64,000 nucleotides of DNA, from contig NC_087380.1 in NCBI RefSeq assembly GCF_963675165.1, forward strand, positions 4,772,571-4,836,570, read 5' to 3'. The DNA comes from Halichondria panicea (lineage: Eukaryota > Porifera > Demospongiae > Suberitida > Halichondriidae). Below are positions 1-64,000 of this stretch, piece by piece (position 1 is the stretch's first letter; every line of letters starts with the position of its first letter). The notes under the pieces were generated by a model, which worked only from the letters and a program-made list of their open reading frames with translations, did no database searches and was not told where the DNA came from. The position numbers and the translations under genes are program-made.

Positions 1-921
1 TTTCATCTCTGAGCCCTTGTTCATCATCTACACCATCTTATCCTGTGTGGGTTCGCTTTTGTGATGGCTTTAACTTACCTCACTCACTACCCGTCAGAAA
101 GAAAACCTTTGCGAATCAGCAGAAAATTTTTGCGATCTAACTGACAAGGATTGTATACTAATTGAGGTTTTATTTTTGCGAATTGATCAAAGTTCGCATA
201 TGTTTGATGCTCACCAAACATTCTAGTAATACTGTATGCATAGTGCATGTGCAAATTGGTTTTACACATGTTAGCAATAAAACTCTGTCCTGTTTTTGCC
301 ATGGGCTCTAGCCCATGAACTTGTTTTCGAATATACGCCTTCTCAACATTAGCACTTCTGGAGTTGGCACGTGATCAAAATTGTACCATCCTGACAAGAC
401 AAGACTGGCTGCTTGACAAATGAACGACTAACATAGAGGGAGCTGGCTGATCATCTCAGTAAGTTTGGAGAGAGCAAAGGAACTCATGACCAGCTACGAG
501 ATCGGTGAGTACATGCTGTTATCCATTACAGCACACACAAACAGTTAATCGATGATTTGTGGCAGAAAGTATTTTAGTTGTATAAGATCCAAGTGTAGCT
601 CTTTTTGAGTTTGGGCACTCTTGAGCACTGGCTAGCTTGGATACGAGATACTTCTCTTGAGTACATATCTTCAATGATCGACCAACCAAAGGTCCAGTAT
701 TAAGATTCAGACAGCTAGCTCAGGTGGTTAGGAACAATGAGAAATGGGGCAGCTTCATTCTGTGGTGGAAAATCAACACTCACTCTAGGCACTTGGGAAC
801 AGACCTGTTATGGTTTGTAGAGTGTACTGACTGACACCACCCTAACCCTTCTCACTTTCTCATCACTTTGCATATAGTAGCTCTAAAAGATTAATAGCCT
901 ATGTCGAAGTGTATCTGGTGT
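1..921. other. AT-rich stretch, no gene recognised
   Basis: No ORF here has recognisable protein motifs. Positions about 790-921 resemble 40950-41060, inside the spacer of the foldback element at 40115-41818, so at least that part is dispersed repeat. Confidence 0.5.
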
Positions 922-1326
922 CTCCTCAAGAGCACAGTTTGCATAATACTACAAACTATTGATATCTTTACTGACATTTTGAGTGCACACACCCCTTTTT
1001 GCTCATTACACGCCCAACTCGCAACGGATATCCCTTTCTACATGTATCTATGTTCTAATCTATCTGTTGCTAAATGCTAAATTAAGAAGTGGAGCTATAA
1101 TGGGGGGTGATTGTAAGTACTGGGCTGGTACAAGTTGTCATCTTTTAAAAATGAATTCTCCTCAAGAGCACAGTTTGCTATAATAATACAAAATATTGCT
1201 GACATTTTGAGTGCACACACCCCTTTTTGCTCATTACACGCCCAACTCGCAACGGATATTCTTTCGTGTATCTATGCTACGTGTATCTATGTTCTAATCT
1301 ATTTCTGTTGCTAAATGCTAAATTAT
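922..1326 (+). repeat. Direct repeat, two ~165-bp copies
   Basis: Positions 922-1087 and 1157-1326 are near-identical head-to-tail copies. Each begins with CTCCTCAAGAGCACAGTTTG and ends near TGCTAAATGCTAAATTA, with a small duplication of the TATCTATG word in the second. A third, diverged copy lies at about 41070-41150. This is non-coding dispersed repeat. Confidence 0.8.
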
Positions 1327-1374
1327 GTGGCTGATGAAATAGTCCTGTACAAGTTGTCATCTTTTAACAATAAT

Positions 1375-1749
1375 AGGGAAATTCCCAGGGACAGTAAATT
1401 TCATTGTAAAAAAACGTTCGGTGAGTTTCTTCAACGTCCGCTGTTTAAAGATACCCAAATTTTTACAGGTAGGTAGGGCAGAGGAAGGGTTGAAGCTGTG
1501 AAAAAAACATTTTTTTGCCCATGTTTTTCAAACATGGGCTATAGCTTAATTTAATTATTGCCGTGTTAAGTGACGCTGTCATTCTGATTCATCAGGGAGA
1601 AGACGTAGGCCATACTTAAAGAAGGGCACTGTAGCTAGCACGTGCACTGTAGCTAGTGTGTGGCGACTTGTGGCGACTTCAATCCATAGTATTATCTCTA
1701 TTTCAGGTATGTACAGCCAAGTTGGATTTTCGGCAATCATTCCTAACGA
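1375..1749 (+). repeat. Dispersed repeat R5, left fragment
   Basis: This matches the reverse complement of 12215-12700. Shared landmarks are CGGTGAGTTTCTTCAACGTC, the ATTTTTACAGGTAGGTA tract, the poly-A/T run followed by the CATGTTTTTC word, GTGACGCTGTCATTCTG and CGGCAATCATTCCTA. The match stops at the TA where the composite at 1752-8828 begins. The other half of R5 resumes at about 8831. Confidence 0.7.
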
Positions 1750-1774
1750 TACACAGTAAAAAATTTGGATTACT

Positions 1775-2679
1775 TTAACCCTTTAACCGTCGGATTCTTA
1801 GTGAAGTGAAATGTCTGTAAATTCTCTATTGGAGCAATAAAATGCCTAGCAACCATATACCAATAGAATGCCCATACCACAAGGAATAAAATGGTGCAAC
1901 ATGTGTTGCCATAACAACCATGGTTATTACGCTCACCCGTTTTTATCATTTTAAATGCTCGGCCAGCGGTGAGATAAAATCCAAAAATTTTTTTTATGGA
2001 TCAGCCTATCATATGGTATAAAGGCTTGACTAAGCTTGATTTTCACATCATATGAATGTAACAGTGCTAAGATATATTAATTTGAACGTACATGTATTAC
2101 TATATCGGTGAACGATCTATGAAAAATTTACAAGCTCACATAAAGACTGTTCATTACTGCTAATTCTATTTTAGCTATACTATACTTACTACTGTACTTA
2201 CTACTGATATTCTAGCTATACTATACTACTTGCCAGAGTCACACAGTGAGCCCTCTCCTGGTCTTTCACCGTCCTGGTCCATAGCTCTAGCGTCTAGGTC
2301 CATGTCATGCATGTCCTCAGTCCCAGACAGTTCATCAGCGTCTGGCATAAAGCTGATAGCCTTTGGGACTATCCCCTCTCCTTCATAGGCACTGTCATCA
2401 CCAGAGGAGACATCGCCATTGCTGTCCTCAAGCTGTTCAAGCACATCGGCACAAGTAAACAACCTAGCCATAGCTATAAACTTCGTGCGGTAAGATGCTA
2501 ATGAAATTTTAACATAGCAACGTGGCTTGGAAAATTCTAGACTAAATTGCACGTGATTCTACAGCTCTTCCTCTATACAGCGATGTGCGTAGTTCGAGCT
2601 ACTTTCTAAGTATCACAGAATTAGAATTTCGCAAAAAAGGTCACTATTGCGGGCCACGATCGTGCGGTTAAAGGGTTAA
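1775..2679 (-). mobile_element. piggyBac-type deletion derivative, copy A
   Basis: It is bounded by TTAA (1775-1778 and 2676-2679). The left terminus reads CCCTTTAACCGTC and the right is its near-inverse, CGGTTAAAGGG. A TTAA target duplication is the hallmark of piggyBac-like elements. Two more copies (7739-8425, 39099-39937) share both the ends and the interior. The interior keeps a short coding stretch on the minus strand that looks like the acidic start of a transposase, but the catalytic part is missing, so the element is non-autonomous. Confidence 0.75.
2226..2471 (-). pseudogene. N-terminal piggyBac-like transposase exon remnant
   Basis: From the ATG at 2471 the minus strand encodes about 81 residues beginning MARLFTCADVLEQLED, followed by a very acidic, Ser/Gly-rich tract containing GDDSAYEGEG. 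An acidic, disordered N-terminus with a short initial helix is typical of piggyBac transposases. The catalytic DDD domain and Cys-rich C-terminus are absent. The same peptide is encoded in copy C (start at 39735) and, without its start codon, in copy B. Assignment rests on the TTAA/TIR context plus composition, not on a domain match. Confidence 0.5.
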
Positions 2680-3276
2680 CCAACAAAACTTGGTTAATTT
2701 TTCACTTTCACTTGCACCACTTATACATTGGTTACTATATTGTTATGGTTGAATTATTCGTATGAAATTACTCGTATGAAATTACCCTTACATTTGGTGA
2801 AAAATCCACTAGGTGATTTCCAGTGAATATGAGCCATATTTTACTTCCCCCAGGGAAGTATGGAATATGGCTCATATTTTTACTTCCTACAAGTCATCTT
2901 GACAATTTGTACACAGTAAAATAGCAACACACACAAAGGTTTGTAGACTATGTTTTGTGCTATTATCATATTGACCTGAGCTAGCTAGCAGTCTAAGCTA
3001 CTTATTACATGTTCATGAGGCTTGAAACACTGCAGTTCAATCCTTGCTCTGTGTTTCTATGGCTCAGAGGTAGAGCAGTGTTGGTGTAGACTTGTGCAAT
3101 ACAAATTGAAAACGGCAGCTGCTGAATATTGGTGGTGGGTGGTGGGCGGCTAGCTGTTTGGAGAAGTAGCTAGCTAGCTAGCTCTCATACTTGACAGCTG
3201 TAACTGTTCTAACTGCAGGCACAAGTGGCTGTGAGAGCAAGTTTGACTGTCTCCATTGATGTTCAAATGACTTCAG

Positions 3277-3386
3277 TTGTTGACTGGTTGCCTAGTAATT
3301 ATGGTTTATAACCAACCTCAGCCGAGGGCGCAGCCCGAGGCATTGGTTGGTTATAAGCCATAATTACTAGTCAACCAGTCAATAAC
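3277..3386. repeat. Imperfect 110-bp hairpin
   Basis: The arm GACTGGTTGCCTAGTAATTA... and its inverse ...TAATTACTAGTCAACCAGTC enclose a GC-rich loop containing GAGGGCGCAGCCCGAGG, itself partly self-complementary. It looks like a tiny foldback element. No target duplication could be assigned. Confidence 0.65.
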
Positions 3387-4171
3387 TATAACATAATTAC
3401 TAAAGGTTTATTTCAATAATCTTACTTGTTACTGTGCAGTGTGCTATATTACCCCTGTAATTATAAAACAACCAGTTTAGCAGAGCGTTACTTTAACCAT
3501 TTGTCTCGTTATAGTTGTCTCGTTATAGATACTTTAGTCATGCTACATTAATGCTTGTTACAAGGGGTGACTATAAGGTTACATTAAACTACATGCAGTA
3601 ATACACTCATGAAGGTATAGTAATGGTATTTAGTATTTAGTAATGGTATTAAATGAATGTGCCCATGGACAAGACGATCATTATTATGTATAGGTAGCAA
3701 TGCGGAGCAACAAAACAAAAGTATAGTGCAGTTCAGTTATTTTACTTTTTGTGATAGTTTGTTGATATCGGATGCTGCAGCAGCTGGGCGAAGACCAGAA
3801 TCAGGTAAACTTAGTACATAATCTTGCAAAAGTAGAAGACGTTCTTGTGTTCTTAGGGTACTCTAATATGTAGTACGACGAACGACGAAAATACTACAAA
3901 AATAGCAAGCTGGATTGATGGGACTTCTAATAATAATAATATTTGTTTTTCGATAATGCCCCTCTCCAAATAAAAGCTGCTATACGTGGGGTTGCTGATT
4001 CCGGAGTGGACACTGACAACTGCAAAAAATTTGTTCGTATAACCTGTTAGAGGTTTCTGACTGTTAGAGGTTTCTGATAACGATACTTAGGCATACACGC
4101 ATAACTTACATCATATTATTCTTGATACACAATTTCTTTATTTGATGTGCACTTCATAAATATCATTAGAT

Positions 4172-4605
4172 CAAAAGATAATACAATGAAAGCACCGCGG
4201 CCGTGCCAAAGCTAGCTAGCTTTTATACACACATTGATTATAATTATCATGATGAACATTTTTAATTTTGCTGCATGCAGATCACAGGGAAACTCAAAGA
4301 GTGGGTAATGATCGACGATGATCGTTGTTAATAACAATCTATGCCAACAGTTCAAGTCTAAGCAGCCAATAGCTAGCGTTCTAGTGCAGAGTTAACTACT
4401 AAGTTGAGTAGCAACACTCGGTGAACACGGACTCGGCTGCAATGGCATTCCAAGTAAGGCAGTAAGGCAGAACGGAGCTTTATTTTGCAAATCCACAAAT
4501 ACCAAGCCAAGCCTGCACTTCTTCATTGATCCTTGAGCAGCTGAAATAGCACACTACCGTATACCTCGCTTGCGCGTGCCATAATTATAAAGTGTACAAC
4601 TTTGT
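4172..4605 (+). repeat. Dispersed repeat R2, copy A
   Basis: This shares many blocks with 39944-42650: ATGAAAGCACCGC, TTTAATTTTGCTGCATGCA, GGGTAATGATCGAC, AATAGCTAGCGTTCTAGTGC, GAGTAGCAACACTCGGT, GCAATGGCATTCCAAGTAAG and CACTACCGTATACCTCGCTT. Near the ends of the longest copy, TGCCTCGGTG and its inverse CACCGAGGCA suggest short terminal inverted repeats. No coding capacity. Confidence 0.7.
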
Positions 4606-6830
4606 TTTTGAGTTCATTCAGAGCTTTGTTTTTGCTTTTTGCTGCATACAACAAGATTCCGGGAACATACGAATTTGTTCAAACTTAGAGCGTAATTCAT
4701 TGATTCCAACAATCAAGGCTGTTCAATCTATACATTTTTTATACACTAAAGTCGTAACGACAAATATAACGCGGCTCAGTGTCTCCGGCTCCTTCACGTC
4801 CTTTTCATTAAAGGCAACAAGATATGGTCTCTAGGTTTGCTATTTTCCATTTCAGTGGAGAGGGATTTCAGTGGAGAGGGCTTTAACGTGCAGATCAACG
4901 CTCGTGGAATCATCACATTCAGCCTCAATTTGAACAGGATACCTATCATAATTATAGATGCAACAGTCCCAATGTTACATGAAACCTGTGCAATAGTTTA
5001 TCGTACTAGTTCTCTTCCTTTTCGGGCCCAGAACAGAGACTGCCTAATTCTGTTATCAATACACTCAATCATTTTGGACACCTGTACAAGTAAATAAAGT
5101 CAAAGGGTCAACAGTATTATTAGCACTCACATATCCAGCACTCACATATCCTATCCCCTGATCGTCCCTTCTTCACATTCTTCACATTTCGATCTGGGTG
5201 GCATATTCAATGTCACAAGGGTACGGACAATATACTTTGATCATTTAGGATTTTCTCTTTGATACAATCCTCTTGTCTCCTTGTGAATTTTGTCAGTCTG
5301 AGAGTGCACTGTGGAAGCGAAACTACTAACAGAGCCAGGGGATAGTGGTGACAGGGGTGGGCGAGTTATATTGCGAGCAATAAAGCGTATATCAGTTTGG
5401 AAAAAGAACAGAATAAATCACTTTGCTAAACCAATGGGAGGAACCATCTGTTTTATTTCATCTGCAGTCAAAGCTAAAAACTCCGTACCATCAATGAAAA
5501 AAATTATGAAATATAATATTTAAACACGCACCGGTACTAGCTGGTTCATGTACCACATAAATGTACAGATGTACCTTCAAATTTCTGGCAAAATTCTTGA
5601 GGTATACCACTCTTCTCCTAGCTCAGTGCTGCCACATCCATGCGATGCATGAGATCCATTATAGATACGCTGTACTTCCAAAGACTTTTCAGTACACATG
5701 TAACAGACTAGATCACGTGACGGCGGCGGGCTCTTGCATTACAAATTCTTGCTTTTTATTATGAGGTTGAACTGTGTAACCCACTCGGAACTCATGTCAA
5801 GAAACACAAGTTGGGAATTCTTTTGGGAATTCTTTTGTTCACACTAGGCAACATACATCCTAAATATCAGTCATCTCTTAGGGTAACATTTCTTGTAATA
5901 GCATGCACAGCTCCTGTTATTGCAAAGCATGGTTTGGATCTTGCCGTTTGTACAAACTTTAGCAACAGACGGAATCACTGTTGTTGTTAATGGCATGAGC
6001 ACTGTTGGTAATGATGGGTGATAATCTTGCCAGCAATGCTCTCGCATGTGTCACACCTGTATGGTAACAAAAGGAAACTATAAATCTCAAACAAAATCAA
6101 GTGAGCTGGTTTTACGGTTACGGACTGATGACAAACATCAAGAGCATTGTGATTTGATTGACGGGCCGACTACTACTCAAAAACATATGGGATAAAGTAT
6201 GCGCAGCATACTCTTAGATATTCCATACTTCACGATGGCTCATGATATAATGCGCGACGTCTCTGTGCCTTTAGAAATCTCTCTCCTTCTGGGTAATTTC
6301 GTAATCGAAAAGAAATACTTCAGTCTTGAACACTATAATGACCGACTTGTCCGCTTTGACTATAACTGAATGTGACAAGCCCTCCCCAATTGGGGGTCGC
6401 TCAGTCCTAACTAACCGAAGTTTAAAACTCTCTGCTTCACAAGCATCCCTGAGGACAATCCTAATTGGAAATGTTTCATGATCCTATGCAAAATTGTCGA
6501 CCTATAGTACCGCCGATGTGTGCTGTTTTACAAGCACACATTGAACAACATCATAAGGAATTTATTGTATTGTACTCAGAAGCGCTGGTGATACCACTTT
6601 TTCTTGCATTATACAACGCAAATGCTTAAGATTGGACCAATGACTCGCTCGTGGAACATGAGGAACGAAGCAAAACTTAACATTTTCAAGCAAGCAGACT
6701 AATATTTCCCTTAGTGTAGCTTGCAGGTTGCAGGCTATTATGTTATGAACTGTCGACTTCCAAAGTTCCTGGACTCACCTTTAGAATGTGGACCATCGTG
6801 TGACAGCCCTCGACCCTTAAGTGCTGAGCC
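4606..6830. other. No gene recognised
   Basis: ORFs of 60-90 codons occur on the plus strand but show no domain, signal or splice context. Short tandem duplications are frequent, for example 5800-5830 with GGGAATTCTTTT twice. Confidence 0.45.
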
Positions 6831-6831
6831 C

Positions 6832-7375
6832 AAACTAGCCTCGATCCCAGGCCGCTCTTCCTCGAAGAGAGGGCCTGGTATCGACTGTTTGCGCATGCGC
6901 CACATAATCCGCAGAAACTGGGGACTCCGGATATCATCGTATAATGCTCAGTAAAACCATGACGACACAACGAACGGAAGTGGGTTGGGTTGAAGAAAGT
7001 GGAGAAAAAGGTAGCATTCTAATAGCTACCTTTAGCCTGCTATGTTTACAAAGAACTCACAGCCTGCAACAGTGTGGATGGCAATCGTCTGAACGAAGGG
7101 AAGGCTGATAATAGCCTATATGGACAGGCCACTATATGGACAGGCCACGCCCATCTGACACTAACCTTGGTGAAAGTCTACATGTAGACATGCTGTAACC
7201 AAACGTACAGCTCTGTCTCTATAGCTCTGTGTATGTAGTGTTCTTTGTGTGTGTATATGTTATTCAGGATATTTTTCGGGTAAAGTGTCAGTTTAAACAT
7301 TACGGGGAAATTATCCAATAATTTTGCGCATGCGCAAACAGTCAGTAGCAGGCTTCCTTTTTAGCCTTTTTGACA
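6832..7375 (+). repeat. Dispersed repeat R3, copy 1
   Basis: The left end, CTCGATCCCAGGCC...GGGCCTGGTATCGAC, forms a hairpin. It is followed by GCGCATGCGCCAC, and the right end carries GCGCATGCGCAAACAGTCAG. Copies lie at 50668-50855 (short form) and 54671-55214. Internal landmarks shared with 54671-55214 include TAGCATTCTAATAGCTACC and GGTGAAAGTCTACATGTAGA. No coding capacity is seen. Confidence 0.7.
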
Positions 7376-7738
7376 GGATTCTAAAAAATTATTTCCAATA
7401 CTAGTGGCGAAACAATTGTAGCATACCCTAAATGGTTGGAATCACAATCAGCTTTCGTCACAATCAGCTTTCGTAGTACTTGGATCACCCCCTGTTTTGG
7501 TAAAATAGTGAGCTGGTTCTTGATGTGGTTTGATGTGGTTATTCTTCATGTTGTACACCACGATGTAGATTATTTTGAGTTTTACCTGAATCTTATGTTG
7601 ATCACTCTATTTTACATTCACATAAAAATTGTGGCTGTGTGTACATTTATTTAAAGCGACATCTTTTATATAGCGAACTCTAACCGGACACATTTTGTGT
7701 CCTATTTTTCTATTTTTGTGTTTTGTAATTGTGAAATT

Positions 7739-8425
7739 TTAACCCTTTAACCGTCGGATTCTTAATTAACAGTGAAGTCTCTATCGGGTTTCCAGAGCAA
7801 TAAAATGCCACCAACAGAATGCCCAAGGAATAAAATGGTGCAACATGTGTTGCCATAACAACCACGGTTATTACGCTCACCCGTTTTTGGCCAGCGGTGA
7901 GATAAAATCAAAAATTTTTTTTTCACATCATATGAATGTAACAGTGCTAAGATATCAATTTGAAGTACAATACGTACATGTATTACTATATCGGTGAACG
8001 ATCTATGAAATTTACAAGCTCACATAAAGACTGTTCATTACTGCTAATTCTATTTTAGCTATACTACTGATATTCTAGCTATACTATACTACTTGCCAGA
8101 GTCACACAGTGAGCCCTCTCTTGGTCTTTCACCCATGGCGCTAGCGTCTAGGTCCATGTCATCAGTCCCAGACAGTTCATCAGCGTCTGGCATAAAGCTA
8201 GTAGCCTATCCCCTCTCCTTCCTTCATAGGCACTGTCATCACCAGAGGCATTGCTGTCCTCAAGCTGTTCAAGCACATTGGCACAATAGCAACGTGGCTT
8301 GGAAAATTCTAGACTAAAGTGCACGTGATTCTACAGCTCTTCCTCTATACAGGGATGTGCGTAGTTCGCTAAGTATCGTCACTATTGCGGGCCACGATCG
8401 TGGCCCGTGACGGTTAAAGGGTTAA
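7739..8425 (-). mobile_element. piggyBac-type deletion derivative, copy B
   Basis: It is bounded by TTAA at 7739-7742 and 8422-8425, with CCCTTTAACCGTC and GACGGTTAAAGGG termini. It is a shorter version of copy A. The minus strand around 8092-8280 retains the acidic N-terminal coding segment, but the first codons are deleted and the frame is broken. Just inside the right end, GGGCCACGATCGTGGCCC is a perfect palindrome. Confidence 0.75.
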
Positions 8426-8830
8426 CAAACAAGCCTTCAGAAACTAACAACGTCATGTCGAGCACATGCATTAACTAGGTTAGATAAACGTGACAAAATT
8501 CTCATGTACCATAAGTAATTATACCGGCCCCTCAAGATAATAGTAAGGTTGCATGCATGCATGCTATACAACAAGATTAATTTACTTTATGAGTGACCAC
8601 TAGAGAAATAGTCACCAGTTGTACCATACTCACGGTTACTTTACACGGGTAGTAGTTACGGGTAGTAGTTACTTTACCACATAATTATTTATTACTTTAC
8701 TGAAACAAGATTAAATAACAACCAAAATAACAACCAAAAAATAGAAATTGTCACCAGTCCATAGGTAAATAACCCAAATTTTACTGCTAAAACGTTAAGG
8801 TTACTTTACCCAGAAATTTTTTACTGTGTA

Positions 8831-9045
8831 GTAATTGACTGGATATTTGAGAAGATAGATGCTGATGCTGAGACCAGCCGAGCTGAGAAGTTGTAGATTC
8901 CGGATATTTATACCGTGTTACAATGTCTACCGTGGTACAATGTCCATTTTCTGTTCAATCAAATCCATTTTAGAAACGTGGTAAATATATAGTATAGTGT
9001 ATAGCTAATTTTCAGATGGTAGTCATACTTTGCATCAGTTGTGTT
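8831..9045 (+). repeat. Dispersed repeat R5, right fragment
   Basis: This matches the reverse complement of 12005-12225, including GGATATTTGAGAAGA, GCTGATGCTGAGACCAGCCG, the ACAATGTCCATTTTC word and GTAGTCATACTTTGCATCAG. It is the continuation of 1375-1749. Confidence 0.7.
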
Positions 9046-9094
9046 ACGCTACGCCAAGTATATCATATTTTTGCATGACTAGAATATTATGTTT

Positions 9095-9431
9095 TATTGG
9101 TCCTGTGTTTTGTTGTGAAGAAAAACCTGATACTGTCTGAATACTATTGTACTGAGGTCCTGTGTACTGAGGTCCTGTGTTTTGTTGTGAAGAAAAACCA
9201 TCTGACATGGTTTAGTGATACTGTCTGGTGTTTTGTTGTGAAGAAAAACCATCTGACATGGTTTGTCTGAATACTATTGTACTGATGTTTTGTGAAGAAA
9301 ACCATCTGACAGATACTGTCTGAATACTATTGGACTAAGCTGCTGTGTTTGTTTTGTTGTAGCTAAATAAGGATGTCTGAATACTATTGGACTAAGCTGC
9401 TGTGTTTGTTTTGTTGCAGCTAAATAAGGAT
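9095..9431 (+). repeat. Tandem repeats, ~60-bp family
   Basis: GTGTTTTGTTGTGAAGAAAA recurs several times between 9100 and 9300, with CCATCTGACATGGTTT between copies. Then a 57-bp unit (9318-9374 and 9375-9431) is repeated twice with a single difference. Confidence 0.85.
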
Positions 9432-9831
9432 AAAGAACATCTAAATTGTATCTGACACAATTAGAGCTATGAATAATTATTTTTTCCAACTATGTGTTCT
9501 AACTGACTGTTATAAGCAAAGCACAAGTGGTCAGCCAATTTAAGCATATAAAAATTGAAACGATTTATCATATACCGGTACGTATACCTGCATGTTACGT
9601 GTAATGTCGTGATCTGTCCCAAACAAGGTTTTCAATGTAAATATTACAGCCGGGTGTGGTTTAGCAAATAAAATTGGATTACACTTAAATAGAGAACAGA
9701 AGGAACCGCAAAAGTAGTCATTAGATTCGAGGTAAGGTCGTTTTTAAGCCGCGGCTATTTCCTGAGCTGCAGCCACCTCGCTATTCAGGCCAATGCATGT
9801 TCCCAAGGGTGACCCGATTAACGAGAGTAGG

Positions 9832-9992
9832 TGAAATAAACAATAATGCAATAAACAATAATGCAATAATGAATAACAATAATAATGAATAACAATAATG
9901 AATAACAATAATGATCAAAATAAATAATGAATAACAATAATGATAATATTATAATGAATAACAATGAATAAAAATAATGTAACAATAATGAT
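9832..9992 (+). repeat. AT-rich microsatellite (AATAATGAATAAC)n
   Basis: Irregular repeats of ATGAATAACAATA and related words occur over about 160 bp. Confidence 0.9.
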
Positions 9993-9999
9993 TATTTTA

Positions 10000-12004
10000 G
10001 TCAAAGTAAAAAATGAGGGGGGGGAAACAATGTTAAATTCTATATAATTATACAGCAACATATATACAGCAACATCCACACATCGCCTTTAAGGTACTGG
10101 AGTTAAGATAAAATAGTACACAATGTTACAACAACAATGCTTGAGTTGACACACAGAAGATTAATAATACATACCGTATAGGCTCAGATCTGAGCTGTCA
10201 TGATTATTTTCGCTAAGTTCCCGTTCTCTTGCTTGACGGGTCTCAGTTAGTGCTGCCGCTGCAGTAAAATTAATTTATTATATGTTCGTCTGAGTATATT
10301 CGTCTGAGTATAAGTATTCGTGATCGTCCGGTGGTTAAACAAATTGTAAATTAACGTATGGTAGGGGTGGGGGCAGCGGAGGGGGTGTGGCGGGTGCATG
10401 TACCTGCATGCAAGGGTCAATCGACATACCAGGTAATTTTTGTGGGTAACCGCGAACATTTATACCCACGAATTTAATACCGCATGCATGCATGATTGCA
10501 AAAGGGTGTGCTATATTCCGCGAGAATTAAATCCGCGAAAGTTTATCCCATGAAATTATACCCGGTATAATTATGGAGGCCAGGCCCGTACCCAGCATTT
10601 GATGGCCATGGGACAATTATAGTAATATTAATTTTTACTCTCCTTGTATAGTACAGTAACTTACTTTTTGTTGTGCTGCATGACCATGTGTTATAGATGA
10701 ATTATTGCATATCATGTGATGATTCTAGAATTCTGTAGCACCTTGTATTTGGTTACACTTTGTATTTGGTTACACTACTACTTACACTACTACACCAGCA
10801 ATATACCAAATCTTTGGTATATGTAGCAGACTATATTTAGTTAGGCTTAGGTCATTAGAGTTATTTTTACTTATGATTTCCTGTTAGTCCTGTTAGTCCT
10901 GTTAGTCCTGTTTTGTGTGTATTTAAGTCAGTCCGTGTATTTAAGTCAGTCTTACTGCCATGTCTTACTGCCATGATCTTGTTGCTTACTGAACCAGTGT
11001 CAGTGTCATAATGCTGACTTACAGAGTCAGTAGATGGTAGCACCAGTTTCGTTGCTGGTTACCTGTTTCGTGAGGTCATTTGTGATGAAAGATCATAGAT
11101 CCCTAACCCTAAACCAGACCCTTATTGGTCACATTACGCCAGCACAGGGAACCCAAGAGGAGGCGCTCCTGAAAGAAAATTAGTATGTCTTCGAGAGTTA
11201 CCATCTGAGTTACCGTCTGAAAAAGATTTATCATTGCCTTTGAATTATCATTGCCTTTGAACAATCATTGCCTTTGAACAATATCCACTTAATTAAAATT
11301 TAGTTGAATGTATCCATGTACAATGAAGAAATTAGGCAATGTACAGCTAGCAATTACACCCCAGAAGAAGTACTTCTCTTGTTTTGTCACTCAGGTTTTT
11401 GATTCCTGTAAGGTTTTCTCTTTATCGCTATGCCTTTATCGCTATGCCTTACGGAATCCATCGTAATCTAACAATCTAAAGATAAACTTACTTACTATAC
11501 GTTCTGAATCTGCAACTTCCTTGTCGTTACAATACACTGATCGGTAGCAATATAATTTAGACGGAAGGGTGTAGTACTGGTAAGCCAGAACCACCAATAG
11601 CTTTAAAGTCACCCCGCTATAAAAAAGACAGCATTAACATAATTATGAACCTATAATCTCATAGGCACAGTATTAACCTGCAGAGCTGGAACATTCTTGT
11701 TTAGCATACCACTGGCGAACGGCGAACAGATAACAGACGCCTCAAAATGAACCAGTAAACCAGTAAATGTTACCCAAGTATCTACAGTATATACCCACTC
11801 CTCATCAGCCATTTCCATTTTTTTGCTGCAACATCACCACTACACGAAACAATGAAAAACCATCTGACTGCTCCAAATATTGACTGCTCCAAATATCTGA
11901 AATACCAAATACCACTTTCTCACATACAAAAACCACCCGGTTTTTATCTGAAAATGCACTGACTTGTGACTTCTAAGATGTAAATTATAATTGTCAGATA
12001 GAAT
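10000..12004. other. No gene; many short tandem duplications
   Basis: No coding signal is recognised. The stretch is full of two- to three-copy head-to-tail duplications of 8-20 bp. Examples are GTTAGTCCT three times near 10885, TGTATTTAAGTCAGTC twice near 10918, GTCTTACTGCCAT twice near 10962 and TTATCATTGCCTTTGAA-type words near 11230-11280. Confidence 0.6.
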
Positions 12005-12700
12005 GCATAAGCACACACCACTGATGCAAAGTATGACTACCTGACTACCATCTGAAAATTAGCTTACTATATAATTATTTACCATCTGAATTGGTTGCTA
12101 AAATTACGGAAAATGGACATTGTAACACGGATCCGGTATCTACGGATCCGGTATCTATGCCAATTCACTGAAAGAAAACTTCTCAGCTCGGCTGGTCTCA
12201 GCATCAGTCTTCTCAAATATCCTCAAAGTCATAGGAATGATTGCCGAAAATCCTGAAGTGAATGGAGCATACAATCATGTGTAACACACTATTGAGATAA
12301 TACTAAAAACACTTACAATTAACTTTCTTTAAGTATGACCCTTTCCCTACGTCCAGAATGACAGCGTCACTGAAAAAACACAGATACATGTATAGGCAGT
12401 AAAATATTATGTTTATACCATGGCTTAAAACTGTCTACGTACAATATGTATATGTGACAGTGCCAATGAAAACTGTCAATGAAAACGGACTATAGGCCAA
12501 AACGGACTATAGGCCAATTTAGTAGAAATGAAAAACATGGGCAAAAAAAATTTTTTTTTCACAGGTACTAACTTCAACCCCTTACCTACCTGTAAAAATT
12601 TGGGTCTCTACGAAGCTTTAAACAGGTCAAGCGCGGACGTTGAAGAAACTCACCGAACCTTCATTTTTTACACTTAAATTTACTGTCTACGTGAGGGGAA
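12005..12700 (-). repeat. Dispersed repeat R5, longest copy
   Basis: Read on the minus strand, this is the contiguous version of the two R5 fragments at 1375-1749 and 8831-9045. It therefore acts as an empty site for the insertion between them. It is non-coding, and both flanking poly-A/T tracts are conserved. Confidence 0.7.
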
Positions 12701-12869
12701 AGGAAAGAAGCTTAAAGGACAATAAAAACTGATTCGAAAATGCCCGCGTTAAGGTCCCTTTTCATTGGCACTGTCACATATAATATTATGTATATAATAT
12801 AGATATCACCTTTGCATTTTCGCACACTACGAGTCAATGAAGGTCATCGAATTAACACGTTTTTTAGCA

Positions 12870-13652
12870 CTAGATGACATTAAATACATGTATGGATACC
12901 CGATCAGGAGTCAGCTGCTTCAGAGTCCCCATACTTTGGCCTCCGTAAGCAATACACAATGTTCTTTTTTTATACGTGCATGGATACATATTGTCTTTAC
13001 TGGGTCTTTGGGAGTTGGTAGTTCCGGAACGGTTGGTATCCTCTGGAGCTTTGAAATTCTGTTCTGGCCGCCCCCACGTTGGTAGTTCCCGTGGGAACGG
13101 TCGGGAACGGCCCCCTCGAAAAAATTGGCTGTTGCTGCCGCCAGAGCTTCTGCTCAAACCCCTCTGAAATAGGTTATTGTCCTCAGCCAGGGAGTCTTTG
13201 ACCACTAGTTTTCTCCTTTCGTTTGACAGATTCGCTGATTCCTAGCAGCCTGTTTTCACAGCATTAGCTGACGCCTCAGGTGTCAAATTAATTCCCGGTA
13301 TTAACGCGGTTTGAGAGTGGGGCTAGTTCTCTGTCCTTAGTTTCCTTGGAGATGTGATGTCACTCTGTCCAGCTTAGGGCACTTCGTATGGTCCACTCTG
13401 GGAGGGTCTCCTGGTTGGAAATTGGTTTTAGTCTTCAGAAGTGCAGCAGTGTTCTCTGCAGGTGGTTCTGCCAGTATCCGTTGTAACGGTAGGACTCATC
13501 CTGGCGATCTGCCCATGAGGTTCCACTCAGGCCTCTTGCTCAGGCCCGTCACCATCTCAAGGGCGTTCTTGGAGCTCTGCTCCACTGTGCCAGCAGTCCT
13601 GGGGCTCTGCTCCATTGTCTTGCTGGGATACTTGAAGGATCCATTGACTTGA
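12870..13652 (-). other. GC-richer island with Arg/Gly-rich minus-strand ORF
   Basis: Base composition rises sharply against the AT-rich surroundings from about 12990 to 13650. The minus ORF 13205-12870 encodes an Arg/Gly/Ser/Pro-rich peptide containing FFRGGRSRPFPRELPTWGRP, the kind of low-complexity RNA-binding tail seen in many retrotransposon gag proteins. Minus-strand reading of 13650-13210 is interrupted by stops. It may be a decayed retroelement fragment. No domain was recognised. Confidence 0.25.
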
Positions 13653-15837
13653 GTGAAGATTATGAGGGATGCGCGACAGTGTGAGTAGTGTAATCTACAA
13701 AAAAGCTGATTGAGCGGACATTGATATGTGAGACGGAAGTCTACAAGGCCTTGTTGAATTTATTTTCTCGAGATCGGAAAGTTTGGGCCAACAGATGGTG
13801 TGTGCGTGTACGTGCAGGATCTAACGACAACGACTGCAGCAAGGCTACAAAGTTTGAAGACTAGACGATTTGTATCAGACAATGGAAAAACCTTTCAAGG
13901 AAATGACTAGGGGTCAATGTTGCTCAGCTTATCACTGAAGTAGAGGGAGTCATCAATTCGCGACCTATTTCATACGTGTCTCACATTAGATCAACTGGAC
14001 TAGATGGCAAGAGTATCTACAGCCATTGGTATGTAGGAAAGACTACTGACTGACTACTGACTGACTACCTACCTACTACCTACAATTGACTACCTACATC
14101 CGATACTTTGTTTTTTAATACTTCCGGCTACCTAGCCCCAGAACTCAGGCATATGCTGTAGTGCTGTAGTGCTACAAGGTGTACTCGAGGAAGACATGTC
14201 TGTTGTAGTGATAATCATATTCATGAGTAACATAACACTAGACCGTAAGCAGTTATGCAATAATTATGCATAATTATTACTTCCCTCAGGTCAGGTAGCG
14301 AGTGGAGCAATGTTGCATGGTCAACCGTACACCGGTACACACTAAATTGCTGGGCATCATAGCCCTGGAAAAATGAGTGTTACCCAACTGGGTAAGTGGC
14401 GGTATTATGTCTGAAGAGGAGCCAGCATCATATGGAAATTATTACTCGGTTGTAGTCAGGGCTGTATGGTGGTAAATAAGTCCTGTATGTGGTGGATTGA
14501 CCATGGAGTTGAGTGACTAGCTTTCTCTATCATGACTAGCTTTTACCACGTGTAAAAGTTGTGTACAAATAGACCTTCGCAAGGATCAGTGGCTAGGGTA
14601 GCAGAAGAGCTTTTATACTGATTTGAGACGAACGTGCGTGTGGGTGGAAAACGTCACTAGTGAGGGTGGAGCTTCGTGCCTTAACGGGGACGTGCTTTTT
14701 TATACAGTCGTTGTATGAATAATTATATTGATGGAGGTAGCAATTAAGGTTCAAGTACAATTAAGGGTCAAGTACGAAAGGCCCTGCCACTACGTCTCGT
14801 GAAACCAGATTCCTCGACTCGAAACGAAAGGCCCTGCCACGTAAAAGGCCCTGCCACGTAAGGCAAATGCAAATGCCAGAGGGCGTAGACCCAACGTCAC
14901 GGACTCAGCCCCATACTCAAGGATACTCAAGGAATAAATTGTGAGGAACGAATTGACTGGGACCAGCAATTATTAATTATTGCTGAATCGTCACCATGGT
15001 TTCCACCTTTCCACCTTTACCTCTCGTAATAACGCAACAGCCAAGCCAATTCACTTCCTATTTACTAGAGGTCAGAGAGGTCAGAGGTCACCACTCATTC
15101 AGAAGTGAGGCCGTTTGGAAGTACCAATACGGTGAGGTCACGGTGAGGTCAAAGGTCATTCGCGTACTGGGAATTAACACAGTTTAGAAGTAAAATCATA
15201 ATCTTGCACGAACAATCTAGCCATGGTAGCAAGCGTACAATGAACCAGGCAAGGTAAATGTGCATAATAGTGTATATTTAATTATTATAACTGGCATTTG
15301 CATACATAAATTTTTACATATAATAAACTATAGGAAGACACCCAGAAGGAACAATAATAATTGTGATCGCATAATTAATAATTATGAGATGTGGCAGGAT
15401 TTTCTATAATTTATACGCACATGCAGCAGTTATAATTATAATGACCATGCATATTATTATCATGTAGACTCAAGGCGTATTATGTGGCGTACAACAAATA
15501 AAAATCCCAAAGTGATAAATTCTTATTTTGTTGAGAGTGTCGAGTCTGTGAATGGTAAGAAAGCTTGCAGGTAAAGAAGCATGTAAAGAAGCATGCTGGC
15601 TTGCTTGTAACTATACCATATTCACAGGATGTGACTATGGAACTGAGAACTGTGATCAACAGTAACTGTCCATTCTTCCGAATGACAGCAGGAGTACACA
15701 GGAGTACACAGCAGGAGTACACTGTTAAAAATGAGGTGTAATGAATATGTACTAGGGTGTAAACTAAGACATAGTTTGTGGAGTAAACATAGGTGGGTGT
15801 AAGCTACATTAGTAACAATACAATTAATTGTAGATAT
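13653..15837. other. No gene recognised
   Basis: ORFs of at most about 80 codons, without motifs. Short duplications such as AAAGGCCCTGCCAC (three times near 14780-14850) and GAGGTCA words near 15070-15150 are common. Confidence 0.45.
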
Positions 15838-15953
15838 GATTACCCGAGGCGCGTGGGCGGCCACGGGTATAGTAGTCTGTTGGTTTGTTTGTTTGTTACC
15901 CGAGGCGCGCGTGGGCGGCCACGGGTATAGTAGTCTGTTGGTTTGTTTGTTTG
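15838..15953 (+). repeat. 58-bp tandem duplication at the R1 margin
   Basis: TTACCCGAGGCGCG...GGCGGCCACGGGTATAGTAG followed by GTTTGTTTGTTTG occurs twice head to tail (about 15838-15895 and 15896-15953). The same block ends the R1 copy at 62800-62830 in inverted orientation, so it is part of R1. Confidence 0.85.
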
Positions 15954-16334
15954 TCACAGGTATATCTACTCACCTGGATGCCACAGCACTGCGTTTACAG
16001 CATGGATAGCCTTCACACAACAATATCTTGATTTAAATAGTGGCAGATTTTGCTGTTAAAGCTTCTTTGTCGAGCAAAAGCTAAGAAGCTTGAATAAGCT
16101 TGTGACTAGGTCTGCTTACCTGGATGCTCTAGCACTGCGTTTACAGCATGAGTAGCCTCCACACAACAAGTTAGTACTTTTGATAGTGGCAGCTTTCGGT
16201 GTTAAAGCTCCTTTGTCTAATAAAAGCGAGCAAAATGTAGCTTGAACAGAACTTGCACATGCGTTACTTATAACTGAAGTGATCCTGTACCAAGAACGAT
16301 GGAACAGGGTCACTAAAGTAGAAAGCTGTATATA
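15954..16334 (+). repeat. Repeat R1, copy 1, left part
   Basis: Nearly identical to 23085-23466 and to the reverse complement of about 62390-62760. It ends with GCTGTATATA at 16334, where the retrotransposon begins. In uninterrupted copies GCTGTATATA is followed directly by CCAGGAAC, which here resumes at 22751. It contains two related exon-like blocks on the minus strand (see the entry at 62306). Confidence 0.9.
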
Positions 16335-16459
16335 GTGTGGTTTAATGATAGTTAGACCGGGTTAATAAGGAGGACCGCACCGGTTTGCACATGCGCAGAT
16401 CATATTCCTACCTCGTGTATTCTACCGTGTCTTCAGGCTCGAACTGCTGTCGATATCAT
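16335..16459 (+). repeat. Split direct repeat A1
   Basis: 125 bp starting GTGTGGTTTAATGATAG and ending TGTCGATATCAT. It matches A2 with a single difference (GACCGGG here, GACCAGG in A2). It forms the left terminus of the element and lies just upstream of gag, so it probably carries the promoter or start of the genomic RNA. Confidence 0.9.
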
Positions 16460-16466
16460 AGTAGCT

Positions 16467-17856
16467 ATGACTGACGAAACTCCCCAACCACCAGTAGTGA
16501 TCGACAAAGAAGTCGTCAAGACAGCGCTGAGGGAACTGCTGCACGACATCCCCGCCTTTAGAGCGTTTTCTGAAAAAGCAGGGGAATCCTCAAGGACAAG
16601 CAGAGTCCAAGACCCTCCGGGTGAGTACCACCCAGATGAGCAATTTTACTTGGGTAATAAGCCTAGGTAACACAGCAGAATGAGAAATGAGAAATGAGAA
16701 ATGAGAGCCACCGTGAGCGGTTGGATGAGAGTGAGAAGAGTGAGAGTGAGAAGAGAGTGAGAGTGAGAAGAGAGAACGTGCGGGCATGAGGGCCCACACA
16801 GTGAGCTAGAGGGGCTAGAGTACCCCCCAACGTGGTACGAGCAGAGTGCTCCAGGTATTTGAGTCAGTGAGTATTAAAGGTCTAGAGTCCTTGAGCTATG
16901 ACCCGGGTTATGCACACAATATTGTGGCAAACTTAGCACCTACCCCTCCCACCCCTGGCACAGGAACGGAAGACGTGAGCGACTTGAACCTGCCCCTTAT
17001 AGGAGGCGGTGGAGATGGAGAGCATGGAGAGCGTGGAGACGGAGAACGACGAGTAGTCAACCCCCCAACAGAGCTCGGGACGTCCAAACCCCAGGAACCA
17101 TCCCCATTCGTCCTCGGGGAAGCGTTGCCTGTGGTCCCGGTCAGGCTGGTAAAACGAATAATCAAGGGCGAGTTCGTGGATATGAGCGAGCTCCTTAAGG
17201 ACAATATGGAGGTCCTCCGGAGGAGGAAGCAAGAGAGCGACGGGATCCCCGCACCGTACGAGCAGAGAGCGAGCAGGAGGGAGGTCCCGGACATACTTAG
17301 TTGGGTGCAGGCATTTAGCCTTTATGCGGCGGTGGTGGCAAGTCAGCACCCGAACAAAGCCAAGGAGTTGTGGGCCTATCTGGCTATCCTGGTGGGAGAG
17401 GCTCAGCGGTGTGGGGGACGTGGGTTCGTAGCATACGACTCACTGTTCCGCCAGCAGATGACGTCGTTTGAGGCAGTCGACTTCTCTAAGATCAACCAGT
17501 CACTGTATTGGACAACCTTTCTAGCACAAAGAGGAAGGGGAAAATCTTGCTCAATCTGCACGGCGTCGGATCACGGCTTAGAAGAATGCGCCCTGCAACC
17601 AAGCAGAGCGATAAGAGTGAGCAACCCGGCCCCTTCGAGAGAGGAATACCGTCCCCAGGGGTTTGAACTGCCTCGTAAGAAGCGAAGGAGGGGAGCCTGT
17701 TTTGCGTGGAATGACGGCCGATGCGAGGCGGAGAACTGCTCCTTCGAGCATGTATGCTCACGGTGTGCGGGACCTCACAAGAGATGGTCTTGCCGCTCTC
17801 AAGGGAGTGATGAGAGGAAAAGAGAGGATCCTGGAAAACCTCTGGCCATCCGCTAG
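16467..17856 (+). CDS. Gag-like protein of the YR retrotransposon
   Basis: This is probably the first gene of the element. The plus strand opens at 16467 (start MTDETPQPPVV, 66 codons). The frame stops at 16670 and resumes downstream of about 16821, running to the stop at 17856. A GT donor at 16667 joined to an AG at 16820 or 16844 keeps frame, so an intron spanning the purine-rich GAGAAATGAGA/GAGTGAGAA tract is possible. The tract lacks a pyrimidine run, so frame decay is an alternative. The larger part has an acidic/Gly-rich N-terminus, a helical middle (DILSWVQAFSLYAAVVA) and a C-terminal Cys/His array: CSICTASDHGLEEC, then CFAWNDGRCEAENCSFEHVC and CSRCAGPHKRWSC. This array is typical of DIRS/Ngaro gag and is presumed to bind RNA. 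The final residues are basic. Confidence 0.75.
16679..16790 (+). repeat. Purine-rich tandem repeats inside gag
   Basis: GAGAAATGAGAAATGAGAAA is followed by several GAGAGTGAGAAGAGTGAGA units. It lies where the gag reading frame is interrupted, either intron sequence or a repeat expansion that broke the frame. Confidence 0.8.
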
Positions 17857-18138
17857 CTGGTGCGCGGACGAGTCGTCCGATTGTTGTTTTGAGTATATAA
17901 CCAGACTGCTGACACTTAAGCCGTGAATTCACAACCAGACTTATTAGTGTTACTACGGTGTATGAATATTATTCCCTTGTTGTATGGTCAAATGAGGACC
18001 CATACGTTGCATATGTGATGATTTTGTTACTTAAGTTGGAAATAAGTAGGTAAGGGTCGTCACTAGGCGTTAGCGTAATCAAAATAATTATACCCGGGCC
18101 TGACAAAAAGGGCTAGCCCCAACACCCTTGATATAATT
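17857..18138 (+). other. Gag-RT spacer
   Basis: About 280 bp separate the gag stop from the first ATG of the RT frame. No coding motif is seen. It is AT-richer than the flanking coding DNA and may be an intergenic spacer or intron. Confidence 0.5.
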
Positions 18139-18939
18139 ATGTTAATGTGTATAGGAATGGTGGCAATGACTGAGGGCCTCTATCCCTATCGTAATGAGTT
18201 GCGAGTGTTGGAAGGAAGGAGACCCAAAGAGGGTAGCAGAGAGCTACCACCAGAGTTTGCGAAAGTAACTACCCCCTTAGTGGTCAGGGAATGGAGGACG
18301 AGTATGAGTCAACACCCGGACAAGTGGTATGCCACCTACATTGAGAGCGGCCTGCGGGAAGGTTTTAGGATTGGCTTCCGATATGAGGACTGTGTCTGCA
18401 CCTCAGTAAAAGCTAACATGCACTCAGCGGTGACGAATAGTGAGGTTATTGACAGTTATCTGGGAAAGGAACTTTCAATGGGTCGGGTGCTTGGCCCCCT
18501 TGACCCACGAGTGGGGGCACAGATGCAGGTTAGTCGGTTCGGTGTTATCCCAAAGAACCACCAACCGGGAAAGTGGAGACTAATTTTAGATCTGTCACAT
18601 CCTGCGGGTGCGAGTGTGAACGATGGTATTGAACGGGAACTGTGTTCTTTAAAGTATACCTCGGTGGACGAAGCAGTTCAAAGGTTTAGTGAATTGGGAA
18701 AGGGGGCGCTGCTTGCAAAATTGGATATTGAGAGTGCATACAGGCTGATCCCAGTTCACCCCGACGATCGTCTGTTGTTGGGTATGTCGTGGAAAGGGAA
18801 CCTCTATGCCGACGCTTCCCTGCCGTTCGGTTTAAGATCGGCTCCCGAGATTTTTAACGCCGTAGCAGATGCTTTAATGTGGATTATGGGCCAGCAGGGG
18901 ACCCGAGCCATTCACTATTTGGACGACTATTTACGTTAA
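18139..18939 (+). pseudogene. Reverse transcriptase, 5' half (cut by inversion)
   Basis: This encodes the N-terminal part of a DIRS-type RT: the thumb-proximal leader GLREGFRIGFRYED, then FGVIPKNHQPGKWRLILDLS, the first catalytic Asp in LAKLDIESAYRLIPVHP, the palm motif LPFGLRSAPEIFN, and finally HYLDDYL, which carries the catalytic Asp pair. Two codons after YLDD-Tyr the frame runs into foreign sequence (the inverted end of B1) and stops at 18937-18939. The missing continuation is encoded on the opposite strand from 22339 leftward. The start at 18139 is the first ATG in frame; several in-frame ATGs follow. Confidence 0.92.
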
Positions 18940-20320
18940 GGCCTAGGACGTAGTCACACTTATCAAAAGGATAGTGTTACAGTTCATTTAGTCTAGAGAG
19001 TAGATTACCACAAATGTGTGAGTAGTTGTACTTAAATGTAAATATCTTTTGATTGAAGTATTTCTAAAAAATGGTGTTGATACCCGTGTGTAGATGAATG
19101 ACTGAACTACAACATATCCAAAAATGTTTCCATGGAAACATAAGGTGGTGGGTTTGTGGTGATTAATAGAACAACAGCAAATTGTTATAGTGGGTAATCG
19201 GTTAGAGTAATAAAACAGTAATTTTGTACAGCTAAGGTCCTAGACTTCATCACATAATTGTTCAATGGTTTAAGTATCCTGGCCATCCCTTTATGGGTGT
19301 TACAAATGTTCACAGTGTTTATAATTCATGATTTACTGGTTTTCAGGTACACTTTTGGTTAGAGTAATAACTTTTGAAAAATTAATAGCTTAGCTTTCAA
19401 ATTTCTGTAGTAAGTTTACAGATAAATGGGCGACATTTTGATACCAAGAACATCGTATATGCTTATTCCATTGCTGAGATAACACTGAAAAGCTACATAA
19501 TTCTACTGTTTTGATGACACCAGCAGCTGCAAACCACAAACCAATGATGCTTTAATCAACCACAAACGTAATTAAAAGTGGGCGTACAGTTATTGTACGC
19601 CCACTTACGTGGTTAATTTGAGTGTCATCGATTTGTGGTTAGCAGCTTGTGATGTCATCAAAACAGTAGAAAATAGTAGAATATGCAGTTTTTCAGTGAT
19701 ATCTCAACAATAGAATAAGCATAGAGGATGTTCTTGGTATCAAAATGTAGCCCGTTTATTTGTAAACTTACCAGAGAACTTTTAAAGCTAAGCTATAAAA
19801 TTTTCAGAAGATATTACTCTAACCAAAAGTGTACCTAAAAACCGGTAAATCATGAATTATAGACACTGTGAGCATATGTAAGACCCATAAAGGGATGGTC
19901 AGGATACCTAAACCATTAAACTATTGTGTGATAAAAGTCTAAGACCTTAGCTGTTTAAAGTTAGTGTTTTATTACTCTAACCGATTACCCACTATAACAA
20001 TTTGCTGTTGTTCTATTAATCACCACAAACCCACCACCTTATGTTTCCATGGAAACATTTTTGGATATGTTGTAGTTCAGTCATTCATCTACACACGGGT
20101 ATCAACACCATTTCTTAGAAATGCTCCAATCAAAAGATATTTACATTTAAGTTCAACTACTCACACATTTGTGGTATTCTACTCTCTAGACTAAATGAAC
20201 TGTAGTTTTGGCTAAAGTACTGGACCGGAAACCCCCACCTCCACCGGAAATGACCAGGTGGTATAGGTGAAGGTTAGGGGAATCCCCCAAAACCTAGGGG
20301 AATCCCCCCAAACCGGCCCA
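18934..20320 (-). repeat. B1 repeat body, interrupted by a foldback element
   Basis: 18934-18979 and 20205-20320 (46 + 116 = 162 bp) together match B2 at 22561-22722 (162 bp) in inverted orientation with about two differences. The interruption is the TA-flanked element at 18980-20202. The last 28 bp of B1 lie outside the inversion at 22340-22367. Confidence 0.9.
18980..20202. mobile_element. 1.2-kb foldback element with TA target duplication
   Basis: It begins CAGTTCATTTAGTCTAGAGA and ends with the inverse, flanked by TA (18978-18979 and 20203-20204). The empty site, with a single TA, is present in B2 near 22677-22682. Almost the whole element is one imperfect palindrome of about 600-bp arms. 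The centre near 19577-19606 is AAGTGGGCGTACA-GTTAT-TGTACGCCCACTT. TA duplication and CAG termini fit the IS630/Tc1/mariner group or a MITE mobilised by it. No transposase ORF is present. Confidence 0.88.
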
Positions 20321-20441
20321 CAAAGGAAGGCACAGCCTGCCCCCCAAACTATGCCACCTCAGCCCAACCTGTACGCTCCCTGGGATGCATGGACTCTCCA
20401 CATCATACACATCATGATAATTATTGACAGTGACTGTGACC
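20321..20441 (-). other. 3' untranslated tract between YR stop and B1
   Basis: 121 bp between the recombinase stop and the B1 repeat. It has a C-rich run near 20337-20370 and no coding motif. Confidence 0.5.
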
Positions 20442-21401
20442 TTATGCACACAATAAACGTGAATAATTTGCTAACTGACTTCTAGGTGTCCTTATGTAGT
20501 CCAAATAGGCCACACTCCGCCATCTTCCCAGCGTTTTGATAGCCGAATCCTCAAAACCTTTAGCCGCTGCTGTGGTAGCCGCTCCAATGCGGAAGCTATG
20601 GCCGTTGTACTTGGACTCATCTACTCCTGCTGCCGACAGAGCAGCCCGGATGGCTTCTACAAACCGTAACCGGGTCAGCATACGACCATCCTTAAACTTG
20701 AACAGGGAGCCTTCTGCCCGACCCCGAAGCCGCAGATATGACAGTATTGCCTGCACTGGGCACAAATCAGAGTCCATTTTACCCAGAAATAAATCAACGC
20801 CTCGTCGAAAAGGGTCTGTTTTGGATTGCTTGATGGTGACCCGGACCACCGTGGGTAGCTTAGGGTTGTCAATCGCTATGTCGCTGACGATCAAGTGACA
20901 CGACGGGTCAAATTTATCGTCGCTGGGTACAGACATTTCCCCGATACGAAGAAAACCAAAGAAGGCCAGGCAACAAGCCGCCCAGAGCATAACCGTATCG
21001 TGGCCACCAGGGGAAGAGTCCCACACTGCCTTCATTTTCCTCAGTAGGAGGGGGGACATGGGCAGTCTTTCTCTTTTTCCCTGACACTTAGCAGCTTCGC
21101 ATCTCTTAATACCGCGTAGGGTATATTCCAATCGATGAAGCACAGATGCAAAAGGGTCTGGTTGGCTCTCCGCAATGTGCAGGAATCTGACCCCGGCAAG
21201 GTATACTTTGATAGTCTTGTGAGTGAGTCCTTCCTCGGCCAGGTAGGTCGCAAAGAGGCAACACGAGCGCTCCGAGGCAGGAACTGCTTGGACTCCACTC
21301 TCTCTGCAGAATCTCAGATAGCGCCGCTGGCCCGAACTATAGGTCCTCTGTGTGGAATCAGCTAGTCCTTTTGAGAAATACTTTTGAGAAGCTCTGTCCA
21401 A
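20442..21401 (-). CDS. Tyrosine recombinase of the retrotransposon
   Basis: An intact 319-codon ORF encoding a phage-integrase-type tyrosine recombinase, which in DIRS-order elements integrates a circular DNA intermediate without duplicating the target. The N-terminal half is a SAM-like core-binding domain (STQRTYSSGQRRYLRFC, then TIKVYLAGVRFLH). The catalytic domain shows the first Arg in FFGFLRIGEM, the Lys-bearing strand TIKQSKTDPF, the HxxR box in GHSFRIGAATTAA, GRWRS, and the nucleophile Tyr within VAYLDYIR near residue 300. It overlaps the end of the RT-RNase H frame by 40 bp in another frame, as is common in DIRS elements. No disabling change is seen. Confidence 0.93.
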   Translation of the reverse strand: MDRASQKYFSKGLADSTQRTYSSGQRRYLRFCRESGVQAVPASERSCCLFATYLAEEGLTHKTIKVYLAGVRFLHIAESQPDPFASVLHRLEYTLRGIKRCEAAKCQGKRERLPMSPLLLRKMKAVWDSSPGGHDTVMLWAACCLAFFGFLRIGEMSVPSDDKFDPSCHLIVSDIAIDNPKLPTVVRVTIKQSKTDPFRRGVDLFLGKMDSDLCPVQAILSYLRLRGRAEGSLFKFKDGRMLTRLRFVEAIRAALSAAGVDESKYNGHSFRIGAATTAAAKGFEDSAIKTLGRWRSVAYLDYIRTPRSQLANYSRLLCA

Positions 21402-22339
21402 CTTAGCGACGTCCAGTCGGGGCGTCTGGTGACCAGGACCTCCAACATCTCTGGCGGGATGACATCTGCTTGACGCCTGGCCGATGGGACCTGTGCCAGG
21501 AAGGAAGTATGATTATCTCTCGAAAGGGCATCGGCTGCCCCGTTGCACACCCCTGGTATATGCACACTCCACAGTTTAATGTCAAATGCGGCCACGAAGA
21601 AAAAGAGACACCTCAACAAATGCATAGCCAAATCGTCCTTGCAGGTGCCTGATCGAATTATGGCCACCACTGCCGCATTATCACATCTGCAACGTACGCT
21701 AGACCCGTGCCAGGATCTGCCCCACAACGCAATGCTCACTATGATTGGGAGAAGCTCTTTTACAGTTATATGAACTGTTGCCCATGAAGAGGGCCATTGT
21801 AGCTGAAACCAGTGGCCCTCCGAAGAGAAGGATCCACAACCCCAGTTGCCTGATGCGTCCGAGGTTATGGTTGCCTGCCACGCTTGGCTTGGGTGTGGGC
21901 CTGTAACTGAGACCCCGTTCCATGATTGTAAGAAGGTAGCCCACCATTGTAGGTCCGATCGGAAACCCACGTTCAACCGAATCCGATGGTGCAGTTCTTT
22001 GGCTACCATGGACAATGAAATCATTCTCCTCAAAAATGATCTTCCCGGTTTTACCACACAACACGCATGTTGCAGCTGACCGATCAGAGAGAGTAACTCT
22101 CGCTTGGAACCAGCCTTACGTTCGGACCAACCTCGGATTTCTCTCTGTAAACGCATCAGTTTTTCCGGTGGTAGTCTCACCACCCCCGCTTGGGTGTCAA
22201 GTTCAATGCCCAAGAAGGTTAACTGGCATGCAGGGCCTTCCGTTTTGTGCTTGGCGATCGGGACCCCTAAGCGATCACAGGTAGCTAGCGTCCGAGCAAG
22301 CGCCAGCTGGCATTCAGGGGTGTTGGGGGCACCAAACAA
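21362..22339 (-). pseudogene. Reverse transcriptase 3' half plus RNase H (cut by inversion)
   Basis: This 325-codon open frame lacks its own start because it continues the RT interrupted at 18933. It opens with LFGAPNTPEC, the stretch that directly follows YLDD in this family, then KTEGPACQLTFLGIELD (RT thumb region). RNase H follows: the first Asp in TITSDASGNWGCGSFS, Glu in HITVKELLPI, the second Asp in RCRCDNAAVVAII, and a terminal Asp in GVCNGAADALSRDNH. A linker leads to the overlap with the recombinase gene. The coding sequence itself carries no stop, so its loss of function is due only to the inversion. Confidence 0.92.
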
Positions 22340-22367
22340 TTCTCTCAGGAGGACCGCAGCTTATTAA
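22340..22367 (+). repeat. Last 28 bp of B1
   Basis: TTCTCTCAGGAGGACCGCAG... up to CTTATTAA, directly before A2. The same 28 bp with one change (GGT for GGA) end B2 and the whole element at 22723-22750. It was left outside the inverted segment. Confidence 0.9.
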
Positions 22368-22492
22368 GTGTGGTTTAATGATAGTTAGACCAGGTTAATA
22401 AGGAGGACCGCACCGGTTTGCACATGCGCAGATCATATTCCTACCTCGTGTATTCTACCGTGTCTTCAGGCTCGAACTGCTGTCGATATCAT
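22368..22492 (+). repeat. Split direct repeat A2
   Basis: 125 bp, one difference from A1. It lies directly after B1's last 28 bp, as in B1-A2 junctions of PAT/Ngaro-type elements. The 68 bp that follow (22493-22560), containing the near-palindrome AAGGCATGCCTT, occur only here. Confidence 0.9.
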
Positions 22493-22560
22493 CCCACCCA
22501 CCCTCTCCGTCTTTATGAGGCTTGCCTTTAAGGCATGCCTTGTGGAGACGTGATCTGTGC

Positions 22561-22750
22561 TGGGCCGGTTTGGGGGGATTCCCCTAGGTTTTGGGGGATT
22601 CCCCTAACCTTCACTTATACCACCTGGTCATTTCCGGTGGAGGTGGGGGTTTCCGGTCCAGCACTTTAGCCAAAACTAACACTATCCTTTTGATAAGTGT
22701 GACTACGTCCTAGGCCTTAACGTTCTCTCAGGTGGACCGCAGCTTATTAA
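22561..22750 (+). repeat. Split direct repeat B2, right end of element
   Basis: Starts TGGGCCGGTTTGGGGGGATT and ends with the 28-bp terminal block. It is uninterrupted, so it serves as the empty-site reference both for the foldback element in B1 and for the inversion join. Confidence 0.9.
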
Positions 22751-23078
22751 CCAGGAACAATGGAACAGGGTCACTAAAGTAGGAGCTTGAATTATAGCTC
22801 CTGCTGCTGACTGGGATCCTACTCCATGCAGAACCTGGAGCTATACTTCTCTGAGACTCCAGGCTTCTTTACTGTGATCCTAATCCACAGTGCATATCAT
22901 CTATAGTAGTCTACCACTACCTGTTCTCAGCATGCCTCCAGTCTGGTTTAGTTTTATTGCTCCTGAGTTGCTGTGCAAGTCATACATGATAACAACATCA
23001 CTATATGCACTGCATTATATTTCTGGTTTCTTTATAATCAGCCGAGGGTTTGCACTTTAGTGCTCTAGTTTGTTTGTC
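22751..23078 (+). repeat. Repeat R1, copy 1, right part
   Basis: Resumes with CCAGGAACAATGG right after the retrotransposon. It is nearly identical to 23467-23800 and to the inverse of 62070-62390. Confidence 0.9.
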
Positions 23079-23084
23079 TGTTTG

Positions 23085-23800
23085 TCACGAGTATATCTAC
23101 TCACCTGGATGCCATAGCGCTGCGTTTGCAGCATAGGTAGCCTTCACATAACAATATCTTGGTTTAAATAGTGGCAGATTTTGATGTTAAAGCTTCTTTG
23201 TCGAGCAAAAGCTAAGAAGCTTAAATAAGCTTGTGACTAGGTCTGCTTACCTGGATGTTCTAGCACTGCGTTTACAGCATGAGTAGCCTCCACACAACAA
23301 GTTAGTACTTTTGATAGTGGCAGCTTTCGGTGTTAAAGCTTCTTTGTCTAATAAAAGCGAGCAAAATGTAGCTTGAACAGAACTTGCACATGTGTTACTT
23401 ATAACTGAAGTGATCCTGTACCAAGAACGATGGAACAGGGTCACTAAAGTAGAAAGCTGTATATACCAGGAACAATGGAACAGGGTCACTAAAGTAGAAG
23501 CTTAAATTATAGCTCCTGCTGCTGACTGGGATCCTACTCTATGCAGAACCTGGAGCCAGACTTCTCTGAGACTCCAGGCTTCTTTACTGTGATCCTAATC
23601 CACAGTGCATATATCTATAGTATCACTACCTGTTCTCAAATGTTTCAGCATGCCTCCAGTCTGGTTTAGTTTTATTGCTCCTGAATTGCTGTGCAAGTCA
23701 TACATGATAACAACATCACTATAATTATGGACTGCATTATATTTCTGGTTTCTTTATAATCATGTCACCAGCCGAGGGTTTGCACTTTAGCGCTCTAGTT
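23085..23800 (+). repeat. Repeat R1, copy 2 (uninterrupted)
   Basis: A second head-to-tail R1 unit of about 715 bp. At 23457-23480 GCTGTATATA is followed directly by CCAGGAACAATGG. This is the empty counterpart of the retrotransposon insertion site. Confidence 0.9.
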
Positions 23801-26800
23801 ATTAAAAGCTAATTGTTATTGTTATTGTTTTCAGCTTCAGGCTCGCTGTCACTGTCACTATCATCGTCAGCTCAGGGGTTGGTGAACTCTACTCTCACTC
23901 TCACTGTCCGTGAACAGCTCTGGTGTTGGGGATCTTTGGCGTGGCCTACTTCTTCTGGGGGGGGGGCCTTTCCTGAAGCCTTCGAAGAAGCCAGAAAATA
24001 TCCCGATGCCTTCTTGGCATATTGATTGATGAGCTGCATTGATTGATGAGCTGCAGATATTAGGTATACTAAATCATAACAGATCTTACCTGGAGTGAAA
24101 TATCTGGAGTGAAATATGGGTTGGGTTGGGCCCAGTTTCAAGGTGTCTAAATATAACCATACAACATGCATGACTCTGCCTTGGCCTGCCATCTTTATAA
24201 GCTCATTGTTAGACTAATTTATAATAATTAAGCCACTTTCAGGCTTATATTAAGTTCAATTATAGTTTGCCACATGTAGAAACCTAGCTATAGAGAGATG
24301 ACATTATGATTATTGATACACTATACTGTCAATTATGGAAAGTCCAGCGTCGGCAATCCAATATTTATTTAACCACATTACTATACTACTGCATGGTCTC
24401 AGTATAGCTATGGTTGATTAGTGTAACCAAGTGTACAAGGTGTTATAAGCACATGGCTCAGGCAAAGATCGCACATGGTTGGAATCGTCAATAAAGAGAC
24501 TGCTGAATAAAACAATAATTATGGACAAACAGGTGAGTTTATTATTAGTTATGAGGTTTATTATTTCCAAATTAGGTGGAGTACGAAACGTGCAAGTAGT
24601 TCCAGTGAACGTGCTAACATTTAAAATAGAACACGGACAACTTTTTTATTTAGTGTTACTTTCGGACTATTGCAAAGTTTCTACGCTTACAATATACCCT
24701 GAAACAATAATATTTTATAATAATTATTATGTAACGCAAGGCATGAGCAATTAAGCCAACAGGCCAACAGACTAGAACTTCAATGAAAAATTCTCAATGA
24801 AGCATACTATAGTTCAGCATACTATAGTTTAAACAATTTGATTTGTCATTATTCACAAAAATAGTAGTTGCAAACTATACTTGTGTGGAATATAATGATT
24901 TGAGTGGAATAATTTCAAGTGTATGACACTTCAAGGGACGCACAATGTGTGTTCATCGAAATCGGTGGTTGTAAAGGGTTGTACCTGTAAAGGGTTGTAC
25001 CTGGAAGTATATGTGTGAAGAGGCGATATGTGTGAAGAGGCGACAACAAAAATTTCGACTAGTTTTCCGAACACTGGAAAATTATCGTCTTTATCCAAAA
25101 CCAGCGCACACGAGAGACGGTACATAGTGCCAGTAATTTCCACCCACTTGACCCTGAAGCAAGACAATACTTCATCAAGCTGTGAACATAATGAATGCTT
25201 AACACTCACTTTGAAATAGTAGCACCGTTTGCTAGGTCTACAACTTTGGGAGCATCCACCGGGCAGTTGCATATGCAAATAATTATTTACTATAGATAAT
25301 ACAGTGTTCAGTTACAATGTACGCTCTATATACTTACCTAGACCAAGAGTCACTGAGAATACTGACCCAAGTCTTTGGTAGCAATTCAGTTTTTGGTGTA
25401 TAATGCTAATATTGTGTGTCAACGCTTTGAAATATGAGCATTGTCCAAATCTGTCTGAGTGGGCCAAACCTAATAACAGAATAAAGATTGAGGAAGCTTC
25501 GACCAACTGCATTAACCAAGGTGAGTTCTATGTCATTGCATGCATGCACTTCTGCTATAGGCATGCAGTGGTTCGTCAAGTATAAGAACTCCTCAAGTAC
25601 AAAAACTCCTGCAAATAACACCACCTTGGCGCCTCCAAAAGACCGTTTATTATACCAACAGCGTTTTCTACAATTTCTACAAACACTGAGTCAGCCATTC
25701 AGACAGGAATCCTCACCAAAAGGACCAGGATAGAAATTGTTCAATCAGTGGCTACTGGGCAATACGTTGCTTACGGTTCTTCTAAATGTGTAAGTGTATA
25801 ATTAAGTGAAACGTAATAGATAACATAATAATTATCTACTGCTGCTAATATCATATACACATAACATAGTCTGTGTCAAAAGCCAAACTTGATAAATATG
25901 AAGTCAATGGAATACGTAGCAAAAAGTGACCACCTGATTGGAAGTCAAACTGGATAAATATGAGGTAACAGCAAAATACCGACATTACCTAAATAGCGTC
26001 GATCCGCCAACCATGCTCCAAGCAAGAGAAGTCTAGAAAAGTAGAGTAAGTGTGTGACAACTCCAAACTGCAATGCACACTGAACTTCCTGTACAAAACC
26101 TTAAAAACTGCTGTACTTCTCTGTTCAGCTGGCTTCCTTTAAGCTGTATGAAGGACAGAGACACTTTCTGTAGGCTCCATACAAGTGAGGGATCTTTTAT
26201 AAGACTGATACATTACACAGATAATAAGTACAAGCTTATAACAAGACATGAGAGCTTACCATTCGAGCGACGGGAGTCTTTATTTCTTCGAAGATCCTTC
26301 CTAGGTGCAGGCTACATAGCTATACTAGCTAGCTAGAGAGTGCTAGAACGCCTAGCCTTCATCTAACTAACTTGTCTTCTCCAGAACATCGAAGTGCCCG
26401 GAAGGCAATAATTGAACTTCAATTATTCATGACGTTTGAGCGTCATTTACTATACCTTCGTAGCGTAACATATCTCCGGATGGAAAATAGCTAGGAGGCC
26501 GATCTTGGTATCATTTTGAAGCTTAGAGAACGCTTTATCCGATTCAACAATAAAAATAAACTCGGGTATACCGGGGTGTTTTCCTAGGCCCTGTCAATTA
26601 TGACAATATTAAAAATGTACAATTTATAATTGAGGTCCTCTGAGAGTCTGGTGTATATACTGAGCTTTGATTACCAGTTCTTACGAGAGATAGGGGGATG
26701 GGTAAAACCACATAAATACTTCTGGACATTCCCCCTTGACTGTATTCATATACTGATGTATGATGTAAAACACATTTTTGATAATTCCAAAATTTCTAGT

Positions 26801-28309
26801 CACATTGTATACACACTACACAGGTACTACAGTTTAATGGTGGTTGTAGGTTCCATACTAATAGTGGTTTGAATATGAGGAATGAAGTCCAAGAAGTCTT
26901 TAACAAGAAGTCTTTAACAATATCTTTGTTAGTTCAATGGTCGATGAATGGTCGATGAGCCAGGTGATCAGGTCCTGGGAAGTCCTTGCACTCAAACATT
27001 ACACTCCAAACACAATGAACTTTGTCAGCAACGTACCGAATCGTACTTGGTCAAACTTATGCATAAATGAGGTTGAACGCTATACCAACTTACACTGTTC
27101 AGTTCAAATGAAGTCATTTGAATAACACCTTGAGCCATGCTTAAACGCTTGCAGCTGTACGCGCTATATTCAAAAATATAACACGTAGCCTCCCAAATCT
27201 TGTTGATGGACCACACCAATTTATTAAGGTACATTTACGGTACAGTATCACATTAATGTACGCAAGTTAATGTACACAAGTGATTCATACCTGATTCATA
27301 CCTAAAAGGGCACACACAATGATAATATTCTATAATACTAATATAGATCTACTTAAACATAGCACAAACACTCTTAAACAGTTGTTTTAAACAGTTGTTT
27401 GGACACTAAAGTTATCTGAACAGATTGCATTTTTTGGACAAATTTTTTGGACAAATTAATTTTTGTGCCATTGCAGAGAAAATAGACAGTATAGCTCGCT
27501 TGTCCAGAGAATGTGCTTATAATTATATATATCATTATGTAGCTAAGGAACAGATCTATCTTATTTTACTCAAATTTTCAAAATTTTCTGACATCACTAC
27601 TGAGAGGGACCAAGATAGAGAGTCATCTTCGCTGGAAAATTGAGTTCATGATGGACTGCAAACTTGATAAGTAGCTAGCTAGCTAGCTGTTATAAATTAT
27701 GCAGCCACGTGTGCGTTCTGAATAATGCACATCAAACTAATGAAGCCACGTGGTGCACGTGTGCATTCTAAATATTGCACACTGTGCATTATTTAGTAAC
27801 ACTATAGGAGTGATGGATCAACCCTCTTACGCTATAAGAAGTTAGCAAGCAATAAGTTAGCACTTTAATAAATAATTAGGCCATGCAAATAATTATATAA
27901 AGTGTGTGTGTATAGTTTAATAATAATGCTAATAATTAATAATTGCAGTGCCATAATTGCAGTGCCAAACCCGTTGCAAGACATCTGCCACCCGCATCTT
28001 CACCAGCACCCCCATCTTCACCAACACCCCTTTCTTCCAACACCCCCTTCTTCACCGGCCCTGCCCTATCTTCACCACTCTACACCCTCGTCTTCACCAC
28101 CAACACATTCAAAACTTATGTATCCAGGTGCAGCACTTCTAACTCTACTGATATTCATCTCCCCCGAGCAAAACCTAATACCTGTTCGAAAGACAAACTC
28201 CTGTTCACAGCCATAAGAAAATCTGCATGACTTGTGACGCGAACAAGGAAGAGTGGAGTGTACCTGTGAAAATCCCACTGCCGACTTAGAGGCAGTATTA
28301 TCAGTATTA

Positions 28310-28310
<1 letters not shown>
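23801..28310. other. No gene recognised
   Basis: Several 60-115-codon ORFs occur on both strands, often overlapping, with no recognisable domain. Short duplications are common: TGTAAAGGGTTGTACCTG near 24975, GATATGTGTGAAGAGGCGA near 25015 and AAGAAGTCTTTAACAA near 26890. Positions 27980-28060 are a C-rich degenerate repeat of CTTCACCAACACCCC. Confidence 0.4.
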
Positions 28311-28347
<37 letters not shown>

Positions 28348-28454
28348 CGTGTGTGAGGTGTATGCGTGTGTGAGTGTGTGAGTGTGTGTGTGTGTGTGTT
28401 TGTGCGTGTCTGTGTCTGTGTCTGCGTGTGCGTGTGTTGTGTGTCTGTGTCTGC

Positions 28455-28489
<35 letters not shown>

Positions 28490-28520
28490 CGCGTTGTGTG
28501 TGTGCGCGTGATGCGTGTGC
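28311..28520 (+). repeat. (GT)n microsatellite, interrupted
   Basis: About 210 bp of GT/GC dinucleotide repeats broken by TCTGTGTCTGCG and ATGCG words. The long apparent ORFs on both strands here are by-products of the repeat. Confidence 0.95.
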
Positions 28521-29850
28521 AACAACCCTTAATGGCATAATTATCCTGCAGATAACCTCATCAACTGCCTGAACTATCAACTGACGACGAAAACTTGAGT
28601 GATGTTTGGGATGGGCTGTATTACGTGAGGGGGTAATTTCAGGTAAATTCTCTGGTGGGGATTGTCTTGCCCTTTCGATGTCTACTGATGGTGTCCCTAT
28701 CTTTAAGTCGTAAACTGTCAGCCAGTGTTCCCAGCTATAATTAGAACAAAATTATGCTGAAAATGTGTTGGATAGGTCCCTCAAAGCCGAACATGAAACG
28801 CCTCTTACAACGTACTACACGTTTTAAAGCGTTTGATTTACCTGCAGCTCAATGCCACCTCTGAGATCGCACACTGAAGTCGTTAGTAATGCTACAGAAG
28901 CTGAAGCTGGTCAGAAACAGTTAATGGCATTTTGGGGATATCTCCGCTCACATCTATGGTCGATTCTGCAGACTAAGTCTTGGTTTAATTCTGCTAACCA
29001 CAAAGAACCATACTACCTTGGACGTAAGAGTGCTGATATAGAAGTGCTGATATAGACAATGAACTTCTAAAACAAACTCCCCCTCATGCCGCCCCCCCCC
29101 CAGGTCAATTCAACACCTTGCGTACTGGAAAGCGTCAGAACTACGCACATGGCTTTTGTATTACTCTCTACCTCTGCTACCTGCCATCACTTTTCTGGGT
29201 GTGTGCGATTCACATTATGTTGGGGGGATAACACTGCTCATAGATTTTTGTGTCTTACTTCCAGAACTATGTGCCAATACACATCATCTTGGGCGGCCTC
29301 TGAAAATAAGAATGCACACTTAAAGCATCTATTTCATGGCAAGTCACAGATCGCTAATCAGCAATGTCGATGTGAGTTACACACTACAATTAACTTCTGT
29401 TAGCAATCCACAAAGAAAAAATATGAGTGAATACATTGTTGGAAGAATAGTAGCTAATCATGCCGCACTGGTACCGTACAAGTTTTCTTCAGGCTCTTTA
29501 AAAATAGTGTAATCTTTCAGTACTCACGTGCTTTAACAGGAAAACAAAGAAATACGCACTGTTGTAATGGAGCTGAAGAATTTGGGTGAGATTGAGATTG
29601 AACTGTTTATATATGGAACTGAACCTTGTGCCCTAATACGAAAAAACATCATCAACACTACTACACATGACTGGTAATCCGATACTTTCCACGTACATGC
29701 AGGCGGACTTACTTAACAATTATATTGTACCAGTTGACGTATCCACTTCTCTTTGAGTAACATTTTGTCTAAAGCTGTAACTTTTGTATCTATCTCAATC
29801 TAATTATATAGTTTTATTTATAATTATTATGTTGTTGTTAAAATCAGCCT
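28521..29850. other. No gene recognised
   Basis: Plus-strand ORFs at 28852-29055 and 29086-29403 have no recognisable motif or splice context. Confidence 0.4.
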
Positions 29851-29854
29851 TCAC

Positions 29855-30125
29855 TTAACCCTACGATACACACGCATGACATTACACACTCGTCATATCC
29901 ATGAAGGAGTCGACAAGAAAGGGAACACTTGAAGTAACCTTACGTTTACACGCATAATAAGAGCCTTGCCTGAACACTTGAATCATAATAAGAACCTTGC
30001 CTGAGCACCCTTACGTTACACACTTGTCATATCCATGAAAGGAATTGAGTCTTGCCTGAACCCTTGACGTAACCTTACGTTACATACTTGTCATATCCAT
30101 GAAAGGAATTGACAAGAATCATGTT
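29855..30125 (+). repeat. Imperfect tandem repeats
   Basis: CTTGTCATATCCATGAAAGG and its variants appear three times, alternating with CTTGCCTGAACACTTGA and CCTTACGTTACAC words. This gives a degenerate array of about 80-bp units. Confidence 0.7.
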
Positions 30126-30415
30126 AAGAGTCGATTCTAACACACTGTCCTTTTATACACTCCTGAACACTTCCTGTTTGTCAGGTTCTAAAACTGGTTT
30201 GACGGGATCTTACAGGGCAGGAGAGAGGGATTAACACCTTGGGTGTACAGTCGTATACTATTGCACAACATACCAAATAAGTAAATGTAGTCTATTTAAC
30301 ACTATAACAGCTATAATCAAGCTAAATCAAGCTAAGGCAAGAATCCTTGCCTGGCATACATGAACACAAAAGTAACCCTTATACAATAACGAACAAAAGC
30401 ACAAACAATAACCAA

Positions 30416-31172
30416 CTAAGAAACATAGTCTTTCACACTCCTACCCACCTCTCCTGCAATAAACTTGTTTATTGTCGGTGACGGCCCTCGGGAAAGAGCG
30501 TCTGCATTCCCTTGTCGATATTTCACTGTGTATTGGTACGGTTGCAGGAACAAGCTCCTCATGTCAATCTCGCATTGTTCTCTTTGACTCTGGCTCAAGT
30601 AGGGTTTATTCCGTTTTGACTCTTCAAACAAACAAATCGTCATCGAATTCACTACCAACCAATTGCGTTTCAGCTGTCGTCTCAACGTCATCCACCATTT
30701 TGGTACTTACTCCACTCTCTTTTTCTTTTTGGAGTTGCATAGCATCTTCGGCTTCCTCCTGTCTGTCGCACCACATACACTGCTTCCACGCCAGCTGTAT
30801 GTCTGATACTTGGGTTTTCCTGCAACAGTCCACGCAAATTTGGAACATCCGTTCCCAGCAACACTGATGTAGGCAATGTTTCGGACACTGCTGCCACAAC
30901 TGTCAGGGGCCTATTATCCAGTTTCATTTCCACTTCAGCCAAGGGGTATCACCGTCTCCACAAAATAACCGCGCCCCTGACCGAGGCAATTCTACGGCAA
31001 GACTCAGCAGAGATAATAGACCACCAGCTGAAGGCAAAATTGGAGGTGCACACTCAGAGAAGAGAACATTCCAAACAGTAACACCTGAATGAATCCCTAC
31101 CCTTGCCCAAGAGAAAGGGGCCTCATCTTCGCTGCCCATAGAAGAATACAGCTTTGCGCTACAAGGGAGCAT
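30416..31172 (-). pseudogene. Ty3/gypsy pol fragments (protease and RNase H tail)
   Basis: On the minus strand, 30942-30688 encodes LTVVAAVSETLPTSVLLGTD, typical of the C-terminal part of a gypsy-type aspartic protease. 30691-30416 encodes YQYTVKYRQGNADALSRGP, the end of a Ty3/gypsy RNase H domain. The whole RT between them is missing, so this is an internally deleted relic with frame breaks. No LTRs were identified. Confidence 0.65.
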
Positions 31173-31189
31173 TCCATGATGCTCTAGCT

Positions 31190-31345
31190 CTTAGGTACAA
31201 CTGGCAGCCCATCCGCACCCCGCGGTACAACGTTGCAGGAGACGTAGATGTACAATGAACCACGTACGTTTATAGCCAAAACACGTAACGTTGCAGGAAG
31301 ACGTACCGGTATAATGAAACACGTACGTTTATAGTACGTTTTGTG
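31190..31345 (+). repeat. ~60-bp imperfect tandem duplication
   Basis: GTAACGTTGCAGGAAGACGT/CAACGTTGCAGGAGACGTA plus ACACGTACGTTTATAG-type words recur two to three times. Confidence 0.6.
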
Positions 31346-31589
31346 CTTTGAACCACACGGCTTGCCATACAACAAGTACAAACAAACTCAATTAGCAATA
31401 GGTTGTGTGTGTGTGAAACGTAGGGGATTCCAGAGACGGGTCCCCCACTCTTTTTAATTAGCCTATGGTCTAAGGTAGTAGCATGACAGAGTAATGACTG
31501 CACGAGTGACATATATAATTATTAATACAATATGTGTTATAATGAGCAACCTAGGCTGGCGTTCAGACCCTTAGGGTGTGTATCCAGAA

Positions 31590-32960
31590 CAGCGTTTTAA
31601 TTCAGTCGTCAGTGTCGATGGCTTGTACAGATAAGTTATGGTCTGGGAAGTTAAAGTGAACGCAGATGTAGATGGTTCGATTATTATTGATGTTGGATCT
31701 GTGTCGGCACATTGTAGTGTATCCGACATATTGTTTTTTACATTTGGTGCAGAAGTACTGCGGAAGTAGTTTTCAGGCTGGCATGTGCTGCTGTTACAAG
31801 TAGAGCCGGCCGGCTGATATGTGAGTGGTGGAGTCTGAGGTGCCGTTTTCGATGGTCATGATGATGTCCATGAACTGTTCGTCTGTGGGGAATATGCTGG
31901 ATCTGATGAGCTCCTGGCCGATGCAATGAATCTCTTGATATGTTGGTATCTTGTAGAACGATGGCTTCGAGGTAAGCAGGCACTTGAAAACTGGCTTAGA
32001 GATATTGACTGTGTTGGTTCTTTAAGATAGGTCAGTGCTAGGCGGATGGATAGGGAAATTGGTGAGGAGTTTGTTCTTATATTTTATTAGGACTGATGGG
32101 GGGTGGTATTGGTAGAGGTTTTTGGGCTTTTGGAGGCCTGTTATTGGGAATGTGGGGCCTTTGAAGATGGTAAGTAGTCTGTTGATGATGACGTGAAGTG
32201 TAGCGTAAAGATGGATGGGAGCTGTTGACTTGAGAGTGTTGCCAGATTAAGAAAATTAATGTTATCAATGTATCTCTTCATGAGAAGGGGTTGCTTCGCT
32301 TGTGTTTGTACGAATCGATGGTGGATTGCTATTGAGTTCCTTTAGGAATGTTATAGGGCCGAAGTTGAAATAATCAAAGTTAACATTTGTGTGTAGGAGT
32401 TTTATAATAAGGTTCGGATCGAATAGTAAAAGTTCGTTTTTGGTAAACATTTCTTGATATTGATGGAAGGATATAAACTTTCGACATCTATGGTAACCAA
32501 AATGGGGATTGGATTGCAGGACGTGGTCAATAAAGTGTGCTGATGGGGAGAGTTGAGAGTTTGAGTGAGAGACAATGGGACGAATTGGAGGTTCTTGTGT
32601 ACTTTTGGGATCCCATAAAATCTTGGGTCTGGTGACAGGAGGTTCTTATGTACTCTTAGATGTTCACTCAGAAGAGTCTCTTTTTGTATTGCTGCGGCTG
32701 GGAAGGATTTTGTTTGTCGATAGGGTTGGCTAGGTGGAGGTGACCTAAACCTAGGCCGCTGGTTTTATCTGATCAGGTTCTGCTAATATTGCAGGGAGCT
32801 GTTTTTGTCGTATCTATATAGATTGGTTCCCCGAGTGTATCTGTGGTGTATGCTTGTTTGGGGAGGAAGTGCAGTTTGCGTGTTCATGGAGTCTGTGGAT
32901 AACTTTTTTTATGTGTGGTTTTCTCGTTGCATGTACATAAATAGGCTGTGCAAATTTGGT
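31590..32960 (-). pseudogene. Penelope-like retroelement remnant
   Basis: Read from right to left across shifting frames, the minus strand gives FYGIPKVHK with RPIVS-like sequence near 32610-32560. Next comes VTIDVESLYPSI near 32490 (first catalytic Asp region), then KRYIDNINF near 32270 (the Y-I-D-D box with its last Asp changed to Asn). Near 31750-31600 is CTKCKKQYVGYTT followed by HRSNINNN and VHFNFPDHN. That last block resembles the C-terminal GIY-YIG endonuclease of Penelope-like elements. Frameshifts and stops are numerous. A relative with the same domain order cannot be excluded without a search. Confidence 0.6.
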
Positions 32961-33099
32961 GTAGTAGCTGTGTGGTTATAGGTGTCGTAGGGAGAGGAGA
33001 GAAGGAGAGTCCTTTGGTCAGTAGAGCGAGTCCGAGTAGAGCGAGTCCGTAAGGTCAATTGAACTTAAGTTGTGTATACTTAGGTCAGTGCTGTATGGG

Positions 33100-35390
33100 C
33101 TGATTTTCCGTGGTTTTAGGTTTCTTGACAGGTGGCAGTTGGGTTGACGAGACAGGTTTGCGTTTGCGTTTTCGGGGGTTGGTAACTTTTTCGAAGTTTT
33201 TTTTTTTGTTGGATAGTTCTGGTCTGGGGGTGGTGGCTTGAGTATTTATGATTGGAGCAGGCTACAATTGTTGAGATTTAAATACCAGATGATAGAGCAA
33301 AGAATTGCCTACGCATTGATACGCTTAGTTTGCACATACCTCTTTTCATGCCTGAGTTATGCGCGTCGGAAACTCAAAGTTCTGAAATAGCGGTATTGAG
33401 AAACGCCCACTTAAAGATTGCTAAATTGGGAAAAGTAAGGTAATGGCGGTCTGCTTAGACAAAGCGCTTTGGTGGAACGCGTTGGATTCAGAGCATCAGA
33501 TTTTACAGAGAGGTAGTAGAAACACTGTAGATAACTATAAGCTAAGAAAAATTATTATGAGATTATGCACTGCAGTCTATAAATCTGGCTATTGTCCTTT
33601 TTCCCAGAGCCTGTCACATATGCTGTCCTGTATGTCTTTGCCTTCTGGTGAACTATGGATGCTGTGTTGTAGTTAGTATAGTTGAGTATAGTTGGGTAGT
33701 TAGTAGGTATGTAATTAATTATTGAATAATAATACGGGTATGTGGGCGGTTATATAGTTGAGTAATACATGTATGTTAAGTGAAGAAGTATAGGTATGTA
33801 GTACGTATACAGTAGGTTAGTGAGTCGGTAGGTGGGTAATAAGTTAAGTGATACTCATTTAAGGCTACTAATCCTAGAAGATTGGGTTTATTTTATTATG
33901 TACGATATCTAGAGTATAGAGGCTTGCCGCCACTGGGTCGACGGCTGGAGCATCAGAGCCCAACGGCCTGCCTGATCAACAATGGGGTAACCACCACCGC
34001 ATGTAGGGTGTGTGTGCCGGAGGAACAACCACAGGCCCTAACTCAATGTAGAGCAACATTTAAGTTGAACAGATACAATACAAGCTAAGTATAATTATGA
34101 AACAGATATAAAACAGGGAACTATAAAAAAAAATCGTTCTGTTGCGAATACTACGTACAGGTAAAAAAAATAAAACCGCAGATCAATCGAGCCAATCGTT
34201 TTCTTATTCGTTGTCGTTTTCTTATTCGTTTTTCTTATTCATTTGAATATCCCGCTGAGTATAAAAAAGAGAGACTATCTGGTTCTGTCAGTGACACACT
34301 AACTCTTAAGTTCTGATTACATTGCTGTTTACACCTTACACCTTCCCTTACTCTTCAACGGAAAGGTTTTTGATTCAGTTGTAACTAAAAGGTCGAAGAT
34401 TATATGGTCATCCTCCATTACTCTATTCCAGATCCACTACCTACATGCCAGACTCCTGTTTAATCAAGCTAGCTAGGAGAAATCTTAGTAGAGGTGCAGT
34501 TGTTTGTACAGTCATTTCCTTGATGACCAGTAGCTATCTGCTGACTAGACACAAAAATAGCGCCGACTCAGCACATTTCTAGCTCAACTCCCTTCCAACC
34601 TCCTCTGGTATACTTATGCACTTATGCATGTTGTTTAATGAGTGCGCATGTAATTTTATAGTACAATTCAGATGTTTGAAGTATTTTTCCAGCTCTGCTT
34701 TCTTCATTGTAAATTGATTTTTCTTTTAGCTTCCAGCATAATTATCTGGTGGTGTCGATTAACTTAGTCGTTGACAGTTTTCGTTGCAATTATCCGCCTT
34801 TTCAGCTAACACTTCACTTTCAATTGGGAACGATACAATCACACAATCACACAATTAATTTGGGTATCCATCTCACGGTTGGGGTAACTCACTATTACTA
34901 ATGCTGCACTGACAAGCTGGAGATACAATTAGCTTGGCAGCTTGGCATGTGTTTTTGGCTATAGCTTATAATTATTAGCGATGGCTGATTCAAGCAAGAA
35001 CTTCTAGCAAAGAGAGTTAGTACAAATGAAAAAGTATACTATTGTAGTACATGCTCCTCAAAAATCAGTAATACCAGAATAAATACAACCACCCCCAAGG
35101 TGTTCGATATGGTTATACAAGTTAAACCTGAGGAGTAGCTTCCTATATGCTCCCCTCTGAGACTCAACAAGGCCATAGGCGGCTGGTACCTACAGCGTGT
35201 GCATAGCTCGATCCAACACAAACATTTTTATAACATTAGCAGTAGCCACGAGTCCTTAGCTTTGCCATTTTGAAACAAAAGGCTCACCATAGTATGCAGT
35301 CTACACTAAGACTCCGTATTATACACTTCATTTGTCAATTTATATGGGCCCTTATGGGAGTTAATGATATTCATAGTTCGCGGTAGCAAA
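33100..35390. other. No gene recognised
   Basis: ORFs at 33443-33676 and 33882-34088 on the plus strand lack motifs. 33690-33870 is rich in GTAGGTA/GTTAGT words. Confidence 0.4.
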
Positions 35391-36301
35391 AACAATAACA
35401 CTCCTTTGTAACGTTAGTGAGCTATGTAGGAGAGAGAAACGGAAGTAGATTTCACCTCGATTAAACATCCGTGCCTCGCCTAACGATGGTCCCCAGGAAC
35501 TTCGCGGGTTATTGGTTGTCACTAGTATTTTGTATCCAGTGCAACTGTGCTTTATATAGATAGTAAATAATTATTGTTCAAGCTCTATTTACCGTTGCAA
35601 CATCTTCTTCATTTCCCTTTTTCTCTGAAATGATTAATGTTTAGGTCGTATACTTCAGTATGCTTGTTGGTAAATCATGTGGTATCACCCCAGAAAATTA
35701 GTCATACATCAGCTGGTAATTAGTGCTAGAGCACCACCCTTTTTTGGGAATACGCTCATACTAGTTTTGGATCAGGTGGATGTATAGCTTGTGTGCATGA
35801 ACTCATAATTGTTATTGGCCCGTTAGTAGATTGTGGTGAAGGCCTTATCTACTACAAATGCTGTACATCTATAATTATTTTATATAGCAATACCTCGCAA
35901 GCCGAAACTTACCGAGTACGCTGAAGAAAAGAAGACAAAAATACCTCTCCCCTACACGTCACTCCCCTACACGTCACCACCCTCATAAATGTTATCGGCT
36001 GTTCCGGCTATATGTACACCCTCACCAGCTTCTCTCCATCTAAGACTGTCTGATTAGAGTGCTAAACTAATCATAATTATAGCTATAATAATCATTTACT
36101 TCGTACAATGAAAGTTACATGGTGTATTATGTATCTTGTCATGTGAATGATCACGGTTATTGCCTCAAACTTTCTTTTTCATTTAAGTTGGCAACAAAAG
36201 AGAAGCCTCTGACAGTCACAAATACATTCACAATTTCAGGGAACTAAGCATCCTCTGATGATTAATTTTTATATCTACTGTGAAACAAGTATCCAATACC
36301 A
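35391..36301. other. Non-coding; possible short LTR-end match at 35391
   Basis: TGTAACGTTAGTGAGCTAT at about 35409-35427 resembles TGTAACGTTAGTAAGCTAT at 38969, next to the primer-binding-like site of the Ty3/gypsy relic. Similarity stops after about 19 bp. 35440-35500 resembles part of the MITE interior at 51255-51320. Confidence 0.3.
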
Positions 36302-37000
36302 CTAGCTCTCCTTGCTATTATCCTTACTATTACCATGTACCAATGCACTGTTGATTGTGTCTCTTTCCGCTAATGCAATGAGGTATGGCTGTGCAGGTGT
36401 GTCGGGAACTGATCCTGGATACGCTTCTTCTGGACTTGGTGTGCAGTCTCCTTCTTGAGTCGGAGTTTCAGTGGATCTAGGATATGCCTTCGGTTCCGTT
36501 CGAATGTACCGCGTTCTGTTTCCACTAGATACCCTGAGCATACTGCAGGTGTCCACTTGCAGGTAGCACAGCGTCTCCACCTCTTAGTGGTTTCAGTAAC
36601 TTTCCTTGACGATCATAGTATTTTCTTTGTTTGGCTTTTTGCTTGTTGATATCATCAACATCCTGGAACCTTCCCGTCATTGGAACGTCTATCCAGGAAG
36701 CGTTGAGCAGGGCTTGTAGTCATTCCCCAATCTAGCAAAGCTAGAAATTCCGTGATTCCTTGCAACAGCATTATCGGCCTTGCCGTTTGACTGTGGGTAT
36801 CGGGGTGATGATGTGATATGCTCAGCTTTGAGAATTGCAAATTGGGGTCCGTTGTCCGAGATCACAACCCATTGCCTGATGTGGTTTTGTTGAGGTTTTC
36901 TACCTCAATGTAGTCAGTGACCACGAGTAGCGTTCGTCCATTGAGTTCGCAGAGATCTGCCCCAACCTGCAAGTGGTTCTTGGCTCTGCTCAGGTCGGTA
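36302..37000 (-). pseudogene. Ty3/gypsy integrase remnant
   Basis: Minus-strand pieces around 36890-36750 encode, across frames, a DNGPQF-like segment and HITSSPRYPQSNGKADNAV, the conserved integrase core around its catalytic Asp/Glu. 36580-36302 encodes a Pro/Thr-rich C-terminal tail. Stops and shifts separate the pieces. Confidence 0.65.
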
Positions 37001-37329
37001 TGATAGGCCTTCAGTTCTGTGCTCCAATGTGCTCTTTCTCAAGGGGCGAGCAACTGTGTGCCCTTGAAAACTAGTTCATCTTGCACAGTGAGCTATTCTG
37101 TAACTTTGGACTTGGAGTATGGCCAGCCTAGTCTACTAAGCGCTTGGCTTACATGGTCTTGTCAGGCTACTTGTTTTAGCTCCTGTAATTGGTCTTCCGG
37201 AATAGCCAATGTCATGGTGTGATCAACTTCTTCCAAAGACAGAACAAAATCAATGCTCTGCTACATATCTGGCCCTTTCTTGTACATCACCTTCAGATTG
37301 AGCATTCTCTGCAACCGACTTTGTTGAGG

Positions 37330-38160
37330 GGTTTGAGTACAATTGGCACTAGCGGCTGGTGATCAGTTTCCACATTCACTGGTAGTACTCAAAATGTTCA
37401 CATGCAAACCAACAGCTCCTTCTCGACTTGGGCATAGCGGCCGCCCGTGCCTAACCCAAACTGTGAGCCGTCACACTGGAGGGTGACTTCTTCTTTAACA
37501 TTGCAGTATCTCAACACCGGCGTCTTGACATTTTCTTAATTGTCTTGAATGCGAGTAGGTCCCCAGTTCCGTGAGTACTGCTGCAACGTCTTCGGGTGTC
37601 GGCATCTCCCGGACTGCCTGAACTTTGTGTGGATTCACTTGGAGCCTGTCCAATGAAGGGTGCTTTGGGAAGTCTCAGTCGGATCTTACTCGCAAGCAAG
37701 TAGCGTTCCTTGCATGTCGTGATCCGCAGTTGCCTGTTCTCGAAGAACTGTCAAATCCCACTACAATGAGGTCATCGGCATGCCTCGGGTGCTGAAGAAA
37801 TTCCAAATGGCAAGCGTTTCTATCGGTATCGGCCAAATGAGGTGTTGAATGTAGTAAGTCGAGACGAGTCTTCATCCAATGGGATGTGCCAGAATCCATT
37901 TCTGACATCGAGAAACACTTTGCAGCGTGTTGCAATTGGGGGTAATGTTCTCTTTGGGCTGCTTTGTTTAATTTTTTGGGGACGGATGGGGTTGGTTCAG
38001 TTACTGAGGTGAGTATGTCTTGGTTCTCGAGGTCTTCAAGAGTCGACTTCAGACGGTGCCACAGGCACCTTTCTGGGTGGATGTTGGCCTGTTGTTGGTC
38101 AATCCGTATGTGGTACTCTCCTGGTACAGTTCGATCAGTTCCGTTTGTGTAACAGGTTGT
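37330..38160 (-). pseudogene. Ty3/gypsy reverse transcriptase-RNase H remnant
   Basis: Around 37935-37800 the minus strand encodes CKVFLDVRNGFWHIPLDEDS and, after a frameshift, RLPFGISSAPE. These are RT motifs with a catalytic Asp. Upstream, 38100-37980 resembles the PRKVPVA / EPT leader of this gypsy clade. Downstream near 37500-37330, DGSQFGLG, YAQVEKELL and VETDHQPL mark RNase H. The region containing the YVDD box appears deleted. Similarity is to the K02A2.6-like gypsy group, from memory. Confidence 0.7.
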
Positions 38161-38465
38161 TTTCCAGTGCTTACTGCATATACCAAGGTTCCACCCGTAT
38201 CTGGTTTGTTCAATGAATCATTGTCTAGGTACGTAACCACGCTCATACGCTTTCCGTCCCAGGAGTGGTCACATCTGAATTCCTATACGGTGCTTCGCTT
38301 TCCCCCTCCGAACACTAAGGATTATCTTTCCCACCACTGGGAGCCGCCAGGCAACTATCTTCTTTAGGTATGGGTCTTTAGCGGCTTTCTTGTACGCACG
38401 TCCACTGGTAGTACATTATCGCATGAAGTTTCCACTCTCAAGCACTTGTGTGGTAAACTTCGTCT

Positions 38466-38861
38466 TCACTGTCTTGTTCTTCCACTTGTTTGCTTACCAA
38501 TTAATGCTCTTTTGTACGGAATGAGTGTTTTCGTCCACACATCCAACATTCCTTCACATTTCGTCGATCCTCTTCGCCATGGTTCTACTAGCTTCAGTTG
38601 TTGTGATGTACTTTCGGCTGCTTGGCAAATTTCATCAGTTTTTTGTAAATCTCTCACGCACTCTCGTATGCCAAAAACCAAACGGTCTCTAAGTATTTTG
38701 TTTGGTGTTATTGTACCAAATTCAGCTGTCCCTGTTGTGGCTTCTTGTGTTCTGCGGTTAAACTTATACCACTCGAATGGGTTTCTTGGCTCACAGTGCT
38801 CACAGTATGCTGAATCACCATCAGTGTCCCAGGTGAACGTCGAGTAGACTTCTCGTGCCAA
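38466..38861 (-). pseudogene. Ty3/gypsy gag fragment
   Basis: A 131-codon open frame containing FEWYKFNRRTQ and NKILRDRLVFGIRECVRDL, a helix-rich capsid signature of gypsy-type gag proteins. It lies upstream, in minus orientation, of the RT and integrase pieces, in the expected order. The zinc-knuckle and protease regions were not found. The start is uncertain. Confidence 0.7.
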
Positions 38862-38949
38862 TCACTGTGGACTGGCTCATCTTTGGTGTTCAATGTCGTG
38901 GCTATAGACCAGTGTCTAGTATTCGGTGTCTATGGCTAGGGCTGTAGCA

Positions 38950-38985
38950 TCCCACCGCTGCCACCATGTAACGTTAGTAAGCTAT
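38950..38985 (-). other. Putative LTR end and primer-binding site
   Basis: On the minus strand an LTR-like end ...ACGTTACA is followed by TGGTGGCAGCGGTGGGAT, which looks like a tRNA-primed initiation site just upstream of gag. The LTR body would extend right of 38969 towards 39098, where the piggyBac-type copy begins. No full matching second LTR is seen. Confidence 0.45.
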
Positions 38986-39098
38986 ATCAAGTAGACATTA
39001 ACTTAGAACACGAGGACTGGTCACCAGACCAGTCTATATATAGATCTCACAAATCATAAGATAACGTCACATCCTTCATCAGAAGGTGCCTAACACTA

Positions 39099-39937
39099 TT
39101 AACCCTTTAACCGTCAGATTCTTAATTAACAGTGAAGTGAAATGTCTGTAAATTCTTTATCGGGTTTCCAGAGCAATAAAATGCCTAGCAACTGTATGCC
39201 AATAGAATGCCCATACAACAAGGAATAAAATGGTGCAACATGTGTTGCCATAACAACCACGGTTATTACGCTCACCCGTTTTTATCATTTTAAATGCAGC
39301 GGTGAGATAAAATCAAAAAAATTTTTTGTATGGATCAGCCTATCATATGGTTGACTAAGCTTGATTTTCACATCATAAATAAGATATATCAATTTGAAGT
39401 ACAATACGTACATGTATTACTATATCGGTGAACGATCTATGAAATTTACAAGCTCACATAAAGACTGTTCATTACTGCTAGTTCATACTATACTTACACT
39501 ACACTACTGATATTCTATACTACTTGCCAGAGTCACACAGTGAGCCCTCTCCTGGTCTTTCACCGTCCTGGTCCATACCATGTCATGCATGTCCTCAGTC
39601 CCAGACAGCCTTTGGGACTATCCCCTCTCCTTCATAGGCACTGTCATCACCAGAGGAGACATCACCAGAGGAGACATCGCCATTGCTGTCCTCAAGCTGT
39701 TCAAGCACATCGGCACAAGTAAACAATCTAGCCATAGGCATAGCTATAAACTTCGTGCGGTAAGATGCTAATGAAATTTTAACATAGCAACGTGGCTTGG
39801 AAAATTCTAGACTAAATTCTACAGCTCTTCCTCTATACAGGGATGTGCGTAGTTCGAGCTACTTCTAAGTATCGCAGAATTAGAATTTCGCAAAAAAGTC
39901 ACTTATTGCGGGCGGCCCGTGACGGTTAAAGGGTTAA
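39099..39937 (-). mobile_element. piggyBac-type deletion derivative, copy C
   Basis: TTAA at 39099-39102 and 39934-39937, with CCCTTTAACCGTC and GACGGTTAAAGGG ends. The minus-strand acidic N-terminal exon is retained from an ATG at 39735. It carries a small in-frame duplication of the codons for a VSSGD-type unit and a deletion nearer the end. It abuts the Ty3/gypsy relic on one side and R2 on the other. Confidence 0.75.
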
Positions 39938-40142
39938 TACAGACTGAATAAATGAAAGCACCGCAGGTGCTGATGCCTCGGTGGAGCTACATATACTACT
40001 TTAATAATTTTACACACATGATAAACAATTTAATTTTGCTGCATGCAAAAACTCTTAAGAATGGGTAATGATCGACCATGATTGTTGTTAAAAATGATCG
40101 ATGCAATCTAAAATGTATGGCGCTATATTTGTGCCATAATTC

Positions 40143-40369
40143 AAGGGGGGTATACTTTTTTGCATTAGGGGGTATACTTTTTCATTAGGGGGTATACTTT
40201 TTTTTATTAGGGGGTATAATTTTTCATTAGGGGGTATCCTTTTTTTTATTAGGGGTATACTTTTTCATTAGGGTATACTATTTTCATTAGGGGGTACACT
40301 TTTCATTAGGGGTTACACTTTTTCATTAGGGTATACTCTTTTTCATTAGGGGGTACAATTTTTTTCATG
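40143..40369 (+). repeat. Tandem array (GGGGTATACTTTTTCATTAG)n
   Basis: About ten units of 18-23 bp differing mainly in the length of the T run. This is the left arm array of the foldback element. Confidence 0.95.
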
Positions 40370-41543
40370 AGAGCAGTATAGGAGAACATTATTCAGTATA
40401 CTTTTCACTGGAGCCCTTATTTATATTTATGGGCTCCTGATAAATCGATGACCATTTCCAGAAGACGTTTGACTTATTGATCGACCTTTGACCTGAACAC
40501 AGAAGAAATTCAGAGGAGGCTGGAACCACTTGACCTTAGGTCACTAAACATCAAACTTCTCTTTCAGACTACTTCAATCTAGTTTTAGTGTCAGTAAGTT
40601 TTAAAACGTTATTCTACAGGGGGGGGTTTATTTCGCCAATTTTGTTCAAAAGCAGAGATACGATCATCTTGTACTAGCCTCGATATCGTGAGCGGCTTGT
40701 TCACAGAATTAAAGTGTGTTTATAACTGCATTGTGTTTATAACTGCATGGAACAAAGCATATTTTTCAGCTCTCAATGCGTAGCAGCACCATGAAACGTT
40801 TGTCCGAAGTCCAGAAAGTTTGCGTACCTCTCCTGCTCTTACTGTACAATGGTAATCTAGTTTGAAGTGCTCTAAGACACAGTTTAGGTATTAGAAAGTG
40901 GAACATAAGTATCTTTATCTGTATTGTGTGATCGAAGAGATGGCATTTGAAGGACTCGACTTGGGAACAGACATGTTATGGTTTGTAGAGTGTACTGACA
41001 CCCCCTTTGGAGCTCACTTTCTCATCACTTTGCATATAGTAGCTCTAAAAGATTAATAGCCGATGTCTGGTGTCTCCTCGATCAAGAGCACAGTAACTAC
41101 AAACTCTTTACTGGTGCACACACCCCTTTTGCTCATTACACGCCCCTTTTTAGCAGCCCGCCTCATCCAACGGAAGTGCTGGGCGTTGCCTATTCTATGG
41201 TCAGAGCCAGTTGAGCGTTTCCCTCGAGAACAAGCCGCTCACGATATCGAGGCTAGTACGAGAGCTGACTTTTTATCCTATCTCTGCTTTTGAACAAAAT
41301 TGGCGAAATAAAATTGATCCCCCCCTGTATTTAAAACTTACAGACACTAGTCTGAAAGAGAAGTTTGAAGAAATCCTATTTAATTAACTGACTAAGGTCA
41401 AGTGGTTCCAGCCTCCTCTGAATTTCTTGTGTTCAGGTCAAAGGTCGATCAATAATGAAAATGGTCATCGATTTATCAGGAGCCCATAAATAAGGGCTCC
41501 AGTGAAAAGTATACTGAATAATGTTCTCCTATATACCTGCTCT

Positions 41544-41791
41544 CATGAAAAAAATTTATACCCTAGAAAAAAGTGTACCCCCTAATGAAAAGAGAGTACA
41601 CCCTAATGAAAAAGTGTACCCCCTAATGAAAAAGTGTACACCCTAATGAAAAAGTGTACCCCCTATGAAAAAGTATACCCTCTAATAAAAAAAAGTATAC
41701 CCCCTAATGAAAAAGTATACCCCCTAATAAAAAAAATATACCCCCTAATGAAAAAGTATACCCCCTAATGCAAAAAAAGTATACCCCCCTT
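41544..41791 (-). repeat. Inverted partner array (CTAATGAAAAAGTATACCCC)n
   Basis: Reverse complement of the array at 40143-40369, about ten to eleven units. Units are not in one-to-one register with the left array, so the two have expanded or contracted separately. Confidence 0.95.
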
Positions 41792-42650
41792 GAATTATGG
41801 CACTAATATAGCACCATAAAAATTAATGGCTGCATTAGCAGAGCCTTGCAGCTCTCTTCTCACTCTTGCAGCTACCAATAGCTAGCGTTCTAGTGCAGAG
41901 CTAACTACTAAGTAGAGTAGCAACACTCGGTAAAGAAGTTTGACTACGTGCTCTTCTGCAATGGCATTCCAAGTAAGCAAAACTAGGCATAACTCGAGAA
42001 CGAAGCATTATTTTGAAATTCCACGAATTAAAATCCAAGTAAACATGACTAGAAGCCTATAGAAACTCTCACCAGAAGAGGAACGCCAGGGTCAATAGGG
42101 TCACGTTTAATGAAGGATTAAACATTCTTGTTCTGGGTTCTTGACCTTTGCTGCATATAGCAGCTTAGCGCTTCTGTTCTTTATTTGCCTGCTTGGAAAG
42201 CTTACTATACCTAGATCTATCCAGTGCAGCAAGCCAGTACATCAAAATTTATACCCTAGCCACGGAAGGCTAATTTCCATATCTTGTGGTTTCGAAGAAT
42301 GCAATAAAAGGTCAAAGGTTGCAAGTAAATCCTGGATCTCCTCTCTCAAGCTGATTCCTCTGGGGCGCGATAGCTCAACCAATTTCTGTTGTGATTATAA
42401 AGAGGATCAAGCTATTGGTGGTGCATAAACTCAGGGGCGCGAGGGTAAACTCAGTTTTACATGTAAAACATAGGGCCACGTGGTGTTTTAATTAGTGACC
42501 TTTTGACACTGGCATTCCTCCTCTGAACTCTTGCACTTGATTCGTCCTTGAGCAGCTGTAGCAGTCTACCCACACAGATACACACACACACACAGACACA
42601 CTACCGTATACCTCGCTTGCGCATGCGCACCGAGGCATAATAAGCTACTG

Positions 42651-43320
42651 AATGATATAAAAATAAAGTGGTAAGAAGGAACCCTTACATTGATATTCAT
42701 TTTTTCTGTGACTTTGATTTCTGGGCAAATCAGTACTGGGGGTGCTGGACACTGGTAACACCAAATAAGAACACTAATGACCCAGGTTTGACTAAGATAC
42801 AACAAAACATTGACAAAATGAGTAAGTTTCCCACTTGAGTGTCCCGAGTTTCAAAAAAACTGCCTAGTCTTTGCAAAGAAATAAACAGCCATCCGCTTTG
42901 CCAATATTTTTTTATAGAAGGTCTTGTGTACTAACATTGGCTTGTTTGGACCGACTTTGATTTCTCCGATACCTGCATTCACGTCGAAACAGAGTTCCAT
43001 TCGCATAACTGTGCGTCTCTGAATCGTCGCCAGTATCTCAGTCTAGGCTAGTATTCTCAAGTGGGCGGTAACCGCAAACCTCAGTTAGAATCAGAAGTCA
43101 CTTTTGCATATCATTAGCTCGCATTTTAGATTGAAGAGTTTAGAGCGTGGTGCACGTGAAGCCTCGAAAAGTATCCGCGTTACGCCCTCTAACGTTGTGT
43201 TTCCTCGATCTTTATAACACGCCCACGCCTAGTATATGAGCCACATGTAGCACTTGCTAATGACTGACCATGGCACACCCAGTAAAAATTAATTTATATG
43301 CTCACAAAGCTGTGTGCAAG
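42651..43320. other. No gene recognised
   Basis: It includes a short block near 43165-43215 (ATCCGCGTTACGCC) that recurs in the MITE at 51221-51657. No coding motif is visible. Confidence 0.4.
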
Positions 43321-43355
43321 CATAGATACTATAAATGTAATTTATAGTATCTATG
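43321..43355. mobile_element. 35-bp palindromic micro-element with 7-bp flanking repeat
   Basis: CATAGATACTATAAAT, three bases, then the exact inverse. It is flanked by GTGCAAG on both sides (43314-43320 and 43356-43362). The CATAGAT ends and 7-bp duplication match the P-like transposon starting 83 bp downstream. It looks like a minimal inverted-repeat insertion or hairpin-derived footprint. Confidence 0.65.
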
Positions 43356-43437
43356 GTGCAAGCATGCTGGTTATGACTAAGTATCAAGTTGGGGCGTCGC
43401 CTGGTTACTTAGACCTTGAAATAAAAGTGAGTTGCAC

Positions 43438-43468
43438 CATAGATAGAAGGAAAGGGATTGGAAACGCA
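43438..43468 (+). repeat. Left 31-bp TIR of the P-like transposon
   Basis: Perfect inverse of 48883-48913. Divergence begins immediately after GAAACGCA. Target duplication GTTGCAC precedes it. Confidence 0.93.
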
Positions 43469-45197
43469 TCACGTGATGCTCTATCAATTGAACGTGTGAC
43501 GTCATAACATGGTTTTAGAGGCTAGTTGCGCTTGGTAAGCTACTGGACAGCTGGAAACTCACCCACTGTCTGAAGCGTTTATCTTTTTATGGGAAATTCC
43601 AGCTATGTATTGGGTAGTCTACGCTATGCTGAGCCATAGCAGACTACCTACAGACTCTTAGCTACTGAGTTACAAGGAGTTTTCTCTTGGATTTCTGCTA
43701 TATTGTAAGTTTTGTTCCTATATCATCACACCCCTGGTTTGTGTAATAGGCTGTATTTAGTATGAGGAGAATAGTGTCTAAAATGGGAATAGCTACTTTG
43801 TAGATTTTTCCTAGGTACTTCAGCAAACATATTGTACAAACAGAACAAAATATAGCAGCATGTTTCCGTTCCTCTTACCTTATCCAGCGATGAGCAATAG
43901 CACTATAGTTTTACAGTAATATACGTTAACAGTAGAATGGGAATAGCACAGTTAGATAGCTATACACTTTTTTATGAAGGCTCAATCACTTGTTTTAGTA
44001 CAATACAATTGTGGTTTTATACAATAATTATTGTGGCATTTATGTTATACCCATAGTACTGTATTACAGATTTAGTTATTCAGTACATTGCTAGTAAATA
44101 TTATCAGCAGTTCAAACACAGGACATGGGGAACCTGAAGAGAGCTAGAGTATGGAATGCTAGAAGTGGTCCCTTCAAGTCAAGACAAAGGAGACTGAACA
44201 AATCAAGCATTTCTGTAGAGGATTAATCTAGAGTATATATAGATCTATATCTAATCTGTACCAACATATAATTATTTATGTTGGTGTATATATATACACG
44301 TGCTAAGTAAGTAAAAGTGTAATAATATTGTTCAGGATTGTTGTATATATAGCGATCATGACTGGTATACATGGTGCATGTGTTTGCTCTATTTATACTC
44401 GGTTTATCGTAGAAATCGCTCCAGAACTATCAACTTAATTCAGTCTGGACCATCTCTCTGCCCAGCAGTCAACTCCTTCAAAAACTTGATACTAAAAATG
44501 TGCCTCTTGTATAGTTACTGTATTGTGTTAGGGGAATTCCAATAAATAATGTAGGCCTATAGTGTAGTAAACACCTGTGGCTATAATTATACTGACCACA
44601 GGAGGTCTGCAGGTCGCATAGCTACCGAATTAATTACTCAGTATACACTGAAGGAGATTTGCACGGACTGAAAAACAGCAATAATATTGGAGTATCTATG
44701 GTATCCTCAAGATTTGTAATAGGTTGTATTTTGTTTGAGCAGAAAGCATAAATTGTTTATGGTGCATGTAGATCGTATAACTATATAATAAATAGCTAGC
44801 CAGCATGCATGTATTTAGCCACAAATACTAACCACCCTTTCATGTAAATGCACAGAGCCATGCCAAGAAAACTGCGGTTTTGTCAAAAAAAAAAATGGGA
44901 AACAAAGAAGCAGGCTGAAAATCAAAAACAGGCTCACACAAGCTTTATTTGACATTCACTCATCATTGACCCATTATGGACAGATCAAAGTCAGATTTCT
45001 GACACAAATACATTCAAATCAATAAATTGTGCAAAATTAATTCTCAACCTTCGTCATCCACGCAACCTCTTGTGATTACACATGCTGTAGTTGTGAAAAA
45101 CGATTTCTCGTAGAAGTTAATAGTTCACGGACATGAAGTTCTGCATTTGTCAACTCCCCTCCTTTCTACTGTTCCACAACGTCTCAATAGGTAGTCG

Positions 45198-47546
45198 TTG
45201 GCTCATCTCCTCACAGTCATTGATTCATCGACAGTATGCCCTGGTAACACAGATGAACGCTTTATTGAAATGGCCAAGTCACTCAAAGGAAAGTTTTTGA
45301 CAAAAAGTGGTGAAGTAAGAGCTCCTTCATCTATCAATAAAACGGTTGTTTCAAGCACTATACGAACAAGTGGATGTAAATTTGTTACAACGGGGGAGAG
45401 ATGCTCTGACTGTGAAAATTATCGGAAACAGTTACGTACGGCACATAGTCGCCATTCTCGAAAGTCATCAGATTCTCAGAAATTTACCAACAACAGATAC
45501 TTAAACACACCACAAAAAACACAGAAACTGAAATCACTACAATCGAGGGCGTCAATAGCTGAACAAGAAGTTAAGAGACTAAAATTGAAGATTGATAAAT
45601 TGTCCACTTTGAATGGTGTCATTGTAGACGAGCCTCTCCACCAGGAACTGAGCAGTATCATGACTGAGCAAAACGATTCGATAGCAAGTAAATTTCCAGA
45701 GGGCACATTTAGAGGGTTGTTTTGGAAACAACAAATGAAGGCTGCTCAAGCCACAGATTCCAGACAAATGAGATGGCATCCAACGATGGTGCCTTAATTT
45801 GAAACTTTTGTCGTCATCATCATACCAGTCTTCGCACCTCTGGTTTCATCAAATTACCATCTGAGCGTACTTTGCGGGACTACACTCACTACTTCAAGTC
45901 TAAGACAGGTTTTCAGTCCGAGGTAGACAAAATGCTGGTTGAGGAAGTTTCTCTTGGTAGTTATACAGATTGGCAGAAGTACGTAGTGATTCTCTTTGAT
46001 GAGATGAAGGTCAGAGAAAGTCTGGTGTATGACAAGCACTCTTCACAAGTGATTGGGTTCTAGGTGATTTGAACGACCAGCTGGATGAAATGGAGCGGAG
46101 CGATGTGGAACGTCCATCCATTGCCACTCATATTCTAGGGATTATGGTCCGTGGGGTGTTTAGTGGCCTGCATTTCCCGTACGCTCACTTCCCAACTACT
46201 GGTGTTACGGGTGCCACGCTTTTTTCCCTTGTTTGGGAAGCAATTGAACGCCTTGAACGACTAGGCTTTAAAGTAGTCGCTTTGACCGGAGATGGAGCCA
46301 GCCCAAACCGCAAATTTTTCAGTCTTCACGCAGAATCCCAAGAGGAGATTTGTTACAAGACTCTTAATCCATACGCTACCGAAGATCGCTTTATCTACTT
46401 TTTTTCAGATGTTCCACATCTAATGAAAACAACCAGAAATTGCTGGTCCCACTCTTTTGGTCATGGCTGCACTAGAAAGCTTTGGGTAAGTATACACTTG
46501 TAACTGCATTTCACAAAATGTCAGCCAGTATTGAAATTGTCTTCTAACATGCATGCATATAGATCAATGGGAAGCACATCAGCTGGACCCATCTCCGCTC
46601 CCTGTACCAACATAAACTTATGCTTGCTGAAAGGTCACAAGGGCTTTTTCTTTTGAAAAAGCTCTCCCGAGAACATGTCAATTTGACATCGTACTCTAGA
46701 ATGCGAGTGAACCTTGCAGCAGAAGTAAGTACATCACGTATCGATCTGATTGTGCATGCATGCAGTATAATAATAACTAAGCTACATCCTGCATGCTATT
46801 ATTTTTATTGATGTATTATAGGTTTTAAGTGAGTCTGTTGCAGTAGGATTCAGTTTCTATGACAGCATTGACACAACAGAGACACTGAGATTTGTTTGAA
46901 TGTTTGACAAATTCTTTGACTGTCTCAACGTACGCAATCCCAATGACTATCAGCGGAGAAAGAAGCCAAACTTGAAGCCGTACACAAGCCCAGCTGATGA
47001 GCGACTAAGTGTAAGCTAACACTTTTTTGAGGTATCATCTGCATTTAAATGGCCTTTATATATATATCACAGTGGCTCGAAAACGACTTTCTTGGCTATC
47101 TGAAAGACTGGGAGATCAGCGTGAATGGACGTGAAGATGTTACACCCGCTCAAAGAGCTACCATGTTGCTGAGTAAAGCAACCAGAGAGGGTCTGCATAT
47201 CACTGGTAAAAATAAATTATTTATGAGCTAAACAGATATTCTTGGCAAGTTTACAACTTATACTATAACACTGATGTACTAACATGCAGTTAATTGATCA
47301 CTGTGTGACAATATATAATTGTCCATGCACATGCACACAGTGAAATCATTCGTTGAGCTGACACGATACCTTCTAGGATTGTCGTCAGAGAAATGCCCAT
47401 ATCTACTCAGTGAGCATTTCTCACAAGACCCACTCGAAAACTACTTTGGGCAGCAACGTTCGAGGGGAGGTCGAAACCAAAACCCCACTGTTCAAGCTTG
47501 CCTGACCTCTGCTCAATCTCTTCGGGTACAACTTAGAGGAAACTGA
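45198..47546 (+). pseudogene. P-element-like transposase
   Basis: DDE/RNase H-fold transposase of the P/THAP9 group, which would excise and reinsert the element in the nucleus. Exons inferred from GT-AG joins that keep frame: 45198-46485, 46563-46724, 46822-47010, 47073-47205, 47341-47546. An N-terminal coiled coil (EQEVKRLKLKIDKLS) precedes MRWHPTMVP. The RNase H core shows IKLPSERTLRDYTHYF, VILFDEMK with the first catalytic Asp, and ALTGDGASPNRKFF with the second. FFSDVPHLMKTTRNC follows, then the presumed GTP-binding insertion (ISWTHLRSLY...EHVNLTSYSRMRVNLAAE). The C-terminus DPLENYFGQQRSRGGRNQNP carries the probable final Glu. Lesions: frameshifts at about 45797 and 46062 and a TGA at 46897. 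No THAP zinc finger is visible. An ATG at 44860 (MPRKLRFC) could be an earlier exon. Confidence 0.85.
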
Positions 47547-47754
47547 CGCCGTAAGAAGCGATTGTTTCCTGAAGAGGTTGTTGAAGATACCCCACTTAAA
47601 AAGAGGCCAAGGAATAATTAAGATTGTGATAGTTTCTGTTGTTCATGCATGTATACCATCCAATACTACGTATACACTTTTATTAACATTGATGAATATC
47701 AAAATCTGTTTTCATCGTGCATGCATTGAAGGAACATAATACATGTATATAGAA

Positions 47755-48749
47755 TTACTGAGTCTTGTCAGATTGCTTGTCGAGAGTCTTTCTCAAACTT
47801 TTGCTCTTCATGACAGTCTTTTTTTGCACATTTTTATATTGCTCCAGCCAGAAAGATGTCACAGCAAAGCCTCTAATAGTTACCCAGAGACTAACTATTT
47901 CATGGAGTAAATCGTCAGCTTCACTCTCCTTCTTGATATCAATAGAAAGCATACTCCACCAAAACTGAACATCATCATCTTCCAAGACATCCTTCAATAG
48001 TTTTCCCTTGCTTGGTGTAGGCTTAGAAATTATGTGTTGTGGCAGTAATGCCTGCGTTTGTATCTCGATTGCTTTAAACAAATTGAACGTGGTGTCACTA
48101 ACATGAAACAATCCTCCCCTATCAATGTTTGTCATCCACTCCAATGTATAAAGATAGTACGAACTTACGTCTCCAGAGCTGGCCATACTACCTAAGCATT
48201 CAACAAAATGGGCAGCAGTTTCTGTTGACATCTTTTGGAATTTTTCATCAATTTCATGGCCACAAATCCACTGGCATATCGAACAGCGTTGTCTTCCTTG
48301 GTCAACAGTTGAACACTCTTTGCTGCCACTAGAGTCGGTTTCGATAACTTAGCAATATCAAGTATTATTGTTTCAAAAAGATGCCGGTTAACCGATTGCT
48401 GCTGTAAGGGAATCAATGGTGGTAGTTCAATCCTTTGTGACTGTGACTTCCACACAGAAGGCAGTTTCTTAATTCTTAACTGATGGAATTTTGATAAAGA
48501 ACGCTCCTTGAATAGCTTGAATTTCCCTTGAGGAATACACTGTATGGGTGAGCGAATTGCTTGGACTAAACTCGCCGAGAAATCTTTGAGAGTATCTGTA
48601 GTTGCACTACTCATTGTTGAGAAAAGGTCCCCAATCGTTTTCAGGGAGTCTGGACCCTCTCTCTGACAATCTACTTCTTCTTCAGCACGCAATACAGCCT
48701 TAATAGAATTAAATACTACTTGAAAGTCATCATCATTGGAACTAGCCAT
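47755..48749 (-). pseudogene. Second gene of the P-like transposon, one frameshift
   Basis: From the ATG at 48749 (MASSNDDDFQVVFNSIKA) the minus strand encodes about 320 residues if one slip is allowed in an A/T homopolymer near 48240. There the first frame (48749-48192) overlaps the second (48231-47755). Features are an acidic start, KSVQLLTKEDNAVRYASGF (a loop-helix segment), then DRGGLFHVSDTTFNLFKAIE and LWVTIRGFAVTSFW, ending with a Lys-rich tail. I recall similar proteins accompanying P-like transposases in cnidarian and sponge repeats. No biochemical role is known to me. It converges with the transposase, tail to tail, 209 bp apart. A homopolymer slip could be a sequencing error, in which case the gene may be intact. 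Confidence 0.6.
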
Positions 48750-48882
48750 TTCTATGCGTTTATCTGTTGTCGTTTGCTCTTAGTGGTTTCCATGTGAACT
48801 ACACTAAATTACGGTACACACGGGGTTAAGTATGGCATTTCCTGTCACATGCCGCAACTAGCCTATAGAATAGGATTTCTAC

Positions 48883-48913
48883 TGCGTTTCCAATCCCTTT
48901 CCTTCTATCTATG
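48883..48913 (-). repeat. Right 31-bp TIR of the P-like transposon
   Basis: Perfect inverse of the left end, followed by the target duplication GTTGCAC at 48914-48920. Confidence 0.93.
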
Positions 48914-48920
48914 GTTGCAC

Positions 48921-50016
48921 GGACTGAGCACAGTTATACTATTGCAGTTTATAGAAATAGGTATTGTTGTGATGGCCTCGCAGCGTGTTACTCGAGGGTA
49001 CCAACCAATTCCGTCTTCAATCTATGATTTGATTAATGCCCTTCAGGGCTGAAAATGTTCTGCAGAAGGCTGTAGTGGTGCCCAACCCTACGAGCGTCCG
49101 GCACGCCCAACTGTACCCTGGTTCCAGTGTGACGATGTCTATAACAATACAAGATATACGACTACATACAAGAAGTGCAACACGCAGGTAATAATTATGA
49201 ATGATCAAAAATTAATGTTAGGCGCACGGTTGTTGGACCTCCCAACCCGGGTTGGGCCATGCCAACTATCCCTATATCAAAATTAATGCATTTTCCTTGC
49301 TCTCATTCGCATTCGCAGAAACCACAAAAATACTACAGTACAACTACTGGTACTCCTTGCTCTCATTCGTATTCGCAGAAACCACAAAAATAAACTTAAA
49401 TATGATTATTTTGTGATGGTAACAATTCTGCTTATACCATTGCGTAGGTAAAAGAATATTATCTCCATGGCAACCAAGTGGTGGGTATGTGGTGGTTATA
49501 AAACAGATTTTTCAATAGTGGACAATCCCTTAGCGACCAATCGTTGGTCTGGAACTCTGGCACAACATTCTTGCTGCATGATTTAAATTCGTATAGCTTT
49601 CGTAACTATACACACAGTGATTACTCTCAATTATCAGGTTCTTTGGGTACCTTTTTGCTTACTCAAGCAAACTTATCACACATGAATTGTTAAATAAATA
49701 AATTGTCCAACTTTTGATACGAAAAATTTTTCCAGAAATACTATTTGATGTTACACGCATTTTTACGACCACCTCCATTTTCACTTAAAATGCCACTTTT
49801 GGGATCACATTTTTGTAGCTTATTCATTCATTCACGTATACAACTCAGCACAATTTCTTGCTGGATGCACTGTATACTATGCAGGGTTTAATGTTTGGGC
49901 GCACGTAAACACGCGTTTGACCACACCCCCTATTACATGCTAGTGCATCACGCACATCATAGACAGTACTAATGTGATGATGTTATTGTTCTACACAATT
50001 CTGGGGGGAAAGTTCA
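48921..50016. other. No gene recognised
   Basis: A 38-bp block is repeated with exactly 60-bp spacing (49294-49331 and 49354-49391). 49450-49800 is a weak relative of the arms of the foldback at 18980-20202 (shared GTGGTGGGT-TGTGGTG and TTATCACACATGAATTGTTA-like words). CCCAACCCGGGTTGGG near 49237 is a perfect palindrome. Confidence 0.45.
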
Positions 50017-50034
50017 CCCCCCCCCCCCCCCCCC
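50017..50034 (+). repeat. Poly-C tract
   Basis: An uninterrupted C run of about 18 bases, prone to length error. Confidence 0.95.
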
Positions 50035-50667
50035 TATTAGATGAAACCGTATTTCATTATGGCCGTTCAGATGGAAAACACAGCACACCATGGCATTGTG
50101 CGTAACTCGAGGCGTATGCATCATTGTCATAAATAAATTCAATCCACTCATACTCCAGAATATAATAATAAGTATAATTTCAAATTTATAGTTCACTTCT
50201 GTAGCCCTAACATCTAGTTCAAAGAACAAATGGGATAATGGCTTTCCTACCACGTGGATACTTTTCGAACTCTTTGCGATAGTTCCTGTGCTTTCCGAGA
50301 GCCCATTGTGTCATCTGACCGAGTCCAGCCAATGTGAACAAGAGAGCTGAAGGGGGCCCCAAATAAAGCTGTAGTATGATTATGTACTACCAGTTTGCAC
50401 TAACCTGGGAAAGACTGTGTCATGATAGTGAAACCAAGCCAAGCTCCAACCTGGAAAAAAGTTATCAAAATAATATACTGTTCAGGAAGTTTCTACATGA
50501 TTTACATGTAGAATCCCAAAGGGCTGGTTGTAGTATCCCGAACGTAGTGAGGGTTCTACTAGCCCTGAGGGCTTCTAAATCATGAGCAACCATGAGTCAT
50601 AGCAACTACGAGTCTCTAGCCAGATTTGAATGTTCTATAATTCATGGCTAATCTTGGCTAAGTACTA

Positions 50668-50855
50668 GCCTCGATCCCAGGCCGCACTGAAGATGGGCCT
50701 GGTGTCAACTGATCGCGCATGCGCCACATAATCCCCAGAAACTAGGAACTTTGGATAACATCGTATATGCTCAGTAAAACGACCATGAGTCATCCAATAC
50801 TTTTGTGCATGCGCAAGCAGGCCTCCTTTCTGAGGCTTTGTGAAGGAGGTTCATG
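50668..50855 (+). repeat. Dispersed repeat R3, copy 2 (short form)
   Basis: It has the same left hairpin (CTCGATCCCAGGCCGC...GGGCCTGGTGTCAAC) with GCGCATGCGCCACATAAT, and the same right end (GCATGCGCAAGCAGGCCTCC...AAGGAGG), but lacks about 350 bp of the interior. It is probably the minimal mobile form. Confidence 0.75.
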
Positions 50856-51086
50856 ATTTTAGATTGAACACAGCATGAATAACAAATGAAAAACCCAAGT
50901 GCTTATTAATCATCTGAGTGTATTCTATCACCTATCACCACCAGTACCTCATAGGTGTAGTTCGGACAGCTGACAAGGCTGAACAGCATTGAGAATGGGT
51001 TACTGTCAGGATACGGAATTTTGCGCTTCTTAGTGCCTACAAAAATGCACACACTGAAACGTGGAACACAGAGCAGACAGTACATA

Positions 51087-51829
51087 CAGTAGAGGCCAAA
51101 ACAAAGTTTCTGTTCCGTTTGCGTAGTAACTCAGCGTTTGTTTTGATTCCGTTGCACGCAAGCAAAACAATCATTTTGGTGCATGTGCACTCAAGCGTGC
51201 AATAGTGTGTTGACTTACACCATAGATTAAATAGGGAGAGGGATTGGAAACGGAAGTTACCTCGAATTATATCCGCGTTACGCCGGGGTTTAATCGAGGC
51301 TGTGTATCTAACGTTGGTAAAATCTAGTACCTTGACTTGTCTGCTAGCTTGAGACTAATGGGACACAGTACACCGATTAGTTGCACAGTCTTAGCGTAGG
51401 TACATAATAGCGATTTTTATACTCTCTTCACAAAAGTCAAAAATGTATTTTTCTTTTCCAACTGATGCTCATCATTAGGGGGCATGAGAATGACGTTTTA
51501 GGAGGGCACTGAATATCTTGTAGTGATTTGTTGCCGCGTGTTGAGCAACCGTAACACGGATTGACATCAAAGTGCTCTCTGGTGCCATGCTAAATTCAAT
51601 GTAAAATGTCACGTGACGCTACTTCCGTTTCCGATCCCTCTCCCTATTCAATTTATGCTTACACAAACCGCTAATTGGATTCGTAGTAATTAAGTTGCTA
51701 CATGGTGTTAGTGTAAACAATGTAACCACGAAACCGCAGCGTGGTACGTGCGTAGGCGGAAACGAGCAATAGCAATTGCGTGCAATCTAATCAGCAAACG
51801 GAACAGAAACTTTATTTTGGCCTCTACTG
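51087..51829. mobile_element. TA-flanked MITE, interrupted by another MITE
   Basis: Ends CAGTAGAGGCCAAAACAAAG and the inverse, over about 35 bp (TIR to GTTCCGTTTGC). It is flanked by TA at 51085-51086 and 51830-51831. Removing the nested element and one 7-bp duplicate leaves about 299 bp. CAGT ends and TA duplication fit the mariner/Tigger group. Non-coding. Confidence 0.88.
51221..51657. mobile_element. 437-bp MITE related to the P-like transposon
   Basis: Left end CATAGATTAAATAGGGAGAG and inverted right end with a few mismatches over about 37 bp. It is flanked by CTTACAC (51214-51220 and 51658-51664). The end resembles the P-like TIR (CATAGAT, then A/G-rich, then GGGATTGGAAACG) and the duplication length is the same, so it is probably mobilised by a related transposase. 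No coding capacity. Confidence 0.85.
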
Positions 51830-51831
51830 TA

Positions 51832-52462
51832 TAATGTCCAACCATGCAGGAACAAACCTTGTGGCCTCAAATTGCGTAAAGTTATGTGAGTAGAGAGGTT
51901 TCCAATCTCACACACCTATTAAGTTAGAGACAACAATGACCAATGCTACTATCTGTTTCACTACTATCTGTTTCACTTACAATAAACAGAGCCAATCCGG
52001 TGTAGACTTGGACTATCCCATACACTGTGTGGACAACATAACACACAAGGCAAAATACTTTTATTACTACAGTTTCTCTGTCACCGCATAATTAGGGTTA
52101 AAGGGCGAGGCATACCTGAATGTGTGGCGTATTGGAGTATTCTAGCTGGAACTACTGAATGGTTGTAATGCGAGTATCAAGGTCGGGCATCTGTTTGCTT
52201 TTTCTATATCTATGGTTTTGTCCTGTTTGCTCTTTTGTTCCTTTTTTTTGCTTGTCTAGGATAATACGAGGTCTCAAGGATCCACCACTAATTTTACTAT
52301 ACCTAGGACATCAGATACCAACCATTTTAAACATTAATTTAAGTGAGCATTCCGTTTGAGCTAGTAACGTGAACAGCTGACACTATTTCTCTCACACAAA
52401 TGATACTTCTTGTATACCCTCACGCATGCACGCATAACACAACACGGTTCCGGTGTTATGCA
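51832..52462. other. No gene recognised
   Basis: An ORF at 52159-52359 encodes a hydrophobic Cys-rich peptide and has a close relative at 53580-53660 (AGGTCGGGCATCTGTT...GTTTTGT), so it is repeat-derived. Confidence 0.4.
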
Positions 52463-52489
52463 CGCACACACGCACACACGCACACACAC

Positions 52490-52521
<32 letters not shown>

Positions 52522-52522
52522 T
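52463..52522 (+). repeat. (CA)n microsatellite
   Basis: CACACGCACACA units over about 60 bp. Confidence 0.95.
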
Positions 52523-52627
52523 ATCTAATGCCTAGTGTTAATTCTAAGAACCAAAATTAGAGTAATGATTGTTTTGTGCTTGCCACCTAGAAGAACCACA
52601 TAACTCCATCCCCATTATCAGATACTA

Positions 52628-53276
52628 CAGGGATTTGAGGAGTTTTTGCAACTGTAATGTCGAGAGCGGAAGTACCTGTCACGTGAACCGTTACGTAACA
52701 AGATTGAATTGTGGCTCATCAAACCAATTTTTCTCCAATAGAGCCTCTTTATTTTTGTTAAACTCGACTTACACAGGAAAGAGCCTTTGGCAAAGGCTTT
52801 GCACCACAGCAGGTTGTCAGCTGAAGCTATCCTTGAGATTCTAATCGTTTTGTGAGCTACGTACTACTTGCCCCTAGCCTGCCCGCAAGCTGTTGAAAGT
52901 GTATCACTAGTCTCAGTAAAATCTCTCTTAGGCTAGCTCCAGCTGGATACACAACCTGTGTCACAGAACTGTCTAATAGTAGCTGACAAAACGATTGGAA
53001 ATGCTCAAGAATAGCTTTAGCTGTGGTGCAAAGGCTTGCAGATGCACAGCAAAGCATAGTAGGTCACAAAACGATTTGAAATGCTCAAGAATAGCTTTAG
53101 CTGTGGTGCAGATGCACAGCAAAGCCTCCTGTGTAGGTTGATTTTTCCCAAAAATAAATAATTAAATAGGCGTAAAGGGAGAAAAATTGGTTTGGTAGAG
53201 CCAGAATTATGTAACTGTTCACGTGACAGGTACTCCGCTCTCGACATTGCAGTTGCAAGAATTCAGCAAATCCCTG
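52628..53276. mobile_element. 649-bp foldback element, TA-flanked
   Basis: Starts CAGGGATTTG and ends CAAATCCCTG, flanked by TA (52626-52627, 53277-53278). The arms (about 52628-52850 and 53040-53276) are imperfect inverses containing GTCGAGAGCGGAAGTACCTG / CAGGTACTCCGCTCTCGAC and TTGGTTT words. The middle contains a 75-bp head-to-tail duplication (about 52987-53050 and 53066-53123). Non-coding. Confidence 0.8.
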
Positions 53277-53279
53277 TAC

Positions 53280-54619
53280 CACCACAAAACCTGACAATAC
53301 AGGCCTGTACCTTAATTATAAATTAAGCCCCCCTCAAGGTCACACAGCCATGCAAGCTATGTTGAAGTATTACAGCAGCCAATATCAAGTTCAAGATAAG
53401 TTTTATACAGCATTACCTCAAATGTGAATATAGCTTACAATCAGCATGGCCCCAAGTGAATAGCAGCTTACAATAATTATTGTAGTATACTAGTCTTGTG
53501 TTACTCTGAATGCAACAGATGAATGGGGAGGGTTGGTGCACCGTTAAAGACTCTTTAACCCATCATTCTCGACTCTCAAGGTCGGGCATCTGTTCGTTTT
53601 TTCTACTTGTTGTATGGTTTTGTGCTGTTTGTTCTTTGTTCCCTTTTTTGTTTTGTTTTTGTAGTCCCGTAACTATTACTGAAGAGCTTCCCAAAATAAT
53701 GTAGACACTGTGATAGACTATGTAAAATAACCTAGATACAGATCGGATTGCATTTATAACTTAGAGCTGTTTCTAATTTTTAGGCTGAGTCAGTATTTAT
53801 GTTGCGGAAAGCCTGATCCCACCTCCATTCTCAAACAACACACACACACACATAGAGTCACCCTGCAGCTATTTCCCGAGGATAGCATAGCAAAAAGGTG
53901 TAATAATACTTACTCGCTGGAGTGTAGAGTGGGTGGTTCACGAAGTAGGCAACAAAAGCAGCAAACCCCCTACATGTACATCTTTCAATACTGCTTACCA
54001 AAAAACTGCTTACCAGTAATAGCCTGAGTTCTGCAAGAAAAATTGGAGTATTATATTAGCCTTAAATTGGCTACATAGACATTAATTAATTAACCCGAGG
54101 CGCAGAGTGGCCAAGGGTTATATAATTATTGTAGTAGTACATGATCAATCAAACGTTCCCGTTCCGTTTGCATAAATGCACCGTTCCCGTAAAAAAAACG
54201 TACAATGAACAATGCATTATGCAAAACTCGCTACCACTTTCTGTGTATGAAAATTTGCTGAGTAAGCAGATTCAATAACTTAAATGTGATTGTGTCTATA
54301 AATAGATAGCTTGTTATTGTCTGGCACTTTAATCCTAGCTTAGATAACGATAGATGCTATTTTGCAACAGTGCACCGTTGCCCCAGTTGTTCTCAGACTA
54401 GCATCAGACAAAGTTGTACCCTCCATCTGTGACCTGGAATGATCGTTTTTGAAGACTATCATCTCTTCTCCAGTTCTAGTGTAGAAACTGGGTTTAGCCC
54501 TTACTCGATATAATTATTTTAAGCGCATGCTCAACAGCAAATTGTTGTACTAGAATTGAACTGCTTTTCCATTATGCACAGGAAAATTTTAAATCGTTTC
54601 ATTTATCTATGAGCTAGCT
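53280..54619. other. No gene recognised
   Basis: CCGTTCCCGT words are repeated near 54155-54195. ACCCGAGGCGCAGAGTGGCC near 54093 is related to the R1 margin block. No coding motif. Confidence 0.4.
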
Positions 54620-55342
54620 AGCTTTAAATATGTCTAGTTTTGCTTACTTGGAATGCGAGTGTTGCTACTCGATTCCTGACCGCACTGAAGATGGGCCTGG
54701 TATCGACTGTTTGCGCATGCGCCACCTACAACCCAGAAACGGGGTAATTTGGTAACACCGTATAATTATGCTCAGTAAAACAATGATGTCACAACAAACG
54801 GAAATGGATTGAAGAAATTGTGAAGGTTTCTGATAGCATTCTAATAGCTACCCTTAGCCTGCTATGTTAACAAAAGACTCACAGCCTCCAACAGTGTGGA
54901 TGACAATCCACACTGTTGGAACGGAGTGAAGGCTGACAATAGCCTATATGGACAGGCCAAGCCCATCTGATACTAACCTTGGTGAAAGTCTACATGTAGA
55001 CTCTATCAGAAAGAAATAGCTGCTGCAATCAAACGTACAGCTCTGTCTCTAGCTAGCTAGCTATATAGCTCTACGTATGACTTTAATATTATGATGTATT
55101 CAGGATATTTTTTTCTAGTGACATTTCTGTTTAATGGGGGAAATTGTCCAATAATTTTGGGCATACGCAAGCAGTCAGTAGCAGGCCTCCTTGTTGAGGC
55201 CTTGTGAAGGAGGCTACTTAGTAGTTAGCTCTGCACTAGAACGCTAGCTATGGCTAGCTGCAACAGTGAGAAGAGAGCTGCAAGGCTCTGCTGATGCAGC
55301 CATTAATTTTAGAGTTGCCCTTTTGGCATCGATCGTTTTTAA
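54620..55342 (-). repeat. Dispersed repeat R2, inverted copy, interrupted
   Basis: Minus-orientation R2: GCTTACTTGGAATGC and GAGTGTTGCTACTC up to 54670, then R3. It resumes at 55215 with TACTTAGTAGTTAGCTCTGC and runs to TCGATCGTTTTTAA at 55342, where the TAA-flanked element begins. Confidence 0.75.
54671..55214 (+). repeat. Dispersed repeat R3, copy 3, inserted in R2
   Basis: Comparison with uninterrupted R2 at 41868-41990 (inverted) places the insertion between GTTGCTACTC and TACTTAGTAG with no clear duplication. Both R3 ends form sub-terminal hairpins; the right one is GCCTCCTT...AAGGAGGC. It also holds a perfect inverted pair at about 54889-54920 (CCAACAGTGTGGAT ... ATCCACACTGTTGG). Confidence 0.75.
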
Positions 55343-55908
55343 GGTTACGATGCAGTGTTTGCTCATAAATTATTATTCATGAGTTTTTATTTTGTGAGAA
55401 AGGAAGACATTGTTTCTATTATTGTATGTGTCTATACTGTTGTACTACTCATAAGTAACTATTACAGTGCTTGCTAGCTATCAGTACGCTAACTAGGTGG
55501 CAAAACATTTACCACAAAGATCATGTGGTCATTGCCGATTTTAGTCGTCAAGTATTAGACAAAGAAAGACTCTAACAAGAACTAAACAGTGACCTACCAG
55601 CTATTCCTGAGGGCGGCTCGAAGAGTTCTTGGTCCTATCTATCTACAAACTAAAAAAAAAATGTCATAGTTTACTAGCTAGTCGGCTATTTTTCCATATT
55701 TTTCTACTTCTACACGAGCTAACTCGATGACTGTTCATTGTAAATTGTTTCGAGCCGCCCTGCCCCTTTCCTCTTTTAAATAGATAATTGACTTACTGGC
55801 AAAGAGCATGCAATATCTAGCATATAAAATGACGACTAGTGTCTACAGTCAAGACAAGCTTGATTTACTACTGATAATTACTGCGTGGGCGAACACTGCA
55901 TCGCAACC
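55343..55908. mobile_element. 566-bp inverted-repeat element with TAA duplication
   Basis: Ends GGTTACGATGCAGTGTTTGC and inverse GCGAACACTGCATCGCAACC, flanked by TAA (55340-55342 and 55909-55911). The related R2 sequence near 40078-40105 (inverted) has CATCGATCATTTTTAACAAC uninterrupted, so this is likely an occupied/empty pair. A 3-bp TWA duplication is typical of PIF/Harbinger elements. Non-coding. Confidence 0.7.
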
Positions 55909-55910
55909 TA

Positions 55911-56818
55911 ACAACAAGAGGTAGTTCTGTTTCTGGTCCATTCGCCGCTCAATATTTCACTGGGCTGTTTTTTCAGCAACACACCTAATGCGCATGCGCA
56001 ACCACACCCCACTCACTTTAGGTTGAGTGGGTGTTGCAATAATTACATGTACAGCACCTACAACACTTCAATTATTATTCAGTAAGCTAGTGTTTGTATC
56101 TTGTATTAATATCTTGTATTTAGCAATGAAAGATGTTATTATGCTAACACAATAATTATGTGGTCTCATTTTGCTTTTTTGCTTTAATACAGAGCATGTA
56201 CAATGGCTCAAGCTAGTGCAATGACAGTATAAATTATAGGTGTTTGATATAGAGACAATTCTCAGTTGAATGTTCCGGTTGCCAAAAGCCTAAAATACCT
56301 CTACCTGTATGTTATTTAGATGTTATTTTTGTGACAAACCGTGAAAAAAAATGATGACACTGCAAATAATTGTGTGTGGCTCAGTTGCTCTAGGATTCTT
56401 GAAAGGGGGGTTCCAGGGCTCTGAGCGGGTCAAGGACTGCTAAAAAAAGGTCGTCACTTCTTCGAAACAGTGAGCATGCGCATTAACACACCGAATTTTT
56501 CCTAAAAAAAGGTCATCACTTTTCATAAGCATAAGCAGTCTGCATGCAGCACTACGCTGGAGAGTTTTTAGCCTTCATAGTCACTGAAACTGCACAGACA
56601 AAGCAGGGCTAACAAGGAGTAAAGGTAAGTGAGAAGTGCATGTGAAAGCTAGTAAGAAAGGAACAACTTGCTAACTAGTTGCTTGAGCCTCTCACTCAAT
56701 TCTTCTCAAAGGGGGTTCAATTGAACCCAAAGAACCCCCTCTGGATCCGCCACTGTCCCTCCTGGACTCACGTAATCAGGGAATCAATCTGACCAGAAAC
56801 AGAACTACCTCTTGTTGT
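55911..56818. mobile_element. Candidate inverted-repeat element, 28-bp ends
   Basis: ACAACAAGAGGTAGTTCTGT (continuing to TTCTGGTC, 28 bp) at 55911-55938 is perfectly inverted at 56791-56818. The interior repeats AAAAAAAGGTCGTCACTT / AAAAAAAGGTCATCACTT near 56443 and 56503. No target duplication could be assigned, because the left edge abuts the previous element. Confidence 0.55.
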
Positions 56819-57082
56819 GGCCTTACATGATTGTTGTAAATTATAGTTTTAGGTGCGCAGAATAGTTGTTTAACTACGTACCTATATCAGCTTATTAATG
56901 TCTATCCTATTGTCATTATAATCAAAATAAAATCCTAGAGGGGCAAAATACTCCCCTCGCCACCCCCCCCCCTCCCCCTGTGAGTAGAAAAAGTTTTCTT
57001 ACAGCTAACAATGATCCACGTGGGTGTTGACCACGCCCCATGCATAATCTCTACTGATATAATCTCTATTGATTTGCATGTA

Positions 57083-57385
57083 CAGTAGAACCTCGATTAT
57101 CCGGCCCTCCATTATCCGGAACCTCGATTATCCGGCTTGGCAGTTTTTCTAGATCAGAAAATGGGCGTGTCCCTCAAATGCGCATGCGCGTTACAGCTGT
57201 TACCATGGAGACATGCCTGCTTATCTTCTGCGCATGCGCAGACAACCATGTGGCACTGCTGTTTACCAATAAAGTGTGTGGATCAAGGCGTGGTTTATCT
57301 ATTCGATTATCTGGCATATTCACTTATCCGGCCTACTTCTGGAACCAAGGTGTCCCAAGGTGTTCAGATAATCGAGGTTCTACTG
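57083..57385. mobile_element. Tigger/pogo-like MITE
   Basis: Starts CAGTAGAACCTCGATTATCC, inverse at the right end (AATCGAGGTTCTACTG), flanked by TA (57081-57082, 57386-57387). This end sequence is the familiar one of Tigger/pogo-type elements. The ATTATCCGG word is repeated internally. The ORF spanning it (57137-57418) reads out of the right end and is not considered a gene. Confidence 0.88.
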
Positions 57386-57464
57386 TACAGGCTTCAGGCT
57401 TGTGATAAGGTAGCCTAGCAATACATGTATACCGTCAAGAGTCATTAGGAATAGTAGGCAACTC

Positions 57465-57850
57465 CACTTAAGGACAAAATACTCGTGACATTTCGTGGGT
57501 TATATATATATTTGTGGTTGGAGCTTGCACCGCAAATAAAGTACAAGGTCGCTTCATTCGTGGGTAATATATTCGTGGTAAGACAGAATGCCTTTTGGTA
57601 CAGTCTACTGGAGTTGCTACTCTTCCTCTTGATACCGCCGTATATTTATAGCCAGTAATTTTCGGGGGACAAAACATTCGTGGTTGAGCAATATTAATTT
57701 AGTCACTTCATGGATAACATTTTGGTGATTGCTGCTTGCACTGCAGGTAAAGATAGGCAAGGTCGCTTCATTTGTGGGTAAAATATTGGTGGTCTGAGCT
57801 CCGACCACGAAAACCACGAATATTTTGTCCGCAGAAATTACCAGCTTTTA
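57465..57850 (+). repeat. Direct repeat with ATTCGTGG/CGAAAAT words
   Basis: Two diverged copies of about 180 bp (57470-57640 and 57660-57835). Shared blocks are GGACAAAA(T/C)A(C/T)TCGTG, GCTTGCACYGCA, AAGGTCGCTTCATT(C/T)GTGGGTAA and TTCGTGG. Related words occur at 10450-10560 and 80-190. Confidence 0.65.
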
Positions 57851-58606
57851 TTGCCAGGTACAATCAAGACAAAAGCCTTCATGCACTGAGCATCCTCCAT
57901 ACGAGGATTAAGAAATGTATTTCATAGGTAAATTACAACCAAAGGCTTGTGACATACTGTAGAAACGTACTTTAAAGATATTTGCGATGGGCATGGTAGC
58001 ATGAGAAAAACGGTGCACAAAAATTGTTTCCAACAGTCTCTTCGCATAGTGGAGCACCCAACAAGCAGCAGCAACGCTGGAATGACAAGGATAATCAATG
58101 CACTTTGAATGCAGAAAACAAATTTCAGAACAAATTTGTCTTGGGGATACCTCTGGCCTTGAAAATGTCAATAACGCCCTAAAATAACTTACTTCACGAC
58201 AACAGAGACAGGAAAACTTTTTCCGTCTTGACCATAGATAAAAGGAAGTCGGAAGAAAAATGGCAAGTACACAAGCAGTGGCCCAGCATACTCAGTAAGA
58301 AAAACCTGTTGATTACAAATTAAAAATAGCTAGCTAGTCACAAACAATGACAGTGTATCCAAAAGAAATAATATGAGGAGAAAAAATTATATGACACACT
58401 CATACTCACTGTGGTCCATCCTATTTGCGGTCCTGCAGGTACCGAAAGCAAGTAAAAAAGATTTCCATGCATGCACAAGTACACTCACCAAGATCTTTGA
58501 AGTAAAGTATCCCACTATCACCTATTCTTAAAGAATCCAGAGTCACCTCATTCTTTAGAGGTTTGTCTTCTGTCAAGTACACATTATCAAATAAACCACA
58601 AATTAT
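57851..58606. other. No gene recognised
   Basis: An isolated CCATAGATAAAAGGAAGTCG near 58231 resembles a P-like TIR end, but no inverted partner or duplication was found. Confidence 0.4.
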
Positions 58607-59475
58607 ATGATTTCCTACTTCGATCCTGGCCTGTTTTCCACTGCTGCCTGTCAGGATATTTTGCAGGCACTACGGCAGAAGAATAATTATATGAGGGGAA
58701 TATATTGTGGTTACATGCATGTGGTTCGATTGATGGCAAATTATATTTTAACTTGTTATTCTGTTATGTGTCTACAAAAAGACACGCTGTGCGCCCAAAG
58801 AATTTAGGTGGAAAATCTAAATCCAGAAGAAATCAGTTCAAACATGGAGGAAAGAGCCTGTTAACAGTACTGCCTACCCTTGACCTGGAGAAGTCTAATG
58901 ATTGTGACTCTAGTCCCAGTGATCCGCATTTTAGTCCCAGTGATCCGATTCTCCTTTGTGAAGGCTTTCAGGCTTAAGGGTGACTCCCCGGTCGCCTTTC
59001 CAACCGTCTCGCTGCCAAGTTTACAGTCACTCAATTAGTCCATGCTTTGAAGGACCGTCCTTTTGTCATGCAGATCTTGTCCGTTGACTTTACGTACCAT
59101 GCTCGTCGCTCAACTGACCCATGCACTGCAGTTTAACTGTTTAACACGGTATTTTCTGACCTTATACTAGCATTTGAGAAACTCGACCTTGATGAATGTC
59201 TTCCGGCAATGTTTTGAAGGTAATGATCTGGTGTTATTGCCCTGTCTTGATTTGGACCCAGCTGCGCTGTCAAAAGCTTAAATTGATACCGTGATAAGTT
59301 TTCAGAACAGAAGTGCTCCAGCCACCCCCAACATTGCATTAAATCTGTCAACCAGTTTAGAGTCACTAAAAAAGACCTAGTCAAGACAGCTGAGAGGTTA
59401 AAAGATGAGCTGGCTGGTTCTGTCAAAGATGCTATCACCACTCTTACTGGTTCAGGATCCACTCCCCCTGCATAA
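58607..59475 (+). other. Possible upstream part of the non-LTR element
   Basis: The plus strand has broken frames, for example a basic stretch at 58800-58975 ending in the duplicated SPSDP unit, and a helical stretch before 59460. They may be ORF1 debris of the retroelement downstream. No motif confirms it. Confidence 0.2.
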
Positions 59476-60048
59476 GTTCACCTAACAGGCGATCAAACAT
59501 AATTTTGAATTTTGTTTGGACTATCATAAGAGCCATTTAATTATCCTATCTACGTATCAACAAGGAAGCAAGCACTTCCAGAAAAGGATTCACTTGAGGA
59601 AACACAAAATTGAGTGAGAGGACAGTGACTGGGATCATAGGTAGGAAGCTACCTCAAACTAGAAAATGAAGAGAGCTGGACCAAGTTTCTGGATCTGGTA
59701 AGTCGAGTATAGCATCTGTATACAGACTGTATTCTGATAGCTTCAGGATAGCTTCAGTATAGGTTTGTTTAGGCTAGTTAGTACAGCAGTGGACATCATG
59801 AGCCACCACTGAACTTGTAAACATGTGTGTAGGTGAAGAAAACATTTCCCGGGAAAAGGCGTCTGCCGATACGACCTCGCAGAGAAGTTTCTGCAGATCC
59901 TGATTGAACCATGTCACCGTGAGAACATTGAGAACACTTATTTAGTGTCTATAGTCTGTTGTGCCTTCATACAATAATTATTATTTGTGTACATAATTGT
60001 GGCGGGAGGCAGTATCGGCCTCAGTGGCCACTATGATCGCAGCAAAAC

Positions 60049-61224
60049 ATGAGAAGCTTAGCAAAGCACGTCTGTCGGCCAATAAACTCTCTATTCTGAA
60101 GAAAAATTGAGTCTCGCTCTAAACAGTGTAACTCCCCAGTTGTGGATGATTTCAGCAATGACAAGGAGATCAGTGGTTCTAAGCTCTCTGGCATCTTGAA
60201 CTGCAGCGATACAGCACACAGGAATATTCTTTTAGAGGAGATGGCCTCCCAGATAACGGTTTCTGACATTGAAGAGGTTGATATTTCAGTGGAACTTGTA
60301 GAACAGTCTAAATGATCATGACCGTAATAAATCTGACGGCTCCAATTTGTATCAATCTATGTTGTTCCGCCATCCCTCGCAAAATACTTCACAGCTGTCC
60401 TTCAACATAGATACATTCGTTCTGCGCTTAGAGACTGTGTACTTGTTCCGATCCCGAAACCACTTAAGGATCGCTCTATCTCTGCCTGTTTATTACACCA
60501 TGAGGTATTGATTTGTTAGAACAAATCAAGCTGGTTACAGAACTGTAACCAGCTTTTTTCTTGTCTCTCTGTTGCGTCTAAACTCTGTTTCCCGGTCAAA
60601 CGCAAAAGAGCTAGAACAATGCCTGTTTGGAATGATCATGTGCGTAAAGTAAAAGAATCTGCCATGGTTCGGAACAAGATTTGGGGCTGTTCTGAGGCTG
60701 GTGTCTTGTTTGATCTGCGAAAGCAGACTAAGAAAGCTTATAAGTACTGTTAAGAGTGTCAAGCGGAGACAAAAACACATTGTCAATGAGAAGCTTAGCA
60801 AAGCACGTCTGTCAGCCAATAAACTCTGTATTCTGAAGAAAATTAAGTCTCGCTCTAAACAGTGTAACTCCCCAGTTGTGGATGATTTCAGCAATGATAA
60901 TGAGATCAGTGAATACTTTCGTTCTAAGCTCTCTGGCATCTTGAACTGCAGCGATACAGCACACAGGAATATTCTTTTAGAGGAGATGGCCTCCCAGATA
61001 ACGGTTTCTGACATTGAAGAGGTTGATATTTCAGTGGAACTTGTAGAACAGTCTAAATGATCATGACCGTAATAAATCTGACGGCTCCAAATCTATGTTG
61101 TTCCGCCATCCGTCGCAAAATACTTCACAGCTGTCCTTCAACATAGATACATTCGTTCATTCGTTCTGCGCTTAGAGACTGTGTATTTGTTCCGATCCCA
61201 AAACCACTTAAGGATCGCTCTGTC
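60049..61224 (+). repeat. Direct duplication inside the non-LTR element
   Basis: 60049-60490 and 60786-61224 are the same sequence (ATGAGAAGCTTAGCAAAGCA to CACTTAAGGATCGCTC) with small deletions in the first copy, such as the loss of the codons around EYFR. The segment between holds the beginning of the ORF at 60701. Confidence 0.9.
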
Positions 61225-62060
61225 TCTGCCTCTGGCCCCATGCTCGAGAAGTGTATTCTCCTCAGATACAGCTTTTAACGTCTGACCTACAGTTTGGCTT
61301 CAAGGAGGGATTTTCCACTGACCTATGCACTGGAGTGCTGAAGAATGTTGTCTCTAAGTATTTGCAAGGCTAATGCTAATGTTTTTGGATGTTTTTTTGG
61401 ATGCCAGCAAAGCTTTTGATTGAGTTAACCATACTACCCTCTTTAAGTTGCTCATTGAAAGGAACCTTCCTCCCACAGTGCTGCGATTTCTCTTCTCATG
61501 GTACAGGGACCAAGAATTAGCTGTTAGTTCGCTGGAATGCAGATCTTTCAGCATCTTTTAATGTTTCGAATGGTGTACGTCAGGGTGGTGTTCTCTTTCC
61601 AATCCTTTCCACTGTTAAGTTGATGAGCTCCTGAAAAGACTATGGTTGCCATCTAGGGAAATCACTCTATCTGTGCACTTGGTTATGCTGACGATATAGC
61701 CCTTTAGCACCCTCACCATCTGCCATGCGCATCTTATTGAAAGAACGTCAAGTATTTGCCTCTGAATTCGATATAACTTTTAATGCCAGCAAACCTCATG
61801 TTTCAGTTAATCATCCGAGGTCGCTACCTTCAGGTCTTTAGGTTCAATGGTGTTGCTCTTCGTTTTACAGATACGATGACCCACCTTGGCCACATCCTTC
61901 ATTGCAAGTTGGATGATGAAGTTGACATTGCACAAATAACTTCTGCTATGTAGCTGCTCCATACCTTTAGTGGGTGTGATATATGAGAGTGAAAACAAAG
62001 CTAATTCCAACTCGGTCTTCTCGTGAGCGTCTAGCCAAGCATACACAGCAGTCGGGGCTA
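60600..62060 (+). pseudogene. Non-LTR (LINE) reverse transcriptase remnant
   Basis: The leader (60701-61060) is helical and basic. It includes KRRQKHIVNEKLSKARLSAN and EYFRSKLSGIL, as found between endonuclease and RT of jockey/CR1-like LINEs. RT motifs follow across frameshifts: VFLDASKAFD at 61391-61420 (first catalytic Asp, then a stop where Arg/Lys is expected), TLFKLLIERNLPPTVLRFLF, a VRQGG-like box near 61577, and GYADDIAL at 61681 (intact YADD). Stops and shifts show it is dead. The endonuclease is not visible. Its 3' end abuts R1 at about 62062. Confidence 0.75.
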
Positions 62061-62061
62061 A

Positions 62062-62830
62062 CAATCTGAACTAGAGCACTAAAGTGCAAACCCTCGGCTG
62101 GTGACATGATTAAAAAGAAACCAGAAATATAATGCAGTGCATATAGTGATGTTGTTATCATGTATGACTTGCACAGCAACTCAGGAGCAATAAAACTAAA
62201 CCAGACTGGAGGCATGCTGAAACATTTGAGAACAGGTAGTGGTACTATAGATATATGCACTGTGGATTAGGATCACAGTAAAGAAGCCTGGAGTCTCAGA
62301 GAAGTATGGCTCCAGGTCCTGCATGGAGTAGGATCCCAGTCAGCAGCAGGAGCTATAATTCAAGCTTCTACTTTAGTGACCATTGTTCCTGGTATATACA
62401 GCTTTCTACTTTAGTGACCCTGTTCCATCGTTCTTGGTACAGGATCACTTCAGTTATAAGTAACGCATGTGCAAGTTCTGTTCAAGCTACATTTTGCTCG
62501 CTTTTATTAGACAAAGGAGCTTTAACACCGAAAGCTGCCACTATCAAAAGTACTAACTTGTTGTGTGGAGGCTACTCATGCTGTAAACGCAGTGCTAGAA
62601 CATCCAGGTAAGCAGACCTAGTCACAAGCTTCTTAGCTTTTGCTCGACAAAGAAGCTTTAATATCAAAATCTGCCACTATTTAAACCAAGATATTGTTCT
62701 GTGAAGGCTACCTATGCTGCAAACACAGCGCTATGGCATCCAGGTGAGTAGATATACTCGTCACAAACAGACAAACAAACAAACAAACAAACCAACAGAC
62801 TACTATACCCGTGGCCGCCCACGCGCGCCT
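62062..62830 (-). repeat. Repeat R1, copy 3 (inverted)
   Basis: Inverse of 23085-23800 plus the margin block CCCGTGGCCGCCCACGCGCG at 62809. It shows the R1 insertion site intact (CCTGGTATATACAGC near 62391), a second empty site for the retrotransposon. Confidence 0.88.
62306..62611 (+). other. Exon-like blocks within R1
   Basis: In this orientation R1 has an open frame ending ...LLCGGYSCCKRSARTSR. An exact donor CATCCAG|GTAAGCAG (62608) precedes the last residues' stop. A second, paralogous block follows (about 62636-62743) with CLLDKEAL... and ...CCKHSAMASR and a donor CATCCAG|GTGAGTAG at 62744. The two blocks of about 105 bp are tandem duplicates that conserve both the peptide end and the donor, in all three R1 copies. 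They may be exons of a lost or unrecognised gene captured in R1. No function is assigned. Confidence 0.4.
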
Positions 62831-63200
62831 CGGATAATTATACGAAATTGTATAACAATGACGATAATATTATGGTTTGTGCGGACTTCGTTAGGGATGT
62901 TAGCATCTCATTCAACACGCACGAAGAAAAATTAATGATCTTAAACTCTATCTGCTACAATTGACTATAAGTTAGACTAACTAATCCTGCACTATAGTAC
63001 TAATCTTTACACTATCCTTGTAATAATTGGGGCGAGCGAAGCGAGTCCTTTCCTAGTGATGAACGTTGCAATTTTGTCTGTGTGTGTGTCTGTCTGTCTG
63101 TCATACCAGCACAACATTTGTTTTTTGTACTCGTGACCATTTACCAACTTTTACGTGGAGGTTGCGCATGGGCACAAGAGCTAGCTACACTCAGGAACGA
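62831..63200. other. No gene recognised
   Basis: A short TG/TC-rich tract (GTGTGTGTGTCTGTCTGTC) lies at 63078-63100. GGCGAGCGAAGCGAG at 63031 is a partial palindrome. Confidence 0.4.
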
Positions 63201-63700
63201 AGGCTCAGACAAGACACAGATCTATGCTCTTGAGGCCACAGGCACGCCTACAGCAGGTCAGAGCAGCTCAGACCTTCTGAGCCTGAGATCACACAGGCAC
63301 GTCTGCAGGAGGTCACAGCAGCTTACTTGCCATGTTTCATCAAGGTCACTTTAAGTCTTGTGTTTTGTGATAATATTAAAACCTGCTAGCTCAACAGGAC
63401 AACACAGAGACCAGAGACCAGACACTACGGCAGGTCAGAGCAGCTCAGATGGAGACTTCTAAAGTAGCACAGGCACCTTTAGAGAAGACAGCACTATGGC
63501 AGGTCAGACCAGCTGAGATGGAAACTTCTGAGGCCACACAGGAACGCAGAGTAGCTTACATATCAAGGAATGTTCACAATGACGGTATACTATAGCCTTG
63601 TGGAAACTTCTGAGGCTACACAGGCACGCTTACACCAGGTCAGAGTAGCTTACTTACAAAGGATTGTTCACAGTATTACTATGGGTCCAGTAAAAAGTGA
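63200..63700 (+). pseudogene. Decayed tandem peptide repeat (ETSEATQARLxQVRVAY)
   Basis: Four to five imperfect units of about 70-100 bp encode, in shifting frames, variants of E-TSEATQARLHQVRVAYL (best at 63605-63660). Earlier versions are EITQARLQEVTAAYL near 63285, LRQVRAAQMETS near 63435 and WQVRPAEMETSEATQERRVA near 63500. The roughly 23-residue Glu/Arg/Ala period resembles STPR-type repeats, which are often attached to Helitron-like or other mobile-element proteins. That link is from memory. Shifts and stops show decay. No helicase or nuclease domain is in view. Confidence 0.4.
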
Positions 63701-64000
63701 TAATATCTACTTGCTCCTTCCGTTAGTTTGTACAGCCAGCTCTTTCAAGCTAAACGTTCACTCATAGATATGTTTCACCTTCATGTGTACACCATAGTCA
63801 AAGACCGCAACAACCCTACACTACTCAGGATAATTGTTACGGGTGTACAGCTGGCACAGGCAAGTCGTATCTAATCCCGTGCATCAGACTACTCGGTTAT
63901 TTGTTGTTTTATACCTGTGTGCTCAGTTTTTTGGCATAATGAGTTGGAATAACCCAAATCGCGCACGCTCGCCCCACAATGTTGTACATTCTCCTTGTTA

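What the first reader, a model, noticed from the sequence alone, without database searches (positions are those of the whole stretch)
18934..22339. Base-exact inversion splits a YR retrotransposon RT gene just after its catalytic YLDD
The plus-strand RT ends two codons after YLDD-Tyr, and the next RT motif starts at the far end of a 3,406-bp segment on the minus strand. Turning the segment around rejoins the frame codon for codon. It also recreates, on the other side, the exact join seen undisturbed in B2 (22722/22723). All other coding sequence is open and A/B repeats are 98-99% identical, so the inversion looks young and may be the only lesion in RT. No inverted homology is visible at the breakpoints, so the mechanism is open: recombinase activity, two-break repair, or misassembly around the foldback in B1.
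Basis: partly seen in the sequence, partly recalled or inferred. Interest (0 to 1): 0.75.

Follow-up and report, generated by a model that had tools for sequence, protein, structure and literature searches.

The report
One inverted, broken Ngaro-type retrotransposon copy
One of four near-identical copies of a mobile genetic element in this genome has about half of its length flipped end for end at two exact points, which breaks its copying enzyme; it looks like a single accidental rearrangement, not a new kind of element.

Summary
Searches of the window's genome found four near-identical copies of this tyrosine-recombinase (YR) retrotransposon. In the other three, window base 18933 is followed directly by the complement of 22340, and the B end continues as in B2. 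Only the window copy is flipped. The joins are reciprocal, no base is lost or gained, and they share one base, which 43% of random break pairs do. Genome-wide, 43 of 102 RT matches have a YR match within 8 kb; 42 are on the same strand and the exception is this copy. So it is one rearranged, inactivated copy of a collinear family.

Best mechanism: two breaks rejoined by end joining (inferred). The element's own recombinase is not supported: its natural crossover (B1/A2) lies 27 bp from one break, and the break sites rank only 562nd to 8,100th of 10,046 positions with a motif of five junctions. Misassembly is unlikely but untested (no reads). A 1.2-kb foldback with TA flanks lies about 45 bp from one break and may have promoted it. 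Flipped YR domains are known as fixed family features (Kangaroo, a Daphnia PAT element). Here one inversion also turned the split direct B repeat into an inverted one.

The parts
16334..16459 (+). A1, left terminal part of the split direct repeat (left join ...GTATAT|AGTGTGG)
   Evidence: 97-98% to the A2 region; left junctions compared with L005, L007 and L006 (L011)
16819..17856 (+). gag-like stop-free frame, 345 aa, with a Cys/His-rich C-terminal part (read by eye)
   Evidence: no Pfam family at E<=0.01, only a chance-level match at E 0.37
18088..18939 (+). stop-free frame carrying the 5' part of RT, through YLDD; ends at a stop just past the inversion break
   Evidence: Pfam RVT_1 E 8.7e-9 for 18160-18936
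18934..22339 (-). inverted segment, 3,406 bp; ends ambiguous by one base (18933/22340)
   Evidence: against three collinear paralogues
18933..18979 (-). end part of B1, inverted; 100% to the complement of 22677-22723 (18933 itself is the ambiguous base)
18980..20202 (+). foldback (long inverted-repeat) element inserted in B1, flanked by TA; absent from B2 and from the B copies of L005-L007
   Evidence: repeat family, 40 scored of 624 first-look candidates in G000
20203..20320 (-). remaining B1 part, inverted; 98% to the complement of 22561-22678
20442..21512 (-). tyrosine recombinase stop-free frame, 356 aa, inverted with the segment
   Evidence: weak Pfam phage-integrase matches, E 9.5e-5 to 0.0024, below Pfam's cut-offs
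21362..22339 (-). 3' part of RT and RNase H-like region, inverted
   Evidence: RNase H motifs read by eye from recalled motifs, no RNase H match in Pfam
22340..22366 (+). last 27 bp of B1, left outside the inversion
   Evidence: 22340-22367 matches 22723-22750 at 96%, 1 mismatch in 28
22367..22492 (+). A2, internal part of the split direct repeat
22561..22750 (+). B2, right terminal repeat, undisturbed; right join ...CTTATTAA|C

Best explanation
This is one copy of a low-copy, structurally Ngaro-like YR retrotransposon (A1 - gag - RT/RNase H - YR - B1 A2 B2) in a 131-Mb genome. In this copy alone among those found, a 3.4-kb segment, from just after the RT catalytic YLDD to 27 bp before the B1/A2 crossover, was cut by two double-strand breaks and rejoined in reverse by end joining, without loss or gain of bases. 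Shown: collinear order in the other copies, base-exact reciprocal joins, one shared base, no second inverted copy detected. Inferred: that the breaks were chance breaks joined by non-homologous end joining, that this happened in the host chromosome or in the element's DNA intermediate before integration, and that the copy can no longer make a whole RT or read YR in the normal transcript.
For: Collinear order in L005, L006 and L007 at 98.5-99.8% identity. Join probe found in full only in the window. 42 of 43 RT/YR pairs on the same strand, the exception being the window. No homology between break regions: best local score 5 in either orientation, random mean 6.1, 94% of 1,000 random pairs doing as well; total shared bases 1, and 43% of 20,000 random pairs share at least 1. 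Few private changes in this copy (8 in 2,494 alignment columns, 2 in 2,026), so the flip is no older than a young copy.
Against: End joining often leaves small deletions or insertions (general knowledge), and here there are none. One break lies about 45 bp from a 1.2-kb palindrome and inside the terminal repeat, so the breaks may not be random. No reads were examined, so the arrangement rests on one assembly.
Confidence: 0.68

Rival explanations
1. The 1.2-kb foldback next to the B1 break extruded a hairpin or cruciform, was cut or stalled replication, and supplied one of the two breaks. This is a special case of the best explanation.
For: The foldback (18980-20202) ends about 45 bp from the left break; none of the three other near-identical copies carries it there and none of them is inverted.
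Against: The break is outside the palindrome and the joins carry no palindrome sequence. Whether the foldback came before the inversion is unknown. A break this near an end is only mildly unlikely by chance (my rough estimate of a few per cent; not a tool result).
Confidence: 0.12
2. Misassembly: the real locus is collinear and the contig was joined wrongly.
For: The region holds a foldback and, as assembled, inverted B copies of 118 + 47 bp; no reads could be examined.
Against: Assembly flips usually arise at inverted repeats (general knowledge); here the break regions share one base, and a flip between the inverted B copies would have other ends. Both joins are reciprocal to the base. The assembly is contiguous (39 contigs, 131 Mb).
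Confidence: 0.09
3. The element's own YR recombined a pseudo-site in RT with a site in B1 in inverted orientation.
For: The inversion and the natural integration junctions can both be written as a crossover at a single shared A, and the A at the B1 break (minus strand) is followed by C, as in 4 of 5 distinct right ends read in this family (window/L007 site, L005, L006, L013; not L017). In register, the RT site matches the focal core at 8 of 11 positions, 16 of 9,987 positions doing as well. This was chosen after the fact from four readings and nine widths; other widths gave ranks from 15 to 3,044 for the same reading.
Against: The natural crossover is 27 bp from the B1 break. A motif from five junctions, the focal one included (TTAA - six bases - TTTAA), ranks the true core 1 of 10,046 (partly by construction) but the breaks 562, 1,778, 6,550 and 8,100; with shifts of up to 3 bases the best break rank is 73. 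In five right ends of relatives the TTAA is not followed by C in any. No second RT/YR pair is inverted.
Confidence: 0.06
4. Template switching during reverse transcription or DNA repair copied the segment in reverse.
For: Such elements replicate through reverse transcription, and inversions of copied DNA are known for other retroelements (general knowledge).
Against: Two switches would have to be exactly reciprocal, with no duplication or loss; one shared base gives little to prime from.
Confidence: 0.05

Closest known systems
Ngaro YR retrotransposons
   Same: A-pol-B-A-B repeat order (criterion from passages of PMC3783388); gag, RT/RNase H, YR on one strand in the collinear copies; no methyltransferase detected, and the stop-free RT/RNase H and YR frames overlap, leaving no room for one between them
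   Different: Phylogenetic placement was not tested; the overlap of RT/RNase H and YR frames is something that PMC3266345 (passages) says Ngaro and Viper do not usually show; the window copy is inverted and broken
Kangaroo (Volvox) and the inverted-YR PAT element of Daphnia pulex (PMC4157794, passages)
   Same: YR lies on the strand opposite to RT and split direct repeats are present
   Different: There the flip is described for whole element groups; here it is one copy of four, RT is cut in two, and the relatives are collinear
Balanced inversions joined by end joining (search listing only)
   Same: Two breaks, reciprocal joins, little or no microhomology (general knowledge)
   Different: Small (3.4 kb) and inside one mobile element

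Membership tests
Ngaro | Split direct repeats in A-pol-B-A-B order | tested here: met
   A1/A2 and B1/B2 in the window (B1 inverted) and in L005; L006 has B1, A2, B2 with its A1 displaced by an insertion; L007 has only one B and no A2
Ngaro | RT and RNase H | tested here: inconclusive
   RVT_1 E 8.7e-9 for the 5' part; RNase H motifs seen by eye only, no RNase H match in Pfam
Ngaro | Tyrosine recombinase | tested here: met
   Phage_integrase E 8.5e-4 and SAM-like N-terminal domain E 9.5e-5, both under Pfam's cut-offs; catalytic residues read by eye from recalled motifs
Ngaro | No methyltransferase domain (separates Ngaro from DIRS/PAT) | tested here: met
   No methyltransferase model among the Pfam matches at E<=1 in the gag, 3' RT/RNase H and YR frames; stop-free frames of RT/RNase H and YR overlap in L005, L006 and L007
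Ngaro | Position in RT or YR tree | not tested
   No reference set of eukaryotic elements was available
Kangaroo-type (fixed inverted YR) | YR inverted in the family as a whole | tested here: not met
   42 of 43 RT/YR pairs on the same strand; the window copy is the only exception and its RT is split
Inversion catalysed by the element's YR | Breaks at the recombinase's core sites | tested here: not met
   B1 break 27 bp from the core; motif ranks 562-8,100 of 10,046 in register, best 73 with shifts of up to 3 bases

The most novel reading that the evidence does not exclude
The element's own tyrosine recombinase made the inversion by off-site recombination between a pseudo-core in RT and a site in B1. 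One enzymatic step would then both flip YR and turn a split direct repeat into an inverted repeat. PMC4157794 (passages) infers repeated YR inversions in these elements and says that intermediate forms between split direct and inverted repeats are not observed; this copy would be a snapshot of the step and a pointer to its enzyme.
Probability: 0.06. Interest if true: 0.6.

Novelty: new member of a known kind. Interest (0 to 1): 0.25.

Why it matters
It is a clean natural example of how a YR retrotransposon copy is inactivated by one small inversion, with the collinear order documented by three near-identical copies. It also shows that a single inversion can flip YR and convert the B direct repeats into inverted repeats, the kind of step invoked to explain the structural diversity of these elements. 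It does not reveal a new system.

Tried and rejected
Rejected: normal family architecture. Rejected: insertion of a second element into RT plus deletion, because both joins are reciprocal to the base. Rejected: recombination between inverted repeats, because no homology lies at the breaks. Rejected: transposition-linked inversion by the foldback, because the break is about 45 bp outside it and its TA flanks are undisturbed. Weak lead: resemblance of the RT break to the focal core (16 of 9,987 at the width of 11) did not hold with the motif from five junctions. Led nowhere: IMG/VR scan for relatives of the RT (2 stretches matched a pattern, none confirmed); Pfam at lenient threshold for gag and RNase H.

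Dating the inversion relative to integration through L007 also led nowhere. Window and L007 sit at the same base of a satellite-like repeat. The right flanks differ at 12 of 295 aligned columns plus 7 gap columns, against 21 of 4,481 for the element, which suggests separate insertions. Against that, the left flanks differ at only 4 of 398 plus 2 gaps, and the L007 right flank is the closest by identity of the units compared (93.6%, though over 290 of 317 bases). So this stays open.

Split-repeat comparison: 12 other loci were fetched and compared with themselves. Junctions were usable in 5 of 12 (L021, L023, L027, L028, L030); L023 and L027 share a junction, so the motif holds four relatives plus the focal core. 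L024 was printed but not used; the other 6 gave no clear pair.

Pairing of RT and YR: one search used 45 of 102 RT matches and 47 of 85 YR matches (33 same strand, 1 opposite, 11 without YR). On checking I repeated it with 102 of 102 and 85 of 85: 42 same, 1 opposite, 59 without a YR within 8 kb (many of these are weak matches of about 30-36% identity). Several loci give two or three RT pieces, so the 43 pairs are about 34 loci.
Full report
What is there. The window is C4:4772571-4836570 of a 131.5-Mb genome in 39 contigs. Between about 16334 and 22750 lies a tyrosine-recombinase retrotransposon with split direct repeats: A1 (16334-16459), a gag-like frame (16819-17856), the 5' part of RT (frame 18088-18939, Pfam RVT_1 E 8.7e-9), then on the minus strand a YR frame (20442-21512) and the 3' part of RT with an RNase H-like region (21362-22339), then A2 (22367-22492) and B2 (22561-22750). 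B1 is present but mostly inverted, and split by a foldback of about 1.2 kb (18980-20202).

Is the inversion there as sequence? A 535-bp RT probe (18400-18934) finds five places in the genome. The window is one; three others match at 99-100% and stop at 18933; the fifth is a degraded relative (80%) that also stops at 18933. Stretches of 9 kb around the four others were read. In L005, L006 and L007 the sequence matching the window up to 18933 is followed immediately by the complement of 22340 down to 20203, then by the B end and the sequence from 22340 onward; in L007 what follows is the satellite flank, because that copy has one B only. The 45 letters on each side of the RT site are identical in these three and the RT frame continues through it; the degraded L008 is collinear there too but its frame is broken. 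The B site reads ...CCTTAACG|TTCTCTCAGG in L005, L006, L007 and in the window's own B2. So the window holds an exact, reciprocal inversion of 18934-22339, with one base of ambiguity.

Is it the family's normal form? No. A 120-bp probe across the left join matches in full only in the window; the other 12 matched places cover only its RT part (4) or only its B part (8). The 3' RT probe and the YR probe each find the same four copies plus weaker relatives. With protein queries there are 102 RT and 85 YR matches. Of the 102 RT matches 43 have a YR match within 8 kb, 42 on the same strand and 1, the window, on the opposite strand (a first pass with 45 and 47 of them gave 33 and 1). The 43 pairs are about 34 loci. 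Searches in this genome score only the best candidates, so counts are lower bounds.

How young? In the gag-RT part the four copies differ from each other at 13-18 of about 2,470 sites, in the RT-YR part at 4-12 of about 2,010; the window has 8 and 2 private changes. Few changes are shared by pairs (2 in the first part, none in the second), so the four copies form nearly a star. The inversion is therefore no older than this copy. The foldback is a dispersed repeat with TA on both sides (TTA|CAGTTC...GAACTG|TAG, against a single TA in the complement of B2); one other copy (L012) is 99% identical over its full length, and the search scored 40 of 624 first-look candidates. It is absent from the B copies of the other three elements.

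Mechanism. The break regions share no homology: local similarity score 5 in either orientation, against a mean of 6.1 for random pairs, 94% of which do as well; the joins share one base, and 43% of 20,000 random break pairs share at least one. This suits end joining of two breaks, which is an inference. The recombinase was examined further because one break lies near the element's recombination region. The natural crossover, seen from left ends, right ends and the B1/A2 junction, lies in CTTATTA.A.GTGTGG, 27 bp from the break. Relatives (5 of 12 loci usable) share the junction form TTAA - six bases - TTTAA. Scored with a motif of the focal core and four relatives, the focal core ranks 1 of 10,046 positions (partly by construction), the RT break 562 and 1,778 on the two strands, the B1 break 6,550 and 8,100; with shifts of up to 3 bases the best rank at a break is 73.

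For the recombinase stand a post hoc resemblance of the RT site to the focal core (8 of 11 in register; 16 of 9,987 positions do as well; other widths 15 to 3,044) and the C that follows the crossover base in the minus-strand B1 site as in 4 of 5 distinct right ends of this family. That C is not seen after TTAA in any of five right ends of relatives. I hold recombinase action at about 6%.

Misassembly is unlikely because assembly flips usually arise at inverted repeats and these breaks have none, but I had no reads. The palindrome about 45 bp from the break could have promoted it; the order of the two events is unknown.

Comparison with the known. By repeat order and lack of a detected methyltransferase the element is Ngaro-like (criteria from passages of PMC3783388, PMC4157794 and PMC3266345). 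The overlap of RT/RNase H and YR frames is said in PMC3266345 to be unusual for Ngaro, and no tree was made, so the label is structural. Inverted YR domains occur as group traits in Kangaroo and in a Daphnia pulex PAT element; PMC4157794 infers that YR inversion occurred more than once and says of the change from split direct to inverted repeats that intermediate forms are not observed, possibly for inviability. The window copy is a single-step product of that general kind: YR flipped, B1 and B2 turned into inverted repeats, and RT cut in two. Three literature searches (15 of 30, 10 of 25 and 10 of 18 papers listed, titles and abstract openings seen) showed no report of a single-copy inversion of this kind; three papers were opened, by passages only, so this is no proof of absence.

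Verdict. Confirmed observation, ordinary explanation: one inactivated, inverted copy of a low-copy family. Interest 0.25.

Noticed in passing
16329-16334 and 22750-22751; L007 (C4:3261200-3270200): The window copy and L007 are inserted at the same base of an abundant satellite-like repeat (1,155 first-look candidates, 40 scored). Right flanks differ more (12 mismatches in 295 columns) than the elements (21 of 4,481), left flanks only slightly more (4 in 398), so two insertions at a preferred site are suggested but not shown.
   Followed up: partly
L013 (C1:3592400-3593060) and L017 (C6:1705450-1706520) against window 22717-22725: More diverged relatives differ by an insertion/deletion exactly at the B position where the inversion broke (GGCCTTATACATTTAAAGG|TTCTC against GGCCTTAACG|TTCTC).
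   Followed up: no
L007 (C4:3261200-3270200): This copy has A1, the coding part and a single B, without A2 and a second B, as if B1 and B2 had recombined.
   Followed up: no
L006/L011 (C17, about 2205671-2211023): The A1 of this copy is separated from the rest by an insertion of about 5.3 kb, with a short stretch (ATATCATAGTAG) present on both sides.
   Followed up: partly
L013 (C1:3592536-3592912): A short A-B unit, 83-84% to A2-B2, matched without the coding region, as from recombination between A copies or a non-autonomous form.
   Followed up: no
L021, L023, L027, L028, L030: B1/A2 junctions of related families share TTAA - six bases - TTTAA, a possible recombinase core for this clade.
   Followed up: partly
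22741-23800 and 62069-62842: Satellite-like repeat with internal sub-repeats of about 117 bp, also present near the right end of the window on the other strand.
   Followed up: no
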